Source of the DNA: Actinokineospora inagensis DSM 44258
Lineage (GTDB): Bacteria > Actinomycetota > Actinomycetes > Mycobacteriales > Pseudonocardiaceae
Direction of reading: 5' to 3'
NCBI RefSeq assembly: GCF_000482865.1
Contig: NZ_AXWW01000032.1
Span: forward strand, 1 to 64,000
DNA: 64,000 nt
Shown here: in pieces, positions 1 through 64,000 of the stretch
Layout of the letters: every line of letters begins with the position of its first letter
Position numbering within the stretch: the first letter of the stretch is position 1
Made by a program: the position numbers and the translations under genes
Notes under the pieces: model-generated
Told to the model about the DNA's origin: nothing
The model's database searches: none
The model's input: the letters and a program-made list of their open reading frames with translations, nothing else

Positions 1-362
1 GCTACGGACTGCCCACCCCCGAGAAAATCACCCTCCGCCTGCGAGCAGGAGTCGACCCCACCGACGACCAGGTCGCCGTACACGTCCAGGTGGACACACT
101 CGCCGCCATGGCCACCACCGTCCTGCACTGGCACAAAACCTTCGCCCAGGCCAACATCGACATCGTCGGAGGCGACAACCACAAGGGACCGGAAATCACC
201 GTCCGCGGCATCCCCCTCGGTAGCCTGCTCCTCATCGACGTACTCGCCCACCCCACCACACGCGAATGCTCGACCATCCGCGGACACGTGCTCCACGGCA
301 ACGACGCACTCCACTGGCCCCACCAAGCCGCCGCCGGCGCCATCAACACACCCAGCACATAA
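1..362 (+). CDS. Unknown protein, 5'-truncated by the window edge
   Basis: An open frame is already open at base 3 and ends with TAA at 360-362. The visible part is about 119 residues and keeps a coherent coding composition, with phrases such as VQVDTLAAMATTVLHWHK and GGDNHKGPEITVRGIPLG. A GTG at 90 would give only 90 residues, but the same frame reads through sensibly upstream, so I treat the gene as entering from the left. I see no motif, signal peptide or membrane segment that I recognise. It runs in the same direction as the small gene at 488, about 125 bases downstream, and the two may form one unit. Function unknown. Confidence 0.5.
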   Translation, partial: YGLPTPEKITLRLRAGVDPTDDQVAVHVQVDTLAAMATTVLHWHKTFAQANIDIVGGDNHKGPEITVRGIPLGSLLLIDVLAHPTTRECSTIRGHVLHGNDALHWPHQAAAGAINTPST

Positions 363-487
363 CACCCACCAGCCACCAAGGCCACCGACCGACATCGCGC
401 TCCACCACCCCGAACACACGCCCCCCACTCACCCGGTGCCGGCGCGACGTTCACACCGGCGTCACCACCACCAGGAAGGCCACACCC

Positions 488-711
488 ATGCACAACCCCG
501 AAATCGACCTCTACGCCAAATCGTCGGGAACTGCGCACTGACCCCCCACACCGCCGAGTTCACCATCGGCACCAGAAACGGCAACCTCATCCACCTCACC
601 ATCGACCACGACCGAATCCACGAACTCATCACCCAGGCCACCCACGCCCTCAACCAACTCAACCAGCGGCAGGACAACCGAGCCAACCCCGCCCCCACAC
701 CGGTGGCCTGA
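488..711 (+). pseudogene. Small gene, probably broken by a frameshift
   Basis: A GGAAGG-like ribosome binding site (about 474-480) precedes ATG 488, which opens a frame of only 17 codons (MHNPEIDLYAKSSGTAH) ending in TGA at 539-541. From about 538 a different frame continues with typical coding character to TGA 709-711: LTPHTAEFTIGTRNGNLIHL, then an amphipathic stretch rich in H, I, L and Q. Neither part is convincing alone. Together they resemble a single protein of about 70 residues with a one- or two-base indel near 535. Alternatives are a genuine 17-residue peptide followed by a coupled second gene, or a programmed frameshift. No domain recognised. Confidence 0.4.
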
Positions 712-810
712 CCAGCCGCAAGACCTCTGCCGGTCGAGGACCCACCACGACCCCGACCGGCAGAAACCCACACCGCCCACTCCCACGAACACACCGGTCA
801 AGGCCGACAA

Positions 811-1210
811 TCACAATCGACCGCCGCCGCGAGTCAATGTCGTCGCCTCCGGGGCATCCACACGACAAGCAGCCCGCTGCTGGGTTCCTGCGGTGCTCAC
901 CAAGGTCGCAGGTAGGGACGCCCACTCAAGCACTGTGACCGTGGAGCCGTTGCCACCACCCCAACAGGCGGCCAGCACGTGGGACACGAGCGGCTCCCAC
1001 GAATTCGCGAAGAACACCACCCGGACCGGGCAACCGGCCCCTTTCACACACACCAGCGGACGCAGCGGCCTCGGGCACCGTGGGAAGGCGCTCTGACGTC
1101 TCCATCTCCGGCCACCGGTAATGACCGGTCACGACGTCTGCCTCCTCCAGGACATTGATGCCGTAGTTCAACACCTGTCCTCGCGGCCCGCGGCGCAACT
1201 GGGCCAGCAC
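811..1210 (-). pseudogene. Possible decayed gene in an otherwise empty 700-base stretch
   Basis: The stretch 712-1406 has no convincing intact gene. On the minus strand one frame from about 1210 begins MLAQLRRGPRGQVLNYGINV and loses coding character near 1040. A second frame then carries VRVVFFANSWEPLVSHVL down to about 811. The two halves could be one short protein split by an indel. Family unknown, and this could be chance. I see nothing else in the stretch. Confidence 0.25.
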
Positions 1211-1406
1211 GCCATCAAGTATTCAGGCGAGCAGTTGTCGTAGGCGTCGCGGGTGATCGCGGCACCGATATCACCCGGTTGGGTGTCCTGCCTCCGCGCG
1301 GCGCGCCTACGACGCCGCTGACGGTGGCGGCTCCTGCCGCGACGCCATCATCGAGGCTGGACGTCCAGCACCGCCACGTTCAGGTTCCCGACGGCAGTGG
1401 GGCCGG

Positions 1407-1898
1407 TTAGTCGGCGAGTGTCAGTGGTTCTGGGCTGAACTGGTGGGTGAGGAGGTCGTGTAGGAGGGTGGGCAGTGTGGGGGGTAGGAGTTTGTCGTGG
1501 CAGTGGCGGAGTTCCTGGAGTGGCCACCAGCGGCGTTCGATGAGCCCGGTCTTCTCGTTGGCTGTGGGTGTGGGTGTTGTCTGGGGTGTTGTGGTGGGGG
1601 TTCGGGCGAGGAAGACGTGTTCGATGCGGTGGTGGTCGCGGCCTTTGTAGTGGAAGCGGGTTTCGCGTGTCCAGAGTTTGCGGCCGAGGTGCGTGAGGAG
1701 GATTCCGGTTTCCTCGGCGAGTTCTCGGCGTGCCGCGGTGTGGAGATCTTCGCCGTGGTCGAGGCCGCCGCCGGGGAGTTCCCACCAGTGGTGGTCGGGG
1801 TCGGTGGGGTCGAGGGCATGGATGAGCAGGACGCGGTCGGTGGGGTCCAGTAGGAGGACGCGGGCGCCGATGCGGGGTGTTGTGGTGCGGGTGGGCAT
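1407..1898 (-). CDS. Nudix hydrolase
   Basis: 163 residues. The Nudix box is complete: GGGLDHGEDL, then RRELAEETGI (GX5EX7REUXEEXGU), at about residues 43-65, preceded by the usual HHWWELPGG strand. The protein probably hydrolyses a nucleoside diphosphate linked to another group; the substrate cannot be read from sequence. It is the last gene of a minus-strand cassette (radical SAM, kinase, EEP protein, Nudix), 64 bases after the EEP stop, with a GAGGA element upstream of ATG 1898. In this setting it may act on a modified nucleotide or sanitise a by-product, which is inference. The C-terminal third is rich in T and P and not diagnostic. Confidence 0.85.
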   Translation of the reverse strand: MPTRTTTPRIGARVLLLDPTDRVLLIHALDPTDPDHHWWELPGGGLDHGEDLHTAARRELAEETGILLTHLGRKLWTRETRFHYKGRDHHRIEHVFLARTPTTTPQTTPTPTANEKTGLIERRWWPLQELRHCHDKLLPPTLPTLLHDLLTHQFSPEPLTLAD

Positions 1899-1962
1899 GG
1901 CGTGGGCTGGTCCTCGCGGTCCGCTGGCGGGCGTGGTGTGCCTGCCGGACCGTGGTGGGGGT

Positions 1963-2802
1963 TCAGAACAGGGTCGGTTCCGGCTCGGCGAGTGTGGCCG
2001 CCGTGGCGGGATCGGACGTTAGCAGGCGTGTGGTGGCGGTCAGGGCCAGGCGCACCGAGAGTGCGGAGTGGTCGGTGAGTCGCGTGCCATCGGAGGCGAG
2101 TGTCCTGGTCTCGTGGAGGTAGTCGCACGCGAGCAGCGCGTCGGCCAGTGCGTGTGTGCCATGGGCGTGGTCGTAGCGGTAGCCCAATTCGGGTCGACGT
2201 GCCCAACTGTGTTCGACCTCGTGTGGGTGAACGTGCCGGAACAGGTCGCGTAGGCCGTGGCGGTGGGTGAGGTCGGCGTAGAAGTCGTGCTCGAATGGAG
2301 CGAATTGGCCCCGGTGTGGGGGTTGGTGGTGCGGTTCGAGGACGTTGAGGTCCCCGAGCAACAGCAGCGGAGCAGTACCCGCTGTGCTGGTCAGAGCCTG
2401 GGTGAAGTGCCGGATCCACTTCTTCTTGCGTTCGGTCTTCTCGGCGCCGGCATCTCGTGAGGGCACATAGGCGCCGATCACGCGCAGAGGCCCGTCCGTG
2501 GTGTCGATGATGACGCCGGTGGCGCGTGCGGGCAGGTAGTCGAGCGCGGCGTTGAGCGGGTCCGGGGTGGTCGGGAGTGTGCTGGCGATCATCACGCCGA
2601 GCTCGCCGGGGCCGTGGGTGGGGAAGGTGACCGCGTATCCGGCGGTGGTGAACGCCTCGGCGAGGTAGTGGCTGCCCGCGGTGGCTTTGGTCTCGGTGAG
2701 CACCAGGACGTCGTCAGACCGGTGGGTGAGCCAGCGCAGTTGGCGTTGGGCGCGGTCGAGGGAGGGGGCGCCGACGTTGACGGTGATCAGGCTCAGGGGC
2801 AT
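1963..2802 (-). CDS. Endonuclease/exonuclease/phosphatase (EEP) family protein
   Basis: 279 residues from ATG 2802. The EEP fold (exonuclease III/ExoA, phosphatases) is shown by the metal-binding Glu in LVLTETKATAG near residue 37, the LLLGDLNVLEPHHQ strand with Asp and Asn near the middle, a RYDHAHG segment and the terminal TDHSALSVRL with the catalytic Asp-His pair. Family members cleave phosphodiester or phosphomonoester bonds in nucleic acids, lipids or nucleotides; substrate unknown. A start at 2943 would add 47 low-complexity residues; ATG 2802 is preferred because it overlaps the kinase stop by 10 bases (2793-2802), as in a coupled operon. ExoIII-like DNA repair is the conventional alternative, but the neighbours point to nucleotide chemistry. 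Confidence 0.8.
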   Translation of the reverse strand: MPLSLITVNVGAPSLDRAQRQLRWLTHRSDDVLVLTETKATAGSHYLAEAFTTAGYAVTFPTHGPGELGVMIASTLPTTPDPLNAALDYLPARATGVIIDTTDGPLRVIGAYVPSRDAGAEKTERKKKWIRHFTQALTSTAGTAPLLLLGDLNVLEPHHQPPHRGQFAPFEHDFYADLTHRHGLRDLFRHVHPHEVEHSWARRPELGYRYDHAHGTHALADALLACDYLHETRTLASDGTRLTDHSALSVRLALTATTRLLTSDPATAATLAEPEPTLF

Positions 2803-3431
2803 GCCGCGCTCTTCTCGGTCAGGGCGTGGTGGACGAGGGACACGATGGCCGCGGCGATTGTCTCCGGTGGGTCGGTGGTGGCCTCCACCGAGGTGACCGA
2901 CCAGTCCCGTTCGCGCAGGTTGTCGATGGCTCGGAGATAGCACCGGACCTCGCGGAGGCTGTTGTCCGGAGCGCGTTCGAAGCGGCTGTGGCCGCCGCGT
3001 GCCCTGAGGCGGGCGCTGATGACCTGGGCGTCGCCAGTGAGGACGACCGACAGATCAGGCTGGTAGACGCCCTGGTTGAGTTGCCACACCACCTCCGTGG
3101 GCACATCGTCGAGCCCTTGGAGGACCAGGGAGGACGCGACATACCGGTCACACACCACCACGGCGCCCTCCACCAGGGCGGGCAGGATCTCGGTATCGAG
3201 TTGGTGGTGGCGATCGGCCGCACACAGGCAGGCCAGGGCCATGCCGCGGTAGGTGTCCGTTCCGTGACGTGCCAGCTCACCCAGGCGGGCGCGGGAGGGC
3301 TGGGCTGTGGAGTGCACAGGCAGGCCCGAACGCGCGAGCGTCTCGGTGACGAGCCGAGCGGTGGTGGACTTGCCCACACCACCAGGCCCGTCCAACGTGA
3401 GTAGCAGGCCGGGAAGCCGAGTGGTGTTCAC
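2793..3431 (-). CDS. Thymidylate-kinase-like nucleotide kinase
   Basis: 212 residues from GTG 3431, which overlaps the upstream TGA as GTGA. The P-loop LDGPGGVGKSTTARL lies near residues 13-27, the DRY motif (VVCDRYVASSLVLQGL) mid-protein and a lid-like RARGGHSRFE after it. These are the marks of the dTMP kinase family, which phosphorylates deoxynucleoside monophosphates with ATP. A housekeeping tmk is normally elsewhere in such genomes. This copy sits between a radical SAM enzyme and an EEP phosphatase, so it may phosphorylate an unusual nucleotide; that is inference. Length is normal for the family and no key motif is missing. Confidence 0.8.
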   Translation of the reverse strand: MNTTRLPGLLLTLDGPGGVGKSTTARLVTETLARSGLPVHSTAQPSRARLGELARHGTDTYRGMALACLCAADRHHQLDTEILPALVEGAVVVCDRYVASSLVLQGLDDVPTEVVWQLNQGVYQPDLSVVLTGDAQVISARLRARGGHSRFERAPDNSLREVRCYLRAIDNLRERDWSVTSVEATTDPPETIAAAIVSLVHHALTEKSAACP

Positions 3432-4540
3432 GCGGACGTCAGCGGCAACAGCCTGCGCCCATCCGCGGGTGCGGTGATCGGGCACTGCTCGGTGTCGACA
3501 TCGCCGATGCGTCCACCCGCGGCGACGACGGCTGCCGGGCACCCCTTGCCGCAGCCCGAGCCCAGGGAGCACGCCGCGCAGGTCGGGTTGGCGCCGACCC
3601 GGTAGCGGTCGTGGAACCGGTAGTCGTCGAGGCGTTGAGCGATGTCGGAATCGGTGAGGATGTTGCCGACGATGAACTCCGTGTCGGCATGTCGAGCACC
3701 GGGGGTACGGGCTGCGAACACCAGGTACGGGCACACCGTGACCTCGCCGGGGGTGAACACGTAGATGATCGTGCCCGCCTCGCACCCGGCCAGCGGGCGG
3801 CCGGCGGTGTTGGGGAAACGGATGTGCGCGACGTCGAGGTCCGGGCCGTCGAAAGGGGCGGTCAGCTCGAAGATCTCCCGCATGTGCAGGGTGGTCTTGG
3901 CCAACCTCGCCCGGGATTTCACGCCGCGGCCCATGCTGCCGAGCGGGTTGAGCAACACATAGCGGGCACCGTGAACGCGGGCAAAGGCACAGAGCCGGGC
4001 GTACTCCTCGTTCTGCGCCAACGTGTTCGGCGTGCACAACAACCCCTGCAAGATCCCCACCGCGGCAAGCTTGGCCACGGTGGCGACAGTGACAGCGAAA
4101 CTTGCCCGGTCACCGCGGAACTTGCCGTGCGACTCGGCCGCGAACCCGTCCAACGACACATTGCAATGCACCCCCAGGGCAGCCAGCGCGCCGATCCGGG
4201 CGTCGTCGAGCGCGGTGGCGTTGGTGCACACCCCGACACTCATCCCCGCGGACCGGAACGCGGCCACGATGGCCAGGAACTCCGGATGGATCGACGGCTC
4301 GCCACCGGTCAACGTCACCCGCGTGACCCGGGACGCCGCCAACCCGGGGATCACCTTCCCCACAACGTCTTCCAGCGACATCCGCCCACCGATCCTCGTC
4401 GCCGAGACGAAACAGTGCGCACAGCGCAAATTACAGTCCTCGTTGATCTGGACCAGCGCTTTGCGAAACGGCTGCTCCACCGTGGTGCGGAAGTAGCACG
4501 ACGACGCCACCTCGTCGGTGGCGATGCTGCGAGCGGTCAT
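3428..4540 (-). CDS. Radical SAM/SPASM-domain enzyme
   Basis: 370 residues from ATG 4540, chosen because GAGG stands 7-11 bases upstream; a start at 4690 would add 50 atypical residues. The N-terminal radical SAM core has CNLRCAHC (CX3CX2C, binds the 4Fe-4S cluster that cleaves SAM), TLTGGEPSIHPEF (SAM-binding GGEP) and VSLDGFAAESH. The C-terminus has a SPASM-type cysteine array: CEAG, TVCPYL, CAACSLGSGCGKGCPA. SPASM enzymes bind auxiliary clusters and modify peptides, sugars or other small molecules. It is first of four co-directional genes and divergent from a LysR regulator. No obvious substrate peptide is adjacent; the nucleotide kinase and Nudix neighbours suggest a nucleotide or nucleoside substrate (inference). 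Confidence 0.85.
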   Translation of the reverse strand: MTARSIATDEVASSCYFRTTVEQPFRKALVQINEDCNLRCAHCFVSATRIGGRMSLEDVVGKVIPGLAASRVTRVTLTGGEPSIHPEFLAIVAAFRSAGMSVGVCTNATALDDARIGALAALGVHCNVSLDGFAAESHGKFRGDRASFAVTVATVAKLAAVGILQGLLCTPNTLAQNEEYARLCAFARVHGARYVLLNPLGSMGRGVKSRARLAKTTLHMREIFELTAPFDGPDLDVAHIRFPNTAGRPLAGCEAGTIIYVFTPGEVTVCPYLVFAARTPGARHADTEFIVGNILTDSDIAQRLDDYRFHDRYRVGANPTCAACSLGSGCGKGCPAAVVAAGGRIGDVDTEQCPITAPADGRRLLPLTSA

Positions 4541-4576
4541 CGGGAACCTCGCTTCCCCAAGCGGTACACCGAAAGA

Positions 4577-4616
4577 GCCCGAACGGGCGAAAACCCACAT
4601 GATGTCCGCTCGGACA
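4577..4616. promoter_or_regulatory. Two short palindromes in the LysR/radical SAM divergent intergenic region
   Basis: Between the divergent starts (4540 minus, 4729 plus) lie GCCCG-AA-CGGGC at 4577-4588 and TGTCCG-CT-CGGACA at 4603-4616. Both are perfect inverted repeats. LysR regulators typically bind dyads of the T-N11-A type between themselves and a divergent target, so these are plausible operators. Binding is inferred, not shown. Confidence 0.4.
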
Positions 4617-4728
4617 GTAGCGCGACCCGCGATGTCTCGGCGAACATCTCTGGGCCACCCCCACGCGAACTGCGGCCAACGACAACCCAACTGTCCCCAC
4701 GAACATCAACGAACCCGCGGGGAGAACC

Positions 4729-5841
4729 ATGCCTGGCACGGACACCGGCGCGACGGAAACCCTCACGGCGCTACTGGGATGCCCGCCTCACCTGCTCGAC
4801 CTCAGCCTCGACCAACTCCGCACCCTCGCCGTCGTGCACGCCACTGGCACGGCCCAACGCGCCGCCCGCGCACTCGGACGCGAGCAATCCAGCGTGCAGA
4901 AACAACTCGACCACCTCAACAAGACCGCCACCCGACTCGTCGGCGAGGCACTCGTGGTCAAACAAGGCCGCGGCAAGGACTTCCTGTTCACCACCACCGG
5001 GGAAGAACTGGTCGCCCTGGCGCACAGCACACTCTCGGACTGGAACAACAGCCTGCACCACAGCCGACGACGACTCGGATCCACCGTCACCTTCGGCACC
5101 ACCGAGTTCACCGTCCAGTTCCTCGGCGCCATCTGGCCCACACTCCGCCACGACTTCGAAGCCCGCGGCATCCACCTCACCATCGAACACGTCCGCACCC
5201 GCGACCTCTGGCGCACCCTCGACAGCAAGAAAGTCGACATCGTCTGCGGCAGCCTCGCCGCCCCACCCAACCAAACCCCCACCCACGACTACGACTTCCT
5301 CGAATGGCACCGAGAACACGTCGCCATCCTCACCAACCTCACCACCCGAGAACTCCCCGACACCCCCATCACCGCCACCCAACTACCCACCCTCCCCCTC
5401 CTCACCCCCACCGCAGGACTCCTCGCCGACTTCCTCACCCACTGGTACGGCCCCGACCACCACTCCACCCTCAACGTCATCGCCACCATCGACTCCCTCA
5501 ACTACGGCCTCAACCTCCTCACCACCCACCTCCTCCACGGCTGCCTCCTCACCACCGACCGCGTCGCCGACGCCGCCCTCGACGGCCGCCTCCCCGGCCA
5601 AGGCCTCCGCAAACTCACCCTCGCCAACGACTACCACCCCCACCTCGAAATCGTCACCGGCATCCTCACCCGCAAACACGAACGCGACCACTACACCCCC
5701 GACCACCCTGCGCGTGCCGAAAACTACGTCCGCGCAGTTCAGGAGGCGTGTCGGTACTCGTGGATGACTCCGCCGATTCGGTCCAGTCGGCGTACGGTGA
5801 GGCGTTCGGGCCGAGGACAGCTTGGGCGGTGGCTTTGCTGA
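4729..5841 (+). CDS. LysR-type transcriptional regulator
   Basis: 370 residues, ATG 4729 preceded by GGGGAGAA. Residues about 22-85 form a winged HTH (LSLDQLRTLAVVHATGTAQR, then QSSVQKQLDHLNK). From about residue 115 a periplasmic-binding-protein-like effector domain follows (STVTFGTTEFTVQFLGAIW, VDIVCGSLAAPPN). It is divergent from the radical SAM cassette with 188 bases between, the classic arrangement for a LysR controlling its neighbour. The last 35 residues after position 335 have different composition, so the true end could have been altered by rearrangement. The ligand is unknown and might be a substrate or product of the cassette. Confidence 0.8.
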   Translation: MPGTDTGATETLTALLGCPPHLLDLSLDQLRTLAVVHATGTAQRAARALGREQSSVQKQLDHLNKTATRLVGEALVVKQGRGKDFLFTTTGEELVALAHSTLSDWNNSLHHSRRRLGSTVTFGTTEFTVQFLGAIWPTLRHDFEARGIHLTIEHVRTRDLWRTLDSKKVDIVCGSLAAPPNQTPTHDYDFLEWHREHVAILTNLTTRELPDTPITATQLPTLPLLTPTAGLLADFLTHWYGPDHHSTLNVIATIDSLNYGLNLLTTHLLHGCLLTTDRVADAALDGRLPGQGLRKLTLANDYHPHLEIVTGILTRKHERDHYTPDHPARAENYVRAVQEACRYSWMTPPIRSSRRTVRRSGRGQLGRWLC

Positions 5842-5956
5842 CGGTGGCGGAGTCGCAGCCAGCGGTCTTTGCTGTTCGCCCCGCGGTGCCGTCGCTTCAG
5901 CCGAGACCGCCGCCGGGCTGTTAGGCTGCGACGATGCACAGCGGCGCATGAGACAG

Positions 5957-6798
5957 CTACCGGCCTTTGGGGAATGGGTCGAAGCCCATCAGCTCTATTC
6001 TGTCCTTATTCCACGAGCTTGCCTTGGTCGCGTCGGGGTGCCGGATGCCGAGATGCTCCGCGGGTGGGCTGTTGAGGTAGTCGGCCCACCTACACACGGA
6101 CAGATGCGGGCACTTGTCGATGTTGTTGTTGCAGTGCGTGCACAGGAGCCCGCGGACGGCTCCGGTGAAGTGGTCGTGGTCCACCACCGTGCCGAAGTCG
6201 CGGCCGCATGCGTGGCAGGCCGATCCCGCCAGGTCCACCAATGTCGCTCGGATGCGTCCGAGCGGGGTGGATGTGTCGAGATCCGGTGGCCAGGCGGCAC
6301 GTCCACCGAGGAAGTAGCATCGCACGCTCGCCGAGACATGTGCGGGATCGACTTCCTTATCCTGGAATTGAACCGTCCAGGTGACTTCTCGTGTCCGTTC
6401 GGAGTAGGCCCTTCCTGATCCCAGGGTGTGTCGAAGTTGCCGAGCCCGCGGCGGCGGCGTGGAGGAAGCTCCCGATAGTGGGTTCCATCGGTGTACCAGC
6501 GGAATCGACGGGTGTGGACGTTGTCGAGCGGTAAGAGGGCCGGAGTCAGCAAGTCCGGCTTGCGACCGCCCGAGCACAACGGAAACGTGCCCTCGAGCAG
6601 GTGGTAGCGCCCGTCATCACCCAACACCGCCCGGAGTGCCATACCGCCCCACCGGCGCCTACGCAGAGAACACTCGGTTCCAATGGCGTCGCGGACATGG
6701 CGGTCGACCGCGTCGTGGTCCAGCTTCAACGCCATCCTCGACAGGAGGTTCCTCCTCCGTCCTTCCGGCCATTCATCAAGCCCAACTGAGTTCGCCAC
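5957..6798 (-). pseudogene. Recombination endonuclease VII-like gene with a frameshift
   Basis: Two minus-strand frames join into one gene. The upstream half (GTG 6798 or ATG 6735) reads ALRAVLGDDGRYHLLEGTF and DNVHTRRFRWYTDGTHYREL down to about 6420. The downstream half carries the endonuclease VII signature: CHACGRDFGTVVDHDHFTG followed by RGLLCTHCNNNIDKC, with paired cysteines for zinc and a DHDH active-site strand, and ends at 5957. Total length 842 bases is not divisible by three, consistent with loss of one base near 6400-6430. Such HNH-type nucleases occur in phages and in actinobacterial accessory DNA. The gene is probably inactive unless the shift is a sequence error or is recoded. 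Confidence 0.6.
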
Positions 6799-6973
6799 GC
6801 GTTCACGCTATCGCGGCGAACACGCCGCGATAGCGCCGTTCACCGTGGCGAGCGCGCGTAGCGTCCAGTGCTTCGCCCCACAGGATAAGGTCCAGCTTGT
6901 GTCCTTGGATGACTCCGCACGCGAAGGTGCCGACAGACTCGACCCCGCCTCCGATTCGGCGGAGGACCGGGCG

Positions 6974-9469
6974 GTGACGGAGCCGAGGCAAGACTCGCTG
7001 CGGAGCGGCGTGGTCAACTCGGTGATGGGCGAGGTGTCCGGGTTGCTGGTGCAGGCGGGGCGAATCGAGGGCGGGGTACACCAGCATCACCACGCGGCAG
7101 CCAGGGCGACGGTGAGTTTTCCTCACCGAGCGGGTCCACTTCCCCTGCGAGCGGCGTCGTTCCAGCGCCGTGCGCTGTCGGAATCTCTTGCCCCGCTCGT
7201 GGACACCATCGTGTTGTCGGGGATGGGGGGCACGGGCAAAACCCAACTCGCGGCCGAGTATGCCGAACGTGCGTGGACGGCTGGTGAGATCGACCTTCTG
7301 GTGTGGGTCAGCGCGGGGACGCGGGACGCGGTGATCTCCAGCTACGCGCGTGTCGCAGCCGATGTGACAGGCGTCGAGGACGCCCGTCCGGACGACGGAG
7401 CGCGACGGTTCCTCGACTGGTTGGCCAGCACGTCGATGCGATGGTTGGTCGTCCTCGACGATGTCCGGACACCGGCAGACCTCGTGGAGCTATGGCCCGC
7501 ATCCTCCACGACGGGGCAAGTGGTGGTGACGACCCGGCGTCGCGACGCCGCGCTGCAGGCCCAAGGCCGGGTCTTCGAGGTGGAGCCGTTCACGAGCGCG
7601 GAAGCGGAGGCGTATCTGGCCAGTGTCGTGGAGGGGCGACGGCATCTGTTGGACGGCAGCATTGATCTGGCCACAGCCTTGGGATGCTTGCCGCTGGCGC
7701 TGGCTCAGGCCGCCACGTACATGCTCGATCGAGAACTGTCCTGCACCGCCTACATGAGACGGTTGGCCGATCATCGAGTACGACTGGCAGCCGTGTTGCC
7801 AGAAAGGGAGGCCCTGCCGGACGCGCATCAAGTGACCGTCGCCGCGACATGGTCGCTGTCCATCGAGCTCGCCGACCGACTCGCACCCGTTGGCCTGGCG
7901 AGTCCTCTGCTGGACGTGGCTGCGCTTCTGAGCCCCGACGGGATTCCGGTGGGCCTGTTCAGGGCGCCGAGCGTGGTCAGCTACCTGGGTGAGCGGGCCG
8001 GACGGGCCGTCAATGGTCAGGATGTCCAGGATGGTCTGCGGTGCTTGCATCGGGTCAGTCTGGTCATCTTGGACGGGCCGGTCGTACGAGTCCACGGTTT
8101 GGTGCAGCGAGCCGCGCGAGACGACGTGACCCCGGACAAGCTCCAGACGCTGGCACGCGCGACGGCCGACGGGCTCCTGCACTTGTGGCCAGACGTCGTG
8201 CGGAACTCGCCGCTCACCCAGGTACTCCGGGCGAACACCGACGCCCTGGCGACCAACTGCGACGACCACCTCTGGCACGACGGTGCGCACGAGGTGCTGT
8301 TTCGGGCAGCGAGCAGCCTCGGCGCGACCGGCATGGTCACCTCCGCGGTCAGCCGATTTCGCTCGTTGCACTCCGCCGCGAATCACCGCCTGGGACCTGA
8401 CCACGCCGACACCTTGACGACGCGCTCCGAGGCCGCCCACTGGCAAGGGGAGACCGGCGACAGCACCGGCACGGTGCGCGCGTTGACGGAGCTGCTCTCC
8501 GACCGGACACGAGTCCTGGGACCAGACCACCCCGACGTATTGACGACCCGCAACGACCTGGCCCATTGGCAAGCCCGCGCAGGCAACGTGCACGACGCGA
8601 TCCGTACTGCCCAGGAGCTGGTGCTCGACCAGACCAGGCTGCTCGGAGCCAACGCCCACGCCACCCTGGTCACCCGCGCCAACCTCACCACCTGGCTGCG
8701 GCACACAGAGCAGCAGGCGCAGGTGCACGACACATTCGAGGATCTGCTCGCTGACCTGCTGCGAGTCCTGGGAACCGATCATGAACTCACACTGAAGACC
8801 CGAGCCAACCACGCCATCACACTGGCCGAGTCGGATGACCCGTCCCGAGCGATCCCCGTGTTCGACGAACTGCTGCCCGACCTCGTGCGAGTCCTCGGGC
8901 CAGACCACCCCACCACCCTCGACGGCCAACTGGCCGCAGCCGCCGCACGAGGACACGCAGGAGACCCGGCCGGTGCCACCGCGGCGTTCGAGGACATGCT
9001 GGTCGACCACCTTCGAGTGCTCGGTCCCGACCACCCCAAGACACTGATGACCCGACACAACATCGCTCATTGGACAGCCGAGGCAGGCGACCCGACGAAG
9101 GCCACACAGGCACTCGATGACTTGCTACCCGACATGCTGAGAGTTCTCGGCGCGGACCACCCCTACACACTGGCCTGCCGCTACGCGCTGGCCACCGTAC
9201 GCGGGCAGGCAGGCGACCCGAACGGCGCCATCGCGGCGTTCCAGGAACTCCTCCAGGACCAAGAGCGCGTCTTCAGCGCCGACCACCCGCAGACCCTCGA
9301 CATCCGCGGCACCATCGCCATCTGGCGCAACGAGGCAGGCGACTTGACGGGAGCCATAGCCGCCCTGGAAGCCCTGCAACCCGACCAACAGCGCGTTCTC
9401 GGACCTGAACACCCCACCACGCTCATCACCCGCGAAGCCATCGACATGTGGCGAGCTCTGTTTGGATGA
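6974..9469 (+). CDS. STAND NTPase: RHIM-like N-terminal motif, NB-ARC, TPR array
   Basis: 831 residues from GTG 6974, chosen because GGAGGA ends 7 bases upstream; open frame further left looks non-coding. Residues about 12-38 (VVNSVMGEVSGLLVQAGRI) resemble a bacterial amyloid-signalling (BASS/RHIM-like) motif with a central VQAG. The NB-ARC domain has Walker A GMGGTGKT (83-90), Walker B WLVVLDDV (157-164) and a VHGLVQRAAR winged-helix end near 373. From residue 473 eight TPR-type repeats of exactly 42 residues follow, plus a partial ninth, built around LGPDHPxTLxTR. Such proteins sense a ligand through the repeats, oligomerise with ATP and signal to an effector. No effector domain is fused, so a partner with a matching motif may exist elsewhere. 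Confidence 0.8.
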   Translation: MTEPRQDSLRSGVVNSVMGEVSGLLVQAGRIEGGVHQHHHAAARATVSFPHRAGPLPLRAASFQRRALSESLAPLVDTIVLSGMGGTGKTQLAAEYAERAWTAGEIDLLVWVSAGTRDAVISSYARVAADVTGVEDARPDDGARRFLDWLASTSMRWLVVLDDVRTPADLVELWPASSTTGQVVVTTRRRDAALQAQGRVFEVEPFTSAEAEAYLASVVEGRRHLLDGSIDLATALGCLPLALAQAATYMLDRELSCTAYMRRLADHRVRLAAVLPEREALPDAHQVTVAATWSLSIELADRLAPVGLASPLLDVAALLSPDGIPVGLFRAPSVVSYLGERAGRAVNGQDVQDGLRCLHRVSLVILDGPVVRVHGLVQRAARDDVTPDKLQTLARATADGLLHLWPDVVRNSPLTQVLRANTDALATNCDDHLWHDGAHEVLFRAASSLGATGMVTSAVSRFRSLHSAANHRLGPDHADTLTTRSEAAHWQGETGDSTGTVRALTELLSDRTRVLGPDHPDVLTTRNDLAHWQARAGNVHDAIRTAQELVLDQTRLLGANAHATLVTRANLTTWLRHTEQQAQVHDTFEDLLADLLRVLGTDHELTLKTRANHAITLAESDDPSRAIPVFDELLPDLVRVLGPDHPTTLDGQLAAAAARGHAGDPAGATAAFEDMLVDHLRVLGPDHPKTLMTRHNIAHWTAEAGDPTKATQALDDLLPDMLRVLGADHPYTLACRYALATVRGQAGDPNGAIAAFQELLQDQERVFSADHPQTLDIRGTIAIWRNEAGDLTGAIAALEALQPDQQRVLGPEHPTTLITREAIDMWRALFG
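8390..9469 (+). repeat. Eight and a half tandem 126-base coding repeats (TPR)
   Basis: Starting at 8390 the coding sequence repeats every 126 bases (8390, 8516, 8642 and so on to 9398). Each unit encodes a 42-residue TPR-like helical pair beginning LG(P)DHP. The spacing is exactly 42 codons throughout, while the sequences have diverged, so the array is old but length-constrained. It forms the presumed sensor of the STAND protein. Confidence 0.75.
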
Positions 9470-9618
9470 CCGCTTCTCCAGCACGTGCAGAGACCGCTCG
9501 CCTGCCCCGCACGCGCGGCTCCATGAAGTGTCGGCACCGTCATCTACTCTGGTCGCCTACCCGATGGTCCGAGGCGAAGGAGCAGGCAGGTGACAATCGC
9601 GCGGTTCGACGCCGCAGC

Positions 9619-10242
9619 ATGGCTACCGCAGCCCACCTCCCCGAAACCCACCAGGCGGGGTGGCAACTGGTATCGCACTGGCTAGAAGCACAACAGCGGC
9701 GAATCGGCGCACCGGCCGTGCTGTTCACCGACGAACTACGAATCGGTTCCGACGGTTTGCTGGACACCTTCACCCGCGGCACCACCCACTTCAGCCTCCG
9801 CAGCGCCGGCCCACCGACCCCGGGACCCGTTCTGGCGTACCGCCCGACCTTTAAGGCACTGCGCGCAGCCCAGCGGATGGCAACGTCGGCCATCTGCGTG
9901 TGGGAACTCGGAGACACACCGATCCGGGGCTGGGCAGGCCAGGTCGGAGCGATCGACCTGACCACCGGGCTTCCCACCCCGGCGGACCAAGCTGTGCAAG
10001 AACACCTCGACGACTTGGTGTTCGCAGGCAACAACGGCTACGCCGACAAGCCCGGCCTCCGCGACGCCCGCCGCATCCTCACCGAACTACACGACCTCGG
10101 CCTGCCCACCGACACCATCCCCAGCAGCCTCGCCGCCCACACAGACCTCTCCACCGAAGCGATAAAGCGCATCGCCGCACTCCTCACCTCCCTGCCCCGC
10201 CCACCCCTCCAGCCCTACCAAGCCGACCTGGACCAACTGTGA
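9619..10242 (+). CDS. Unknown protein downstream of the STAND gene
   Basis: 207 residues from ATG 9619 (MATAAHLPETHQAGWQLVSH). No domain recognised. Recognisable stretches are ICVWELGDTPIRGWAGQVGA and VFAGNNGYADKPGLRDARRI in a globular, soluble-looking protein. An alternative GTG at 9591 with GGAG upstream opens another frame reading VTIARFDAAAWLP before hitting a stop, so the original N-terminus may have been cut off by a small frameshift near 9620. It follows the NB-ARC/TPR gene by 149 bases in the same direction and could be its partner, but this rests only on position. Confidence 0.5.
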   Translation: MATAAHLPETHQAGWQLVSHWLEAQQRRIGAPAVLFTDELRIGSDGLLDTFTRGTTHFSLRSAGPPTPGPVLAYRPTFKALRAAQRMATSAICVWELGDTPIRGWAGQVGAIDLTTGLPTPADQAVQEHLDDLVFAGNNGYADKPGLRDARRILTELHDLGLPTDTIPSSLAAHTDLSTEAIKRIAALLTSLPRPPLQPYQADLDQL

Positions 10243-10274
10243 CTTTGTCCGGCCCCCGTGAAGCCGCATCCAGT

Positions 10275-10660
10275 CGGGAGCACGATGGGGAGCAAGAATG
10301 CGCTCAGAACAGCCGTGAGCGGCACTTGACAAAATTGAACGAACTCGTGTTGACCTGCGGAAACACCAATTCCGCAGGTCAACACGATATGCCGTACATA
10401 GTTCACACATAAAGGCTCTTTAAGCAGCGCTCAACGACATGCAACAGCATCCAGCAGAAGGTCAAATGCGTCGTACGGCTAGCTCGGGAGCCGCAGGTCG
10501 GTGAGCACTCATCTATCACCAGTCTCGAACGCCGCAGACAACATCCCAGCAGCCGCAAAACCCACCGACACCCAGTCATTACCCCCCATCTGGGCACACC
10601 AGGCCCAACCTGACAGCTCACCCCGCAGGCCCGAGTTATCGAGCCGAGTTTTGGAGCCCC
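10275..10660 (+). repeat. Diverged repeat copy 1 (non-coding, contains a hairpin)
   Basis: This stretch is recognisably similar, with many substitutions, to 27145-27530. Shared blocks include GGGAGCA...GAATGCGCTC, TACATAGTTCACACATAA, GCAGCGCTCAACGA, GGCTCGGGAGCCG and TCGAGCCGAGTTTTG. The region 10243-10932 holds no convincing gene. The repeat may be the 3' end plus flank of a decayed integrated element: one frame across the shared block reads like an integrase tail in copy 2 (inference). Confidence 0.55.
10346..10386. terminator. Perfect 17-bp hairpin in repeat copy 1
   Basis: CGTGTTGACCTGCGGAA (10346-10362), a 7-base loop, then the exact reverse complement at 10370-10386. The stem is long enough for a factor-independent terminator, although no T-run follows. 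Copy 2 has the same stem core (GTTGACCTGCG) and copy 3 a different stem at the same relative place, so structure rather than sequence seems conserved. A recombinase binding site is an alternative. Confidence 0.5.
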
Positions 10661-10932
10661 ATATGCTGGCCAGCAGAGAGATCCTTACGAACAGCCAGAT
10701 TAGGGTCAAGCACCGGGCAGATCCGGATCAGTGCTGCGGGCAGCCTGCTCAGTTGCGACCATTCCACGGTTGCGACCGCAAGGCTGCTCGGCAACCCGGC
10801 TCAGTTCGAGTCGAGCTGGCATCGCTTCCTCCGATGACGCAGTCCCCGGCTGTAGCATACCGGGGACCGCGTCACGGGCCGAAGGACGACGCGCCTGTGC
10901 TCACATCACCGTTGGCGCCGGTTTGAACGGCC

Positions 10933-11247
10933 TCAGCAGGGCTTGATGTCGCGGACCGCGGCCCAGCCCGCGATGATGCGCGTGGCCGAGATGGTGTCTC
11001 CGGCGCCGATGGTGTGACACGGGCCGTCCGTGGTTCCGGCGATGTCGAGCTTGCGCTTGACCGTGTAGGAGTGGCAGTTGCGGATCGTGTAGTAGACGAT
11101 TTTCAGTGGACCGCCAGGCACGTCGCCCACCGAGTAGCTCAATCCGCACGGAGCGGCGGCAGCCGCTTCCGACGCGCCCAGGACGGCCATTCCGGATGTC
11201 AGCAGTGCGATCGTGGCCGCCGAGGCGGCGAGACGCTTGGAGAGCAT
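10933..11247 (-). CDS. Small secreted four-cysteine protein
   Basis: 104 residues. A clear Sec signal peptide (MLSKRLAASAATIALLTSGM, then an alanine-rich cleavage region near residue 32) precedes a mature part of about 72 residues with four cysteines (PC, NC, PC and terminal PC), suggesting two disulfides. The size, cysteine number and mature sequence (KIVYYTIRNCHSYTVKRK) recall small extracellular beta proteins such as the alpha-amylase inhibitor tendamistat, but similarity is too weak to name it. It stands alone, divergent from the histidine kinase gene, which might control it. Function unknown. Confidence 0.7.
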   Translation of the reverse strand: MLSKRLAASAATIALLTSGMAVLGASEAAAAAPCGLSYSVGDVPGGPLKIVYYTIRNCHSYTVKRKLDIAGTTDGPCHTIGAGDTISATRIIAGWAAVRDIKPC

Positions 11248-11463
11248 CGTCGTGTTATGCCTTTCTTACTGAAGAATCGGACGATCGTTTCGTGGTACGA
11301 CGATATCGACTGCAGTGTCGAGGCACAGTCGAACAAGTCGCAGGTTCTCGTACGAATTCCACGGGTCAGCCGGTAACGCGCCTGCTCAGCACTCGATGGG
11401 TAGATCACCCAAAGCCGCACCCGACCCGGGACATCGGGGGGGTCGAGGTGCAACGATAGCGCC

Positions 11464-13209
11464 ATGCCTGTGCCGCGCTCCTGGTCATCGCCGGTGAACG
11501 TGGCGATCGCGCGCCTGCTCGGCCGTCGTGCCAAGGTCAACCTGTTACTGCTTGTGCTGGTCGCGGTCGCCGTGTCGGTGCTGTGCGCGTGGCCGCTGTG
11601 GAAGCGGGCGCCAGGCTTCGCGCTGGTTCCGGTGTTCGTCTCGGTGTCGTTCTGCGGGTCGCTGCTCGTCCTCAACGACGAGCTGGGCCGGGGCCGCGGC
11701 GGCGCCACCTCGATCCTCTTGGTGGTCGCCGGGCTTGTCTGGCCCACCAACTACCTTTACGAGTGGGGCACGCCCCTGACCATCCACCTGTCCATGATCG
11801 GCAGCACGGTCTTCTGGTGGGTAAGCGCGTGCGCCTGCCTGATGTACCCCCAGCAACGCCTGGAGGGCTTGGAACGCGGATACCTGGTGGTGCAGGGCCT
11901 GTGCCTCGGCGGCCCCGAGATCTACCTGGTTCTCACCGGGGAGACCTACGACGCGCTGCCCTACTTCGAGTACGTCGCCCTGGGTTTCGGCATCGGGTTC
12001 CTCGGCGTCATGTCGATCCGCTACCGTCGGTACAAGGGCGTGGCCCGGAAAACGCTGATCCCGGTATTGATATCCGGTGTCGCGCTCGCGCTGACCGGCG
12101 CCTTTTCGTGGTTTCTGCTGCTGTCCAGCGGAATCTACACCCCGCGCGTCGATCAAGGCTTGGTTGACCTGGTGTTCTGCGTCCAGGGGTGTCTGCTCGT
12201 CGTCGCGGCACCCATCGGATTGGTGGTCGGCGGTCTCCGACGGAGGTTCATCCAGGCGGCGGTCGCCGATGCCCTCGCGCGGCTTCCCCCGGACGCGCCG
12301 CCCGAGGTCCTGCGGGAAGCCCTGCGCCGCGCGCTGCGCGACGACCGACTGGACATCCTTTACCGCTCGCCCAACCAGGGCGTCTACGTCAATTCGGACG
12401 GCCACACGGTGGAACCGCCCGAAGAGGACTCGGACAAGGTCGCGATCCAGCTCCACGCGGGCGGGGACCGCGCGATGGCGGTGCTCGTCGCGGACAGGCA
12501 ACTCGCGGGCGAGGTGGCGCTGTTCGGGGACGCGGTCTCGGCACCGAGGCAACCCGTGCTCGCCGTGTGGTTGCAGGTCCACGAGCGGGCCAACCGGGAA
12601 CAGCAGCGCGCCCTGTATCGGCGCCTCGAAGAAGAGCGGTGGAAGGAGCGCCAGCGGCTCAGCCGGGATCTGCACGATGGCGTCCAGCAACACCTCTACA
12701 TCCTGGGGATGTGCCTGGCCCTGGCGGGCGAACAGGTGAAGGACGACGCCGCGGCCGACAGCGTCGAACGGGCGCGAGGCCAGTTGTCCGCCATCCTGCC
12801 CGCCTTCCGCGACCTGATCCACGACCTGGCGCCACCGGAGTTGGCCCGCAACGGGTTGGGGTGCGCCATCCACGCCCTCGTCGAACGCCAACCCATCTCC
12901 GTCGACCTGCACCTCGGCTCAGCCCGCGCCCCCATCTCCGTTGAGTACATCGCCTACCTCATCATCTGCGAGGCGCTTACCAACATCATCAAGCACGCGG
13001 TTGCGAACCAGGTCGTGATCATGACCGCGATACGCGAGAACGGCCTTGAACTCACGATCTCCGACAACGGCATCGGCGGCGCGGACATGAACCGCGGGAT
13101 AGGACTGGTCAGCCTGCGGGACAGGGTCCAGTCGGTAGGTGGTCGACTGTCGCTGGATTCCCCGCCAGGGTCCGGTACTCTCATCGAAGCGAGGATCCCG
13201 TGCGAGTAG
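11464..13209 (+). CDS. Membrane sensor histidine kinase (HisKA_3 type)
   Basis: 581 residues. The first 260 or so contain about seven hydrophobic membrane segments, starting VNLLLLVLVAVAVSVL. A linker region follows to about residue 395, then the dimerisation/phosphoacceptor helix RLSRDLHDGVQQHL with His404. The ATPase domain shows the N-box EALTNIIKHA near 503-512, the G1 box DNGIGGAD and GIGLVSLRDR. This is the NarX/DesK class, which autophosphorylates on His and passes phosphate to a NarL-type regulator. The stop overlaps the start of the response regulator by 10 bases, so the pair is coupled. Signal unknown. Confidence 0.9.
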   Translation: MPVPRSWSSPVNVAIARLLGRRAKVNLLLLVLVAVAVSVLCAWPLWKRAPGFALVPVFVSVSFCGSLLVLNDELGRGRGGATSILLVVAGLVWPTNYLYEWGTPLTIHLSMIGSTVFWWVSACACLMYPQQRLEGLERGYLVVQGLCLGGPEIYLVLTGETYDALPYFEYVALGFGIGFLGVMSIRYRRYKGVARKTLIPVLISGVALALTGAFSWFLLLSSGIYTPRVDQGLVDLVFCVQGCLLVVAAPIGLVVGGLRRRFIQAAVADALARLPPDAPPEVLREALRRALRDDRLDILYRSPNQGVYVNSDGHTVEPPEEDSDKVAIQLHAGGDRAMAVLVADRQLAGEVALFGDAVSAPRQPVLAVWLQVHERANREQQRALYRRLEEERWKERQRLSRDLHDGVQQHLYILGMCLALAGEQVKDDAAADSVERARGQLSAILPAFRDLIHDLAPPELARNGLGCAIHALVERQPISVDLHLGSARAPISVEYIAYLIICEALTNIIKHAVANQVVIMTAIRENGLELTISDNGIGGADMNRGIGLVSLRDRVQSVGGRLSLDSPPGSGTLIEARIPCE

Positions 13210-13895
13210 CTGTCGCTGATGACATCCCGCTGTTCCGGGAGGGCCTGGTTCTCCTGCTGGAGCGGTTCGGCGTCGAGGTCGTGGCCCAAGCCTGCGATGG
13301 CGACGCGATCGTGCGGGAGGTACGGGACCACAAGCCATCTATAGTGATCCTTGACGTCATGATGCCGCCGGGCGATTACGGCGGCCTGACCGCCGCCGAG
13401 CGGATCCACGCCGAGAACCCGGAGATCGGTCTACTCCTGCTATCGGGCTTCAACTCGACGCAATTCGCCCTCCGCCTCCTGGCCTGCGACGGCACCGGCG
13501 GACGGGGCTACCTCATCAAGGACCGCGTCACTGACCCCACCATCCTGCGCGACGTGCTCAAGACAATCGACGACGGCGGCGTCAGTGTCGACTCCGAAAT
13601 AGTCAAGCGCGTCATGAACCCGAAGTACCAGCGGGGAATCCTCTCCGCGCTCACATCCCGCGAACTGGAAATCTTGGAGCTCGTCGCGCAGGGCCTGTCG
13701 AACAAAGGTATCGCGAAGCAATTTAAGCTAAGCGGGAAGACGGTCGACCGGCACGTATCTAACATCTGCGACAAACTAGGCATCTGCGACGACGAGGAGA
13801 ACACCAGGCGCTCCATCATCATACTGAAACACTTCCAGGCCAACCACCTCTGCGACACCAGATGCGAATCTCCCTGCACCGCCTACCTTAGATAG
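13200..13895 (+). CDS. NarL/FixJ-type response regulator
   Basis: 231 residues from GTG 13200, inside the end of the kinase gene. The receiver domain has the acidic pair near residues 7-8 (VADDIP), phosphoacceptor Asp52 (VILDVMMP) and Lys near 104 (YLIKDRV). The C-terminal LuxR-type HTH (about 145-205: LTSRELEILELVAQGLSNKG, KTVDRHVSNICDKL) binds DNA. Unusually, the protein continues past the HTH with a short tail holding three cysteines (CDTRCESPC), which could bind metal or respond to redox. Targets are unknown; the secreted protein gene at 10933 is a candidate by proximity only. Confidence 0.9.
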   Translation: MRVAVADDIPLFREGLVLLLERFGVEVVAQACDGDAIVREVRDHKPSIVILDVMMPPGDYGGLTAAERIHAENPEIGLLLLSGFNSTQFALRLLACDGTGGRGYLIKDRVTDPTILRDVLKTIDDGGVSVDSEIVKRVMNPKYQRGILSALTSRELEILELVAQGLSNKGIAKQFKLSGKTVDRHVSNICDKLGICDDEENTRRSIIILKHFQANHLCDTRCESPCTAYLR

Positions 13896-14708
13896 CGGGA
13901 CCATCCAGTCCGGGCACGCGAATACTCGCCAGAGGCTAGCCACGCTACTTCTGAAGGTGGACGGGTCCCGGCCAGGAGGCACAGCCCAGTGTCGGTGGTC
14001 GTCGCTAGGGCGATATCCGGGTACGGACGGTTCCCCGGCGAGGACGACGTGAGTACGCGCAACTTGCAGCGAAGCCACCAAGAGCGCCCTCTTCGCGCTC
14101 GACACCAATTGTGACCTTCTTCGGCGATCACCCAGAGAAGAAGGTGGTCGAGGGAGAGCAACCCCTTCGCGCCACCGTACACCTCACCAATCAACTGGCC
14201 ACCGACCGGCAACGTCGGCGCGAGGGACACCGGACGTTCCCACACCACACGACTGCCCGCAGCCTCGATCAACCGCGTACGACCGTAGGACTCGCCGTCG
14301 AAGAACGACGACAGCAGAAACCCGCTGTCCAAGCCGACGACGCTTGTCTCGGACGGGTGAGAGTTCGCCTGCCACACCAGTTGCGGAAGCCGACCTGGTG
14401 CATACCGGTAGATCTGTGCGGACTCGTCGACCGGCATCACCTGCCCAGCCGTTGCTGACCCCCACGAACCGCACGGGACCCGGCCAGACATCGGTTCTGA
14501 GGTTCGGCGGCTTCGCTCCCAGGGTGAGCACGCCGTTCTCCGGGGAGATGAGCACAGCCGTCCCCGCGACCGAGGCCAACCGAGTCTCGCGGGTGTGGAA
14601 CTCGTTCAACGACGCCTGCCACACCACGGTCAGTGGATCTCCCACCACGTGATCGACAGCCGACAACCCCAGGTCATACGTCGGTACTACCAATACGTCA
14701 GTCCGCAT
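13883..14708 (-). pseudogene. Unknown gene broken by frameshift(s)
   Basis: From ATG 14708 one frame reads MRTDVLVVPTYDLGLSAVDH and TVVWQASLNEFHTRETRLAS, then loses coding character near 14450. A second frame takes over with YRYAPGRLPQLVWQANSHPS and GGAKGLLSLDHLLLWVIAEE down to about 14110, after which quality falls again. The repeated pattern of 'VVWQAS/LVWQAN' followed by a Glu-Thr stretch suggests repeated beta units, as in propeller proteins. Total length is one base off a multiple of three. Family unknown; the gene is probably inactive. It sits between the two-component pair and the Argonaute operon. Confidence 0.5.
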
Positions 14709-14779
14709 CGCCCGACCGTACCAGCAAGATGATCTTGTTTTAGGTAGGCGTTACAACACCGGCTGTTTCACACGGCGGA

Positions 14780-16213
14780 CTACATGTAGAAGGCGTAGCG
14801 GCCTTGTGGTCGGTCTTGTGGGCCGAGGTGTCGGAGGATCTGTCCGACTTGGTTGGCGGTACGCAGGGTGATGGGTGGTCGGGCGTCGAGGTGGGTCTGG
14901 TTCCAGTTCATCTTGGTCAGCGCGAGCAGTTCTTCGGCGAGATGTTCGGGGCTGGACTCGGTGTCGACCATGCGGAATGGCAGTGGGGTGGGGATGTACA
15001 TGCCGGGGTAGGTGCCATAGAAGGGGACGCTGCCGCGGGTGTAGAGGACGTGATGGTGGGCGTCGAGGCTGAGCAGGGTGCCGCGCAGGGGCGGGTGCGT
15101 CGCGGACCGGAAGAGCCGGACCGGGTCGTGGGTGGGGAACCAGAGCAGCTCGGTGGTGTCGATGTCGACGTCCTCAGCAGCGGCTCGGAAGAACCCCGCG
15201 GTCTCCTCGGGGGTGTAGGAGGAGGTCTTGTGCATCACCACGCGCGCGGGCAGGTGGTGGTGTTCCTGGCGGTAGCGGCGGAGGGCATCGGTGAGCAGGC
15301 CGTGGGCGTCGCGCTCGGTGAGATGAGGTTGCCGGTCACGGTGGGAGACCTTGGCCGCGGCGCCGCGGACGATGACGCCGTCGCCGCGCTGGTTGAACAC
15401 CTGGGCGACGCTGGTCTCCAGGGAGGCGAGGTCGCCGCTTCGATAGAAGGTGACACCGACATAGCAGCTGTGGAGGTCGTCGGACTCGCGGGGCAGCCGC
15501 CACGGGACCCCACCGGCCTTGTAGTAGAGGGCGGTGTGCAGGTTCCACGCCAGGGTGGCGGCATCCTGCAGGCGCGGTTTGCTCCGGCCGGTCGGGGTGA
15601 AGGTGGGGTCCCAGGTGGTGCGGCGGATGATCTGGATGGGCCGGCTGTAGCGCATAGCCGCGGCCTTGAGCACGGCCCGGAAGTCGTCCACCGGCTCACC
15701 GGGCCGGGCCTTCTTCCACGGCGAGTCCGGGTCGGGCTCGGGCGCGGAGCGTTCGGGCAGTTGCTCGGGTCGAGCGATGAGCACCACATCACAGGCCGGT
15801 TCCTCGTCGAGGACGTCGAGTTCGGTGGCGTAGAGCTCCACCGCGGCCTTCACCGCGGCCTGGGGAGACAGGTCGGCGAGTCGGTTGAGGTCGCGTTCGC
15901 GGATGGCTCGTTCCAGCCGGGAGTCCCACACCAGGGTCGAGCGGAACCCGGCGCTGGTGTCGAACCCGGGAAACGGCACGAACAGCCGCCCGAGCCTGCT
16001 GTCCTTGGCCGCGATGGGTCGGCGGCAACCGTCCAGCCAGCGACGAAGGCCCTGGATGGAGGCGGGTGTGCCAACGATGCCGACTTTGATGGTGCGCACG
16101 GCCGTGTTGGTCGCGTCGGCGGGACCGTAGTCGGCGATCCCGTGTCGTGGGTCGATGTGGCGGGCACCGCCGCTGAACTCGAGCGGCGGTTCGTCCAGGA
16201 TGGTCAGCTTCAC
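14780..16213 (-). CDS. Short prokaryotic Argonaute (MID-PIWI)
   Basis: 477 residues from GTG 16213, overlapping the upstream stop as GTGA. Length and architecture are those of short pAgos, which lack N and PAZ domains. The PIWI landmark LYYKAGGVPWRLP is near residues 226-238, followed by CYVGVTFYRS, where an active Argonaute would have its first catalytic Asp; here it is absent, so the PIWI domain is a guide/target binder rather than a slicer. Later landmarks are ARVVMHKTSSYTPEE, LLTDALRRYRQEHHH and a C-terminus ending in aromatic residues (RYAFYM), typical of PIWI proteins. It would bind a small guide and recognise invading nucleic acid, activating the partner nuclease encoded just upstream. 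Confidence 0.88.
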   Translation of the reverse strand: MKLTILDEPPLEFSGGARHIDPRHGIADYGPADATNTAVRTIKVGIVGTPASIQGLRRWLDGCRRPIAAKDSRLGRLFVPFPGFDTSAGFRSTLVWDSRLERAIRERDLNRLADLSPQAAVKAAVELYATELDVLDEEPACDVVLIARPEQLPERSAPEPDPDSPWKKARPGEPVDDFRAVLKAAAMRYSRPIQIIRRTTWDPTFTPTGRSKPRLQDAATLAWNLHTALYYKAGGVPWRLPRESDDLHSCYVGVTFYRSGDLASLETSVAQVFNQRGDGVIVRGAAAKVSHRDRQPHLTERDAHGLLTDALRRYRQEHHHLPARVVMHKTSSYTPEETAGFFRAAAEDVDIDTTELLWFPTHDPVRLFRSATHPPLRGTLLSLDAHHHVLYTRGSVPFYGTYPGMYIPTPLPFRMVDTESSPEHLAEELLALTKMNWNQTHLDARPPITLRTANQVGQILRHLGPQDRPQGRYAFYM

Positions 16214-17619
16214 GGTTCCACCTCGAACAAGGCCAGCTCGTCACCGTCCGGCGCGGCAAGGGTCACGATGGCGTCCAGGTCGTCGGCATCGCCAGCGCGG
16301 GGGTCGTCGAGCCAGGCGGCGTCGTTGATGGCTCGGTCGGCGGTGAAGCTCACCAACTCGCCGCAGGACAGGATCGTCTCACGCGGGTCGAGGACACCCT
16401 GCTCACCGCGCAGGTAGGTCGCCCACATGCCGGTCTGGCCGTGGACGGCGAGGTTCCTGTCGAGCCGCTTGATGCCTGCGAGATGCTCGGAGAGGAACAG
16501 CGAGTCGCGGTATCCGTCTCGGGTGTAGTGGTAGGTCGGGGTTAGCGCGCAGTACCACCGGCCCTCCAGTTCCAGGAACTGCCACTGCAGGGCGACGTGC
16601 TTGTAGTAGCCGACCGTCTCGGGATCGTTCTTCTTATACCTTGGATGGAACACCAGCCGCTGTCGACCACTCGCGCCGCGGAGGTGACGGGGCGCGAGAT
16701 CGGGGGTGGCCCGAAAGTAGACGATCTTGCGTCCGCCGTGCCAGGCACAGTCGACGTCCACATCGCACCGAAGAGCAGCGTTGAGCAGTTGAACGAGCCA
16801 GCGTTGCCGAGCCGGGTCGGTGGTCCACTCCGCGGTCTCGACGGCGCCGGTGGGGCCAGTGGTGACGTGGCGCAGGGCGGTTTCCTCTGGTGGCAGCCAG
16901 GTGTGGACGTGTCCGTTGCGCAGGATGAAGTCGTGACGCAGGGCGGCCGGGTCGCTGTCGCGTTGCCGGGCGAGCACCTCGCGCGGGTCTGTGTACCGGG
17001 TCGGAGCGCTGTAGAGCAAGGCGGGGATGGTGACCGGCAGAAGGTTGCTGGTCAGCGCCTCCTCCCGGTACTCCGCGACCGCGACGTGGGCGCGGCCGTG
17101 CGGGTCGGCGAGGGTGAGCAGCCTGTGCGCCGCGTCCTGGTCGAAGCGCTGGGTCGCCTTGTCGAAGTCCACCCGGCCAGACGCGCGGTGGTGGGGATCG
17201 TCGAACCAGCTCTGGATGTGCGTCCACCACGCCTCACCCGTCTGGGGATGCGAGCAGATCAACAGGACCGGGTTGTCGGCACTCATCCAGTAGTCCACAT
17301 CCGCCGGTTTGCACAGAAAGTGAAATCCCCGATCCGTCTCCCCCGGGAATGGTCGATCGCTGGCTTTGCTCTGCACGAGGATGATCCTGTTGGCAACCTC
17401 GCCGGTCGACGGGTCCCGCAACTCGATCTCCCCGTCGATCCCGGCGTCGAGAGTCCCGGAGCGCTCGTGCCAGACGAACCCCATCCGGTTCACCATCAGG
17501 TGAATCAGTGCGACACCACTGTCACCGATGTGCGACCCCACCCCGATCATCTTCCCGCGCACCGCACCATCACGCCCCAGCCTGGAAGCGGACCCTCCGC
17601 CCGCAGTGTGATCGACCAT
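16210..17619 (-). CDS. DUF4365 nuclease-APAZ protein (SPARDA-type effector)
   Basis: 469 residues. ATG 17619 is chosen because GGAGG lies 6 bases upstream. The N-terminus (about 10-170) is a DUF4365 PD-(D/E)XK-like nuclease: GDSGVALIHLMVNRMGF, AGIDGEIEL near 57-65 and ILVQSKA near 78-84, giving the Asp...Q-x-K catalytic set. The remaining 300 residues match the position of an APAZ domain, which binds the short Argonaute. Known SPARDA systems pair exactly these two proteins: target recognition by the pAgo unleashes indiscriminate DNase/RNase activity and kills or stalls the cell. Both genes are coupled and in the usual order. Active-site residues look intact. Confidence 0.85.
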   Translation of the reverse strand: MVDHTAGGGSASRLGRDGAVRGKMIGVGSHIGDSGVALIHLMVNRMGFVWHERSGTLDAGIDGEIELRDPSTGEVANRIILVQSKASDRPFPGETDRGFHFLCKPADVDYWMSADNPVLLICSHPQTGEAWWTHIQSWFDDPHHRASGRVDFDKATQRFDQDAAHRLLTLADPHGRAHVAVAEYREEALTSNLLPVTIPALLYSAPTRYTDPREVLARQRDSDPAALRHDFILRNGHVHTWLPPEETALRHVTTGPTGAVETAEWTTDPARQRWLVQLLNAALRCDVDVDCAWHGGRKIVYFRATPDLAPRHLRGASGRQRLVFHPRYKKNDPETVGYYKHVALQWQFLELEGRWYCALTPTYHYTRDGYRDSLFLSEHLAGIKRLDRNLAVHGQTGMWATYLRGEQGVLDPRETILSCGELVSFTADRAINDAAWLDDPRAGDADDLDAIVTLAAPDGDELALFEVEP

Positions 17620-17907
17620 CGGCAACCTCCTTCACGATGACCTCGCACGCTACGCCCGAGGGAAGACAATGTGCGATGCGTGACCGCGCTGTGCCCTACC
17701 GGCTTCGCGCCCGTCCAGCGATTCCTGCAGCACGGTGGCATAACAGGACCGCGCGACTACGCGGACCGGACACGCGACCTCAAGGCCCAAGAGTGTGGTC
17801 TGCGACCTGCGACTCGACCGAGGGGGACTCATCCAACCGGGGGTGGACCGCCCACAAGCAGCCGCGAGTACTCTATGTGTCTGATTGACTACTATTCGGA
17901 GGTGGTT

Positions 17908-18792
17908 GTGGGGAAAGGCGCGCGGACCAAGAAGCGAGACTCTCGGCCATCCCACAGGTGGGTGGTGCCTGTGAATGGCCTGGAGATCGGCGCGGCTTCC
18001 GGGATGCTCACGTTGCGGGCTGGCTCGCAGAAGCCAGGAGTGCTGCCAGCTCGCGTGGTGGTGCCAGCGAACCTGGGCGAGGAGCTTCTGCGTGGAATGG
18101 AGGTGTCCGTCCGCGATGCTGAGGAGGACTACTGGAAGATCATTGGCCCGCTCGTGGGGTCGGCGCCCGCGCCGTCCGATGAGGACGCACTCGCCGAGCA
18201 CATCCACGAGTGGCTACTGGATCAGGACTGGCCGCAGGCATTGCGAATGGTGCCGTATGATCAGCCGCCATTCTTGATCACCCACGCCGGGCATGTCGGG
18301 TTGGTGATCGATCCGCCGTACACCCCTCGTCCAGTGTTGCTGATCTTCGACCCACTCCAACTACAGCGCACCCGGACCAAGTTCGTGAACGCGATCACGC
18401 ACGCCTATCAGACCCCACCGAGCGCACCGTGGTCGATGATCGAGAGTGTCACCGAGGTGCTGCGCTCGCTGAACTGCCAGCCGTGGCCCCTGAAGGCTCC
18501 CCCGCTCTCACCTGGCCACGCAGAGACCGAAATGAGGCAACGACGCGCAGAGTTCCTCGCCCGCGAACCATTCATCCGGCCCGAAGACAACGATCTCACA
18601 CCCGACGCTGGTGCCCAAGGTGATCCGGCGGAATCGGTGACCGGGTGCGAGAGGTGTGCATTCAGCGTGGCTATCGGCGGCATCCTCTGCCTGTGCGGAC
18701 ACGACTGGGCCTGCCACGATGGTTCACCAAGCCTTGGCGAACCATGCACCCACTGCCAGTGCCAGGACATGCGTGCTCCCAGCGACCCCTAA
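17908..18792 (+). CDS. Unknown protein with C-terminal zinc-binding cysteine cluster
   Basis: 294 residues from GTG 17908, which has GGAGG 5 bases upstream. The N-terminal start is basic (VGKGARTKKRDSR). The middle is a soluble alpha/beta-looking region (AEHIHEWLLDQDWPQALRMV, PRPVLLIFDPLQLQRTRTKF). The last 45 residues have CERC, CLCGHDWACH and CTHCQCQDM, a short zinc ribbon of the CxCGHx...H...CxxCxC kind common in actinobacterial proteins. It is divergent from the short-Argonaute operon with about 290 bases between; no functional link is demonstrated. I do not recognise the main domain. Confidence 0.6.
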   Translation: MGKGARTKKRDSRPSHRWVVPVNGLEIGAASGMLTLRAGSQKPGVLPARVVVPANLGEELLRGMEVSVRDAEEDYWKIIGPLVGSAPAPSDEDALAEHIHEWLLDQDWPQALRMVPYDQPPFLITHAGHVGLVIDPPYTPRPVLLIFDPLQLQRTRTKFVNAITHAYQTPPSAPWSMIESVTEVLRSLNCQPWPLKAPPLSPGHAETEMRQRRAEFLAREPFIRPEDNDLTPDAGAQGDPAESVTGCERCAFSVAIGGILCLCGHDWACHDGSPSLGEPCTHCQCQDMRAPSDP

Positions 18793-18901
18793 GTCGCGCA
18801 AGCGAACGCGAGCGAAGTGGCCGTGGCCCAGTACATGCCGACAACGACGTCTTAGGATGCCCGGCGGCACTCGTGGGCACCTTTCTGGCGCATCGGAGCA
18901 C

Positions 18902-19096
18902 TCAGTAGCTCGTATGGGAGCATGTACTTAGATCTTCGGCGACGTTGGCAAGGGCTCTCTTCGCCCCACAGGTGGGTGCCCGCCGAGCAGCGAGAAGGGC
19001 GGCGCGTTCGGTGTCGGCCCAGTCCAAGGCGGCCTTCGCGTCATCGAACACGCCTATGTTGAGGTCGGTGCAGGCAGGTTTGAACCGCACGACCAC
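18902..19096 (-). other. Possible gene remnant in a 590-base gap
   Basis: Between 18793 and 19385 there is no convincing complete gene. A 64-codon minus-strand frame contains FDDAKAALDWADTERAALLA, which resembles the post-NB-ARC linker of AfsR-like proteins and could be a decayed fragment. The rest of the gap shows no clear feature. Confidence 0.25.
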
Positions 19097-19385
19097 CTTC
19101 TCTTGTCATCTCCCAGTTGCCTCATCGGCAGCTCGACTGGGCAGCGTCGATGCCGCCTGGGCCCAGAACCAGCGCCTCGCCGCGGCGGTCAAGCAGGCAG
19201 CGGCGACGATCTACGAGCCCCTTACAGACTAGGAACCGGCACTGCGGGTCCTGGGTATGGTCTGCGTCGTCGGGCCGGGGTGGCAGAGTGGTCGCGCTGC
19301 GCACCTCGCTCGTCGAGCTGTGTAACAAATAGGTGGTCCATCACGGTTAACGGCGAGACAGGCGGAGGATTCCCAGCAAGGCTGC

Positions 19386-20609
19386 GTGGGGAGGTTCGGA
19401 TTGGGCGAGCAGATCGATCTATTCGAGGCGTCGGCGTCGGCGGTCGGCTACCTCTACCAACTCCGCAAGGCTCTGTATTTCTGTGTCGAGCAGACCGGCG
19501 CCGGACCCGACTGGTCGGTGGCCATCGAAGCGGGCGACGACATCGAGGTCCACGATGACGCTGGCTCGGTCCTCTACCAGCTCAAGCACCGAACTCCGGG
19601 AACCCGGATGACCGACAAGGCCACCGACTTGTGGAAGAGCCTGCGGATCTGGGCCACCGACTGGATCGAACCCGCGGACGACCAAGACCGTCCCACTTTC
19701 TTCCTGCTCACGACCGCCGAGGCAGCCGAAGGCGGTGCCGCCTACCACCTCCGGCCTCCTGGCCCTGGCAGCCCCCGGGACGAGGTCAGGGCTCTGGAGT
19801 TGCTCGACCAAGCCCGCCACGACTCAAGGAACAAGGCCAACGAGGCCGCCTACAAGGCATGGGACGCGCTGTCGGCCGACCAGCGCCGATCTCTGATTGC
19901 CCGGGTCCACGTGCTCGATGCGGCGCCCGACATCGACGAGACGACCATGCGCCTTCTGCGCCTGCTTGGCCTCGCCGTGGGCCCCCAACACGCGAAGGTC
20001 TTCCTGGAGCGCTTGGACGGGTGGTTCTTCCGGAGGGTTGTCACCCAGCTGCGCAATCGGGCGTCCGGGCCGGTGACCGGTCTGGAGTTCGACCAGGTGT
20101 TCAGCGACCGCCGCGACGGTTTCGGCCCGGACAATCTACCCATCGATGACGACGTGGCCGAGATGGATGGCGCGGACGTCGATCACGGGGACCAGGTCTT
20201 CGTCCGGCAGCTACACCTCGCTGGCATCGGCGACAACCGGGTCCGTCGGGCGGTCAGCGACTACCTGCGGGCGTTCACCCAGCGGTCGCGCTGGGCGAAT
20301 GACAACCTGCTTCGGCCGGGCGAGCTGGGTAAGTACGAGCGGCTCCTCGTCGAGGAGTGGTCGATCCGCTTCGATGCGATGCGCGAGGAGTTGGGCGATG
20401 AGACCGCCGAGGAGATCAGAGTTCGTGAAGCTCGCGCCATCTACAAGTGGGTCGAGCAGGAAGCCCGGTTCTCGATCCGGCAGGAGTGTCATGCGCCGTT
20501 CGTGACGATGGGCTCCTACCACATCCTCGCCGACGCGCAGCGGGTCGGCTGGCACCCTGACTTCCAGGTGCGCCTCATGGCGCTGCTCGAGCCGGTGTCG
20601 GGTAGATGA
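19386..20609 (+). CDS. ABC-3C system C-terminal component with Cap4-like nuclease domain
   Basis: 407 residues from GTG 19386; TTG 19401, with GGGGAGG 6-7 bases upstream, is an equally good start. Residues about 12-90 form a restriction-endonuclease-like domain: SAVGYLYQLRKALYFCVEQ, then an Asp in AGDDIEVHDDAG and YQLKHR (Q-x-K) near 63-68, as in DUF4297/Cap4 dsDNA nucleases. The rest is helical and carries the conserved ABC-3C C-terminal region (QECHAPFVTMGSYHILAD near the end). It is first of three genes joined by ATGA overlaps. ABC-3C systems are predicted conflict systems in which an SMC/Rad50-like ATPase controls such an effector. Confidence 0.78.
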   Translation: MGRFGLGEQIDLFEASASAVGYLYQLRKALYFCVEQTGAGPDWSVAIEAGDDIEVHDDAGSVLYQLKHRTPGTRMTDKATDLWKSLRIWATDWIEPADDQDRPTFFLLTTAEAAEGGAAYHLRPPGPGSPRDEVRALELLDQARHDSRNKANEAAYKAWDALSADQRRSLIARVHVLDAAPDIDETTMRLLRLLGLAVGPQHAKVFLERLDGWFFRRVVTQLRNRASGPVTGLEFDQVFSDRRDGFGPDNLPIDDDVAEMDGADVDHGDQVFVRQLHLAGIGDNRVRRAVSDYLRAFTQRSRWANDNLLRPGELGKYERLLVEEWSIRFDAMREELGDETAEEIRVREARAIYKWVEQEARFSIRQECHAPFVTMGSYHILADAQRVGWHPDFQVRLMALLEPVSGR

Positions 20610-21091
20610 GCAGTCCCGTCGACTTCAGTCGGGAGGAGCGGGCGCTGTACAACCCGGCCTTTCTCGCCCTCGTCTGCGCCCGCGTCGTCCAAGGGCACGC
20701 GCAGAAGCATCAGCCCGGGTGTCCACTGCCCCTCGTGCTCACAGCATCCATCATGGCGTTGCAGCCCGCGGTTCGCGCTCTGCTGCCTCGTTCCAACGCC
20801 AGCATGACCGAATGGGCAGAGAGCAACGGGGCGGTCAGGGTCTACATGTCTACCAACACCCCCGGGCTCCTCACCGTCGTACGGCCGGGCCTGCTGTTCG
20901 CGTTGCAGAACCGGGTCCTCTTCTTGGAGGCGGCAGCGCTTACCCTGCGCGACAAGGCGATCCCGAAGGGAATCCGGAATCGGTCGGCCGAAGCCACCGC
21001 GGTCCAGAAGGCCGCCCACATGCTCGGCCGGTGGTTGCCCACCGGCGGCTCCACGGCCACCGTCCTCACCTTGCTTGGAGTACGACCATGA
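20606..21091 (+). CDS. ABC-3C system middle component
   Basis: 161 residues; its ATG overlaps the previous stop (ATGA at 20606-20609) and its stop overlaps the ATPase start (ATGA at 21088-21091). It begins with the ERALYNPAFLALVCARVVQG helix typical of middle components and continues with PLVLTASIMALQPAVRALL, a short beta-rich part (GLLFALQNRVLF) and a C-terminal helix ending near HMLGRWLPTGG. Middle components have no known catalytic site and link the ATPase to the effector. Identification rests on this pattern and on the flanking genes. Confidence 0.75.
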   Translation: MSSPVDFSREERALYNPAFLALVCARVVQGHAQKHQPGCPLPLVLTASIMALQPAVRALLPRSNASMTEWAESNGAVRVYMSTNTPGLLTVVRPGLLFALQNRVLFLEAAALTLRDKAIPKGIRNRSAEATAVQKAAHMLGRWLPTGGSTATVLTLLGVRP

Positions 21092-23043
21092 CCTGGCAGC
21101 TGAAGTGCCTGACCCTCTACGGCAAGCAGCCTGACCAGGTCCGCACGCTCGAGTTCGAGCTCGGCAGGCTCAACATAGTCACCGGCGACTCCCTGACCGG
21201 CAAGACCTCCATCTGGGACATCACCGACTACTGCATGGCCAGCGGCGACAACCGCTACCCCATCAGGGCGGGCAAGCTGCGTCAGTACGTCAGCGTGTTC
21301 GCCGTGCAGATCGTCCTCGGACAGCATCAGCTGTTCGTGGCCCGTCCAGCAGCCAGCGGCACCACACCTTCTCCCCAGATGTGTCTGGTGTTCCAGCAGC
21401 CCGGTGACGCCCCGCTCGCCCGCGACCAGCTGCAGTTCACCTTCACTATCGACGCCGCCCGCAAACAGCTGGCCGAGTTCACCGGCATCGACCAGTCGAT
21501 CCGCCTGCCGACCACCCGGGGCAACACCATGTCCCCGTCCATCCGCCACGCCCTGTACTTCTGCGTCCAAGCCCAGAACGTGGTCGCGAACCCGGACCAC
21601 CTGTTCCACTCGCAGGGAGAGGACCACGGCCCCAGGACGATCCGCGACATCTTCCCCTACTTCATCGGAGCCGTGGACCCTGGACAAGCCGCGCGGCGCG
21701 CGCAGCTGCAACGGATGAAGATCGACCTACGCGACCACGAACGGGCACTCGCGCAACAGGAGTCCGCCGCACCGGCCTCCGGGCAGGCCCGCGCCCTGGT
21801 CAGGGAAGCGATCGAGAACTCCCTGCTCGACACCCGCGATACCAACACCCTCACCCTCGACGATGCGCTTGAGTCGCTCAGAACAGCCGCCGCCGCGCCC
21901 CTACCCGGCCTGCCGCAAACGCCCGCTGATGACGACGACCCACTGGCGTCCCTGGCCCGGGACAGGGATCGGCTGCGCATCACCTTTCAGCAGGCGCGCA
22001 CCCGGCTGACCGACCTGAAAACCGCCCTCGGCGAACGCACCGACTTCATGACGCACGCACTCGACCACCGCGAACGCCTGACGTCGCTGTCCCTGCTCAA
22101 GGTCGGCGCCGACACCTCGCAGGACCAGTGCCCGGTCTGCAACAGCGTCGTGACCGACCCGAACGACGTCGTGACCTCGTTGCGAACCGACTTGGAGGAA
22201 CTCAACGCCACTGTCGTCCACGTCAGCGACGACACTCCACAGATCCAGGCATTGATCGACGAGCAGGAAGAGTTGCTGCGCGAACACCGTCGTGCCCTGA
22301 GCGCCAACCAGGACGAGCGACAAGCCCTCGAAGCCGGTATACGCGAGGCCGCGCGATACCGCGACACAACGCTTCGCGCTGCGGCCGTCCGCGGACGCAT
22401 CAGCCTGTTCCTGGAGAACTCCGAACGCTATACCGTCGCCCCGCGCATCACCGATCGTCGCGAGGAGATGCGCACGGACATCGCGAGCCTGGAAGAGGTC
22501 CTCGGCGACGATGTGCAGGCCGACCGGGTCAACAGCAGCCTGTCCCTGATCAACCAGAAGATCACCGCCAAGGCCCGCGCACTCGCCCTCGAACACTCCG
22601 ACGCCCCCATCCGCCTGGACCTGCGTCGCCTCACCGTCGTGGCCGACACCCCCGACGGCCCGGTCCCCCTCAAGGAAATCGGCGGCGGACAGAACTGGCT
22701 GGGCTACCACCTAGCCGTGTTCCTGAGCCTGCACGAATGGTTCATCGACCACGACCAGCCCGTGCCCCAACTCCTCGTCTTCGACCAACCCTCCCAGGTC
22801 TACTTCCCCGCCGACTACAAAGGAGCCACCCTGCAGCCCTTCGAGGAAGCCGACAGGACCGCCCTCCTGCACGTCTACGAAGCCATCGCCGACACCATCA
22901 CCGCCGCAGATGGAAAGCTGCAAGTCATCGCCATGGAACACGCGGACCTCGAGCAGCCGGTCTTCAGCACAGCAGTGATCCAACGCTGGCGAGACGGCCA
23001 AGGGGCAATGGTCCCAGCAGACTGGATCGACCTCGGGTCATGA
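21088..23043 (+). CDS. ABC-3C system ATPase (DUF3732, SMC/Rad50-like)
   Basis: 651 residues from ATG 21088. Walker A GDSLTGKTS lies near residues 32-40, in the typical IVTGDSLTGKTSIWDITDYC context of DUF3732 proteins. A long helical, coiled-coil-like middle holds a CPVCNSVV zinc-hook-like motif (first half of a CxxC hook) near 348. The C-terminus has GGGQNWLGYHLAVFLSLHEW (signature region) and Walker B LLVFDQPSQVYFP near 560. It probably senses DNA structure or phage intermediates and gates the nuclease component. All three genes are intact and coupled, so the system looks functional. Confidence 0.82.
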   Translation: MTWQLKCLTLYGKQPDQVRTLEFELGRLNIVTGDSLTGKTSIWDITDYCMASGDNRYPIRAGKLRQYVSVFAVQIVLGQHQLFVARPAASGTTPSPQMCLVFQQPGDAPLARDQLQFTFTIDAARKQLAEFTGIDQSIRLPTTRGNTMSPSIRHALYFCVQAQNVVANPDHLFHSQGEDHGPRTIRDIFPYFIGAVDPGQAARRAQLQRMKIDLRDHERALAQQESAAPASGQARALVREAIENSLLDTRDTNTLTLDDALESLRTAAAAPLPGLPQTPADDDDPLASLARDRDRLRITFQQARTRLTDLKTALGERTDFMTHALDHRERLTSLSLLKVGADTSQDQCPVCNSVVTDPNDVVTSLRTDLEELNATVVHVSDDTPQIQALIDEQEELLREHRRALSANQDERQALEAGIREAARYRDTTLRAAAVRGRISLFLENSERYTVAPRITDRREEMRTDIASLEEVLGDDVQADRVNSSLSLINQKITAKARALALEHSDAPIRLDLRRLTVVADTPDGPVPLKEIGGGQNWLGYHLAVFLSLHEWFIDHDQPVPQLLVFDQPSQVYFPADYKGATLQPFEEADRTALLHVYEAIADTITAADGKLQVIAMEHADLEQPVFSTAVIQRWRDGQGAMVPADWIDLGS

Positions 23044-23311
23044 CATACGTCGCACAACCACTGCTGTAGAGCCAGTTGGGCCTTTCGTCATTTGATTTGC
23101 GCGGGCACTTCCCCTACGCATCTCGCCGCTGTGGCTGCCCCTCGCGTCGACTGTCGCACTGCGCCTCCCCACCTGCTCCCGACCGTGTCAGCACGCTCGA
23201 CCGACCGCGAGTCCATCAGCTCCGCACTCGACAACGCGAGCTGAGCGGGCCAAGGATGTCGGTACCTCCAGGTAACGTGCCGGGCAAATCTTCACGCACC
23301 AGGAGGCACCA

Positions 23312-23941
23312 GTGAGCTTGTTGACATTCAGGCATATGGACGAAGCCGCCCTGATTCTCACAGACACGCTCGCCACGACTACCGAGGGTAAGCCCCTCAT
23401 GTTCCAGTCCAAGGCATGGGCTGTACCGCATATGAATATGGCGCTGGCTGTGACCGGCCTTGCCAACCTTGGTGCGAGTTGGAATGAGTTCCTATGCTCA
23501 TTCCTTGTCGCTCGCGACATCGATATGGTCGACCAGTTCGCACCCGCACAACTGAGAAAGATCTGGGATGAGTTCCAAGCCGATGAAGATCTCCCGACCT
23601 GCACCGTATATCACTTCGGTTTCCGCGAGACTTCGAACAACGTAGTTCGCTACACTTACCGTTCGACCAGCAATTTCGAGTCCGAACTCTGCGAACAACC
23701 AGGCTTCGGCATCAAACCGCAGCCAGTAGGCGACTTCGACGATTGGGTAGATCTTGCGAAACGCGTCCGCGCAGAACAGGATGCCCGACCCGCCAATGAA
23801 CGAGTATACATCGGTGGCGAACTCTTCTTGCTGGTAGTTCAGAACTGGAAGACCCAAAATATTCGCCTGCACCGGTTTGACGATTACGAAAATCACTGGC
23901 TGGACATGAACGAACTACTTAGTCGGCAACCTCGCGACTAG
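23312..23941 (+). CDS. Unknown protein of atypical base composition
   Basis: 209 residues from GTG 23312, with GGAGG upstream. Codon use is visibly lower in GC than in the neighbours (ATA, AGA-like and TTA-rich codons relative to the surrounding genes), suggesting recent transfer. The N-terminus (ALILTDTLATTTEGKPLMFQ, then LAVTGLANLGASWNEF) is compatible with an Ntn-hydrolase/proteasome-like strand arrangement, and YTYRSTSNFESEL is a memorable central motif, but this is tentative. It stands alone after the ABC-3C operon. No partner identified. Confidence 0.6.
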   Translation: MSLLTFRHMDEAALILTDTLATTTEGKPLMFQSKAWAVPHMNMALAVTGLANLGASWNEFLCSFLVARDIDMVDQFAPAQLRKIWDEFQADEDLPTCTVYHFGFRETSNNVVRYTYRSTSNFESELCEQPGFGIKPQPVGDFDDWVDLAKRVRAEQDARPANERVYIGGELFLLVVQNWKTQNIRLHRFDDYENHWLDMNELLSRQPRD

Positions 23942-24094
23942 CAACCCGTTGCGCATCTACGCTGAGGCGAGCGTGTCTACCGGCGGTTCCATAACCATCG
24001 GAACCCTTACTTTCTTGGCTGGCAGTTGCCCTGATGCTTGAAGAGCGTGTGGTGTACGATCTGGGCGCAGTCGATCACCTCTGGAGACCGTCCG

Positions 24095-24580
24095 ATGGTC
24101 AAGCGTCTGTTCGTCGGCCTCGCTGCTGCGACGGTCACGGCCTGCACGTCTATGCCCGCACCGCAGGCCCATCCCGTCCCTGCCACGACCGAGCGACAAT
24201 GCGGCACTGTGTCCTCCATCGGCGCGGACGGAGCTAAGCTCGCCGAAGGTTGGGTGGTCGTGGGGCAGGTGCACCAGTCGGCCTGCGCCGGTGACTATGA
24301 CGGCCTCGCGACCCATATGTCCGACTTCCATGGCGGAATCAGCGTTGATGAGGTGGTCACGTAGTGGCGTGGGACCGAGTCGCGCACCCACTACCTGCGC
24401 AAGTTGGCTGAAACGCTGGAAGTCGCTCCGCATGTCACCCAGGGTGGTCTGGTCTTCTGCTCGCCTGCGGGTCCCGTGGCGGTCTTCGCGCGCGGTACGC
24501 ACGACGTGCCCTCGTCGTTGTCGGATTTCGTGCTGACCCCGGGCGACGCCATCGTCCCGGTCCCGGAGTGTGACCGGTGA
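24095..24580 (+). pseudogene. Lipoprotein gene with an in-frame TAG stop
   Basis: ATG 24095 opens a lipoprotein: MVKRLFVGLAAATVTACTSM has a short signal and a lipobox with Cys at about residue 16. The frame reaches TAG at 24362-24364, but the same frame continues in full coding style for 71 more codons (WRGTESRTHYLRKLAETL, GGLVFCSPAGPVAVFARGTH) to TGA 24578-24580. That final stop overlaps the next gene's GTG as GTGA, showing that the long form is the ancestral gene. One C-to-T change in a Gln codon would explain the stop. Either the gene is inactivated or the amber codon is read through. Function unknown. Confidence 0.65.
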
Positions 24581-24924
24581 ACGCCCGATCAAAGAAGCGG
24601 GCAGCGCCCGGGCAACGGCGACCGAAGGCCACCGAGGGCACCGAACCCGCTGGGACAACCAAGGACACCACTCAGACCAAGAGCGCCGGACATGCCGACG
24701 GGACCGGTTCCGCCGAACCGCCGGTGCCAGCACCGCCATCGCGGTCGTGGTGGAAGCGCACGGCCACCAAGCTCACCGCCGTGGTCGGGTCGCTGGCGTT
24801 GGCGGTCGTGACCGGCGTAGTGACCGCAGTCGCCACCAAGGCGGGCGACGAGGTCAGCCAACCGCTGCTGCGGGAGGGCTTGGGCGACCCGGTCGCAGCT
24901 CTGGGATCCGACTGGTCACCGTGA
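24577..24924 (+). CDS. Single-pass membrane protein, unknown
   Basis: 115 residues from GTG 24577 (overlaps the stop of the preceding lipoprotein gene as GTGA). The N-terminal half is polar and rich in K, T, G and P and so probably disordered and cytoplasmic. One hydrophobic segment (LTAVVGSLALAVVTGVVTAV, about residues 66-85) would span the membrane, leaving a short external tail ending in SDWSP. Related actinobacterial proteins usually continue with an extracellular domain, so this one may be truncated. Function unknown. Confidence 0.55.
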   Translation: MNARSKKRAAPGQRRPKATEGTEPAGTTKDTTQTKSAGHADGTGSAEPPVPAPPSRSWWKRTATKLTAVVGSLALAVVTGVVTAVATKAGDEVSQPLLREGLGDPVAALGSDWSP

Positions 24925-24958
24925 GCTGGGCACTGCCCTCAAAGGTCACGGCTCGCTG

Positions 24959-26428
24959 ATGCCGGGTGTGGGCGCTGTGATGGTCGAGGACGGGACCTTC
25001 GCCGCTGCCTCGGTCAGGGAGGACGGTGAAGTTCTTCTCCGTGATCCGTTGTCCGGGGAGAAGCTCGCGAGGACCTTCGGCCGGCAGACGGGACGGGTGG
25101 TCGCTGCCGCGCTCGCCCCGGACGGGTCGTGGGTGGCAATCGCCGGGGAGCGAATGGTGCGTGTCTGGGACCCCGCGACCGGCCGTCCCATCGGCGAGCC
25201 GCTGCGCTTCCTCGATCGGTCGGTCTGCGCCGTCGCCCCCGTGCGTCTGCCTGACGGAGGCTCCGCGCTCGCGGTCGGCCTCGTGGACGCGCGCATCCAA
25301 CTATGGGACTTCGTCTCCGGAGTGCTGCTGGGCGAGACCGAGCCGGGCGCCAACAGATTGGGATATGACACCAGCGAGGTTCGAGGCATATGCGCGCTGC
25401 CCGGCCCGGGCGGCCCCCGCGTGGTGGCCAGCAGCAAGTCACGCGGGGTACGCATCTGGACGGTCGCGAACATCCTCGGAAGCTCCCCGCGTGATCAGGA
25501 ATCGGCGGTGAGCGCGCTAGCCGCTGTTCCCCGCCCGGCGGGCGAGCCTCTGCTGGCCTGCGCGTACGGCAACGGAACGCTGGATCTGGCCGACACCGCA
25601 ACCGGTGTGACAGTCCGTGCGCCCAAAATCTTCGACGGAAAAAAGACCCTGGCCGTGGCGGCCGGCATCCATCAGGGCACCAGCGTGATGGCCGCCGCGG
25701 TCGACGGCGGGCTTGTCGTGGTGGATCTCGCCACGGAGCGGATCATCTACAGGAAGAGGCTCGATTGGGGCGTCAGGAGCCCAAAGATCGTACTGACTCC
25801 CGACGGCGGCTCGGTTTTCGCCGCCGCGTACACCTCCCTGTTGGCCATGACCATCAGGGACGAGCAAGGACAGATCACGGTGGTGTCCGACCTGCCGTAC
25901 GTGATCAAAGGCATGGCCCATGTTTCGGTCGGCGACGAAAGCGCGGTTGCCGTCATCCTGGTCGACGGAACGGTTCATCGCTTCAACTCGACCACTCGAG
26001 AGAAGATGGACCCCATTCGTACGCCGTGCAACCGGCCGATAGCGTTGAGTGCCGGGACCATCAGCGACGACCGGCCCGCGCTGATCGCCATCGACGGCGA
26101 AGGGACAATCGTCGTGCTCGATCCGGCCACGGGAGCTCGACTGCTGCCGCCAATCCGGTCCGGTTTCAAGACCTACAGCGCCGCCACCGGCCACAACCGC
26201 CACGGCCAGCTTCTCGCGGCCCTGGGCAGTTCCGACGGCGCCATGACCTTCATCGACATCGAGCAAGGTCGAGAGGTGGCGGCTGCCAAGGCGCATCTGG
26301 GACAGGTCACGCACATAACGGTCGTCGCCCGCACGGATGGACCGCTAATCGTGAGCGGCGGCGCCGACGGTTGCGCCCTGGCCTGGGAGGGCATACCCAG
26401 CCCCGATCGGCCGAGCCGACGGAGTTGA
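24959..26428 (+). CDS. WD40-like beta-propeller protein
   Basis: 489 residues from ATG 24959. At least seven propeller-type repeats are visible, with recurring ends such as MVRVWDPATGRPIGEPL, RIQLWDFVSGVLLGE, GTIVVLDPATGARLLPP and GADGCALAWEG. There is no signal peptide and no catalytic domain. Propellers of this kind bind proteins and often form the sensor half of larger STAND or protease proteins; here the sequence begins straight in a propeller blade (FAAASVREDGEVLLRDPLSG), so an N-terminal domain may have been lost. It lies 34 bases after the membrane protein gene and may belong with it. Confidence 0.65.
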   Translation: MPGVGAVMVEDGTFAAASVREDGEVLLRDPLSGEKLARTFGRQTGRVVAAALAPDGSWVAIAGERMVRVWDPATGRPIGEPLRFLDRSVCAVAPVRLPDGGSALAVGLVDARIQLWDFVSGVLLGETEPGANRLGYDTSEVRGICALPGPGGPRVVASSKSRGVRIWTVANILGSSPRDQESAVSALAAVPRPAGEPLLACAYGNGTLDLADTATGVTVRAPKIFDGKKTLAVAAGIHQGTSVMAAAVDGGLVVVDLATERIIYRKRLDWGVRSPKIVLTPDGGSVFAAAYTSLLAMTIRDEQGQITVVSDLPYVIKGMAHVSVGDESAVAVILVDGTVHRFNSTTREKMDPIRTPCNRPIALSAGTISDDRPALIAIDGEGTIVVLDPATGARLLPPIRSGFKTYSAATGHNRHGQLLAALGSSDGAMTFIDIEQGREVAAAKAHLGQVTHITVVARTDGPLIVSGGADGCALAWEGIPSPDRPSRRS

Positions 26429-26589
26429 TGCTGGGCACGGTCATGCCTCCCTGGCGGGGTGGATCGGTCAGCGGGTGCAAGTGCCTGGTGCCGGGGCGCT
26501 CCCGGCGCCAGGTGGTCGAACGGTGGTGCCATGCGGCTCAGTCGGTCGTGGCCTCGTGCGGAGCCGCCCTCGCCATTCGGGGACTTCAA

Positions 26590-26850
26590 GCGCAGTGCTC
26601 ATCGGCGTCAACGTCACTATCAACGTGAGTCTCATCGTCTTCTCCATTGTCACGCTGGCCAGGCTCGTATTCTTCCGAACCAGGACCGTGTACTGGTCGA
26701 AAATGCTGTCACCGGCTGTGAGCTGCGGGTTTCAGGCAGCTGGCTTGTTGTGGTTGAGCAGTCTTGCGAGGCGTCGTTTGCGCTTGACCTGTCCGGTCGG
26801 GGTGGGCAAGGGGATCACGTTCGGATCGTCGTCGGGTGCTCATAGTCCCT
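26590..26850 (-). mobile_element. Remnant of a DDE transposase (C-terminus and element end)
   Basis: On the minus strand 26835-26732 encodes the tail of an integrase-core transposase: APDDDPNVIPLPTP and then KRKRRLARLLNHNKPAA followed by TGA. Beyond it, GTGACAGCATTTTCGACCAG recurs nearly unchanged after the homologous tail at 43200-43260, so this is a shared element end. The rest of the transposase is missing. Nothing else coding is seen between 26429 and 27702 apart from this remnant and the adjoining repeat. Confidence 0.55.
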
Positions 26851-27530
26851 GACCTGAACATCCTGGAGCAGCGAGCTGCACTTTGATCGTGCCAGTGCTG
26901 AGACCAGGTAATCAGATCAGAGTGAGCTGAGCGGCCGCCCTCGGTGGGCACGTCGTGGTTGTAGAGACGAACGACGGGACATCCTCGGCCTACACCGTGC
27001 GTGCGCCGGGCACACGGTCCACCAAGGTCACGCAGTGTGGCAACATGCAGCGCGTTACCACGTGCTCCAAGCGTCCACCCGCGCCCAGCCGCAGCGCATT
27101 CTTCTACCAGAGCGCGCATCACCGCACCCGCGTGCGGGGAGCACTCCGGGGAGCAAACGGGGAGCAGAAATGCGCTCGAAAAGGCACTGAACAGCATTCA
27201 ACGACTTGAAACGGACTCGCGTTGACCTGCGAAAAGCCATTCTCGCAGGTCAACGCGATATGCTGTACATAGTTCACACATAAGGGCTCTCCGAGCAGCG
27301 CTCAACGAGTCTCAACGACGTCCAACCGCAGGTCAACGGCATCGAGCGACTGGCTCGGGAGCCGTTAGTCGGTGAGCACTTAGTCATCACCACGGTCTCG
27401 GCCGCCGCAGTCAGCACCTACCAGCCGCAGTAGCCACCGACGCCCAGTCACGACCCCTTCCGATCGCACACGACCCGCCCCGGCAGCCTAACCCGTAGGT
27501 CAGAGGCATCGAGCCGAGTTTTGAGCCCCG
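26848..27530 (+). repeat. Diverged repeat copy 2 (long form)
   Basis: The left part (26848-27200) is matched in inverted orientation at 31535-31960: shared blocks include CCCTGACCTGAACATCC, CCCTCGGTGGGCACGTCG, CACCAAGGTCACGCAG and GGGGAGCAAACGGGGAGCAG. The right part (27145-27530) matches 10275-10660 in direct orientation. Thus the pair 26.85-27.25 and 31.49-31.96 kb forms long inverted repeats around the genes at 27.7-31.2 kb. One frame in the left part ends GEQTGSRNALEKALN, reminiscent of an actinobacterial integrase tail (tentative). Confidence 0.6.
27218..27257. terminator. 15-bp hairpin in repeat copy 2
   Basis: CGCGTTGACCTGCGA (27218-27232), a 10-base loop and the exact complement TCGCAGGTCAACGCG (27243-27257). 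It sits 40 bases after the GGGAGCAGAAATGCGCTC block, like the hairpin of copy 1. It differs from copy 1 at paired positions, so base pairing is kept. Terminator or recombinase site. Confidence 0.5.
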
Positions 27531-27702
27531 CAGGTCAAGCCCTCCCTGTGCTACGTCACCGTCCCCGAGGTCTGATCTTCGTTGAGGGGCGGCAGATGAA
27601 CCATCAACGAGGACCTCGACGGTTGGTGCTGCCCCCCGGGCGCCGTTCGTGTTGAATGGGCCCCGCCGCCGCCCGCCCACCCGCCACGATCTGAGGTGCT
27701 CC

Positions 27703-28323
27703 ATGACTGCTTCCGTACTCGGTGCCGCGGTCCGTGCAGCATCAAGTCCATCGTGGACGGATGCGACCGCTGTCACGGTAGTGCGGTTGACGGGCAGGCC
27801 CGTGGGGCTCGCCCACGTGGTAGACGAACCGGAAGTGGCTCGTAGGCGGGAGTTCGCGCCCGCTCCGGCGATGTCCTTGGACGTCCTCAACTGCCTGATG
27901 GGTCTGCCGGTAGGACTGCCGGTTGCGACAGCGGATCTGACCGAGCGTGAGCGTGTCGCCGTCCGTGAGGCGCCCGCCCACGCCGTCGAAGTCCACCAGG
28001 GTGGTGTGGTGCGTCACGCCGTGGCGCCGGTGGCGGTCGAGCTGGCGTTGATCGCGGCACGCGACTGGCGGGTGGGCCTGCGGAGCGCGGGGGCGTTCGC
28101 GCCGTTCTGTGCCCGGGCTGTCCTGCTCACAACGCTTCCCTCTGACGAGGACGAGTTGCGTGAGCAGGCGCTGAGATTCGGCGTGGGCGTGTTCACCTCC
28201 ATCGCGAGCGAACAGGCGGTGTTCTCTGAGCCGCGACCCTATGCGCGGCGACGCCACACGGCGGCGCAGTGGAAGTTCGCCGAGGATGTGTACAGCGCTC
28301 TCAAGGAACAGGGAAGCGCGTAG
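27703..28323 (+). CDS. Unknown protein, convergent with the TGT-like gene
   Basis: 206 residues from ATG 27703, with GAGGTG upstream. The sequence is alanine/valine-rich but soluble-looking (AVTVVRLTGRPVGLAHVVDE, HAVAPVAVELALIAARDWRV, EDELREQALRFGVGVFTSIA). No motif recognised. Its last 23 bases overlap the end of the TGT-like gene on the other strand. It sits in the same inverted-repeat-bounded segment as the TGT-like/ImmA pair, so it may have travelled with it. Function unknown. Confidence 0.6.
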   Translation: MTASVLGAAVRAASSPSWTDATAVTVVRLTGRPVGLAHVVDEPEVARRREFAPAPAMSLDVLNCLMGLPVGLPVATADLTERERVAVREAPAHAVEVHQGGVVRHAVAPVAVELALIAARDWRVGLRSAGAFAPFCARAVLLTTLPSDEDELREQALRFGVGVFTSIASEQAVFSEPRPYARRRHTAAQWKFAEDVYSALKEQGSA

Positions 28324-29515
28324 GCCTCGGGCCGGAAGGCCAAGGGGGCAGTTGAGCCCATGCCCGCAACGGGCGGGACACCTTGAACGCGTCCGGGATC
28401 TCGATTAGCTCGTTGACGGCCATCCGCGCCTCGACCGCCACTTCACACCGGTGCTTCCACCACCAGGTGCGGTCGGCCAGCGAGGCACACGACCGCATCT
28501 CCTCGCACCACTCGGACCATACGTGCACACCATGTGCGTGCGCGGCGACAGTGTCCTCACGGCCAAGGAAACCATCTAGTCCGCGGCCGAGGCAGGAGAC
28601 GCAGTCGCACGTGGGCGGCGGCGTGTTCGCGAACCGCTCCGCGAGGAGACTGCCCTTGTGGAAGGACATGAGGGCGGGGTAGAGCACGCTGGGTGATGGA
28701 TCCTGTGCACGCGCACGGGATGGCTCCCCCGGCGAGACGATGTGCCGATGGCTGCCACCGGTGCCGATCGACGCGACGAAGGCGCCGTGGCACATCGCGT
28801 CCAACGCGGTGAGGTCGGTACGGAAAACACCCACGTGCCCACCCTCGGAGACCAGGCGCCGCAAGTTGGGAACCGCCGACTTGTGACTGGCCACGGGGTC
28901 GCCCTGGCCACCGAGGAACACCACCTTCGGCGCCTGCGTCCGCGACAGGATCGCCAGCAACTGCGGGAAGTGCTCGTCTTTGAGCCACGCCGCATCAATG
29001 GGCACGCTGAGCAGCACGTCATCACGGTCGAGCACGGCGACCTGCGCGACGGCGGCTTTGAGCGGCTCGCTCTCACCCACGTGGAGGTAGCCGGTCGGCG
29101 TCATCGCGACCGAGGCTCCACTTTCCCGCTGCTGCCGGAGCACGTCGTCCAGCGACACCGAGAACAACCCATCGCCCTCGGGTAGGACGAAGGGGACGTC
29201 CGGCGTCGCTTCAGCCTTCTTGTAGCCTTCTGGGTCGGCGATCAAGATTCCCCTGTACCCGCCGTCCCGCAGTTTCCGGACTCCGCGAAGGGCCATCACA
29301 CCACCCAGCACCAAGCCGGGAGCGGACGGCGGGAGGCTGGGTAGCAGGCGGGCCCCCGCCTCGTACGAGGCGTGCACGAGCACCTGATCGGTCAGCGCGG
29401 CGACGGCCCCGCCGGGAGCGACCGGTCCGGGGCACCGAGCGAGCGCGGTGATGTCCGTGGAGTCGGTGGGTGGGCGCGGGGCGGGTACATCCGCCCGTGG
29501 CGTGTTGTCGGTCAT
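28301..29515 (-). CDS. TGT-fold (tRNA-guanine transglycosylase-like) protein
   Basis: 404 residues; ATG 29515 overlaps the upstream stop (ATGA). The C-terminal half has CDCVSC followed by several histidines 18-23 residues later (AAHAHGVHVWSEW), matching the zinc site CxCxxCx(n)H of tRNA-guanine transglycosylases. The N-terminal half looks like a TIM barrel (LVLGGVMALRGVRKLRDGGY, GILIADPEGYKK, PKVVFLGGQGDPVASHK). TGT-fold enzymes exchange guanine for a 7-deazaguanine base in tRNA or, for DpdA, in DNA. I cannot confirm the catalytic aspartates, and no preQ0 synthesis genes are seen in the window, so substrate and activity are open. Paired with an HTH-ImmA/IrrE gene. Confidence 0.55.
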   Translation of the reverse strand: MTDNTPRADVPAPRPPTDSTDITALARCPGPVAPGGAVAALTDQVLVHASYEAGARLLPSLPPSAPGLVLGGVMALRGVRKLRDGGYRGILIADPEGYKKAEATPDVPFVLPEGDGLFSVSLDDVLRQQRESGASVAMTPTGYLHVGESEPLKAAVAQVAVLDRDDVLLSVPIDAAWLKDEHFPQLLAILSRTQAPKVVFLGGQGDPVASHKSAVPNLRRLVSEGGHVGVFRTDLTALDAMCHGAFVASIGTGGSHRHIVSPGEPSRARAQDPSPSVLYPALMSFHKGSLLAERFANTPPPTCDCVSCLGRGLDGFLGREDTVAAHAHGVHVWSEWCEEMRSCASLADRTWWWKHRCEVAVEARMAVNELIEIPDAFKVSRPLRAWAQLPPWPSGPRPTRFPVP

Positions 29516-30687
29516 GAAAGCACCTCGTACAGAGGGGAACAGGTGGCACGCGGGTTCCCACCCAGAGGCGGGCGGTAGAGCGAGTCGAACTCTTCCCGGT
29601 TGAGCAGGACGAGTTCGGCGAGGTCGTCAGGGGTCCGGTCGGCGTCGAGGTGCCACCGCACGATGTCGGGCACCGCGCCGGGTCTCTCGGCGTCCAGGGG
29701 GTCCGGCTCGGTGGTCCGGAACCCGAGGCTGGTCATCTCCACGGCCAGGTTGCGGTACTGCCAGTCGGTGATCTTTCCCAGAGTGTGGGCTCTGCGCATC
29801 AACGCCCACACCGATACCCTCCAGCGCCTCTTGAGTTCGATGAGTGCCCGCAGGTCGTTGGCCGCTCCCAAGTCGTCGCGGATGTCCTTGGCGGGCATGA
29901 GGAGCTCGGCGGCAAACCGGTCCGCCTGCCGCTCCTGGTCCGGGTGCGGCATCGAGTGCATAACCATGTGGCCCAGCTCGTGCGCGAGGGTGAACCGCTG
30001 TCTGTCTCCCGGGGTGCCCGCGTTGAGCAGCACGACCGGGTCCTCATCGGGGACGAAGCAGCTCACCGCGTCGACCGGCACACTCGTGTTCCCGGAATCG
30101 AGGGGGACCGGTGGCAGCAACTCCCTGGTCAGCACCAACCCACCCGCTCGTTCCACAGCCCCGACCACCGAGTCCAGTGGTCCCGCGGGGAGCCCCCACT
30201 CGGCCCGGACAAGGCGGGCGGCGTCTTCCGGTGAGGTGAAGTCGTCAACGTCGACGCGCGGAACCGCCAACTCTGCACACCTGGGGACGCCTGCCACCAG
30301 CCGCCGTAGCTGTGTCCTGCTCAGGTGCAGCAATGCGTGGATGCGGCGCAGCTCCAAGGCGGGCGCGGCCTGCTTCTTGCGGTGGTGGATCAGACCGACC
30401 CCGGCGCCCATCTCGGCCTCGGCGCGGGTCAGCAACCCGACTGGGTAGCCGAGCGCGGAGGCGAACAGCTCCAGCCGGTCACCGGTCACCGTGAGCCTGC
30501 CACTCTCGGCGCGACTGACGTACGCCTGACTCACCTTCGATCCAGGCCCCTCCAGCGCCTGCATCGCGGCGGCGACCTCGCCCTGCCGAAGCCCTCGCGA
30601 CTCGCGCGCGATCACCAGCATGCGAGCCTGCGCGACGCCCTCGTCCATCAGCTTCCGCCAACCTTCGATCCACAAATGAGTCCTCAC
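29512..30687 (-). CDS. HTH (XRE) - ImmA/IrrE metallopeptidase regulator
   Basis: 391 residues from GTG 30687, with GAGGTG 6 bases upstream; 35 further upstream codons look non-coding. Residues about 22-80 are an XRE-type HTH (ARESRGLRQGEVAAAMQALE, KVSQAYVSRAESGRL). The middle holds the zinc peptidase motif HELGH at about 236-240 with ERQADRFAAELLMP downstream (third ligand Glu/Asp). ImmA/IrrE proteins cleave repressors in response to DNA damage or mobile-element signals; fused to an HTH the protein may both bind DNA and be proteolytically controlled. It is the first gene of a two-gene operon with the TGT-like gene, which it probably regulates (inference). Confidence 0.8.
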   Translation of the reverse strand: MRTHLWIEGWRKLMDEGVAQARMLVIARESRGLRQGEVAAAMQALEGPGSKVSQAYVSRAESGRLTVTGDRLELFASALGYPVGLLTRAEAEMGAGVGLIHHRKKQAAPALELRRIHALLHLSRTQLRRLVAGVPRCAELAVPRVDVDDFTSPEDAARLVRAEWGLPAGPLDSVVGAVERAGGLVLTRELLPPVPLDSGNTSVPVDAVSCFVPDEDPVVLLNAGTPGDRQRFTLAHELGHMVMHSMPHPDQERQADRFAAELLMPAKDIRDDLGAANDLRALIELKRRWRVSVWALMRRAHTLGKITDWQYRNLAVEMTSLGFRTTEPDPLDAERPGAVPDIVRWHLDADRTPDDLAELVLLNREEFDSLYRPPLGGNPRATCSPLYEVLS

Positions 30688-30819
30688 GATAGCACCTCGG
30701 ATTATACGGCGCGACGTGCAACAGTCAGCGGCGTCCGCGCACCCACCACACGGCCGCGCCCGTCGGGGGTGTGGTGCCGAAGTCAATCGCACCTGGTCGC
30801 GAGTACGGGTCGAGATCTC

Positions 30820-31200
30820 TCAGCGCCCACCGGTCCGGGAGCTTTCGGACGCGCTTGTCAGCATCGCGTTCAGCACAGCCCCGCCCTTGACGTCTGGGAG
30901 GGCGCCCAGCAGCGCCGCCGCAGTGCTACGTGGCAGGGTGCCTAGGAGATCGGCAGCCTGCTGAGCGGGCAACATAGCGAGGATTTCCGCCGCTGGGACC
31001 GCGCCCTCCTTGGGGCCTGCCGATACCTCAGCGTGCTCGTGTTTGAGGTCTGGCCTGATGCGGTGATACTCGGCGACGGCCCACGCTTCCCGCCATGTCG
31101 GCAGCTTCCGCCACGACGGCGTGTCACCACTCGGCTGGAGATCGGTCTCAGCGAACGGCTCGTCGACATTCCCCTCGTCGGGTGCTCCGGGGGCCTTGGA
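30820..31200 (-). pseudogene. Unknown gene cut by an IS5-type insertion
   Basis: A minus-strand frame ending at 30820 keeps coding character back to about 31200 (PSWRKLPTWREAWAVAEYHR, AAEILAMLPAQQAADLLGTL, STAAALLGALPDVKGGAVLN). The helical LPxxxAAxLLxxLP units resemble the repeats seen in MgtE-type N-terminal domains. Its 5' part is missing: at about 31200 the sequence becomes the left end and transposase start of an insertion sequence. The gene is therefore an inactive fragment. Confidence 0.5.
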
Positions 31201-31490
31201 CCGTGTCCCACATGGTGGCCTGTCGTTGAGTTGATCATGGTTGAGGGGCGTTGGTCGTGGATCGTTCCGGAGGGGTTGTGGGAGCTGGCGCGTCCGCTGC
31301 TGCCTGCGGAGAAGGTGCGTCCGCAGGGTGGTGGGGTGCGGAACATCGAAGACGAGGCTGTGTTTGCCGCGATCGTGTACGTGGTGGTGTCGGAGTGTGC
31401 GTGGCGGGGGTTGCCGCCGTGTTTCGGGGCGTCGAAGTCGACGGTGCACCGTCGGTTCGTGATCTGGGCCAGGGCGGGCGTGTGGGCCCG
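31198..31490 (+). mobile_element. Truncated IS5-family insertion sequence (transposase N-terminus)
   Basis: ATG 31237 opens a transposase start with IS5-type DUF4096 features: GLWELARPLLPAEKVRPQGG, DEAVFAAIVYVVVSECAWRG and FGASKSTVHRRFVIWARAGV. The similarity stops near 31485 where the hairpin and repeat copy 3 begin, so most of the transposase, including the catalytic core, is gone. GACCGTGTCCCACATGGTGG near 31198 is probably the left terminal repeat. The element was cut by the repeat or by a later deletion. Confidence 0.65.
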
Positions 31491-31524
31491 GCGAGTTCAG
31501 ACGGTGGAAGCATCTGAACTCGCC
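31490..31524. terminator. 12-bp hairpin at the edge of repeat copy 3
   Basis: GGCGAGTTCAGA (31490-31501), an 11-base loop and the exact complement TCTGAACTCGCC (31513-31524). It stands where copies 1 and 2 have their hairpins relative to the GGGAGCAG block, but its stem sequence is unrelated. This argues that a stem-loop at this place matters, or that the element end differs by copy. Confidence 0.45.
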
Positions 31525-31960
31525 CACGTGTACGTTCAAAGGTGCTGAATGCAGTTCAGCGCAGTTTGGAGCGTATTTCTGCTCCCCGTTTGCTCCCCGG
31601 TGCGCTCCACGCACGGGGGCGCCGTGATACGCGCTCTAGTAGAAGAATGCGCGGTGGCTGGGCGTAGGTGGACGTTAGAGTACGTGCTAGGGCGCTGGAT
31701 GCTGCCGCGCTGCGTGACCTTGGTGGGCGTAGTGCCCGCCGCGCACCGTGTGGGCTATGGGTGTCCCGTCGTTCGTCTCTACAACCACCGACGTGCCCAC
31801 CGAGGGTAGCCGCTCGGCTCACACTGATCAGCTTACCCGGTCTCAGCGCTGGCACGATCTCAATATGTCGCGTCCGGTACTCGGTGGTTTGATCAAAAGT
31901 TCAGATCGCTGCGCCTGGATGTTCAGGTCAGGGCTGCTGAGTCAAGTTTTGGAACCTCAC
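31525..31960 (-). repeat. Diverged repeat copy 3 (inverted relative to copy 2)
   Basis: Read on the minus strand this matches 26848-27200: GGGGAGCAAACGGGGAGCAG (31602-31583 region), CCACCAAGGTCACGCAGC, CCCTCGGTGGGCACGTCG and CCCTGACCTGAACATCC. A partial fourth copy in the same orientation as this one lies at 43320-43480. No gene is supported here. Confidence 0.55.
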
Positions 31961-31968
31961 GCGGGTGG

Positions 31969-32130
31969 AACGCATTCGCCGAAGGCTGGGTCAGCTCGCT
32001 GTTACGCGAATGCACCAGCCGACTGCTCATCACGAGCGGCCACTTCTAGAACGTACTGGATGTCCATGTCGAGCATTACAATGCCAACCGCAGCCACCAC
32101 GGTCGCAGCATGAGACTACGAGCACCCGAC
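31969..32130 (+). mobile_element. Remnant of a DDE (integrase-core) transposase
   Basis: The plus-strand frame from 31969 reads NAFAEGWVSSLLRECTSRLL, then an in-frame TAG, then VLDVHVEHYNANRSHHG and LRAPDDNR. This is the end of an integrase-core transposase of the kind where RECTDRLL and EHYNxHRPH are standard. It is clearly dead. The same tail, decayed differently, occurs at 42960-43215 and 26732-26835. Confidence 0.6.
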
Positions 32131-32151
32131 GACAACCGGAACGGAGGGTTG

Positions 32152-35100
32152 TCAGGGCAGATCGAGCACGTGGTTGGTCGCCATGGCGAACAGATCGGCG
32201 AAGCGCATGCGTGTCGGTTCGGGGAGGTCTGACAACAGTCGGCGGGCTTGGTTCGCCCAGACGCCGACCGCGAGTGGTGCGCTGGTGGTCAGGCCGGTGA
32301 ACCGGTCGAGCAGGATTTCCAAGCGCCGTTCGGCGGGGAGCTCGGAGAGGGTCAGCGCGCGCTCCACCGAGGGGTCCGGTCGCTGCTGCACCACTGTCAG
32401 CACGACGCTGAAGATCTCCTCATCGGCGGGGAAGGCCAGGCACAACCCGGCGGCCAGACGGGTCCGGTTGAGCGGCGCATCGAAATCGGCGTTCGCGAGT
32501 CTGGCCAGTGCGAGTTCGGCAAAGGTCTCCCGAGTCGCCACCAAGGCTACCTTCCTGGTGAGTTGAACGTCGACCTCGCCGAGCAAAGCTCGCTTGGTGA
32601 GATCCAGAAGACCGACGCGGATCTGCGGCGATGTCTCCAGGACAGGGTCTTCCAACAGCATCTGCACCGCGAGTTCGGTCGCCGGACCGGTGGTGCGCAA
32701 CGCCGCGGCGATGGCGTCGGCGGAGTCCAGCGAGGGGATGCCCACCGGGCGGTAGAGATCCCCGACCATCTCGGCCATGGCCGTCTCCACCCAAGGAACG
32801 CTGGCTCCGATCGCGTTGAGCAGGGTGCGCACGCCGATCCGGACGCTGTCGTCCGGGTCGACGCGGGCGAGGTGGGACAGTGCGCCGAAGGTGTCGCGGT
32901 CGATGTCGTTGCCGTGGTCTGCCACCAGCCCGCTGGCGGCGGCCAGGCGGACCGCGCCGTCGTCGGCGTGGAGCCGGTCGCGCAGCGCTGTCCGTCCCGC
33001 TCGGCTGCGGGTCCAGCCGACCTGTCGAGCCAACTGCTCGGAGTCGGGGCGGCCTTCGTAGCGCCGGAGCAAGGGGGCTGTGTCCGACTCCTCGAGCGCG
33101 GCCAACGCCGCGGCGTCCTCCGCTCCCACCGGCAGTCCCTTGCTCAGCCTGCGCCGCAGGGCGGCCTGCGCCGCGGGCGGATCGACCCGGTACAGCGCGG
33201 CGGCGGCTCCGACCGCGTCCGCGACGCTGCCCACGGTCGAGGCGAGAAGGGTCAAACCCGGGGTTCCGCTCCAGGCCAAGGCTTCCCAGGTCGTCGGGTC
33301 GGACGGGTCGTGTCGCGCGGCCAGTACCACGCTGACGACCTCGGCCTGGTCGACAAGGTCGGTTCCCGCCACCGACTCGGCCAATGCGGTCGACGAGATG
33401 AATCCGGCGGTGTGCAACCGCCACAACGCCGCCACGGCTCCGGCGATCTCGTCGGTCTCCGCGGTGCTCCCCGAGTTCACCAGGACCGAGGTGTACCAAC
33501 CCAGACCGTCACCGCGCTCGGCAATCCACCGCCACACCACCGGCCCGATCCTGCTCTCCACCGGCTTCTCGTGGTCCATCCCCAAGGTGAAGTCGAGAAC
33601 CCCGCTCCATTCCGGGCTGAGCCAGCAGCGCCGCTCCAGCAGGTCGCGCACCTGCCCCTCGGACAGCTTTCCCATCCGTTCCGCGGCGAGGAACTCGTGG
33701 ACGCTGCGATGCACCCACAGCACCGATCCCTCGCCCAGCGGAGCGGCGCGCGCCGCGGCCCCCGAGTGCACCAGGAGCCCGATCGTGCGCACCACGCTCC
33801 ACGTTCGGCTGCGCCCGCCGAACCGCTCCAGGTCAGCGCCCGCCAGGATCGTCTCGCAGTCCGCGGGCGCAATGTCGTCGCCAGGTCGAACCGCCTGCGG
33901 CCATGTGCCAGGCCAGCTCCATTAGCGCGCGGTGGAGCTGGCCGCGGTGGGCCGGGTCCTGGTGCGGTGAGCCTGACGGGGTTGAGCCGGGCTTCCACTG
34001 ACGACTGAGGAACCGCCCCAAGACCTGCCGGTACAACTCGGAGCGCGTCTGCGCCACGGTCTCTTCCTCCGCCACCCAGGCGCAGAACGCCGCGATCAAC
34101 GGGACGTGCACGAAGCGGCGCAACGGTGAGCGAGGCGCGATCGCGGGCAACAGCCGTTGTTCAGGCAGTGGCTGTCCGCGATAGCGGAACCACGCCCGCC
34201 AGAGGTGGCGCACCTGGGTTTCCGCCAGCACACCGAGTTCGAAGTACCGCGGTGCGGAGTACTCTAGGTCGCCGTCCGCGTCGGCGACCCCGAAGGGGTC
34301 CGAGTAGCCGGTCGGCCGGGAAGCGAGCACCAGCCTGGGCCCGCCGGGGTGAACGACCAGACCGTGCAACCACCGCACCGCCTGCCGGGCCGCCTCCCGG
34401 TGGTCGTCGTCGAACACCTCGTCCCAGGCGTCCACGAGCACGTGAACGCCGCTCTGCTCACCCAGCAACCGATCCTCGAGGTAGTCGCGGAGTCTGGCGT
34501 CAAGGGTGAACCCGCTCTCCCTCAGCGGCAGCATCGCCGCGCCGAGCACTGCGTTCGACGGTGCCTTCCCCGCGGCCCAGTGGGCGGCGAGCTCGGCGGC
34601 ATGGGTGAACAGCGGAAGGACGAGTTCGTCCACCGGAGCACCGGACTCCAGCGCCGCCAACGCCGAGCGGGCGAGTTGTCTGCCGTGGTGCCTCAGCAGC
34701 CACGTTTTCCCGTAGCCCGCGTCTGCTAACACCACGGCCACAGCGACCTCTTCCACGGCGCGGTTCCAGCTCACATCGCCCTGCCGGGTATCCCGGAAGC
34801 CGAAGGAGGGGCCACCGTCGACCCGGCGTTCGGGGATCTCATCCCACGCGGTGACCATGCGCTGCTCGAAGTTCGCGTCGATATCGGGATCCGGGAGCCA
34901 GGCCATCGTCCGGCCGAGGACATCGATCACGGCGCCCAGGTAGTGCCGGATCTCGGCGGCGACCTCCTCTGCGGTGGCCTTCTCCGCGTCTCCTGGCGGC
35001 TTCGGCAGAGTGCCTCCGTGGGCGACGAAGTCCGACACCGCGTGGTGGTAGTCGACCCATTGCGCGACGTCCTCGTCGGTGCCGCCGCAGGCGCTGATGA

Positions 35101-35374
35101 TCTTGCGGGCCCAGGTGAGCCGGGCGGGCGTCGGCTTCCACCGGGCTTCGTTGGTGAGCAACCAGGACATGTAGCTCTCGCTGCAGTTGACCCTGTGCGC
35201 GAGCGACTTCCGGTCGATGCGTGCGCGCTCGAGCCACTGGCGCAGTGCCGAGCTGTACGACGCGCCTGGCTCCCCACCGGTCACCGGCGTGGGTGGCCGC
35301 CCTGGTCCAGCGCGGCGCGCAGGGCGAGTTCGCTCACTCGCCATACCCGCATCGTGACCATCGCGTTCAGTCAT
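32152..35374 (-). pseudogene. HTH-STAND (NACHT-like) ATPase split by a +1 frameshift
   Basis: From ATG 35374 (or 35344) the first frame encodes an N-terminal HTH-like region (GEPGASYSSALRQWLERARI, KSLAHRVNCSESYMSWLL), then a STAND ATPase with Walker A ADAGYGKTWLLRH near 217-224 and Walker B VLVDAWDEVF near 310. Near 33895 the frame dies, and the next frame continues directly: RPGDDIAPADCETILAG, VLWVHRSVHEFLAAERMG, then HEAT/ARM-like helical repeats to 32152. Total length is one base more than a multiple of three, so one inserted base explains it. The joined protein would have about 1070 residues. The N-terminal 90 residues are clearly related to those of the intact STAND protein at 39081. Inactive unless recoded or a sequencing error. 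Confidence 0.65.
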
Positions 35375-35473
35375 CGCGAGCAGCGTATCCGGCGTGGCGG
35401 CCCGCAGTGGGGGAATCCGAAACCGGTCGCTCGCGCGCCGCGCGGACGCGACCACCGATCCGACACTGGGGTG

Positions 35474-37669
35474 ATGGACGACAACGTGACAGTTCACAAC
35501 ACTGTCGAATCGAGCCGCGTCGACTGCGTGGTGCAGGCCGCGGTGGTGCACGAAGTAGTGGTCGAACCCCGGCGATCCCACGAGCCCGAGCGGCAGCTGC
35601 CCGCTGGCCTTGGCGACTTCGTCGGCCGCGCGGCGGAGAGGTCGTTGCTCGACGCCGTGATACCGGATGATGTCCCCCGCACCGAGGCGCGGTCCTCGGT
35701 CGTGGTGATCGAGGGCGCGCCGGGCGTCGGCAAGACGAGCTTGGCGCTGTGGTGGGCGCACCGCGTCCAGGCCCGGTTCCCCGACGGCACCCTGTTCGCC
35801 GACCTCCGCGGACACGGTCCTGGCGCCCCCGCGCGGCCCGCGGAGGTTCTGGCGAGATTCCTCACCGCGGCGGGTTTTCCACCACGTCGTCTGCCTGCGG
35901 ACGCCGAGACCCTCACCGGGCTGTACCGCACGTGGGTGTCAGACCGCCGAGTGCTGATCGTGCTCGACAACGCCGCCGACGCCGCGCAGGTCAGACCACT
36001 GCTGCCGGGGACGGGCAGCTCCATGGCCCTTGTCACGAGCCGAACCGCGCTGTTCGGGTTGGCGATCACGGCCAATGCCCGGCGGGTCGTCCTCGCGCCG
36101 TTCACCGAGGCCGAGGCCACAGACCTCGTTCTCGGTGTCGTGGGAATGGCGCGTGCCCACGCCGAGCCAGCCTGCGTCGGTGAGCTGGTGCGGTTGTCCG
36201 CCGGACTGCCCATCGCTGTCCGGGTGCTGGCGGCTCGGGTCGCCAGTCGTGCGGACCTCACCCTGGCCGAGCACGTGGCCGACATCGAAGGGGAAGGGCG
36301 CCTGGAGGCCATGAGCCGGGGAAGCGACGGCCGCTCGACCCTGCGGACCGTGTTCGACTGGTCCTACCGGCACCTGGACGCCGAGCACGCCAGGCAGTTC
36401 CGACTGCTCGGCCTGCACCCGGGCGTGGAGTTCTCCGCAGGCGCCGCCGCCGCTCTCACCGGTCGGTGCGACCGAGCGACCCGCCGGGCCCTGGACTCCT
36501 TGGTCGACGTGCACCTGCTGACCCCGGTCGGCAGGCAGCGCTACCGCGTCCACGACCTGCTCCACGAGTTCGCCGCCGAGCGGGTGGAACCCGACGACGA
36601 CCCCGACTGCGCGCTCGCGGGGGTGTTGCGGTGGTACGCCCACGCCGCGACGCTGGCGGATCGACTCGTCTTCCCGATCCACCGCCACATCGGGTGCACC
36701 GTGAGATCCACAACCGCCCCGCCGCACTTGGTGGACCGCGAGCAGGCGTTGGCGTGGTTGAGGTCCGAACAGGCCAACCTGGTGGCCGCGCTGCACACCG
36801 CCGACCAGGCAGGGCTGCCGGACACGACGATGGCGTTGGCGGCAGCGGCGCGTTTCCTCGGACTCGGCCTGCGGACTCACTGGCGGGCCCAGGTGGTGGC
36901 CGAGACCGCCGGACTGACCGCGGCCCGCCGCGGCGGCGACCCGCGGCTCGAACTGGCGTTCCTGAGACGACGAGCGGACACCCACCAGGTCGCGGGGCGA
37001 TGGGCGGAGTCGGAGGCCGACTTGGTCCTCGCGCTGGAGATCGCGCGCGAGCACGGTGGCGTGATCGCCCGGGCAGAGGTCCTGTGCGGCCTCGGGCGCG
37101 GCTGGAAACTGCGGGGACGTCTCCTCGAGGCCTTGGCCTGCTTCACCGAGGCGGCGGCGTTGGTCGACAAGGACGCCGACCCGCTTCTGCGCACCGTGGT
37201 GGCCACCAACCTCAGTCAGGTGAACGCCGGACTGGGCCGCTACGCCGAGGCCCTGCGCCACGCCGAGCACCAGCTCTCCCTGCGGGAACTGGCGGGCGAC
37301 CTCGGAGGGTGCGCCTACGCGAAGCACGACCTGGCGGTCGCGCGGCAAGGGCTCGGGCACCACCGCGCCGCTGTGCGCCTCGGACGCCAGGCGGAGGCCG
37401 TGTTCAGGGAGATGGGCGGCTCAGAGCGGCTTCTGGCGGGCGTGCTCACGACGGTCGGGAGGTCGTTGGTCCACTTGGGCGAAGCGGGAACCGCCCGGGG
37501 CCGGTTCGCCGAGGCTGCGGACCTGCTCGGTCGCCTGGGTGACGACCCACCCGTGCGAGTCCCCGCCGCGCGCGGCGGCGGGGACTCAGTGCGGGGCTGG
37601 TCTGCCGCGGTGTTCACGCCGAGTCCGGTCCGCACGCCGGGCACCGGGGATGCGGCGCCGCCGGGGTGA
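35474..37669 (+). CDS. AfsR-like NB-ARC/TPR protein with RHIM-like N-terminus
   Basis: 731 residues from ATG 35474, divergent from the frameshifted STAND gene. Residues about 9-29 (NTVESSRVDCVVQAAVV) again look like a RHIM-type motif around VVQA. NB-ARC follows: QLPAGLGDFVGRAAE, Walker A IEGAPGVGKTSLAL (79-92), Walker B VLIVLDNAADAAQ (about 158), winged-helix end YRVHDLLHEFAAE (about 355-367). TPR helices fill 480-700 (AEALRHAEHQLSLRE). There is no OmpR-type DNA-binding domain, so it is not a SARP regulator. The last 45 residues overlap the 3' end of the convergent ThiF-like gene and a strong hairpin, and may be poorly conserved. Confidence 0.75.
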   Translation: MDDNVTVHNTVESSRVDCVVQAAVVHEVVVEPRRSHEPERQLPAGLGDFVGRAAERSLLDAVIPDDVPRTEARSSVVVIEGAPGVGKTSLALWWAHRVQARFPDGTLFADLRGHGPGAPARPAEVLARFLTAAGFPPRRLPADAETLTGLYRTWVSDRRVLIVLDNAADAAQVRPLLPGTGSSMALVTSRTALFGLAITANARRVVLAPFTEAEATDLVLGVVGMARAHAEPACVGELVRLSAGLPIAVRVLAARVASRADLTLAEHVADIEGEGRLEAMSRGSDGRSTLRTVFDWSYRHLDAEHARQFRLLGLHPGVEFSAGAAAALTGRCDRATRRALDSLVDVHLLTPVGRQRYRVHDLLHEFAAERVEPDDDPDCALAGVLRWYAHAATLADRLVFPIHRHIGCTVRSTTAPPHLVDREQALAWLRSEQANLVAALHTADQAGLPDTTMALAAAARFLGLGLRTHWRAQVVAETAGLTAARRGGDPRLELAFLRRRADTHQVAGRWAESEADLVLALEIAREHGGVIARAEVLCGLGRGWKLRGRLLEALACFTEAAALVDKDADPLLRTVVATNLSQVNAGLGRYAEALRHAEHQLSLRELAGDLGGCAYAKHDLAVARQGLGHHRAAVRLGRQAEAVFREMGGSERLLAGVLTTVGRSLVHLGEAGTARGRFAEAADLLGRLGDDPPVRVPAARGGGDSVRGWSAAVFTPSPVRTPGTGDAAPPG
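37557..37587. terminator. Strong bidirectional hairpin between convergent genes
   Basis: GAGTCCCCGCCGC (37557-37569), 5-base loop, GCGGCGGGGACTC (37575-37587): a perfect 13-bp GC-rich stem. It lies inside the last codons of the NB-ARC/TPR gene and 27 bases beyond the stop of the ThiF-like gene on the other strand, well placed to end both transcripts. No T-run is present. Confidence 0.6.
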
Positions 37670-38723
37670 TGGTCCTGGCACCCTCGACGGTGATGAGGTT
37701 GATGGCGTGCTGGCGGTTCTCGCCCAACGCGGGAACCCCAGTCACCATGCTCATCACCCCGTGCGCGGCCAAGAGGCCCGTCATACCGCTGGTGACCGCG
37801 TTGGCCGCGTGCGGTGCCCGGCGACCGATGCCCGGTGACCACTCGGTGGCGACCGGCCGGACGGCCTTCATCGAACGATCGACCAGGCGCAGACACTCGT
37901 AGCAGGGGCCGGTTCCCGGGCGGAACAGCCCAACCGTCACCAGCGGTCCCTGGTAGCCCCCCAACACCCACGGGGTGCCGGAGTCGAGGCAGGCCTGGTT
38001 GACCCAGGACCTGATATCGGCGGGCGCGTCGGCCGCGAGCAGCAGGACGTCGCAGTCGGCGATCAGCCTGGCGACGCTGCCCGGACCGTCGACGTCGCGG
38101 TGCTCGCCGGTCACGAGCACACCGGAGTTGGCCGCACTGAGCTTGCGCACCGCCACCTCGGTCTTGGGGAGGCCCAGGTCGTCCTCGCCGTAGAGGACCT
38201 GGCGGTTGAGGTCGGACCAGGCCACCAGGTCGCGGTCGACGCAGTGCACGTGCCCGACGCCGGATAGGACCAGCGCGAGGGCCGCCGTGCACCCCACCCC
38301 ACCCAACCCCAACACCGACACCTTGGCCTCGCCGAGCCTCGACTGCGGGTCCGGCTCGGTGGGCGGACCGCCCGCCATCCAGCTCAACAGCGCCATGCCT
38401 CGGCTGTACCGGTCGAGCTCGGCCCGGGACAGCCCAGTGGGTGACCGCTCGTCGGCGTCCTCGACGTGACCCGCCCGGACCAGGTCGTCCACAGCGGCGG
38501 CGACCACGTGCGGCGCCAGGTCCGGGTGCGCCTCGCGCAGTCGCGCGGACACCTGCTCGACCGTCTTGGACCCGTCCAGCGACTCGAGCAAATCCCAGGC
38601 CCAGACCTGGGGGGTCTCGAGGACGTCGGCGAGCCCGTCGACGGATCCGCCGATGCGGATCTCCCCGTCGGCCATCCGGACGGGTCGGTGCGTGTGCTTG
38701 ATCCGGGGCCGCATCGCGGTCAC
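37614..38723 (-). CDS. RRE (PqqD-like)-ThiF/E1-type adenylyltransferase
   Basis: 369 residues from GTG 38723 (overlaps the small peptide gene's TGA as GTGA); ATG 38714 is an alternative. Residues about 25-90 resemble a PqqD-like RiPP recognition element (WAWDLLESLDGSKTVEQVSA, VAAAVDDLVRAGHVED), which grips leader peptides. The ThiF/E1 domain has the nucleotide-binding VSVLGLGGVGCTAALALVLS near 135-154, then CVDRDLVAWSDLNRQVLY, and a zinc tetracysteine site CYEC (about 273) with CPAC near the end. E1-like enzymes adenylate a carboxyl terminus; with an RRE they act in RiPP pathways such as MccB or TOMM ThiF partners. The preceding 55-residue peptide is the likely substrate. No cyclodehydratase YcaO gene is present. 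Confidence 0.75.
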   Translation of the reverse strand: MTAMRPRIKHTHRPVRMADGEIRIGGSVDGLADVLETPQVWAWDLLESLDGSKTVEQVSARLREAHPDLAPHVVAAAVDDLVRAGHVEDADERSPTGLSRAELDRYSRGMALLSWMAGGPPTEPDPQSRLGEAKVSVLGLGGVGCTAALALVLSGVGHVHCVDRDLVAWSDLNRQVLYGEDDLGLPKTEVAVRKLSAANSGVLVTGEHRDVDGPGSVARLIADCDVLLLAADAPADIRSWVNQACLDSGTPWVLGGYQGPLVTVGLFRPGTGPCYECLRLVDRSMKAVRPVATEWSPGIGRRAPHAANAVTSGMTGLLAAHGVMSMVTGVPALGENRQHAINLITVEGARTITPAAPHPRCPACGPDSA

Positions 38724-38887
38724 GCCTCCAGCGAGTCGTAGCAGGACACGAGCTGCTGCTCCGCCCGGGTGAAGTTGAGGACGGCGCCGACGACCACACG
38801 CCCGTCCTCACCCGCCCGCGGGGTGATGGCGCCTAGTGTTCCGTCATCGACGAACCCCGAGGGCTGCTGTGCTGCGTACCGGTCCAC
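38720..38887 (-). CDS. Small peptide, candidate substrate of the RRE-ThiF enzyme
   Basis: 55 residues from GTG 38887 (GGGAGG 6 bases upstream; a second GTG at 38890 is too close to it). The protein starts VDRYAAQQPSGFVDDGTLGA and ends AEQQLVSCYDSLEA. Its TGA overlaps the enzyme's GTG, so translation is coupled. Size, position and lack of any domain fit a RiPP precursor: an N-terminal leader part and a C-terminal part with one Cys, one Tyr and two Ser near the end. It might instead be a small partner protein such as a carrier. A CCCGCCC-GGC-GGGCGGG hairpin at 38915-38931 lies just upstream and could attenuate the pair. Confidence 0.55.
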   Translation of the reverse strand: MDRYAAQQPSGFVDDGTLGAITPRAGEDGRVVVGAVLNFTRAEQQLVSCYDSLEA

Positions 38888-39080
38888 CACTGGCCTCCCA
38901 AGACCATCCGTCCTCCCGCCCGGCGGGCGGGGTGGAATCGGCGACCAGCCAAACCCGAAGATCGTTTTTGTGTCACATGGTGCATAACCTGACCCCGCTG
39001 ACCTGCTTTTTCAGCTCCCAACCGAAGTATTCCGGTCGCTTGGTGAACCGCCCGGCGGCGCGCGTACGCCGTCGCCGGAC

Positions 39081-42000
39081 ATGACCGGCGCGCGGCGGCG
39101 CCCCGGGCCCGGGCGGGCGCCCAAGCCGGTGCGGGAGGGCGAGCCGGGTGCCTCGTACGCGACGGCGTTGCGTCGTTGGCTGGAGGTGGCCGAGGTCGAC
39201 CAGAGAACGGTCGCCAGGAAGATCAATGTCTCCGACACCACGGTCTCGGAGTGGTTGCGCAACTCCCGCGACTGGAAGGCCACCCCGACGGCGCTGACCA
39301 ACGCCCTCAAGATCATCGATGCTTGCGAAGGCGACCAAGCCGACAAGCAGCGGTGGATCCAGTACCACAACGAAGTGGTCGTCTTCCAGACGGGCTACGG
39401 CGACGAGTTGCCGGTTCCCCCCGAACCGCGCGCGGCGGTGGCGACGCCTGCCGAGGTCGTGTCCGATGTCGAGGCACGCCTGCGGTCGTTGTCCGACCGG
39501 CTGGCCGTCGAGCTGGACACCGCGAGCGGGCAGCGGCACGACGACAGCCCGACGCGAGGCCTGAGCACCGGCCTATACGTACGGCGCACCCAGCAGGACG
39601 ACGTGATCGGCATGCTCGCCGCCGACGGCCACAGCGAGCCGATCCTCGTCCACGGATCTGCGGGCGAGGGCAAGAGCAGCTTGCTGTGGGGTCTCTACCG
39701 CGAGCTCGCCGACCACCCGGTGCTGCGCCCCTACCTCCTGAACTCCCCTTGGCTGACCGGTGCGGACGGCGGCTCGCCCCTAGTCTCGATCGACGAGCTG
39801 GTGAGGGTCGCGCAGGGCCGTGACCGCGCAGGCCGGACCGCCGTCTTCCTCATCGACACCGTCGACCTGTTGCTGCACGACGAGCTGCACCGGCAGCAGG
39901 TCCTTGATCTCTGCGAGCTCGTGGGGGCCGCAGGCGCGGAGGTGGTGCTCACCTCACGCCCCGAAGAGGCCCTGACCCTGCCGAGCAGGCTGTTCCGCAC
40001 GGTCGGTCTAAGACCTTACGACGACGCGGAGCTGCCCTTGGCCGTGGTGAAGCACATCGCCGCGTTCTGCCCCGGCGTCGTCACCGCCGACCCGCGGGCG
40101 AAGGTCGAGGAGATCATCTCGGCGGCGGCACGCGGGCTCACCGTGCGCGAGATCGTGCTAAACCCGCTCAAGCTGCGCCTGCTCTTCGAGCTGTACGAGC
40201 CCTACTTTCCCTCACTGGAGCACGACGTCTCCAGCCTGTACGAGACGTACTGGGAGCGCCGGGTGCGGACCGACCGGCGGGCGGAGGTCGGCATACCCGT
40301 CGGGGCCGACCTGGGTGCGACCGCGGAACACGCGGGCATCGCCCTATTGGCTGCCGGGCGCACCGAGCTCGGGCACGCGCTGATGCTGCGGTCGACCACG
40401 GCGGTCGCCGAGGCAGGACAGGGCCCGGCGCGCAGGGCGGAGGTCGCCACCGCGATCCAGTCCCTCGTCGAGCGCGGCGTGCTCGTCCGGTCGGCCCGGG
40501 TGATCCGCTACTTCCACCAGACCATGTTCGAGTACGCCGCCGCCGTCGGGCTGCTCGGTCGTGACGGTGAGCGGGCGCTCGAGTTCCTGGTGCGGCACCT
40601 CGAGGCACATCCGGACGACCTGTTCGTCGGCGCCATCCTGGAGCAGATGCTGATCCTCGCCGTGGACGACCCGTTCGTCGCGGTAGCGGCGGAGGGTGTC
40701 CTGGAACGCATGTGCGACGGAGGTGTCCCCGCTCTGCAACGGATCGCCCTGGGAGTCGTGGCGCACCGGCCCGCCCTGGGCGGGGTCACCGAGCGGCTGA
40801 TCGACACCGTCGACGGCGCCGCGTTGCGCCGCTACGCCCAGGCACTGCCTACGGTGACCAAACCGGAGGTCACCGACCAGGTGGCCATGCTGGTCCGTGT
40901 GTGGCGCCGCGACCCCGGTGCCCGCGAGTCCGTGCTGGGGTCGTTGGAGCGCCTCGGTGCTCGCGACGCGGCAGTGGTCATGGCTGTGGTCCGCGACCTG
41001 GACTGCGTCACCGTCGCGCTGAACTGGAAGGGGTCGCCCGCCCGCATGACCAAGCTGGTGGCCAGGGTGCTGGTCACCGCAGCGGATGCCGACCCGACCT
41101 GGGCGTGCGCGCAGCTGCTGGCCATGGTCAGGGCCACCGCGGCGAACAAGGCGCACCGCAGCGTCCCGCTGCACATCCTCGACCTCCTCGCCGATCGGTG
41201 GTCGGTTCTCGGCTCGGCGGCCGTCGCGGACGAGATCCAGCAGCTCGTCGTGACCCTCCAGGAGCGCCACGACGCCAACGCCAGGGACACCCGCCAGGCG
41301 CTTGGGCGGATCCGCGGGAAGGTGTGGCAAGGCCTCCTGGCCCGAGACGGGGCCGGTCCCTGGTGGGAGACGACCATTGACTACCTGTGCGCGACGCTGG
41401 AGGACGACTACTACTCGGTCGGGGCGAACGCGGATCTGCACGCGATAGCCGACCTGATCGACCGCGCGGTGCTGTCAGCGGACACCGCGGTGCGCACGGT
41501 CAACCGCCTCACCGAGATGCCCGGCTTCGGCACGTTCGCGCTCGGCGGTCTGTTCACCAGGGTCCTGGACTCCCCGGCCCGCGAAGCAGCGCACCCGGCA
41601 ACGGCCACCGTGTCGGTCATCGTCGACCTTCTGGGTGGGCTGCCCGCGCCCGGCAACAGGCCCGCCACGCGAGAGCAGCGGCTGGCCCACGTCGCCCGGA
41701 AAGCCCTGCGCGACGCGCGACTGTCTCCCGAGGTGGTCGCGGAACTGATGACAGCCGTCCCTGCGGCGGCCGAGCAGGCGGCGTGGCTGGCGGACGACTA
41801 CCTCGCCGTTCTCCTTGTGCCCGCTGCCGTGGGCGGACACGAGGTCGCGCGTCGGGCATTGGCGGCCACCGCCGAAGGTCATGGCGCGCTGTCGCCCACC
41901 GGTCTCAAGAACATCAGCTACGACCTCACCCACTACGCGGACACCTGGCCGGACGCGGTGGCTTTGCTCGTCGCCCTGTCGATCCGCCGGATGTCGGCCA

Positions 42001-42929
42001 CCCCGCTCTCCGCTGTGGCCGAGTCGCCGAGCGACCGCGTGCTCGGCGCACTGGTCGGCCAGTCCTCCCAGCTCACCCGGCTCGTCGACCGGCTGTTCAC
42101 CGTCAAGGCCGCCCAGCGTGACGCGGCGAGCCTGTGGCGCAATCTGTACCGAGCGGGAGCCGTCCCCGCACCCGGCCACGAGCAGTTGCTGCTGCGGTTC
42201 CTCGAATGCTCCCAGCAAGCCGCGCGCGGCAACATCCTCGAACTGGCCGTCGACGTGGCGTTGGACCTCCCCGCTCGTCAACACCAGGTCGAGCGGACAC
42301 TGCGCGACCTGTTCGAGGTGGATCGCACCACCCGCTCGGTGGTTCCGGTGCACCGCGGTAGCTCCTCGCACGTGGCGGGGATCGCGCGTGGAGCGTGGTT
42401 GCGCCTCGCGTCGGTCGGCACCTCGGCCGTCGACGTCGAACCGGCTGAGTTGGTCGCCATCGCCTCGGCCGCGCCGACGAGCGCCGACATCCTGGTCGTC
42501 CTTGGTCGCAAAGTCATCGGATTGGCCCGGTCCGGGCAGGCGGAGAGGGCCGCTGATCTGCTCCTGCGCGTGGCGGCCGCCGCCACCGATATCGGACTCT
42601 CGGGAAAGCAGAAGCAGACCGCCGCCAACAACCTGCGCTCGGCCATGCGTGCGACCCTCCGGTCGACAAGCCTCGAGGCGCGGCGGGCACTACTCGCTCG
42701 CACCCCGGACCTGCCGCCCGCCTTCGCGCGGATCCTGGTGGCCGCCGCGGCGCAGGAGGACTTCCCCGAGCTCCGCCCCGCGCTGGCCGACCTCCTCGGC
42801 CGCGACGTGCCCGCCGAGGTCAAACAACAGATCCACGACGACATCCGCATCCGATCGCGCTCCGCGGCTAAGGGCGCATTGCCGCGGCTGCTCCTGCCGT
42901 TGGCCAGCACCTGCGGACCCCAAGCGTGA
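39081..42929 (+). CDS. Large HTH-STAND ATPase with helical repeats
   Basis: 1282 residues from ATG 39081. Residues about 20-80 form an HTH-like region (GEPGASYATALRRWLEVAEV, TVARKINVSDTTVSEWL) related to that of the gene ending at 35374. The STAND ATPase has Walker A VHGSAGEGKSSLLW (about 190-203), Walker B TAVFLIDTVDLLL (about 253) and a sensor VVLTSRPEEALTL. A winged-helix end (VIRYFHQTMFEYAAAVGLL, near 480) is followed by about 790 residues of HEAT/ARM-like helices, the presumed sensor. No enzymatic effector is visible; the HTH could be a DNA-binding or protein-interaction output. Intact. Its order in the island suggests a defence or developmental switch, which is inference. Confidence 0.75.
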   Translation: MTGARRRPGPGRAPKPVREGEPGASYATALRRWLEVAEVDQRTVARKINVSDTTVSEWLRNSRDWKATPTALTNALKIIDACEGDQADKQRWIQYHNEVVVFQTGYGDELPVPPEPRAAVATPAEVVSDVEARLRSLSDRLAVELDTASGQRHDDSPTRGLSTGLYVRRTQQDDVIGMLAADGHSEPILVHGSAGEGKSSLLWGLYRELADHPVLRPYLLNSPWLTGADGGSPLVSIDELVRVAQGRDRAGRTAVFLIDTVDLLLHDELHRQQVLDLCELVGAAGAEVVLTSRPEEALTLPSRLFRTVGLRPYDDAELPLAVVKHIAAFCPGVVTADPRAKVEEIISAAARGLTVREIVLNPLKLRLLFELYEPYFPSLEHDVSSLYETYWERRVRTDRRAEVGIPVGADLGATAEHAGIALLAAGRTELGHALMLRSTTAVAEAGQGPARRAEVATAIQSLVERGVLVRSARVIRYFHQTMFEYAAAVGLLGRDGERALEFLVRHLEAHPDDLFVGAILEQMLILAVDDPFVAVAAEGVLERMCDGGVPALQRIALGVVAHRPALGGVTERLIDTVDGAALRRYAQALPTVTKPEVTDQVAMLVRVWRRDPGARESVLGSLERLGARDAAVVMAVVRDLDCVTVALNWKGSPARMTKLVARVLVTAADADPTWACAQLLAMVRATAANKAHRSVPLHILDLLADRWSVLGSAAVADEIQQLVVTLQERHDANARDTRQALGRIRGKVWQGLLARDGAGPWWETTIDYLCATLEDDYYSVGANADLHAIADLIDRAVLSADTAVRTVNRLTEMPGFGTFALGGLFTRVLDSPAREAAHPATATVSVIVDLLGGLPAPGNRPATREQRLAHVARKALRDARLSPEVVAELMTAVPAAAEQAAWLADDYLAVLLVPAAVGGHEVARRALAATAEGHGALSPTGLKNISYDLTHYADTWPDAVALLVALSIRRMSATPLSAVAESPSDRVLGALVGQSSQLTRLVDRLFTVKAAQRDAASLWRNLYRAGAVPAPGHEQLLLRFLECSQQAARGNILELAVDVALDLPARQHQVERTLRDLFEVDRTTRSVVPVHRGSSSHVAGIARGAWLRLASVGTSAVDVEPAELVAIASAAPTSADILVVLGRKVIGLARSGQAERAADLLLRVAAAATDIGLSGKQKQTAANNLRSAMRATLRSTSLEARRALLARTPDLPPAFARILVAAAAQEDFPELRPALADLLGRDVPAEVKQQIHDDIRIRSRSAAKGALPRLLLPLASTCGPQA

Positions 42930-42959
42930 CGCACCACCCTCCGAGACCGGGGCGACACG

Positions 42960-43215
42960 ACGTGCACGCCGAACGCTGGGATTGGGTCAGTGCGATGTGA
43001 ATGCACCGACCGGCTGCTCATCATCAACGGACGCCACCTCCGGCACGTACTGGACGCCTGCATTGAGCACCACAGCGCCCACCGCAGCCACCAGAGCCAG
43101 GGCATGAACTACGAGCACCCGACGACGGCCCGAACGTGATTCACTGGCCCACCCCAACTGGCCGAAACCATGCGCGAGGTCGTTAGCCGGACTGCTCAAC
43201 CACTATCATCCCGCC
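42960..43215 (+). mobile_element. Remnant of a DDE transposase (third copy of the tail)
   Basis: From about 42985 the plus strand reads IGSVRCECTDRLLIINGRHL and then HVLDACIEHHSAHRSHQSQG, a decayed integrase-core C-terminus, with a one-base shift at the AERW/IGS junction. The end of the tail (VIHWPTPTGR) and the following GTGACGGCATTCTCGACCAG match 26735-26700 in inverted orientation. Nothing else coding is supported between 42930 and 43500. Confidence 0.55.
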
Positions 43216-43319
43216 GCCTGAACCCGCGCTCACAGTCGGTGACGGCATTCTCGACCAGCACAGGGGTTTTCGCGGTAGCTGTACTCGAGGTGGCCACGCT
43301 GCGCGTGCCCCGGGTGAAC

Positions 43320-43480
43320 TAGTTCCCGCCACGTACAGGGTGTGGGCTATGGGTGTCCGGCCGTTCGTCACTGTGACCACCGACGTCCCCACCGAGAACA
43401 GCAGTTCGCATCACAATGACCAGACCACCCGGTCTCGCCCCTTGATACACCGCCAGCCAGTGCTTGGTAAATTGATCAAG
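43320..43480 (-). repeat. Partial copy 4 of the diverged repeat
   Basis: GTGTGGGCTATGGGTGTCC, CCACCGACGTCCCCACCGAG and ACCACCCGGTCTCGCC correspond to blocks at 31750-31860 in the same orientation. The hairpin end is absent, so this is a fragment attached to the transposase remnant on its left. Confidence 0.5.
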
Positions 43481-43501
43481 AAGCATGAGCCCGCCACAGC
43501 G

Positions 43502-44107
43502 TTACGACAGCCCGGCGAGCACTTTCGCGAGGTGGGGGAGGAAGTCTTCATACATCGACTCCTGTTCTCGCCCTTCTCCGTTCAAAGTGATGGCGGCGGC
43601 CAGGTCCCGCAGGTCGACTGAGTCGGTGTCCGCCAAAACTCCGGCGAGTTGCTGGCCGCGTCTGAGTTGTTCGGCATTCTGGCGGCGCCATGGCCCCGTC
43701 TCCCACAGCGAGACCGTCATCCCCACCGAGGACACAGGCCTGGCGAGTCTGCGGGCGAGGTCGACGACGATCTGGATTCCGTCGGCGTCCAAGTCGCACC
43801 ACGCCGCGATCGGACGATTGACGAACCGCGACAGCAGCGCAATCATGCCGCTGCTGGTGTAGCCCTTCCCCCAGACGCACAACCACCGCTCGACCACCTC
43901 GGGGATCTGGCACACCTTTTGGAAGGTGTCCTTGTTCTCCACGACCAGCACGCCGCGCACTGAGTCGATGTCCACCGTGCCCGTCAGCGTGAGTCCTGTC
44001 GTAGGCAACCCGATCCAGGGTTCGCTGGCCGAGGCGTCGGCCACCACGTCACCGACCCGCCACAGGAGCGGGCCGCGGAGCAGGACCTCAGTGTCAGTGT
44101 CTTCCAC
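43502..44107 (-). pseudogene. JetD-like (DUF2220/toprim) C-terminal fragment
   Basis: The minus-strand frame ending at 43502 carries RGVLVVENKDTFQKVCQIPE, WGKGYTSSGMIALLSRFV and AAWCDLDADGIQIVVDLARR, the ENxxTF, Gly-rich and D-x-D-x-D-G motifs of DUF2220/toprim proteins such as Wadjet JetD, a nuclease subunit that linearises plasmids. About 200 residues remain. The 5' part stops near 44107, where the opposite-strand fragment begins, so the N-terminal half (DUF3322 in JetD) is lost. No JetA, JetB or JetC is in the window. Inactive remnant. Confidence 0.55.
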
Positions 44108-44564
44108 AGCGCGCGCAGGCCGCCCGGTGGGACGACAAGCGCCTCGCCGCGTACGCGGAGTACGGGGACGCGGTGAAGCACATGGTCCGGCTGTGCCGCC
44201 GCATCGCCGAGACGAAAGGGTGCTGTCGACCGGCCAGGCCACCGACCTCGCCGACGCGTTCGAGGACCTCGCCGACGCGGAGACCCGGCGGGCCGCGCGG
44301 TGGGAAACCGTCCTGCTCCTCGGCGAACCGGCGACGATCTCCGCCGCGCAGGCCTGGAGCGAGCAGGTGTGGGAACTGGAGCGGATTCTCCGCTCGGATC
44401 ACCCCGACGCATCCCGGTTCGCCGACACCTACCGGAACACCATGCGACTGCGAAACGAGTTCCACGCCCGTGCCCGTGCCGACCTCGGCATCACCAGCGG
44501 TCAGCTCCCCGACCTCACCTGGAAGACCCTCGAAACGCCACCCGATCACCGCACCACATCCTGA
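44105..44564 (+). pseudogene. Unknown gene fragment, truncated and frameshifted
   Basis: The first part reads AQAARWDDKRLAAYAEYGDA and VKHMVRLCRRIAETKG in one frame. From about 44215 another frame continues LSTGQATDLADAFEDLADAE, ISAAQAWSEQVWELERILRS and ends at TGA 44562-44564. The helical pattern resembles small actinobacterial proteins of unknown function. No start codon with a binding site is visible because the left end abuts the JetD fragment. Confidence 0.4.
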
Positions 44565-44574
44565 CTACGGCCGC

Positions 44575-44815
44575 CCGGGTTCTCGAAGGCGGTCAGGTTG
44601 ATCGGTCACGGTTCTCCGGCTCTCACCGCATCGACGGGTTCGACGAGAACACGCCGGTAGTGGTGCTGTGCAACGAGGGTTACGCGTCCAGCTTCGCGGC
44701 GCGCGACCTGAGACGGATCGGCTTACCCCACGCCACAGACCTCATCGGCGGCTACCGCGCCTGGCACGCGGCCGGCCTGCCGACGATCGCAGGCGGCACC
44801 TCGCCGGTCCCCTAG
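44575..44815 (+). pseudogene. Rhodanese-domain C-terminal fragment
   Basis: The frame ending at TAG 44813-44815 encodes ENTPVVVLCNEGYASSFAAR, with the catalytic Cys loop CNEGYASS of a sulfurtransferase, then DLIGGYRAWHAAGLPT. The N-terminal half of the domain is missing and the stop codon is contributed by the inserted IS630-type element, so the original gene was cut at both ends. Confidence 0.55.
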
Positions 44816-46078
44816 TGCGTTGACCACATTGGTTCGCCGTGTTGGTCAGGCTGATCGGGGGCGGCCCCATCGGTGTTGGCGTTCGCTGCGGATGCGGGCT
44901 CGTTCTTTGCGTTGGGCTGCCAGGACGTCGGGGTGTCGGGCGTTGGCGTTGCGCCATCGCAGGTATGCCTGGATTCTGCGGGTGAGCACGGTGTGGTTGG
45001 GGTGGTTGGAGTTGCTCATCGTGAAGGTGCGCAGTGGCCCGAACTGGGCTTCGATCGGGTTGGTCCAGGAGGCGTAGGTCGGGGTCAGGCAGAGCTCGAC
45101 GTTGTTGCGCGCGGCCCACTTGCGGATCTTCGGGGTCTTGTTCGCCGACAGGTTGTCCATGATCACGTAGATCGGGGCGCCGTCGGGTCTCGCCGCTCTG
45201 ATCGATTTCAGGGCGGTGAGGCTGCGATCGCCGCCTTTGCGGCGGCGCATCACGCCCCAGAGTTGGTCGTCGCCCAGTGAGTAGCAGCCGTGGAGGTAAC
45301 GGATGCCGTGGGTGCGGGTATAGGTCGCGGGTAGCCGGTCCGGCCGGGATCGTGGTGACCAGCCGGCGCCGTGGTGCGGGCGGATCGACAACGGCCCGAA
45401 CTGGTCGAAGGCGAAACACCGCTGCGGGAACAGGCTCGTGACGTGCTCGATCCGGTCGAGCTTGGCGTCGAGGTCCGGGTCGGTGGATTCCTTCCAGGTG
45501 CGGGTGCGCTGGAAGGTAATGTCGTGTTCGCGCAGGATTTGGCGGAGTCGTTCTCGTCCGATGCCTACTCGTCGCAGTGGGTTGCGGGCGAGGTGGTCGG
45601 CGAGTTTGCGCACGCTCCACCGGGTGAAGGGCTTGCCCAGCTTGCCGGGCCGGGTGGTGGCCGTCGCCACGATGAACCGTTCGTCATCGTGGTTGATCAG
45701 GCGGGGACGGCCTCCCGCCCACCGAGGGTCCAGCGCGGCCAGCCCCCGTTGGTTGAAGGCATGGATCACGTCGCGGACGGTGTCCTCGTGCGCGCCGAGA
45801 AGGCGGGCGATCGCGGGCACCGGAGTTCCCGAGGCCGAGGCCATGATGATCATCGCCCGCCGCACGCGGATGGACTCGTGTTTGCCACGACGAGTGATCC
45901 GCAGCAGCGTGCGGCCCTCGTCCTCGGTTAACCGCCGTGCTCTCACCGGTTCGGCCATCGACGTTTCCTCACGCTCGACAATGACTGCGTCGCTGTCGAG
46001 CGTGAGATCAACACCGGTCGGGAGTCCAGCACCTCGACCGGCGTGTCATCACCCGGTGAACGTTCGTGGTCAGCGCAC
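44815..46078. mobile_element. IS630-family insertion sequence, intact, with TA duplication
   Basis: The element spans 1264 bases. Its left end GTGCGTTGACCACATTGG and right end (read inward from 46078) GTGCGCTGACCACGAACG form imperfect inverted repeats, and both flanks carry TA (44813-44814 and 46079-46080), the target duplication of IS630/Tc1 elements. One transposase gene fills it. Confidence 0.85.
44846..45958 (-). CDS. IS630-family transposase
   Basis: 370 residues. The N-terminal part is a tandem HTH (RVRRAMIIMASASGTPVPAI, LLGAHEDTVRDVIHAFNQRG). The catalytic triad is visible as Asp185 (FAFDQFGPL), Asp268 (YVIMDNLSANKT) and Glu303 (NPIEAQFG), a DD34E spacing typical of IS630. No frameshift or stop interrupts it, so the element may still be mobile. 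Encoded on the minus strand inside a 1264-base element. Confidence 0.92.
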   Translation of the reverse strand: MAEPVRARRLTEDEGRTLLRITRRGKHESIRVRRAMIIMASASGTPVPAIARLLGAHEDTVRDVIHAFNQRGLAALDPRWAGGRPRLINHDDERFIVATATTRPGKLGKPFTRWSVRKLADHLARNPLRRVGIGRERLRQILREHDITFQRTRTWKESTDPDLDAKLDRIEHVTSLFPQRCFAFDQFGPLSIRPHHGAGWSPRSRPDRLPATYTRTHGIRYLHGCYSLGDDQLWGVMRRRKGGDRSLTALKSIRAARPDGAPIYVIMDNLSANKTPKIRKWAARNNVELCLTPTYASWTNPIEAQFGPLRTFTMSNSNHPNHTVLTRRIQAYLRWRNANARHPDVLAAQRKERARIRSERQHRWGRPRSA

Positions 46079-46247
46079 TAGAGAAGCAAGCCGACGAGTC
46101 GTCGGGTCGCCTGACGGATCGGTCGGCGCCCCACGGAGCAACGCACCCTCCCGCCAACCCAAACCCCCCGCCAACGCGACACGCCCCGCCCAGACTGCTC
46201 GATGGGGTGCGGCTGCCCCCGGATCAACTCGTCCGGTGGTCAGTGGC

Positions 46248-47537
46248 TCAAGCCGCCAGTGGTGCGCCGCTAGTAGTGCGAGTCGGGCGCAGTACGGCAT
46301 AGGCGGTCACGGCGGCGGCAAGAAAGCACAGGGCGAACAGGACGAATACCGGATACAGGTCCGTTCCGGCGAACCAGCCGACGACGATCGGTGCCAGCAA
46401 TGCGGCCACCCTGCCCGCCGCATTCGCGGCGCCCACGGTGGTGGCGCGTTGATGGGTGGGGAACAACGAGGGTGTCAGTGGGACTATGCCGCTGAATCCG
46501 CCCTCCTGGGCCATCGACAAGGCATAGCCGACTGCGATCAGCACAGGCAACGCGGGGAGGACGCCGAACCAGAGGACCAGGCAGGCGGCGGCACAGGCGG
46601 TCGTGGTCACCACGGCCACCGGGCCCCAGCGGGCCAGCAAGGGCAGCACCGCGATCCTGCCGACGATCGCCGCGGCTTGGAAGCCGATGCCGTAGCCGAG
46701 CACCTGCGCGAGTGGCATGCCCGCCAACACGAGCAGGGTCGGCAGCCAGAGGATCAGGCCGAAGTAGGCGAAGCTCCAGCAGAACCACAGGCAGCACACC
46801 AGCACGCGGGCCCGCCCCAGGCCGGAGGAAGCAGGCAGGTCTGGCGAGACAGGCGGGGACGGAGGCAGCGTCGCCGGATCGGCGACCGGGGTGCCGGTCA
46901 CCCAGCGGACGGCTGCCTCGGCTTCGGCGATCCGGCCTCGGCCCAGCAGGTACGTGGGTGTCTCCGGGACCGCGCGCCGGGCGACCAACAGCAGCAGCGC
47001 GGGTGCGGCGGCGGCCAGGAACACCCCGCGCCAGCCCACGTGTGGGAGCAGCCACCGGGCCAGGGCGGTCGCGGCCAAGGCGCCGAGCGGGAAAGCCAAG
47101 CCCCACAAGGCAAGCACACGTGCGCGAGCCCCGCTCGGCATGAACTCGTGCAACAGAGCCGTGTCCACCGGGATGAACCCGCCCATCCCGAAACCCACGA
47201 CGAAACGCAACACCCCCAGCTGCACCGGATCGGCCGCGAGCGCACACGACGCGCCCGCCAGGCCGAAGACCGCCACCGTGATCTGGAACGCGGGTCGGCG
47301 ACCGATCCGGTCGGCGACCCGGCCGAACAGGACCGAGCCGACGAGCATGCCCAGCATCGCCGCGGACACCAGCAGGCCGGTCTGCACCGGCGTCAGCGCC
47401 CACGCACGCAGCAGCACCGGCGCCACCAGCGACATCACCTGCAGGTCGACGGAGTCCAGGAACGCGCCCGCCGCGCAGACCGCGAAGACCACCCAGTGCC
47501 TGCGGGTCAGCCCGCCCGACTCCAGGTGGGCGATCAT
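46248..47537 (-). CDS. MFS transporter (sugar/metabolite:H+ symporter type)
   Basis: 429 residues from ATG 47537, overlapping the PfkB stop as ATGA. Twelve hydrophobic segments are visible in two halves. MFS signatures are FGRVADRIGRRPAF after TM2 and GGFIPVDTALLHEFMPSGAR after TM4, which places it with the sugar porter/aromatic acid symporter group. RVLALWGLAFPLG also fits. It is last in a three-gene operon with metK and a PfkB-type kinase; the cargo is probably a nucleoside, sugar or product linked to that metabolism (inference). Confidence 0.85.
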   Translation of the reverse strand: MIAHLESGGLTRRHWVVFAVCAAGAFLDSVDLQVMSLVAPVLLRAWALTPVQTGLLVSAAMLGMLVGSVLFGRVADRIGRRPAFQITVAVFGLAGASCALAADPVQLGVLRFVVGFGMGGFIPVDTALLHEFMPSGARARVLALWGLAFPLGALAATALARWLLPHVGWRGVFLAAAAPALLLLVARRAVPETPTYLLGRGRIAEAEAAVRWVTGTPVADPATLPPSPPVSPDLPASSGLGRARVLVCCLWFCWSFAYFGLILWLPTLLVLAGMPLAQVLGYGIGFQAAAIVGRIAVLPLLARWGPVAVVTTTACAAACLVLWFGVLPALPVLIAVGYALSMAQEGGFSGIVPLTPSLFPTHQRATTVGAANAAGRVAALLAPIVVGWFAGTDLYPVFVLFALCFLAAAVTAYAVLRPTRTTSGAPLAA

Positions 47538-48547
47538 GGCGTGCCCGCCCCCCGGTCGATGGTGACCGAGCCGACGTGCGCGGCCAGGTCGACCTCGGCG
47601 GCGCCGCCGTAGGTGCGGCCGACGGTGCTGAGCAGGGTGCTCAGGCCGACGTCGTAGTCCTGCGCGCCCTCGGCGGTGAGCACGAACCCGGCCAGCACGC
47701 AGCCCAGCTGCGCGGCCCGCTGAACGCCGAGGCCGCAGACGATCCCGGCGACGAACCCGGCGCGGAAGGCGTCGCCGACGCCGGTCGGGTCGACCGGGAC
47801 CAGGTCGGCCACGGCGGCGACCTTGATCGAACGCTCCCCGGCGGACTCGACGACCACGCCGCCCGCGCCCAGGGTGGTGACCCAGGCGCCGACCCTGGAC
47901 AGCACCTGCTCGTCGGTCCAGCCGGTGCGGTCGAGCAGCAGGCCGTGCTCGTACTCGTTGGTGAACAGCCAGGTGGCGCTCTCGACCAGGGACCGCACGT
48001 CTGCGCCGTCGACCGAGGCCAGCTGCTGGGACGGGTCGGCGGCGAACGCCCACCCGTTCGCCTGGCACTCCCGGGTGTGGCGCAGCATCGCGACGGGGTC
48101 GTTGGGCGCGACCAGCACCAGGTCGACCCCGCCCAGGGTGCCCACCACCGGCGCCAGCCCGATGTGCCTTGCCTCGGCCATGGCGCCGGTGTGGAAGGCG
48201 GCGATCTGGTTCTGCGCGTCGTCGGTGGTGCACAGGAACCGGGCGGTGAGCTCGGTGGCCGACACGCGCAGGCCGCTGGTGTCGACGCCGAACCCGGCGA
48301 GCCGGTCGGCGGCGTAGTCGGACCCGACGGCGCCGACGAGGGTGGGGCGCAGGCCGAGCCGGGTGAGGCCGTAGGCGATGTTGGCCGCGACACCGCCCGG
48401 CCGCATCCGCATCCGGTCGACCAGGAACGACAGCGACAGGGTCGCCAGGCGGTCCGGGACGAGCGCGTCGGTGAACCTGCCGGTGTAGCGCATCAGGTAG
48501 TCGGTGGCGATGGAGCCGGTGACGACGACCCTGGGCGCCGCCGTCAT
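47534..48547 (-). CDS. PfkB-family kinase, probably adenosine kinase-like
   Basis: 337 residues from ATG 48547, overlapping the metK stop as ATGA. The ribokinase fold is shown by [37 protein letters not shown] (substrate GG motif) and the catalytic [19 protein letters not shown], in which DPTGVGD supplies the anion hole and the base Asp. Actinobacterial adenosine kinases have this layout, and adjacency to SAM synthetase suggests salvage of adenosine released from S-adenosylhomocysteine. A sugar substrate is an alternative. Confidence 0.82.
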
Positions 48548-49746
48548 AGGTTCACCGCGCGGCGCAGGTCGTCGGCGCGGTCGGCGCGCTCCCACGGCAG
48601 GTCCAGGTCGGGGCGGCCGAAGTGGCCGTACGCGGCGGTCTGCGCGTAGATCGGGCGCAGCAGGTCCAGGTCGCGGATGATCGCGGCCGGGCGCAGGTCG
48701 AACACCTCGCGGATCGCGGCCTGGATCTTCGCCGGGTCCACCTTCTCGGTGCCGAAGGTCTCCACGAACAGGCCCACCGGCGCGGCCTTGCCGATCGCGT
48801 ACGCGACCTGCACCTCGATCCGGTCCGCCACCCCGGCGGCGACGGCGTTCTTGGCCACCCAGCGCATCGCGTAGGCCGCCGAACGGTCGACTTTCGACGG
48901 GTCCTTGCCGGAGAACGCGCCGCCGCCGTGCCGGGCCATGCCGCCGTAGGTGTCGACGATGATCTTGCGTCCGGTCAGCCCCGCGTCGCCCATCGGTCCG
49001 CCGATGACGAACCGCCCGGTCGGGTTCACCAGCAGCCGCAGGTCGCCGGTGTCCAGTCCGAGGTCGACGATCTCCGGGTGGACGACCCGCTCGCGGATGT
49101 CGACCCCGAGCAGGTTCGCCAGGTCGATGCCGTCGGCGTGCTGGCTCGACACGACCACCGTGTCCAGGCGCACGGCCCGGTCGCCCTCGTACTCGATCGT
49201 CACCTGGGTCTTGCCGTCCGGCCGCAGGTACGGTAAGTCGCCGTCCTTGCGGACCTTGGTCAGCCGCCGGGAAAGCCGGTGCGCCAACGCGATCGGCAGC
49301 GGCATCAGCTCCGGCGTGTCCGTGCAGGCGTAGCCGAACATCAGACCTTGGTCGCCCGCGCCCTGCCGGTCGATCTCGTCGGCGGCGTTCTCCACCCTGG
49401 CCTCGTGCGCGACGTCCACGCCTTGGGAAATGTCCGGCGACTGCGCGCCGATGGCCACGTTGACCCCGCAGGAGCTGCCGTCGAAGCCCTTGGCGGACGA
49501 GTCGTACCCGATGTCCAGGATGACCTCGCGCACGATGCCCGGGATGTCGGCATAGGCCTGGGTGCGCACCTCCCCGGCGACGTGCACCTGGCCGGTCGTC
49601 ACCAGGGTCTCCACCGCGACCCGGGAGCGGGGGTCCTTGGCCAGCAACGCATCCAGCACGGCGTCGCTCACCGCGTCGCAGATCTTGTCCGGATGCCCCT
49701 CGGTCACCGACTCCGAGGTGAACAGCCGGGTGTCCTGTCGGCTCAC
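48544..49746 (-). CDS. metK: S-adenosylmethionine synthetase
   Basis: 400 residues from GTG 49746, with GGAGG 8 bases upstream. The family signatures are all present: [20 protein letters not shown] at the N-terminus, [12 protein letters not shown] (ATP-binding), [19 protein letters not shown] and [20 protein letters not shown]. The enzyme makes SAM from methionine and ATP in the cytoplasm. Being first in an operon with a PfkB kinase and an exporter, and with a housekeeping metK expected elsewhere, this may be an additional copy serving secondary methylation. I saw no clear SAM riboswitch in the 228 bases upstream. Confidence 0.95.
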
Positions 49747-49906
49747 CGAAAACACCTCCCGCTCCCGGCGCGACTCGCCGTCACACCGACGCTAGGCGGC
49801 GGACCGCGGCCGCACATCAGGGCCAGCCCTCATTTCCCGCCCCGCGCCGGGTTCCGGCATTCCGGGCAACCGGACCGTCCTATTCGGACACCGTGATCGA
49901 CTGCGA

Positions 49907-49936
49907 TTGACGCTGAGCGGCGAACGTGGCTAGCCT
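49907..49936 (+). promoter_or_regulatory. Likely sigma-70-type promoter for the SnoaL/MDR genes
   Basis: TTGACG (49907-49912), 18-base spacer, TAGCCT (49931-49936), about 38 bases before ATG 49975. This matches the actinobacterial housekeeping pattern TTGAC-N17/18-TAnnnT. The opposite strand must also hold the metK promoter, which I could not define. Confidence 0.45.
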
Positions 49937-49974
49937 CGGGAGCACCGACCGGGTAGGTCTTCTGGGGAGGCGGC

Positions 49975-50454
49975 ATGACCGACATCGGCTCGTCGAACGG
50001 CGCCAGGGCAACGACCACCGACCACACCGGGCTCCAGGAACTGCGCAAACGGCGCATCGCGCTGCTGTTCGAGCGGATCATCACGCACAACGAGCTGCAC
50101 CTGGCCGACGAGGTGTTCGCCGAGGACTTCCACTGGCCGCAGTTCGACCTGCACGGCCCGGACGGGGTGCGCACCTGGGTCACCGACTTCCGCGCCGCCT
50201 TCCCCGACGTGCTCGACACCGTGCAGGAGCAGGTGGCCGAGGGCGATGTGGTGATCACCCGGGTGCGCGTGATCGGCACCCAGTCGGGCGAGTTCCGCGG
50301 CCTGCCGCCCAGCGGCCGCCGCGCCGACTTCACCGCCGTCGGCATCGACCGCTTCCGCGGCGACAAGGTCGTCGAGCGGACCGCGCTGTTCGACTTCGTC
50401 GACCTGATGCGCCAACTCGGACACACCCGCCTGGACCTGCCCGGGGTGGCGTGA
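49975..50454 (+). CDS. SnoaL-like ester cyclase/NTF2-fold protein
   Basis: 159 residues, ATG 49975 with GGGGAGG upstream. The SnoaL-like fold is seen in IALLFERIITHNELHLADEV, GPDGVRTWVTDFRAAFPDV and RRADFTAVGIDRFRGDKVVE. Family members include polyketide cyclases and many uncharacterised small-molecule enzymes. The stop overlaps the next gene by one base (TGATG), indicating coupling to the MDR oxidoreductase. No polyketide synthase is adjacent; substrate unknown. Confidence 0.8.
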   Translation: MTDIGSSNGARATTTDHTGLQELRKRRIALLFERIITHNELHLADEVFAEDFHWPQFDLHGPDGVRTWVTDFRAAFPDVLDTVQEQVAEGDVVITRVRVIGTQSGEFRGLPPSGRRADFTAVGIDRFRGDKVVERTALFDFVDLMRQLGHTRLDLPGVA

Positions 50455-51440
50455 TGGCGCGGATCGTGCGGTTCCACGAACTGGGCGGGCCGGAGGTGCT
50501 GCGGGTGGAGGAGTACGAGCCCGCCGCGCCGGGGCCGGGCGAGGTGCTGGTGGACGTCGCCGCGATCGGGCTCAACCGGGCCGAGGCGAGCTACCGGCGC
50601 GGCCGCTACTTCGAGCAGCCGCGCGTGTTCCCGGCGAGCCTCGGCTACGAGGCGGCGGGCACGGTGGCGGCCGTCGGCGAGGGCGTCACCGGCATCGACC
50701 CGGGCGCGGCGGTCAGTGTCCTGCCGTCCTTCTCCATGAACGACTACGCCGTCTACGCCGAGCGGACCATCGTGCCCGCGGCGTCGCTGGTCGCGCTGCC
50801 CGAGGGGTTCGACGCGGCGGCGGGCGCGGCGGTGTGGATGCCGTACCTGACCGCGTTCGGCGGCCTGGTCGACGTCGCCGGGCTCGGCGCAGGCGACCCG
50901 GTCGTGATCACGGCCGCGTCCAGCAGCGTCGGGTTGGCCGCGATCCGGGTCGCCCGGCAGGTCGGTGCCGTCCCGGTCGCGCTCACCCGGACCGCGGCCA
51001 AGGTCGACGCGGTCCGGGCGGCGGGCGCCGAGCACGTGGTGGTGACCGACGAGGTCGGGGTCACCGCGGGGATCGAGGCCGCCGTCGGGGCCGCGCGGGT
51101 GGTGTTCGACCCGGTGGCCGGGCCGGGCGTGGCCGACCTCGCCGCGGCCACCGCGCCCGGCGGCACCCTGGTGATCTACGGCGGGCTGTCCGGCGAGCCG
51201 ACCCCGTTCCCGCGCTCCGCCCTGGCCAACGGGCTGGCCCTGCGCGGTTTCCTGCTGTTCGAGATCATGGGCGACCCGGCCAGGCGCGCGCGGGCCCTCG
51301 ACCACATCACCGAGCACGTGCGCCGCGGTGACTACCCCGCCGCCATCGACCGCACCTTCGGACTGGCCGACATCGTCGCCGCGCACGAGTACCTGGAGTC
51401 CAACCGGCAGATCGGGAAGATCGTCGTCACGGTGCCCTGA
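50454..51440 (+). CDS. Zinc-independent MDR alcohol dehydrogenase/quinone reductase
   Basis: 328 residues from ATG 50454. The N-terminal GroES-like domain (LGGPEVLRVEEYEPAAPGPG, IGLNRAEASYRRGRYFEQP) is followed by a Rossmann domain with AASSSVGLAAIRVARQVGA, in which ASSSVG replaces the usual GxGGVG, and a C-terminus FGLADIVAAHEYLESNRQIG. The lack of catalytic Cys/His zinc ligands places it with NADPH quinone oxidoreductases/enoyl reductases. It is coupled to the SnoaL-like gene and likely acts on the same compound. Confidence 0.87.
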   Translation: MARIVRFHELGGPEVLRVEEYEPAAPGPGEVLVDVAAIGLNRAEASYRRGRYFEQPRVFPASLGYEAAGTVAAVGEGVTGIDPGAAVSVLPSFSMNDYAVYAERTIVPAASLVALPEGFDAAAGAAVWMPYLTAFGGLVDVAGLGAGDPVVITAASSSVGLAAIRVARQVGAVPVALTRTAAKVDAVRAAGAEHVVVTDEVGVTAGIEAAVGAARVVFDPVAGPGVADLAAATAPGGTLVIYGGLSGEPTPFPRSALANGLALRGFLLFEIMGDPARRARALDHITEHVRRGDYPAAIDRTFGLADIVAAHEYLESNRQIGKIVVTVP

Positions 51441-51513
51441 CCGGCGACGCGCCCCCTCCGCGACACCCGGCCGCGCCGCGCGGCCCCGACGCTGTCCCTG
51501 GAGAACGCCCACC

Positions 51514-52065
51514 ATGCGCCTGCCCACCGCCCCGCCCGTCCGGTCCAGGACCAAAGAGGTCTCCCGCGCGTTGCGCCACTGCGCCGACCGGCTCGCCGAA
51601 CTGGACGTGCCCACCGGGACCGATGTGGCGGGCGTGGCCCGGCTGCTCGGCGCCCGCACCGGCAGGCTGGTCCACCTCGCCGCAGTGCCGATGACCTCGG
51701 GGGCGCCGTCGGGGATGTGGCTGGCGCTGCCCGCGATCGACCTGGTCGTCTACGACGCGGGCACCACCCGCTCGCACCAGGAGCACATCATCGCCCACGA
51801 GCTGGCGCACCTGGCGTTCGGCCACCGGGGCACCGAGCCGGTCGACGACACGACCGCGCGGCTGCTGTTCCCCACCCTGGACCCCCGGCTGGTGCGGGAC
51901 ATGCTCAGCCGCGCCGACTACAGCGACCGGTGCGAGCTGGAGGCCGAGGTGATGGCCTCGCTGCTGCTGCGCAACGCGCACACGGGCGGCGACACCCGCG
52001 CCGACGACACCGTCCTGGGCCGGTTGGAGCGGTCCTTCACGCTGGTGGGCGGGACCGTGAGTTGA
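51514..52065 (+). CDS. ImmA/IrrE-type metallopeptidase-like protein
   Basis: 183 residues, ATG 51514 with GGAGA upstream. The zinc peptidase motif HELAH is at residues 95-99 in EEHIIAHELAHLAFGHRG-like context, and CELEAEVMASLLL downstream gives the third ligand Glu. Such proteins are commonly encoded next to MAB_1171c-type membrane proteins in actinobacteria, and this is the case here (TTG of the next gene overlaps the stop). There is no HTH fused. Probably a regulatory protease of unknown target. Confidence 0.75.
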   Translation: MRLPTAPPVRSRTKEVSRALRHCADRLAELDVPTGTDVAGVARLLGARTGRLVHLAAVPMTSGAPSGMWLALPAIDLVVYDAGTTRSHQEHIIAHELAHLAFGHRGTEPVDDTTARLLFPTLDPRLVRDMLSRADYSDRCELEAEVMASLLLRNAHTGGDTRADDTVLGRLERSFTLVGGTVS

Positions 52066-53180
52066 CCACGTCGCTGCACGTCGGCTGCGTCGTGCTCGGT
52101 GTGCTGGTGCTCATCCCCCGGTTGGCGGGACTGCTGCGTAGACCGGGAGACCTGCTCAACACCGCGCTGTGCGGCTACATCGCGTTGTCCGCGCTAGGGT
52201 TCGTGGTGCTGCTGCCGCCGGTGGGGGCCTGGGTGGACGGGGTCACCGGCGTCGCGAACGCGGGCGGTCTGGTGTCGGTGGTGTGCGTGTTCGGGCTGAC
52301 CGGCGCCCAGCAGCTGCTGCTCGCGTATTGGACGCACCCGCCGGAGCAGGCCCGCCGCCAAGCGGGTGTGCGGCTGGCGCTGACCGGCCTTTTGACCGTG
52401 GTGTTCGTGGTGATGTTCTTCCTGCTGCGGCCCAGGGTCCAACGCTTCCACGACTTCTACGTCAGCTACACCCACCAGATCAGCCAGGCCCCGTACCTGC
52501 TGGTGTATCTGTTCGGGTGCTTGGCGGGCCAACTCGACGTGCTGTGCTCCTGCGTCCGGTTCGCCCGCATCGCCGACCGTCCCGCGTTGCGTCGCGGCAT
52601 GTGGACCACGGCGGCGGGCGCGGCCGTCATCCTGGTCTACGGCGCGGTCCGGACCGCCGACGTGGTGGCCGGGCAGTTCGACGTGGACCTGCGGTCCTGG
52701 GAACCGGTGGCGTGGCTGTGCAGCGACATCGGCTCGGCCCTCGCCCTGCTCGGCTGGACCATCCCGACGCTGGGCGGCCAGGCCCGCGCGATCCGGGAGT
52801 GGGTGCGCGACTACCGCATGTCGGCGGCGCTGTATCCACTGTGGTGGGTCCTGCAGGACGCCGTCCCGTCGGTCGCGCTGATCCCGCCGGTGAGCCGGGC
52901 ACGGGACCTGGCGCGGGTGCGCAACCTCGGCTTCTGGCTGCACCGCCGCGTCGTGGAGATACAGGACGGTCTGCGCGCCATCCGCCCCCGGGTCGACGCG
53001 GCACGCGCGGAACTCGCCGCGGGCGGGTGCCCCACGGGACTGGCGGCTGCCATCGCGACAGCGGAGCTGCGGGCAGGTCCACCGCCGACGGACGGGTCGA
53101 CCGCGGAGTACCACTGGCTGGTGACCCTGGCCCGCGAGTTCCGGGCACCGGAGGGAAGATCCCCGGCCGTGGTGGAGTGA
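52062..53180 (+). CDS. MAB_1171c-type putative membrane transporter
   Basis: 372 residues from TTG 52062, overlapping the previous stop as TTGA. The first 240 residues hold about seven membrane segments (VGCVVLGVLVLIPRLAGLL, ALCGYIALSALGFVVLLPPV, LALTGLLTVVFVVMFFLL), followed by a soluble C-terminal part (YPLWWVLQDAVPSVALIPP, RNLGFWLHRRVVEIQDGLRA) that is characteristic of the family. The role is unknown; the name 'transporter' is only a database label. Context: always near small HTH or ImmA-like genes, as here. Confidence 0.75.
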   Translation: MTTSLHVGCVVLGVLVLIPRLAGLLRRPGDLLNTALCGYIALSALGFVVLLPPVGAWVDGVTGVANAGGLVSVVCVFGLTGAQQLLLAYWTHPPEQARRQAGVRLALTGLLTVVFVVMFFLLRPRVQRFHDFYVSYTHQISQAPYLLVYLFGCLAGQLDVLCSCVRFARIADRPALRRGMWTTAAGAAVILVYGAVRTADVVAGQFDVDLRSWEPVAWLCSDIGSALALLGWTIPTLGGQARAIREWVRDYRMSAALYPLWWVLQDAVPSVALIPPVSRARDLARVRNLGFWLHRRVVEIQDGLRAIRPRVDAARAELAAGGCPTGLAAAIATAELRAGPPPTDGSTAEYHWLVTLAREFRAPEGRSPAVVE

Positions 53181-53699
53181 TCAGGGCAGCCGGGTGGGAA
53201 TGGACCGACGGGCGGCCAGGTCGTAGATCTCGTGTTGCCGCCAGGCGAGCCCCAACGCCACGGCGGCCGCGCGGTCGGGGACCAGCCGGACCAGGCTCAA
53301 CACCACCCGCTCGTGGGGCACGTCGTACCAGGCTCCGATGACCCAGTCCGGCTCGGCCGACAGTATCGACGCCTGATCATGCAGGAAGGCGCGCAGCGAC
53401 CGGCCGCCGTCGGTCAGGAAGACGGGGGCGGCCACGACCCGCGCCCGGTCCCTGCTGCCCACCGCGAACCCGCGCGTCGGACATGTCCCGTATCGAGGGT
53501 CGAAAGTGAAGCCGCCCTGGGTCCTGGTCTGCCACAGGAGCGGATCCCATTGCACCGCCGGGAAAGGTCCGCCACAGCCCATCGGCGCCACGGCGGTCGC
53601 GATCACCATGGAGGTGAACGCGGAAGCCAGGCGCGCCCTGAATCTCCTCTCTCCCGCCACCCACCCCCTCATCCCCACCCGGTATCGGCCGGGGATCAC
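53181..53699 (-). CDS. Unknown protein with N-terminal membrane anchor, possible lipoprotein
   Basis: 172 residues from GTG 53699, which overlaps the molybdenum-subunit stop as GTGA; ATG 53672 is an alternative giving 163. A basic N-terminus and hydrophobic stretch (LASAFTSMVIATAVAPMGCG) end at a cysteine, a weak lipobox. The remainder (FAVGSRDRARVVAAPVFLTD, DWVIGAWYDVPHERVVLSLV) has no known motif. Its coupling to the aldehyde oxidoreductase genes may be only positional. It converges with the MAB_1171c-type gene with no gap (stops abut at 53180/53181). Confidence 0.55.
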   Translation of the reverse strand: MIPGRYRVGMRGWVAGERRFRARLASAFTSMVIATAVAPMGCGGPFPAVQWDPLLWQTRTQGGFTFDPRYGTCPTRGFAVGSRDRARVVAAPVFLTDGGRSLRAFLHDQASILSAEPDWVIGAWYDVPHERVVLSLVRLVPDRAAAVALGLAWRQHEIYDLAARRSIPTRLP

Positions 53700-55828
53700 A
53701 GGAGGTTCTCCGGGGTGATGGGCAGGGAGCGGATTCGCTTGCCGGTGGCGTGGAAGACGGCGTTGGCGATGGCGGGGGCGACGCCGACGGCGCCCAGCTC
53801 GCCGATCCCCCGGGCGCCGATGGCACCGGAGTGCGGGTCGTGCTCGCCGACGAAGGCCACCTCCAGCTCGCCGACGTCGGCCTGGGTGGCGACCAGGTAG
53901 CCCGCCAGGTCCTTGCTGACGAACCGACCCAGCTCGTGGTCCAGTGTGGACTGTTCGAGCAGGGCCTGGCCGATGCCCCAGATCAGGCCGCCGGTCATCT
54001 GGCCGCGCGCGGTGAGCGGGTTGATGATCCGGCCCGCGTTGTAGACGGCGACGAGCCTGCGCACCCGGCAGGTGCCGAAGTCCTCGTCCACCGCGACCTC
54101 GGCGAACACCGCGCCGAAGCTGTGCAGGGAATGGCCGGTGTCGGTGGGCGTGAAGCTCCCGTCCGCGGTGACCTCGACCAGGTCGTGCTCGGCGAACAGG
54201 TCGGCGAGGTCGACGACGCGGTCCGGGTCGCCGTCCAGTTCCAGAGTGGTGCCGGTCAACGAGACCGCGTCGGCTCCGGCCAGCTCGGCGAGCTGGGCCG
54301 TGAGGGTGGTGGCGGCGGCGGAGATGGCCGATCCCACGCTCAACGTGGTGGAGGAACCGGCGGTCATGCCGGTCTCGGGCAGGTCGGTGTCGCCGAGGCG
54401 CAGCGTGACCTGATCGGCCGGACAGCCCAGCACGTCGGCGGCCACCTGCGGCAGGATCGTGTAGGTGCCGGTGCCGATCTCCTGGCAGCCCGCCTCCACC
54501 ACCACCGTCCCGTCCACCCGCAGGCGCACCCTGGCCGACGCGGGAAACCGGAAGGTCGCCATGACCGCGCTCGCCATCCCCCAGCCGACCAGGTCGTGCC
54601 CGTCGCGCACGCTGCGCGGCGCCAGCGGCCTGCGCTCCCAGCCGAAGCGGCGGGCGCCCTCGCGGTAGCAGGCGCGCAGGTCCTTGGCGGCGAACGGCAG
54701 CCCGCTGGTGGGGTCGACGTCGGCGTGGTTGCGCAGCCGCAGCCACAGCGGGTCGACCCCGAGCTCGTGCGCGAGCTCGTCCATGAGGGACTCGGTGGCG
54801 AACGCGCCGGGTCCCTCGTGCGGGGCGCGCATGGGGGTGGGCAGGATGGTGTTGACCGGCGCGATCCGGTGGCTGGTGCGGATCGCGGGGGCGGCGTAGA
54901 GCACGCGGGTGGCGTTCGCGGCCATCTCCACGTACCCGCCGTAGGTGGCGGTGGGGCTGACCGAGTCGTGCTCCAGCGCGGCGATCCGCCCGGTCCGGTG
55001 GGCGGCGACGGTGATCCGCTGACGGGTGGGCGGCTGGTAGCCGTGCGAGGTGAAGCTCTGCGCCCTGGTCAGCACCAGCCGGACCGCGCCACCGAGGTGC
55101 ACGGCGGTCATCGCGGCGATGATCTGGTGCGGCCACACGTAACCCTTGGCCCCGAAGCCGCCGCCGGTGTACTCGGCCACGACCCGGATGTCCTCCCTCG
55201 GCAGCCCCAACACCGACGACAGCACCGTCCGAACGCCGAACACCCCCTGCGTGGCGTCCCGGACGAACAGTCGCCCGTCCCGCCACTCGGCGTGCGTCGC
55301 GGAGGGCTCCAGCGGGCTGTGGTGCCGGGCGGCGGTCGTGTACACCCTGGCCAGGGTGACCTCGGCGGGCTCGGGCGTGCCGACGTTCGTGTCGGCGGGC
55401 CCCCAGCGCGGCGGCGGCGAGGGGACGACCAGGTCGGTGACGGCGGTGAAGTCGGTGATCGCCGCGCGGACCTCGTAGTCGACCCGCACCAGGTCCGCCG
55501 CGGCCCGCGCGTGGTCGAGCGTGTCCGCCACCACGACGGCGACCGGTTCGCCGTCGTAGTGGACCTCGTTGTCCTGCAACGGAAGTCTGCCGCCGTAGGG
55601 CGCGCCGACGGGCGGGGCGAGCCTCGGGGCGTTCTCGTGGGTGAGCACGGCGACGACGCCGGGTGCCGCCGACGCCGCCGTCGTGTCCACTGTGGAGATC
55701 GTGGCGGCGGGCACGGTCGCGGTGACCAGCGCGAGGTGCCGCAGGTCCGGGCCGGGGTGATCGGCGGCATACCGGGCGACGCCCGCGACCTTCGCCGGAC
55801 CGTCGACGCGGGTCCGAGCCCGGCTCAT
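53696..55828 (-). CDS. Molybdenum hydroxylase large subunit (xanthine/aldehyde oxidoreductase type)
   Basis: 710 residues from ATG 55828, with AAGGAGG 6 bases upstream. The Mo-cofactor subunit features are VVAEYTGGGFGAKGYVWPHQ (GGFGxK), MRAPHEGPGAFATESLMDEL, GCQEIGTGTYTILPQVAADV and the catalytic Glu in SGAIGARGIGELGAVG near the C-terminus. With the adjoining FAD and 2Fe-2S subunits it hydroxylates aldehydes or N-heterocycles. Length is about 710 as expected for the separate-subunit form. Lies under likely MarR control with an MFS exporter. Confidence 0.9.
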   Translation of the reverse strand: MSRARTRVDGPAKVAGVARYAADHPGPDLRHLALVTATVPAATISTVDTTAASAAPGVVAVLTHENAPRLAPPVGAPYGGRLPLQDNEVHYDGEPVAVVVADTLDHARAAADLVRVDYEVRAAITDFTAVTDLVVPSPPPRWGPADTNVGTPEPAEVTLARVYTTAARHHSPLEPSATHAEWRDGRLFVRDATQGVFGVRTVLSSVLGLPREDIRVVAEYTGGGFGAKGYVWPHQIIAAMTAVHLGGAVRLVLTRAQSFTSHGYQPPTRQRITVAAHRTGRIAALEHDSVSPTATYGGYVEMAANATRVLYAAPAIRTSHRIAPVNTILPTPMRAPHEGPGAFATESLMDELAHELGVDPLWLRLRNHADVDPTSGLPFAAKDLRACYREGARRFGWERRPLAPRSVRDGHDLVGWGMASAVMATFRFPASARVRLRVDGTVVVEAGCQEIGTGTYTILPQVAADVLGCPADQVTLRLGDTDLPETGMTAGSSTTLSVGSAISAAATTLTAQLAELAGADAVSLTGTTLELDGDPDRVVDLADLFAEHDLVEVTADGSFTPTDTGHSLHSFGAVFAEVAVDEDFGTCRVRRLVAVYNAGRIINPLTARGQMTGGLIWGIGQALLEQSTLDHELGRFVSKDLAGYLVATQADVGELEVAFVGEHDPHSGAIGARGIGELGAVGVAPAIANAVFHATGKRIRSLPITPENLL

Positions 55829-55866
55829 CCGATCCTCCTTCATCTCATGCTCCCGCGCGGGCACGG

Positions 55867-56862
55867 TCATCGGTGGCTGCCCGCGGCGCGGAGGGCACGG
55901 ACCGCGGCGCGGGCGGCCAGTTCCACTTTGAACACGGCCCCCGGCAAGGGGTCGGCCGCGGCGAAGGCGGTGTCGATCGCCGATCGGACCGCGGGGGCGC
56001 CCAGTTCGAGTCCGACCAACGCGGACTCCGCCTCGGTCAGCCGCCAGGGGTGACCGGCGACCCCGCCCACGGCGAGCCGGGCCGACCGGATCACGCAGCC
56101 GTCGAGGACGACCTCGGCGGCGCAGGAGACCAGCGCGAACTCGAAGGACGCCCGTTCCCGCACCTTGAGGTAGGCCGACCGGCTCCCCGCGGCCACCGGC
56201 GGCACGGCGACGGCGGTGACCAGGTCTCCTTGGCGGAGCACGGTTTCGGCGTCCGGGCGGTAGAACTCGGTGACCGGGATGGTCCGCTCCCCCGCCCGCG
56301 ACTCGACCAGCACCTCGGCGTCCAGCGCGGCCAACGCGACGGCCAGGTCGGACGGGTGGGTGGCGACGCAGTCCGGGTCCGCGGTGAAGACGGCGGTGCC
56401 GCGCTGGACCCCGCGCCGGGCAGCGCACCCGCTGCCGGGGGACCGTTTCGCGCAGGGCGTGGGCGCCTCGGCCCGGAAGTACGGGCAGCGGGTCCGTTGC
56501 GCGAGGTTGCCCGCCACCGTCCCCAGGTTCCGGACCTGCGGCGAGGCGGACAGTTCGAGGGCCTGCGCGATCACCGGGTAGGTGGCCCGCACCCACCCGT
56601 CGGCGGCCACGTCGGCCATCCGCGCCAGCGCGTCCAGCACGATCCCCGGCCCGCCGAGCGGCGGCCGGGGCTCGACGCGCACCGCCTGGCCGCGCAGGGC
56701 GGCGAGGTCGACGAGCAGGGGCGTGCGGTCGACACCGGAGCGCAGCAGGGTGACCAGGTCCGTGCCGCCCGCGATGGGCTTGGCCCCGGGGGTGTCCAGG
56801 AGGGTGAGGGCGTGGGCGGTGTCGGCGGCGCGCACGTAGTCGAACCCGGTGTCAGCGGGCAT
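55867..56862 (-). CDS. Molybdenum hydroxylase FAD subunit (with 4Fe-4S-type cysteines)
   Basis: 331 residues from ATG 56862, overlapping the 2Fe-2S gene by 11 bases. FAD-binding loops are KPIAGGTDLVTLLRSGVDR and SPQVRNLGTVAGNLAQRTRC. The segment RCPYFRAEAPTPCAKRSPGS followed by GC holds an insertion with cysteines as in PaoB/YagS, which binds an extra 4Fe-4S cluster. This points to a PaoABC-like aldehyde oxidoreductase rather than xanthine dehydrogenase. The C-terminal CO-dehydrogenase-flavoprotein domain (YLKVRERASFEFALVSCAAE) is complete. Confidence 0.88.
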   Translation of the reverse strand: MPADTGFDYVRAADTAHALTLLDTPGAKPIAGGTDLVTLLRSGVDRTPLLVDLAALRGQAVRVEPRPPLGGPGIVLDALARMADVAADGWVRATYPVIAQALELSASPQVRNLGTVAGNLAQRTRCPYFRAEAPTPCAKRSPGSGCAARRGVQRGTAVFTADPDCVATHPSDLAVALAALDAEVLVESRAGERTIPVTEFYRPDAETVLRQGDLVTAVAVPPVAAGSRSAYLKVRERASFEFALVSCAAEVVLDGCVIRSARLAVGGVAGHPWRLTEAESALVGLELGAPAVRSAIDTAFAAADPLPGAVFKVELAARAAVRALRAAGSHR

Positions 56863-57379
56863 GGGCCGGGTCCACGGGGTCCGCCTGCGCCGCTTCCTGG
56901 ATCGCGGCGATGATCTGAGGGTAGGCGGCGCAGCGGCAGAGGTTGCCGCTCATCCACTCCCGGATTCGGTGCGGTGCGGTCGCGTTCCCCTCGGCGATGC
57001 AGGCCGCAGCCGCCATCACCTGGCCCGGGGTGCAGAAACCGCACTGCAGGGCGTCGTTGGCGACGAACGCGCGTTGCACCGGGTGCGGGTTCTCGGGCGT
57101 GCCGAGACCTTCCACCGTGGTCACGTCGTGCCCGTCCTGCATCACGGCCAGGGTGAGGCAGGCGTTGACCCGGCGGCCGTCCACGTGGACGGTGCAGGCG
57201 CCGCACTCGCCCCGGTCGCAGCCCTTCTTGGTGCCGGTGAGGCCGATGACCTCGCGCAGGGCATCGAGCAGGGTCATCCGCGGCTCGACGACGAGGTGGT
57301 GCTCCACGCCGTTGACGCGGAGGGAAACCCTTGCGGTGACGGGTATCGCGGTGCGGTTCTCGGTTGCCTGCTCGGTCAT
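56852..57379 (-). CDS. Molybdenum hydroxylase 2Fe-2S subunit
   Basis: 175 residues. The plant-type ferredoxin cluster is GCDRGECGACTVHVDGRRVN plus a later Cys, and the second cluster is QCGFCTPGQVMAAAACIAEG with GNLCRCAAYPQI. These pass electrons from the Mo site to FAD. The N-terminus lacks the Tat-type signal of PaoA (it starts MTEQATENRTAIPVTARVSL), so the enzyme is probably cytoplasmic. First of three subunit genes, 22 bases after the MFS gene. Confidence 0.92.
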   Translation of the reverse strand: MTEQATENRTAIPVTARVSLRVNGVEHHLVVEPRMTLLDALREVIGLTGTKKGCDRGECGACTVHVDGRRVNACLTLAVMQDGHDVTTVEGLGTPENPHPVQRAFVANDALQCGFCTPGQVMAAAACIAEGNATAPHRIREWMSGNLCRCAAYPQIIAAIQEAAQADPVDPAHAR

Positions 57380-57401
57380 CGTCCCTCCTTTCGCGGCGGG
57401 G

Positions 57402-58616
57402 TCACGGCTTCGTCGGTCGGGGCAGGGAATGCTGGTAGACGAGGGCGCCCAGGAGTGCCGCGGCGGCGCCGACCACGGGGATCCAGGGGAAGCCCGCGGA
57501 GGACAGCAGCAGGCCGCCCGCCGCGGAGCCGAGCGAGGTGCCCAGGTACATGAAGAAGCTGTTCCAGGCCATGACCGAACCGCTCGCGGTGGGGAAGGCG
57601 GCGACCAGGCGGGACTGGTAGGCGGGCAGGCACGGGTAGGCGGCCAGGGCGAACAGGCCCAGCGCGGCCAGCAGCAGCCAGGTGGGGGCGTGCAGGAGCA
57701 GGTCGACGACCAGCAGCGTCGCGGCGATCAGGATCAGGCTGGTGGTGGCGACCACGCGGGAGCCGAACCGGTCGGCCAGGCGTCCGCCGCCGAGGCTGCC
57801 CGCCACGGCGCCCAGGCCGTAGACGATCAGCGCGGTGGCGATGGCCCCGGTGGACAGGCCCGCGACATCGGCCAGACCGCTGCCGAGGTAGGTGTAGAAG
57901 GAGTACACGGCGAACGCCCAGATCCCGGTGACCGAGACCGCGCGCAGCTTGCGGATCAGCGGGACCTTCTCCGCGGTCTGGCCCGCGGCGGCGACCGGGG
58001 CGCCACGCGGCCAGGTGAAGCGGTTGACCACGGCCAGGATCGCGGCCAGCGCGCCCAGGCCCACGAACGGTGCCTGCCAGCCCCAGACCGAGGCGACGGC
58101 GGTGCCGGTGGGGGCGCCGGTGGTGAGCGAGATCAGGAACCCCGCCATGGCGATGGACATCCAGGCGCCGCGGCGGGCGGGCGGGGCGGACTGGCCGACC
58201 AGCGCCAGCAGCGAGGGCGTGACCCCGGCGGCGAACAGGCCCGCGACCACGCGAGCGGCCAGCAGCAGGCCGAAGCCGGGGGCGAGCACGGTCAGCACGT
58301 TGGCGACGGCGAACCCGGTAAGGCCGATGACGAGCACGGTCCGGCGGCCCGCGCGGTCGGCCAGCGCGCCGCCGAGCGGGGCGCCGAGCATGTAGGCCAG
58401 GGAGAACACGGTGACCGTGGAGCCCGCGGCGCCGGGCGAGACGTGGAACTCGCCTGCGATGGCGGGCAGCAGCGGGGACACCACGAACAGGTCGGTGCCG
58501 ATGACCAGCAGGGTCAGGAAGGCGACCGCCACGGCCACGGGGCGGCCGGTGCCCGCGTCGGGCGGCTGGGTCGGTGGTGCGCCGGTTGTCGGGTCGGTGG
58601 TGCTGGTGGAGCTCAT
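57402..58616 (-). CDS. MFS efflux transporter (DHA1 type)
   Basis: 404 residues. Twelve membrane segments in two halves; the motif-A loop GGALADRAGRRTVLVIGL follows TM2 and GGRLADRFGSRVVATTSL the equivalent position in the second half. VVAGLFAAGVTPSLLALVGQ fits TM4 of drug:H+ antiporters of the Cmx/AraJ group. It is first of four genes (MFS, 2Fe-2S, FAD and Mo subunits) and divergent from a MarR regulator, the usual layout for efflux controlled by its substrate. It may export a toxic aldehyde or aromatic compound also handled by the oxidoreductase (inference). Confidence 0.85.
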   Translation of the reverse strand: MSSTSTTDPTTGAPPTQPPDAGTGRPVAVAVAFLTLLVIGTDLFVVSPLLPAIAGEFHVSPGAAGSTVTVFSLAYMLGAPLGGALADRAGRRTVLVIGLTGFAVANVLTVLAPGFGLLLAARVVAGLFAAGVTPSLLALVGQSAPPARRGAWMSIAMAGFLISLTTGAPTGTAVASVWGWQAPFVGLGALAAILAVVNRFTWPRGAPVAAAGQTAEKVPLIRKLRAVSVTGIWAFAVYSFYTYLGSGLADVAGLSTGAIATALIVYGLGAVAGSLGGGRLADRFGSRVVATTSLILIAATLLVVDLLLHAPTWLLLAALGLFALAAYPCLPAYQSRLVAAFPTASGSVMAWNSFFMYLGTSLGSAAGGLLLSSAGFPWIPVVGAAAALLGALVYQHSLPRPTKP

Positions 58617-58708
58617 GCGGCTCTCCTGCGGGGTTGCTTCGCTGGCGTTTATTTTTCCAGCATACTATATCCGAGCGAAATACCCTTGGGGTGAAGTACC
58701 CTGGCCGG
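58617..58708. promoter_or_regulatory. Divergent MFS/MarR control region
   Basis: The 92-base gap between divergent starts is AT-rich around CATACTATAT (58661-58671), the only such stretch nearby and a likely -10 region. TACCC occurs twice (58681-58685 and 58697-58701) around GGGGTGAAG, just before the MarR GTG. MarR dimers bind such short symmetric sites, but the exact operator cannot be fixed from sequence alone. Confidence 0.4.
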
Positions 58709-59266
58709 GTGAGCGAACGCGATGACGTCGACCGGATGCTCGGGGAGTGGGGCTGGTCCGACTACGACCTGGACCTGCGGCAGATGGCCGTGTCCAAGCG
58801 GATCAGCCTGCTGGCGCGGCACCTGGAACGGCTCGCGGTCGACACCCTCGCGCCGTTCGGCCTCGACCCCGGCGAGTTCGAGGTGCTGGCCATCCTGCTG
58901 CGCAGCGGACCGGCGCACGAGCTGTCCCCCAGCGCGCTCAACCGCTGGCTGATGATCTCCGGCGGCGGCCTCACCAAGCGGCTGGTCCGGTTGGAGGACC
59001 GTGCCTTGGTCGCCCGCAGGCTCGACCCCGGCGACCGCCGGTCGCTGCTCGTCGCGCTCACCCCCGCCGGTGTCGACCTCGGCGAACGGGCCGTGCACGC
59101 GCACTCCGCGGCGACCGCCGACGTGATCGACCGGGTGGGCCCGGAGGCCCGCGAGCAGCTGTCCGCGCTGCTGCGCGACCTGCTGCTCGCCCAGGACGGA
59201 CCCGGCACCCCCGACCCGGTCGACCCGGTCGACCCGGTCAAGCGGGCCGACGCGGTCACGAGCTGA
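58709..59266 (+). CDS. MarR-family transcriptional regulator
   Basis: 185 residues from GTG 58709. The winged HTH core is FGLDPGEFEVLAILLRSGPA, SPSALNRWLMISGGGLTKRL, with the wing VARRLDPGDRRSLLVALTPA, the standard MarR DRR/LT-pattern. The N-terminal helix DYDLDLRQMAVSKRISLLAR dimerises. The C-terminal tail repeats the DPV triplet (PDPVDPVDPV), an odd low-complexity end. Divergent from the MFS/aldehyde oxidoreductase operon, which it most likely represses until a phenolic or aldehyde ligand binds. Confidence 0.88.
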   Translation: MSERDDVDRMLGEWGWSDYDLDLRQMAVSKRISLLARHLERLAVDTLAPFGLDPGEFEVLAILLRSGPAHELSPSALNRWLMISGGGLTKRLVRLEDRALVARRLDPGDRRSLLVALTPAGVDLGERAVHAHSAATADVIDRVGPEAREQLSALLRDLLLAQDGPGTPDPVDPVDPVKRADAVTS

Positions 59267-59335
59267 CCCGACCGCCGACCCGATCCGCCCCCGCGCGCCG
59301 CGCCCACGGCAGGCGCGAGGAAGGTCATGCGGCGG

Positions 59336-60151
59336 TCAGCGGGTGGCGCCGAGCAGGAAGCCGGTGAGGGAGGCGAAGAAGCGGCCCCGGTCCTCGGCCT
59401 CGTGCAGCGGCGCCCACCAGGACGCCAACCGGTCCTCGGTCAACGCCAGCTGGCCCGACGCCGACGCCGCGGTGAGGCGTCCTTCCAACGAGGCGCGGAA
59501 GAAGTCGAACGGCAACCGGACCGTGTAGGGGGTGACCGTGACATCGCGCAGGCCCCGGTCCAGGAACCGGCGGGGCAGGCCGCGGCCGATCCAGCCGTGC
59601 TGGTGACCGTCGACCCAGGCGGACACCACCGCCCGCGTGGTGCGCCGGTCGGGGTGGTCCACGGCGAGGGTCTCGAAGTCGTAGTCGAACACGGCGAGCC
59701 TGCCGCCCGGGCGCAGCACCCGGATCAGCTCGTCGTCGGCGGCGTCGATGTCGTCGCAGTGCTGGCGGACGAGCTTGGCCCGGACCCCGTCGAAGGCGCC
59801 GTCGGCGTGCCGCAGGGCGCGCATGTCGGCGACCTCGAAGTCGACCGGCAGCTCGAGCCCGGCCGAGCGCTCGGCCGCGGTGCGCACCATGGCCGCGCTG
59901 ATGTCGGTGCCCAGCACCCGGCCGCCCGCGCCGACCAGCGCGGCCAGCTCGCGGGCGTCGTCGCCGGTGCCGCACCCGATGTCCAGCACGGACGCCCCGG
60001 CCAGGTCGCCGAGCGCGCCCGCCAGGCCGCGGCGGACCGCGGCGTACTCGGGCAGGGCGTTGGCGACGTCCATGAAGGTGACGAACCAGGACGCGTCCGC
60101 GGCGTGGTCGACGGCGGTGAACTCGCCGACGTTGCCCAGTGTCCCTGTCAT
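59336..60151 (-). CDS. SAM-dependent methyltransferase
   Basis: 271 residues from ATG 60151, with GAGGAG upstream and an ATGA overlap with the preceding stop. Motif I is SVLDIGCGTGDDARELA near 53-69; VLGTDISAAMV, FEVADMRALRHADGAFDGV and LRPGGRLAVFDYDFETLAVD follow. The class I fold of the UbiE/Methyltransf_11 type methylates small molecules. Last gene of a seven-gene operon with an acyl-activating enzyme, ketoreductase, ACP and AvrD-like protein, so its substrate is probably that pathway's product. Confidence 0.85.
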   Translation of the reverse strand: MTGTLGNVGEFTAVDHAADASWFVTFMDVANALPEYAAVRRGLAGALGDLAGASVLDIGCGTGDDARELAALVGAGGRVLGTDISAAMVRTAAERSAGLELPVDFEVADMRALRHADGAFDGVRAKLVRQHCDDIDAADDELIRVLRPGGRLAVFDYDFETLAVDHPDRRTTRAVVSAWVDGHQHGWIGRGLPRRFLDRGLRDVTVTPYTVRLPFDFFRASLEGRLTAASASGQLALTEDRLASWWAPLHEAEDRGRFFASLTGFLLGATR

Positions 60152-60981
60152 GATCGGCTCCTCGTGAGTCGGTCGGCACGGTGGCCGAGGTAGGTGACCG
60201 CGGCCAGCACCCGGCGGTGCTCGTCGGGCCGGGGCGGCAGTTCGAGCTTGGTGAACAGGTTGCGCACGTGGGCCTCGACCGTCTTCGGGCTCAGCCGCAG
60301 CCGCCCGCAGATGGCGAGGTTGGAGCAACCGCGCGCGAGCAGGTCGAGCACCTGCAGCTCGCGGTGGGTCAACTTCGACAGGCAGCCGCGGCCGCGGGTG
60401 TCCACCGCCATGTGCGACCAGCGCGGCCACCCGTGCGCGGCGGCCGCGGCGGCGAGGACCTCGTCGTCGCCCACCACCACGGGCGAACCCACCTTCCGCA
60501 GCAGGGAAAGGTCGCGGGCCCGGCCGCCGTAGGCGTACGACGCGGCGAGGTCGACGCCGTGCTCGTCGGCGAACCCGCGCAGCCCGCCCACCGGGACGGT
60601 CTCCCCGGTGTAGCGGCCGTCGCGGACGACCGGCTCCGCGCAGACGACCGCGTCGGCGCCGACGAACGCGGCGATCGGCGCCAGGCAGGCGGGAACCGAG
60701 TCGGCGACGAGCACCACCGGCTCACCCGCCCGGCCGTGCCGCCGCAGCGCGGTCAGCACCGGCTCGTGGAACAGCCCGCCCCGCCGGTGCCAGTAGGCGA
60801 ACCAGGCCGCGCCGCGGTCGGCCAGCCCGGCCGCGTCCAGGCCCGCGAGCGCGCGGTGACCGGCGCCTGCCCGCCGCGGCGCGGGCGTGGGCCGGACCGG
60901 GTCGAACGCGAGCAGGTCGGGCAGGCTCGCCGTGGTGATCAGCGTGTGGTCGACGGCGAAGAACGCCGCGGTGCGCGCCAC
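60148..60981 (-). CDS. HAD-like domain fused to LuxR-type HTH (pathway regulator)
   Basis: 277 residues. Residues 1-205 are a HAD-IB (SerB-like) domain: AAFFAVDHTLITTASL, VVLVADSVPACLAPIAAF and VGSPVVVGDDEVLAAAAAAH. In active members the first motif is DxDxT; here the nucleophile position 9 is Ala (AFFAVDHT), leaving only the second Asp, and the DS..D motif is YGGRARD, so phosphatase activity is doubtful. The C-terminus (about 210-265) is a LuxR-type HTH (LTHRELQVLDLLARGCSNLA, KTVEAHVRNLFTKLEL). The fusion looks like a ligand-sensing transcription factor. It lies inside the biosynthetic operon. Confidence 0.75.
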   Translation of the reverse strand: MARTAAFFAVDHTLITTASLPDLLAFDPVRPTPAPRRAGAGHRALAGLDAAGLADRGAAWFAYWHRRGGLFHEPVLTALRRHGRAGEPVVLVADSVPACLAPIAAFVGADAVVCAEPVVRDGRYTGETVPVGGLRGFADEHGVDLAASYAYGGRARDLSLLRKVGSPVVVGDDEVLAAAAAAHGWPRWSHMAVDTRGRGCLSKLTHRELQVLDLLARGCSNLAICGRLRLSPKTVEAHVRNLFTKLELPPRPDEHRRVLAAVTYLGHRADRLTRSRS

Positions 60982-60985
60982 CGGC

Positions 60986-61702
60986 CTAGGCGAGCGCGGG
61001 CTTCGCGCGCTCGGTCTCCAGCCGCAGGTCCAGCCGGGCGTACTCGGCCGAGGCCAGCTCGATCGCCTCGTCCGCCGACCGCACCCTGGGCAGGTCGAAC
61101 AGCTCGGCGATCCGGGTCAGCCGCTCCCGGACCGGGCCGCCGACCACGTGGTGCGGCACGCCGATCTCGGTCAGCGTGTCCAGCAGCATGGTGTCGCACT
61201 CGTCGCGGAAGTCCTGGTTCATCGGCCGGTGCCCGTCGCCGAGGATGCCCAGCTCGTTGCGCAGGTGCACGACCGCGTCGAAGCTCTGCGCGACGTGCTG
61301 CTTGAACGCGTGCCCGTACTGGGCGACGACCTGCTCGAAGAACAGCATCTCCGCGGACAGCTCGGCGCGCGGCACCGGCGCCAGGTGCGCGGTCGCGCTC
61401 GGGTTCATCCCGTAGCGGACCCGGACCGCGCCGTAGATCCACTCCTGCAGCGAGGACCCGTCGGAGATGAACCCGTCGGGCATGGTGGCCTCGTGCACCG
61501 CCCTGCCGACGTGCCTGCGCATCGCCAGCTGCAGGAACTCCGCCGGGGTCACCTCCCACAGCGCCTTGCCCGGCACCGCGTCCGGCATGATCTCCCGGAT
61601 GGTCTTGGCCAGTGTGCGCGGCACACCGGTGTAGTGCGACAGCGCCATCACGGTGAACGTCTTGCCCGACGAGTACGTGCCGGACACCGCGAGCCTGATC
61701 AT
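60986..61702 (-). CDS. P-loop NTPase/kinase (AAA_28-like)
   Basis: 238 residues from ATG 61702, overlapping the AvrD-like stop as ATGA. Walker A is VSGTYSSGKTFTVMALSHYT at residues about 6-16. Further landmarks are GFISDGSSLQEWIYGAVRVR and AQSFDAVVHLRNELGILGDG. The family includes nicotinamide riboside kinase-like enzymes that phosphorylate a small hydroxyl compound. In this operon it may phosphorylate an intermediate or act as a regulatory NTPase. Confidence 0.7.
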   Translation of the reverse strand: MIRLAVSGTYSSGKTFTVMALSHYTGVPRTLAKTIREIMPDAVPGKALWEVTPAEFLQLAMRRHVGRAVHEATMPDGFISDGSSLQEWIYGAVRVRYGMNPSATAHLAPVPRAELSAEMLFFEQVVAQYGHAFKQHVAQSFDAVVHLRNELGILGDGHRPMNQDFRDECDTMLLDTLTEIGVPHHVVGGPVRERLTRIAELFDLPRVRSADEAIELASAEYARLDLRLETERAKPALA

Positions 61703-62712
61703 CGTCCGTTCCCCTCCCGCCCGCGGTCGGCGGGCAGCTCGTGTGCCAGGGAGCTGCGCAGCTCGACGCCGCCGAGCTCCCCGTCGATGTCGACGTTGCG
61801 CCAGGTGCCGCCGCGCACCGCGAGCAGGTGGCTGCCGCGGATCGCCGTGCGGGCGGGCATCCGCCGTTCCCACGGCCGCGCGGCGCGCGCGGCGGACAGC
61901 GTAGTGTTCAGCATCCACAGCGTGTTGGACTCGCCCCGGGCGACCCGGTCCATCCGGTACATGAGTACCTGCGCGAGCTGCAGGCAGACCACGAAACAGT
62001 CCACGAAGGACACTCCAGGGCCGTACCCGGCGCCGAGGCCGGTCCACGCCCGGTCGCCGTCCACGCCGACCGACGCGGTGGCCGCGTCGGCGGTGACCTC
62101 GACGTCGTCGAGCAGTTGCCCCCTGGTCTGGAACCCGGTACCGAAGTAGCGATCCGCCGCCGGGCCGAGCACGTCATCGATGCTCGCGTGCCGTCCCGGC
62201 CGGGCCGGGCCGTTCGACGCGTCGTGCTCGATCTCCAGCCGGGCCCGCATGGCACCGACCTGGGTGTCCACAACGGACACGACAAGCCCGGGGCCGACCG
62301 GTTCGGCGGCGACCCGCCGGGCCGAGGCGGGCAAGCCGATCAGGTCTTCCTGCGGGGTGAGACCGGCCCGCAACACGGCCTTGCGCAACCACATCCGTTC
62401 CCCGGCGGCGCCGTCGAGTCCGAGCGCGCTCGCCAGGTGGGCCTCGGCCAGCTGCGCGCCGAGCACCAGGATGTCGACACTGCTCAGGTGCGGACGGAGA
62501 TCGACACCGGTCTTCTTCCGCGACCAGTCCGCCGGGTAGGTCATGTCCACGACCGCGGTCGCGTCCTCGTCGGGTGTGCCGGGGAGCACGACGTCGGCGA
62601 CGGTGTAGTCGGCGCGCCGGTAGCCCGCGCCGAAGAAGCGACCGGCCGCCGGGCCGAGCACCTCCTCGATGCCACCCAACCGCAGCGGGGCCAGCAGTTC
62701 CCGCGCGGCCAC
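61699..62712 (-). CDS. AvrD-like protein with duplicated half
   Basis: 337 residues from GTG 62712. Two halves are visibly related: GIEEVLGPAAGRFFGAGYRR near residue 15 and SIDDVLGPAADRYFGTGFQT near residue 175, each followed by a DDV/ADV strand. The first half then has YPADWSRKKTGVDLRPHLSS and DILVLGAQLAEAHLASALGL, which fit the AvrD family. AvrD of Pseudomonas syringae directs synthesis of syringolide acyl-sugar elicitors, and distant members occur in actinobacterial gene clusters. The operon here supplies acyl activation, ketoreduction and an ACP, consistent with use of a beta-ketoacyl chain. Family call is from memory of motifs and moderately certain. Confidence 0.6.
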   Translation of the reverse strand: MAARELLAPLRLGGIEEVLGPAAGRFFGAGYRRADYTVADVVLPGTPDEDATAVVDMTYPADWSRKKTGVDLRPHLSSVDILVLGAQLAEAHLASALGLDGAAGERMWLRKAVLRAGLTPQEDLIGLPASARRVAAEPVGPGLVVSVVDTQVGAMRARLEIEHDASNGPARPGRHASIDDVLGPAADRYFGTGFQTRGQLLDDVEVTADAATASVGVDGDRAWTGLGAGYGPGVSFVDCFVVCLQLAQVLMYRMDRVARGESNTLWMLNTTLSAARAARPWERRMPARTAIRGSHLLAVRGGTWRNVDIDGELGGVELRSSLAHELPADRGREGNGR

Positions 62713-62713
62713 G

Positions 62714-62983
62714 TCAGGCCACCGGGGCGGCCAGCGCCCGGTCGTAGGCGTCGGCGATGTCCTCGACGGTGCGCATGTCCACAATGGACGCCTCGCCGCC
62801 GGTGAACGGGTCCACGCCGGTGGCCGACTCCAGCGCGATGACCAGCCTGGCCAGCATCAGCGAGTTCAGCCCCAGCTCGTGCAGCGCGCCGCTCGGCGTG
62901 ACGGTGTCGCCGCCCGCCTCCAGCAGCAGGTCGCCGATCTCGCGGGCGACCAGGGCGCGGATGTCCTGCGTGGTGTTCAGCAT
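62714..62983 (-). CDS. Acyl carrier protein
   Basis: 89 residues. The phosphopantetheine attachment Ser is in HELGLNSLMLARLVIALESA (GLNSL, usual GxDSL) near residue 41, followed by the GVDPFTGGEASIVDMRTVED helix III-IV region. The ATG overlaps the ketoreductase stop. The Asn in place of Asp before the Ser is a common variation in specialised carriers. It probably tethers the acyl chain loaded by the adjacent adenylating enzyme. Confidence 0.88.
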   Translation of the reverse strand: MLNTTQDIRALVAREIGDLLLEAGGDTVTPSGALHELGLNSLMLARLVIALESATGVDPFTGGEASIVDMRTVEDIADAYDRALAAPVA

Positions 62984-63702
62984 GAGATTCCTCCATCGAC
63001 GACGAGGGTCTGCCCGGTCACGGCCGAGGCCGCGGGCGAGACCAGGTACAGCACCGCGCCCGCGACATCCGCCGCGGTGGCGACGGCGCCCAGCGGGGTG
63101 CGCTTGGCGATCCGCTCTCGGTGCTCCGCGCTGACCGAGGCGGTCAGCTCGGAGTCGAAGAACCCGGGGACGACGGAGTTGACCCGGATCCCGAAGGCGC
63201 CCAGCTCCACGGCCAGCGCCCGGGTGAAACCGTCCAGGCCGGCCTTGGTCGCGGTGTAGACGGCGACACCGCGGTAGCCGCGCCGGGAGTTGATCGAGGA
63301 GATGTTGACGACCTGCCCGCCACCGGTCCTGGTCATTTCCCGCACACAGGCCTGGGTGAGCACGATCGGGCCGAGCAGGTTCGTCTCGACCATCCGCACC
63401 GCCTCGACCTGCGGCATGGTGGCGAACAGGCCCTTGTGCAGCACGGCGGCGTTGTTCACCAGCAGATCGATGCCGCCCATCCGGGCCGCGACGTCGCGGG
63501 CGAAGCCGCGCAGCGCGTCGCCGTCGGCCGCGTCCAGCGACGCCCAGTGGAACCGGTCCCCCGCCGAGCGGAGGGTGTCGGCGATGAAGTCGTTGAGGGT
63601 GCGGCTGAAGGTGGCCACCCGCCAACCGTCGTCGAGCAGCTGTCGGACCAGGACCCGGCCCAGACCCCTGCTGCCGCCGCTGACCAGCGCGACGCCGCTC
63701 AC
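62977..63702 (-). CDS. Short-chain dehydrogenase (FabG-like 3-ketoacyl reductase)
   Basis: 241 residues from GTG 63702, overlapping the upstream gene's TGA as GTGA. SDR signatures are all present: VSGGSRGLGRVLVRQLLDDG (TGxxxGxG cofactor loop, here SGGSRGLG), LLVNNAAVLHKGL (NNAG), the catalytic Ser in VVNISSINSRRGYRG with YTATKAG (YxxxK) and the end VVDGGISC. It would reduce a beta-ketoacyl-ACP using NADPH. Its position beside the ACP and acyl-activating enzyme supports an acyl pathway. Confidence 0.9.
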   Translation of the reverse strand: MSGVALVSGGSRGLGRVLVRQLLDDGWRVATFSRTLNDFIADTLRSAGDRFHWASLDAADGDALRGFARDVAARMGGIDLLVNNAAVLHKGLFATMPQVEAVRMVETNLLGPIVLTQACVREMTRTGGGQVVNISSINSRRGYRGVAVYTATKAGLDGFTRALAVELGAFGIRVNSVVPGFFDSELTASVSAEHRERIAKRTPLGAVATAADVAGAVLYLVSPAASAVTGQTLVVDGGISC

Positions 63703-64000
63703 GACGCGCTCCTGGTCTTCTTCATCCGGTCCGAGTGCAGCGGGCCGTCGGCCACCTCGACCACGACCGGCGTCTTGTAGCCGTCCAGCCTGCCCCGGCA
63801 GAACTCGCGGACCCGGCGGGTCAGCTGCCGCGGGTCCTCGTCCCGGGTGAGCCGGACGGTGGCCCGCACGACCATGCCGGTGACCGGGTTGGGCGCGCCC
63901 GCGACGGTGGCCTCGGCGATGCCGGGCACCTGCAGCAGCACGTCCTCGACCTCGCCGGGGTAGACCTTCTCGCCGCCCACGTTGATCACCTCGGAGCGGC
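63699..64000 (-). CDS. Acyl-CoA/acyl-ACP synthetase (AMP-binding), C-terminal part
   Basis: About 100 residues at the right edge of the window; the gene continues beyond 64000. The C-terminal lid domain of ANL enzymes is seen as INVGGEKVYPGEVEDVLLQV, VAGAPNPVTGMVVRATVRLT and the catalytic Lys in GRLDGYKTPVVVEV. It activates a carboxylic acid as an adenylate and passes it to CoA or the ACP. The substrate-binding part lies outside the window. First of the visible operon genes. Confidence 0.85.
   Translation of the reverse strand, partial: RSEVINVGGEKVYPGEVEDVLLQVPGIAEATVAGAPNPVTGMVVRATVRLTRDEDPRQLTRRVREFCRGRLDGYKTPVVVEVADGPLHSDRMKKTRSAS

Follow-up and report, generated by a model that had tools for sequence, protein, structure and literature searches.

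The window, meaning the whole 64,000-nucleotide stretch of Actinokineospora inagensis DSM 44258 analysed here, carries a run of four minus-strand genes beside a divergent regulator gene. The radical SAM gene (3428–4540; 370 aa, ATG start; Pfam Radical_SAM, 8.4e-19) is followed by genes for a thymidylate-kinase-like protein (2793–3431; 212 aa, GTG start; Thymidylate_kin, 2.5e-26), an EEP protein (1963–2802; 279 aa; Exo_endo_phos, 3e-8), and a Nudix hydrolase (1407–1898; 163 aa; NUDIX, 2.7e-23), and a LysR gene lies on the plus strand (4729–5841; HTH_1, 1e-6). The radical SAM and kinase genes overlap by 4 bases (GTGA, 3428–3431), the kinase and EEP genes overlap by 10 bases (2793–2802), and 64 bases (1899–1962) separate the EEP and Nudix genes. 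This arrangement had been described in a sequence-only reading, and it was confirmed to the base by coordinates and Pfam.

The linkage of these genes is not due to chance, because the overlap between the radical SAM and kinase genes recurs, measuring 4 bases in 27 of 29 cassettes and 1 base in the other two (three remnant loci were excluded, and the kinase starts were set by us in three cases). An unbroken kinase gene adjoined all 38 judgeable unbroken radical SAM genes of this cassette, hereafter type A, and an unbroken EEP gene adjoined all 37 that could be judged; the homologues were therefore neighbours, and not rarely so, as the earlier proposal of a joint pathway implied. For co-inheritance, a check that it suggested, the distances of the radical SAM, kinase, and EEP proteins correlated at r 0.88–0.93 over 25 loci (0 of 2,000 permutations were as high), a value inflated by the relatedness of the species. 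The four-gene set is thus a real cassette with a patchy distribution, found in 14 of 200 genomes of the family (the genome under study and remnants included) and in 3 of 393 other genomes. Matches among 50,697 phage records were confined to three and were distant (≤39% identity). Four orthologues lie on contigs listed in IMG/VR as putatively viral. A literature search, with most subscription journals outside its reach, found no paper matching this gene combination.

The radical SAM protein has a CxxxCxxC motif at residues 36–43 and seven C-terminal cysteines (C253, C270, C321, C324, C330, C334, and C353) that are invariant in 26 aligned rows (56–92% identity to the window protein), an arrangement that we take to be the SPASM pattern. 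C36 and C40 are also invariant in these rows, and C43 is nearly so (Tyr in L031). No SPASM domain was called by Pfam at an E-value of 0.001; judged by its cysteine core and C-terminal region, the protein is of SPASM type. Among solved structures its nearest relatives, with similar scores, are SkfB, which matures a peptide, and BlsE, which acts on a nucleoside, and we propose that it modifies a nucleotide.

The kinase scored 94.8 bits against the dTMP_kinase model, above the cut-off of 83.25, and resembles bacterial Tmk in retaining the P-loop, R74, and R96. It differs from Tmk in belonging to a separate clade (SH-aLRT 96) and in three replacements in the pocket, where the canonical acid, aromatic residue, and Tyr have become G17, C70, and L104, respectively. 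In the M. tuberculosis enzyme, according to the available part of the source, Asp9 holds the hydroxyl of the sugar, and the thymine lies stacked against Phe70 (PMC3619541). We compared 33 type A kinases and relatives from two further module types described below (16 of type B and 5 of type C) with 29 canonical kinases and a Tmk-like protein of the same genome. Each of the three residues was present in all 29 canonical kinases, whereas of the 54 module kinases 53 have lost the acid and all lack the Tyr; the aromatic residue was lost in types A (33/33) and B (16/16) and retained as Tyr in type C (5/5). Type A keeps the acid in one of 33 rows and the aromatic residue and Tyr in none (0/33 each), and its pocket does not seem suited to dTMP any longer. 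Besides the cassette kinase, this genome has another Tmk-like gene, on another contig, which scored 61.5 bits, below the cut-off.

The place of the Nudix gene is filled by different families in different copies. Of the 36 judgeable type A copies whose radical SAM gene is unbroken, 35 had an unbroken NTP-hydrolase gene (Nudix 19, MazG 6, and CYTH 10), and so did all 16 such type B copies (Nudix 11, MazG 1, and CYTH 4), many of the latter being near-identical plasmids. No recognised hydrolase was found at L074, no hydrolase gene was seen in type C, and none was visible by eye in the 12 kb fetched for type E. Nudix, MazG, and CYTH proteins act on triphosphates, and that three unrelated families replace one another at a single position, and do so in two modules whose radical SAM enzymes differ, speaks for a nucleoside triphosphate. 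The sequence-only reading offered the hypothesis that a modified nucleoside is made by the radical SAM enzyme, phosphorylated by the kinase, and edited by a phosphatase and the Nudix enzyme; this nucleotide hypothesis is strengthened by the hydrolase exchange and the kinase pocket, except for the EEP protein as the phosphatase.

The closest matches of the EEP protein were exonuclease III and APE1, not a phosphatase. Residues N9, E37, Y112, D151, N153, D244, and H245, which we take to be catalytic and which are kept as in these nucleases, are invariant in 25 rows. Compared with exonuclease III, the protein differs in scoring 76.6 bits against NCBIfam xth, below the equivalog cut-off of 99.05, and in a stretch between W200 and the GYRYD motif that is some six residues shorter, as profile alignments show. 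The shortened stretch is presumably part of the region contacting DNA in ExoIII/APE1, so the protein may not act on DNA. In other modules this position is taken by glycosylases or a 3'-5' exonuclease, and for that reason the EEP protein looks more like a nuclease of DNA repair than a phosphatase that edits nucleotides. The exonuclease activity of APE1 strips nucleoside analogues, as stated in the available part of PMC7841161.

Four further module types (B–E), which occur in other actinobacteria and were reached by way of the kinase, place its relatives next to other radical SAM enzymes and an enzyme of DNA repair. Where type A has the ExoIII-like EEP protein, type B has an AlkA-like glycosylase (profile match to 3-methyladenine glycosylase, E 9.7e-8), type C an RNase T-type exonuclease (in one copy a fusion with the kinase), type D an AlkZ-like glycosylase (E 1e-30), and type E an HhH-GPD protein that falls below the cut-offs of both TIGR03252 (97 against 136.5 bits) and Pfam (23.2 against 26.2). 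In 393 genomes, with seven candidates scored per genome, each of the 16 kinases of the clade (≥141 bits) had one of the five radical SAM types within 1.5 kb, as a homologue or a remnant, compared with none of 45 other TMK loci. The radical SAM enzymes of types B and D contain a B12-binding domain, and Pfam found none in type A. The best PDB match of the type B enzyme was AprD4; kinship with OxsB was considered and rejected, OxsB being absent from the PDB matches at an E-value of 1. Since the radical SAM enzymes of A and E, and those of B and D, are distantly alike, the five module types are not five independent inventions. The system extends beyond the type A cassette.

The divergent promoter region (4541–4728) is conserved across LysR-bearing cassettes in an alignment of 19 intergenic regions. 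It contains three operator-like dyads: the first (4603–4616, TGTCCGCTCGGACA) matches TGTYCGNNCGRACA perfectly, the second (4633–4646, 2 mismatches) lies 30 bp from the first, and the third (4692–4705, 1 mismatch) lies 59 bp from the second. This refined dyad replaced an earlier operator pattern that was too loose. In 20 intergenic regions (4,354 bp), 55 sites were counted against 0.7 expected from flanking DNA, an enrichment that is partly built in because the pattern was derived from those same regions; all three sites were present in 17 of the 20. The dyad was not enriched in the window alone (15 against 14.5 expected at two mismatches), so the evidence lies in clustering and fixed spacing across loci. 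These putative operator-like sites in a shared promoter support the LysR control suggested earlier. The similarity of the LysR protein to most relatives covers codons 1–327 (tblastn), which leaves the last 43 codons without wide conservation; the match to a relative from the same genus reaches codon 359 (L151).

The decay of broken copies was uneven. Where the type A radical SAM gene was broken or missing (ten copies), the hydrolase gene remained unbroken in eight cases, the EEP gene in five, and the kinase gene in three, and no type A copy combined an unbroken radical SAM gene with a broken partner. One type B locus (L205) goes against this pattern, with an unbroken radical SAM gene and only a kinase fragment; in another (L163) the Nudix gene is also broken, and the glycosylase gene is lost as well at L168. 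Single-gene lesions fell in the radical SAM gene in six of seven cases (L051, L077, L152, L211, L153, and L206, with L205 opposite; 0.028 by length share), a weak count because finding loci by the kinase favours intact kinases and some broken genes may be draft-assembly errors.

Starting from the computed gene set, its conservation, the exchange of parts, the pocket changes, the operator-like sites, and the decay pattern, we infer a substrate, a product, a direction for each reaction, a target, and a purpose. The cassette is probably a self-protected factory for a nucleotide analogue, sharing the logic of viperin but directed at DNA. The radical SAM enzyme would turn a nucleotide (or nucleoside) abnormal, the sugar probably being altered near C2'/C3'; the thymidylate-kinase-like enzyme would phosphorylate the abnormal monophosphate once more, and from this diphosphate the host nucleoside-diphosphate kinase would make the analogue triphosphate. 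This would poison DNA (or RNA) synthesis, most plausibly that of a phage or another replicating element. The hydrolase (Nudix, MazG, or CYTH) would destroy stray analogue triphosphate, the ExoIII-like EEP protein would clear the analogue from the 3' ends of host DNA, and LysR would turn the cassette on from the divergent promoter.

Parts of this scheme have parallels in known systems. In prokaryotic viperins (pVips), too, a radical SAM gene adjoins a nucleotide kinase gene (PADLOC model 'Viperins associated with kinases') and the presumed product is a nucleotide analogue; the pVip model matches the core of the cassette enzyme (59.2 bits, residues 31–141). The cassette differs in the seven-cysteine SPASM-like C-terminus and in its additional NTP hydrolase and DNA-repair enzyme, and we know of no viperin operon with these two. 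Viperin membership was rejected, the protein scoring 46.8 bits against the NCBIfam viperin_w_prok cut-off of 180. OxsA/OxsB and AlsA/AlsB (AlbA/AlbB) are alike in having radical SAM enzymes for deoxynucleotides: the available part of PMC13331322 describes OxsB and AlsB as cobalamin enzymes acting on 2'-dATP/2'-dAMP, and OxsA as the phosphohydrolase partner of OxsB that inactivates its product. By contrast, type A is SPASM-type and lacks the cobalamin feature of the oxetanocin enzyme, OxsA is an HD-type hydrolase unlike Nudix, MazG, or CYTH, and that part mentions neither a dedicated kinase nor a DNA-repair partner for these pairs. Genotoxin clusters whose DNA glycosylases confer self-resistance (AlkZ, YtkR2, and TxnU2/4) likewise encode a DNA-repair enzyme with the producer of a DNA-directed compound, AlkZ resembling the type D glycosylase; they make larger secondary metabolites, whereas the modules are 3–5 small genes around a nucleotide kinase.

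These precedents allow a different purpose for the same chemistry, namely that of a compact biosynthetic cluster, with self-resistance, for a nucleoside antibiotic similar to oxetanocin or albucidin, whose product is exported after dephosphorylation and attacks neighbours. Besides the nucleotide-acting cobalamin enzymes OxsB (with its phosphohydrolase) and AlsB, the cloned albucidin region holds a 'thymidylate kinase' gene, and biosynthetic clusters show an enrichment of AlkZ-like glycosylases that suggests a role in self-resistance (available part of PMC9040887). The flanks are also partly common within Lentzea, Amycolatopsis, and Micromonospora, and the five Micromonospora loci have several extra genes in common, including one for a periplasmic binding protein. 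We nevertheless regard this purpose as rather unlikely: outside the cassette every gene family is limited to at most 10 of 32 loci, the most widespread three are HTH regulators and a short-chain dehydrogenase rather than transporters (local ones are possible in these mostly unannotated flanks), and a kinase driving towards the triphosphate suits intracellular action better than export. Repair and sanitation enzymes among the partners would also fit a nucleotide-pool or DNA-repair cassette with no toxic product, in which the radical SAM enzyme, like spore photoproduct lyase, a radical SAM enzyme of DNA repair, reverses a lesion, the hydrolase clears away damaged dNTPs, the EEP protein or glycosylase mends the DNA, and the kinase salvages odd nucleotides. 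The usual survival of the hydrolase after radical SAM breakage in type A is the opposite of the decay expected of a harmless housekeeping enzyme, and no type A radical SAM gene was kept with a partner lost (L205 of type B excepted); with the patchy distribution and the three or more clearly distinct radical SAM groups that would need the same repair role, such a function is improbable.

SPASM enzymes act mostly on peptides, and maturation of a ribosomal peptide, with the kinase, EEP, and Nudix genes as co-opted neighbours, would agree with the top NCBIfam score (mycofactocin maturase, 89.7 bits against a cut-off of 265) and the top PDB profile match (SkfB). Among 2,509 ORFs of 20–100 aa within 5 kb of the radical SAM gene at 29 loci, a range that misses shorter or farther precursors, no cassette-wide RiPP precursor was found. 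The largest cluster comprised 9 of the 29 loci and lay over conserved promoter DNA and dyads with ends varying by locus; all clusters found were promoter-region or lineage-local only, and the nucleotide idea survives this search. Considering also the recurrent 4-base overlap with the kinase gene (27/29) and the pairing of the same kinase clade with cobalamin radical SAM enzymes, we judge peptide maturation to be highly improbable. It is also very doubtful that the analogue is installed in the DNA of the host or an element as an epigenetic or protective mark. A kinase, a hydrolase, and a glycosylase or nuclease would suit the control of a modified dNTP, but no polymerase or restriction partner is conserved, given the 10-locus maximum of families outside the cassette, and since every type has a glycosylase or exonuclease that would remove it, the altered base or sugar is arguably unwelcome in DNA.

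If the cassette is the self-protected analogue factory that we favour, the kinase-clade modules may, as a tentative extension, represent an undescribed anti-phage or anti-plasmid class, in which several radical SAM enzymes make DNA-directed analogues and the antidotes are exchangeable, with Nudix, MazG, or CYTH for the triphosphate and an exonuclease or glycosylase for the DNA. The repair partner would predict the lesion of each module, a 3' sugar change where it is an exonuclease (A and C) and a base change where it is a glycosylase (B, D, and E), making the idea testable gene by gene. If true, actinobacteria would possess a radical-enzyme family producing new nucleotide analogues, the antidotes being encoded alongside, as a DNA-directed counterpart to viperin and a source of antiviral or antibiotic chemistry, for which the combination of a radical SAM enzyme, an altered thymidylate kinase, an NTP hydrolase, and a DNA-repair enzyme would serve as a mining rule.

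The layout proposed by the sequence-only reading was borne out: four minus-strand genes, encoding a SPASM-type radical SAM enzyme (3428-4540), a thymidylate-kinase-like protein (2793-3431), an exonuclease III/APE1-like EEP protein (1963-2802), and a Nudix hydrolase (1407-1898), stand beside a divergent plus-strand LysR gene (4729-5841). Seven C-terminal cysteines were invariant in 26 aligned rows of the radical SAM protein, and the CxxxCxxC core was kept in all rows except L031, a plasmid copy tallied below as unbroken, whose radical SAM enzyme (9001-10110) may be inactive because Tyr replaces the third core cysteine. An endonuclease VII-like protein (5957-6577) and a TPR/NB-ARC protein of the FxSxx-COOH system (6683-9469; 348 bits against a cut-off of 300) are encoded near the cassette in the window.

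Orthologues of this cassette, hereafter type A, form a sharply bounded family. Among the matches listed for 200 genomes, judged from named relatives to represent Pseudonocardiaceae, an orthologue or remnant at ≥69% identity was present in 14 genomes, including the window's own, and the remaining matches listed reached at most 79 bits. The orthologue was rare in the class and phylum samples, with 3 other genomes among 394 at E 1e-40 (one with an internal stop) and 2 other genomes among 396 at E 1e-25, where one further distant match (93 bits) was left uncounted. One genome-contig scan supplied 30 loci, L062 (22% identity) being dropped, and the genera represented included Actinokineospora, Lentzea, Saccharothrix, Kutzneria, Amycolatopsis, Streptomyces, Micromonospora, and Actinomadura. 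Clustering of the genes at 32 loci recovered the radical SAM enzyme in 32, the kinase and EEP protein in 31 each, Nudix in 21, and LysR in 20, and every other gene family was limited to 10 loci at most. The most widespread three of these were HTH regulators of two kinds and a short-chain dehydrogenase. Flanking genes were almost unshared across genera and partly common within Lentzea, Amycolatopsis, and Micromonospora; the window and its closest relative, L033, had no common flanking gene family within the stretch compared. The type A cassette at L071 has an RNase T-type exonuclease gene (11341-11985) adjoining its LysR gene. The Micromonospora cassettes (L053-L056 and L060, about 6.3-9 kb and beyond) carry an extra HD_4 protein and another resembling aminoglycoside phosphotransferase by eye; in L054, the phosphotransferase-like gene overlaps the radical SAM start, and Creatininase and PCC-domain genes lie downstream.

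The promoter between the LysR and radical SAM genes contained a repeated dyad, TGTYCG-N2-CGRACA. Flanking DNA predicts 0.7 sites for the 4354 bp that make up 20 intergenic regions, and 55 were found, a count that is partly built in because the pattern was derived from the same 20 regions. Three dyads were found in 17 of the 20 regions, two in one, and one in two. Their constant spacing in the three-dyad regions (58-59 and 30 bp) is a stronger sign than the number of sites.

Related kinases were also found in modules with other radical SAM enzymes. Type B, which occurs in the window's own genus (L152, 5597-8827) and on Streptomyces plasmids, combines a cobalamin-binding radical SAM enzyme, the kinase, a Nudix, MazG, or CYTH protein, and an AlkA-like glycosylase upstream; Nudix or MazG versions are carried by L152, L161, L162, L164-L167, and L170-L174, mostly Streptomyces plasmids. 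In L152, the radical SAM gene gives a split match and may be damaged. Among 13 non-type-A plasmid matches from Streptomyces and Kitasatospora, 11 had a gene annotated as radical SAM immediately upstream, and the other 2 carried radical SAM remnants. Type C comprises a radical SAM enzyme, an RNase T-type exonuclease, and the kinase, the complete radical SAM protein giving a weak Pfam score (E 0.01). The exonuclease and kinase are fused in a single 401-aa ORF at L153 (5510-6715; the same gene as L220 12509-13714), where the adjoining radical SAM gene is split across two frames. Small proteins that look resolvase-like by eye adjoin type C modules in L154 (5845-6156) and L206 (5337-5720), and a complete type C module directly adjoins a type B module of the CYTH variant in L205 (0.6-8.1 kb). 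Type D is a single run of kinase, cobalamin radical SAM enzyme (29% identity to that of type B), AlkZ-like glycosylase, and MazG (L213 2998-6599; L214 3198-6750). Type E, known from one locus, consists of the kinase, an HhH-GPD protein, and a radical SAM enzyme weakly matching that of type A (25% over 139 aa). A Vibrio lentus plasmid (L169, about 2.1-10.5 kb) holds a different nucleotide-linked cluster, with tmk next to a pair of pyrF genes and one gene encoding an adenylation domain.

A census covered 393 genomes, seven first-look candidates being scored in each. Every one of the 16 clade kinases scoring at least 141 bits lay within 1.5 kb of a homologue of one of the five types of radical SAM enzyme, or of a remnant of one, which held for none of the 45 other TMK loci; the 17th-ranked kinase (134.7 bits) was a fragment inside a type A remnant, L216. 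A quick tree with long branches, using 23 of 33 type A rows, separated the type A-E kinases from canonical TMKs by a branch with SH-aLRT 96, and the B, C, and D kinases nested among those of type A, with weakly supported inner forks. Several radical enzymes therefore seem to have shared a single kinase lineage.

In M. tuberculosis TMK, thymine is stacked by Phe70 and the sugar hydroxyl is bonded to Asp9 (PMC3619541). The comparison took in 33 kinases of type A, 16 of B, and 5 of C, a subset of the copies, and set them against 29 canonical kinases (of 30 loci, one lacking a readable frame) and the same-genome Tmk-like protein. The P-loop lysine and both arginines were kept in all. The Asp9 position was G or N in type A (D in one), S, G, A, or C in B, and S in C; at the place of the stacking aromatic, A had C, V, L, or I, B had V, and C retained an aromatic residue, Tyr. 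The position of Tyr103, which lies against C2', was L throughout A and L, M, or V in B and C. These pocket changes suggest that the substrate has an altered sugar and, in types A and B, perhaps an altered base as well.

Integrity was tabulated for 49 type A loci, a gene being unbroken when a single match without a stop covered at least 85% of the reference. The radical SAM gene was unbroken in 39; L072 was placed among the broken because its first 40 codons sit 6.3 kb away. Where it was unbroken, so were the kinase (38 of 38 judgeable loci), the EEP gene (37 of 37), and the NTP hydrolase (35 of 36), L006, L073, and L081 being outside the last count since their sequences end too early. The sole exception, L074, had no recognised hydrolase. 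The slot held Nudix (19), MazG-like (6), or CYTH (10) proteins, all families acting on triphosphates; Pfam support for the short MazG-like proteins was weak (L032, E 0.033) or absent (L049, and L031, annotated MazG-like). In the 10 copies with a broken or missing radical SAM gene, the hydrolase was unbroken in 8, EEP in 5, and the kinase in 3, and no type A copy among the 49 combined an unbroken radical SAM gene with a broken partner. This is the decay that a producer-antidote set would show. Observations in type B run against it: in L205, the radical SAM gene is unbroken but the kinase survives only as a fragment, next to a type C kinase, and among the four copies whose radical SAM gene is broken, Nudix is broken as well in one (L163) and the glycosylase is missing from two. 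Draft assembly errors may account for some of the lesions, and the loci compared were found by different queries with different biases.

Precedents exist in OxsB, a radical SAM enzyme that acts on deoxynucleotides and is paired with the inactivating phosphohydrolase OxsA (PMC13331322), viperins (PMC12926258), removal of nucleoside analogues by APE1 (PMC7841161), and self-resistance through DNA glycosylases (PMC9040887). The gene set fell outside the nearest known families when tested for membership, and no description of it was found in the literature searched, the coverage of which was incomplete. The simplest account of the gene content would be a self-protected nucleotide-analogue factory, which may serve in phage defence or in attack on neighbours.
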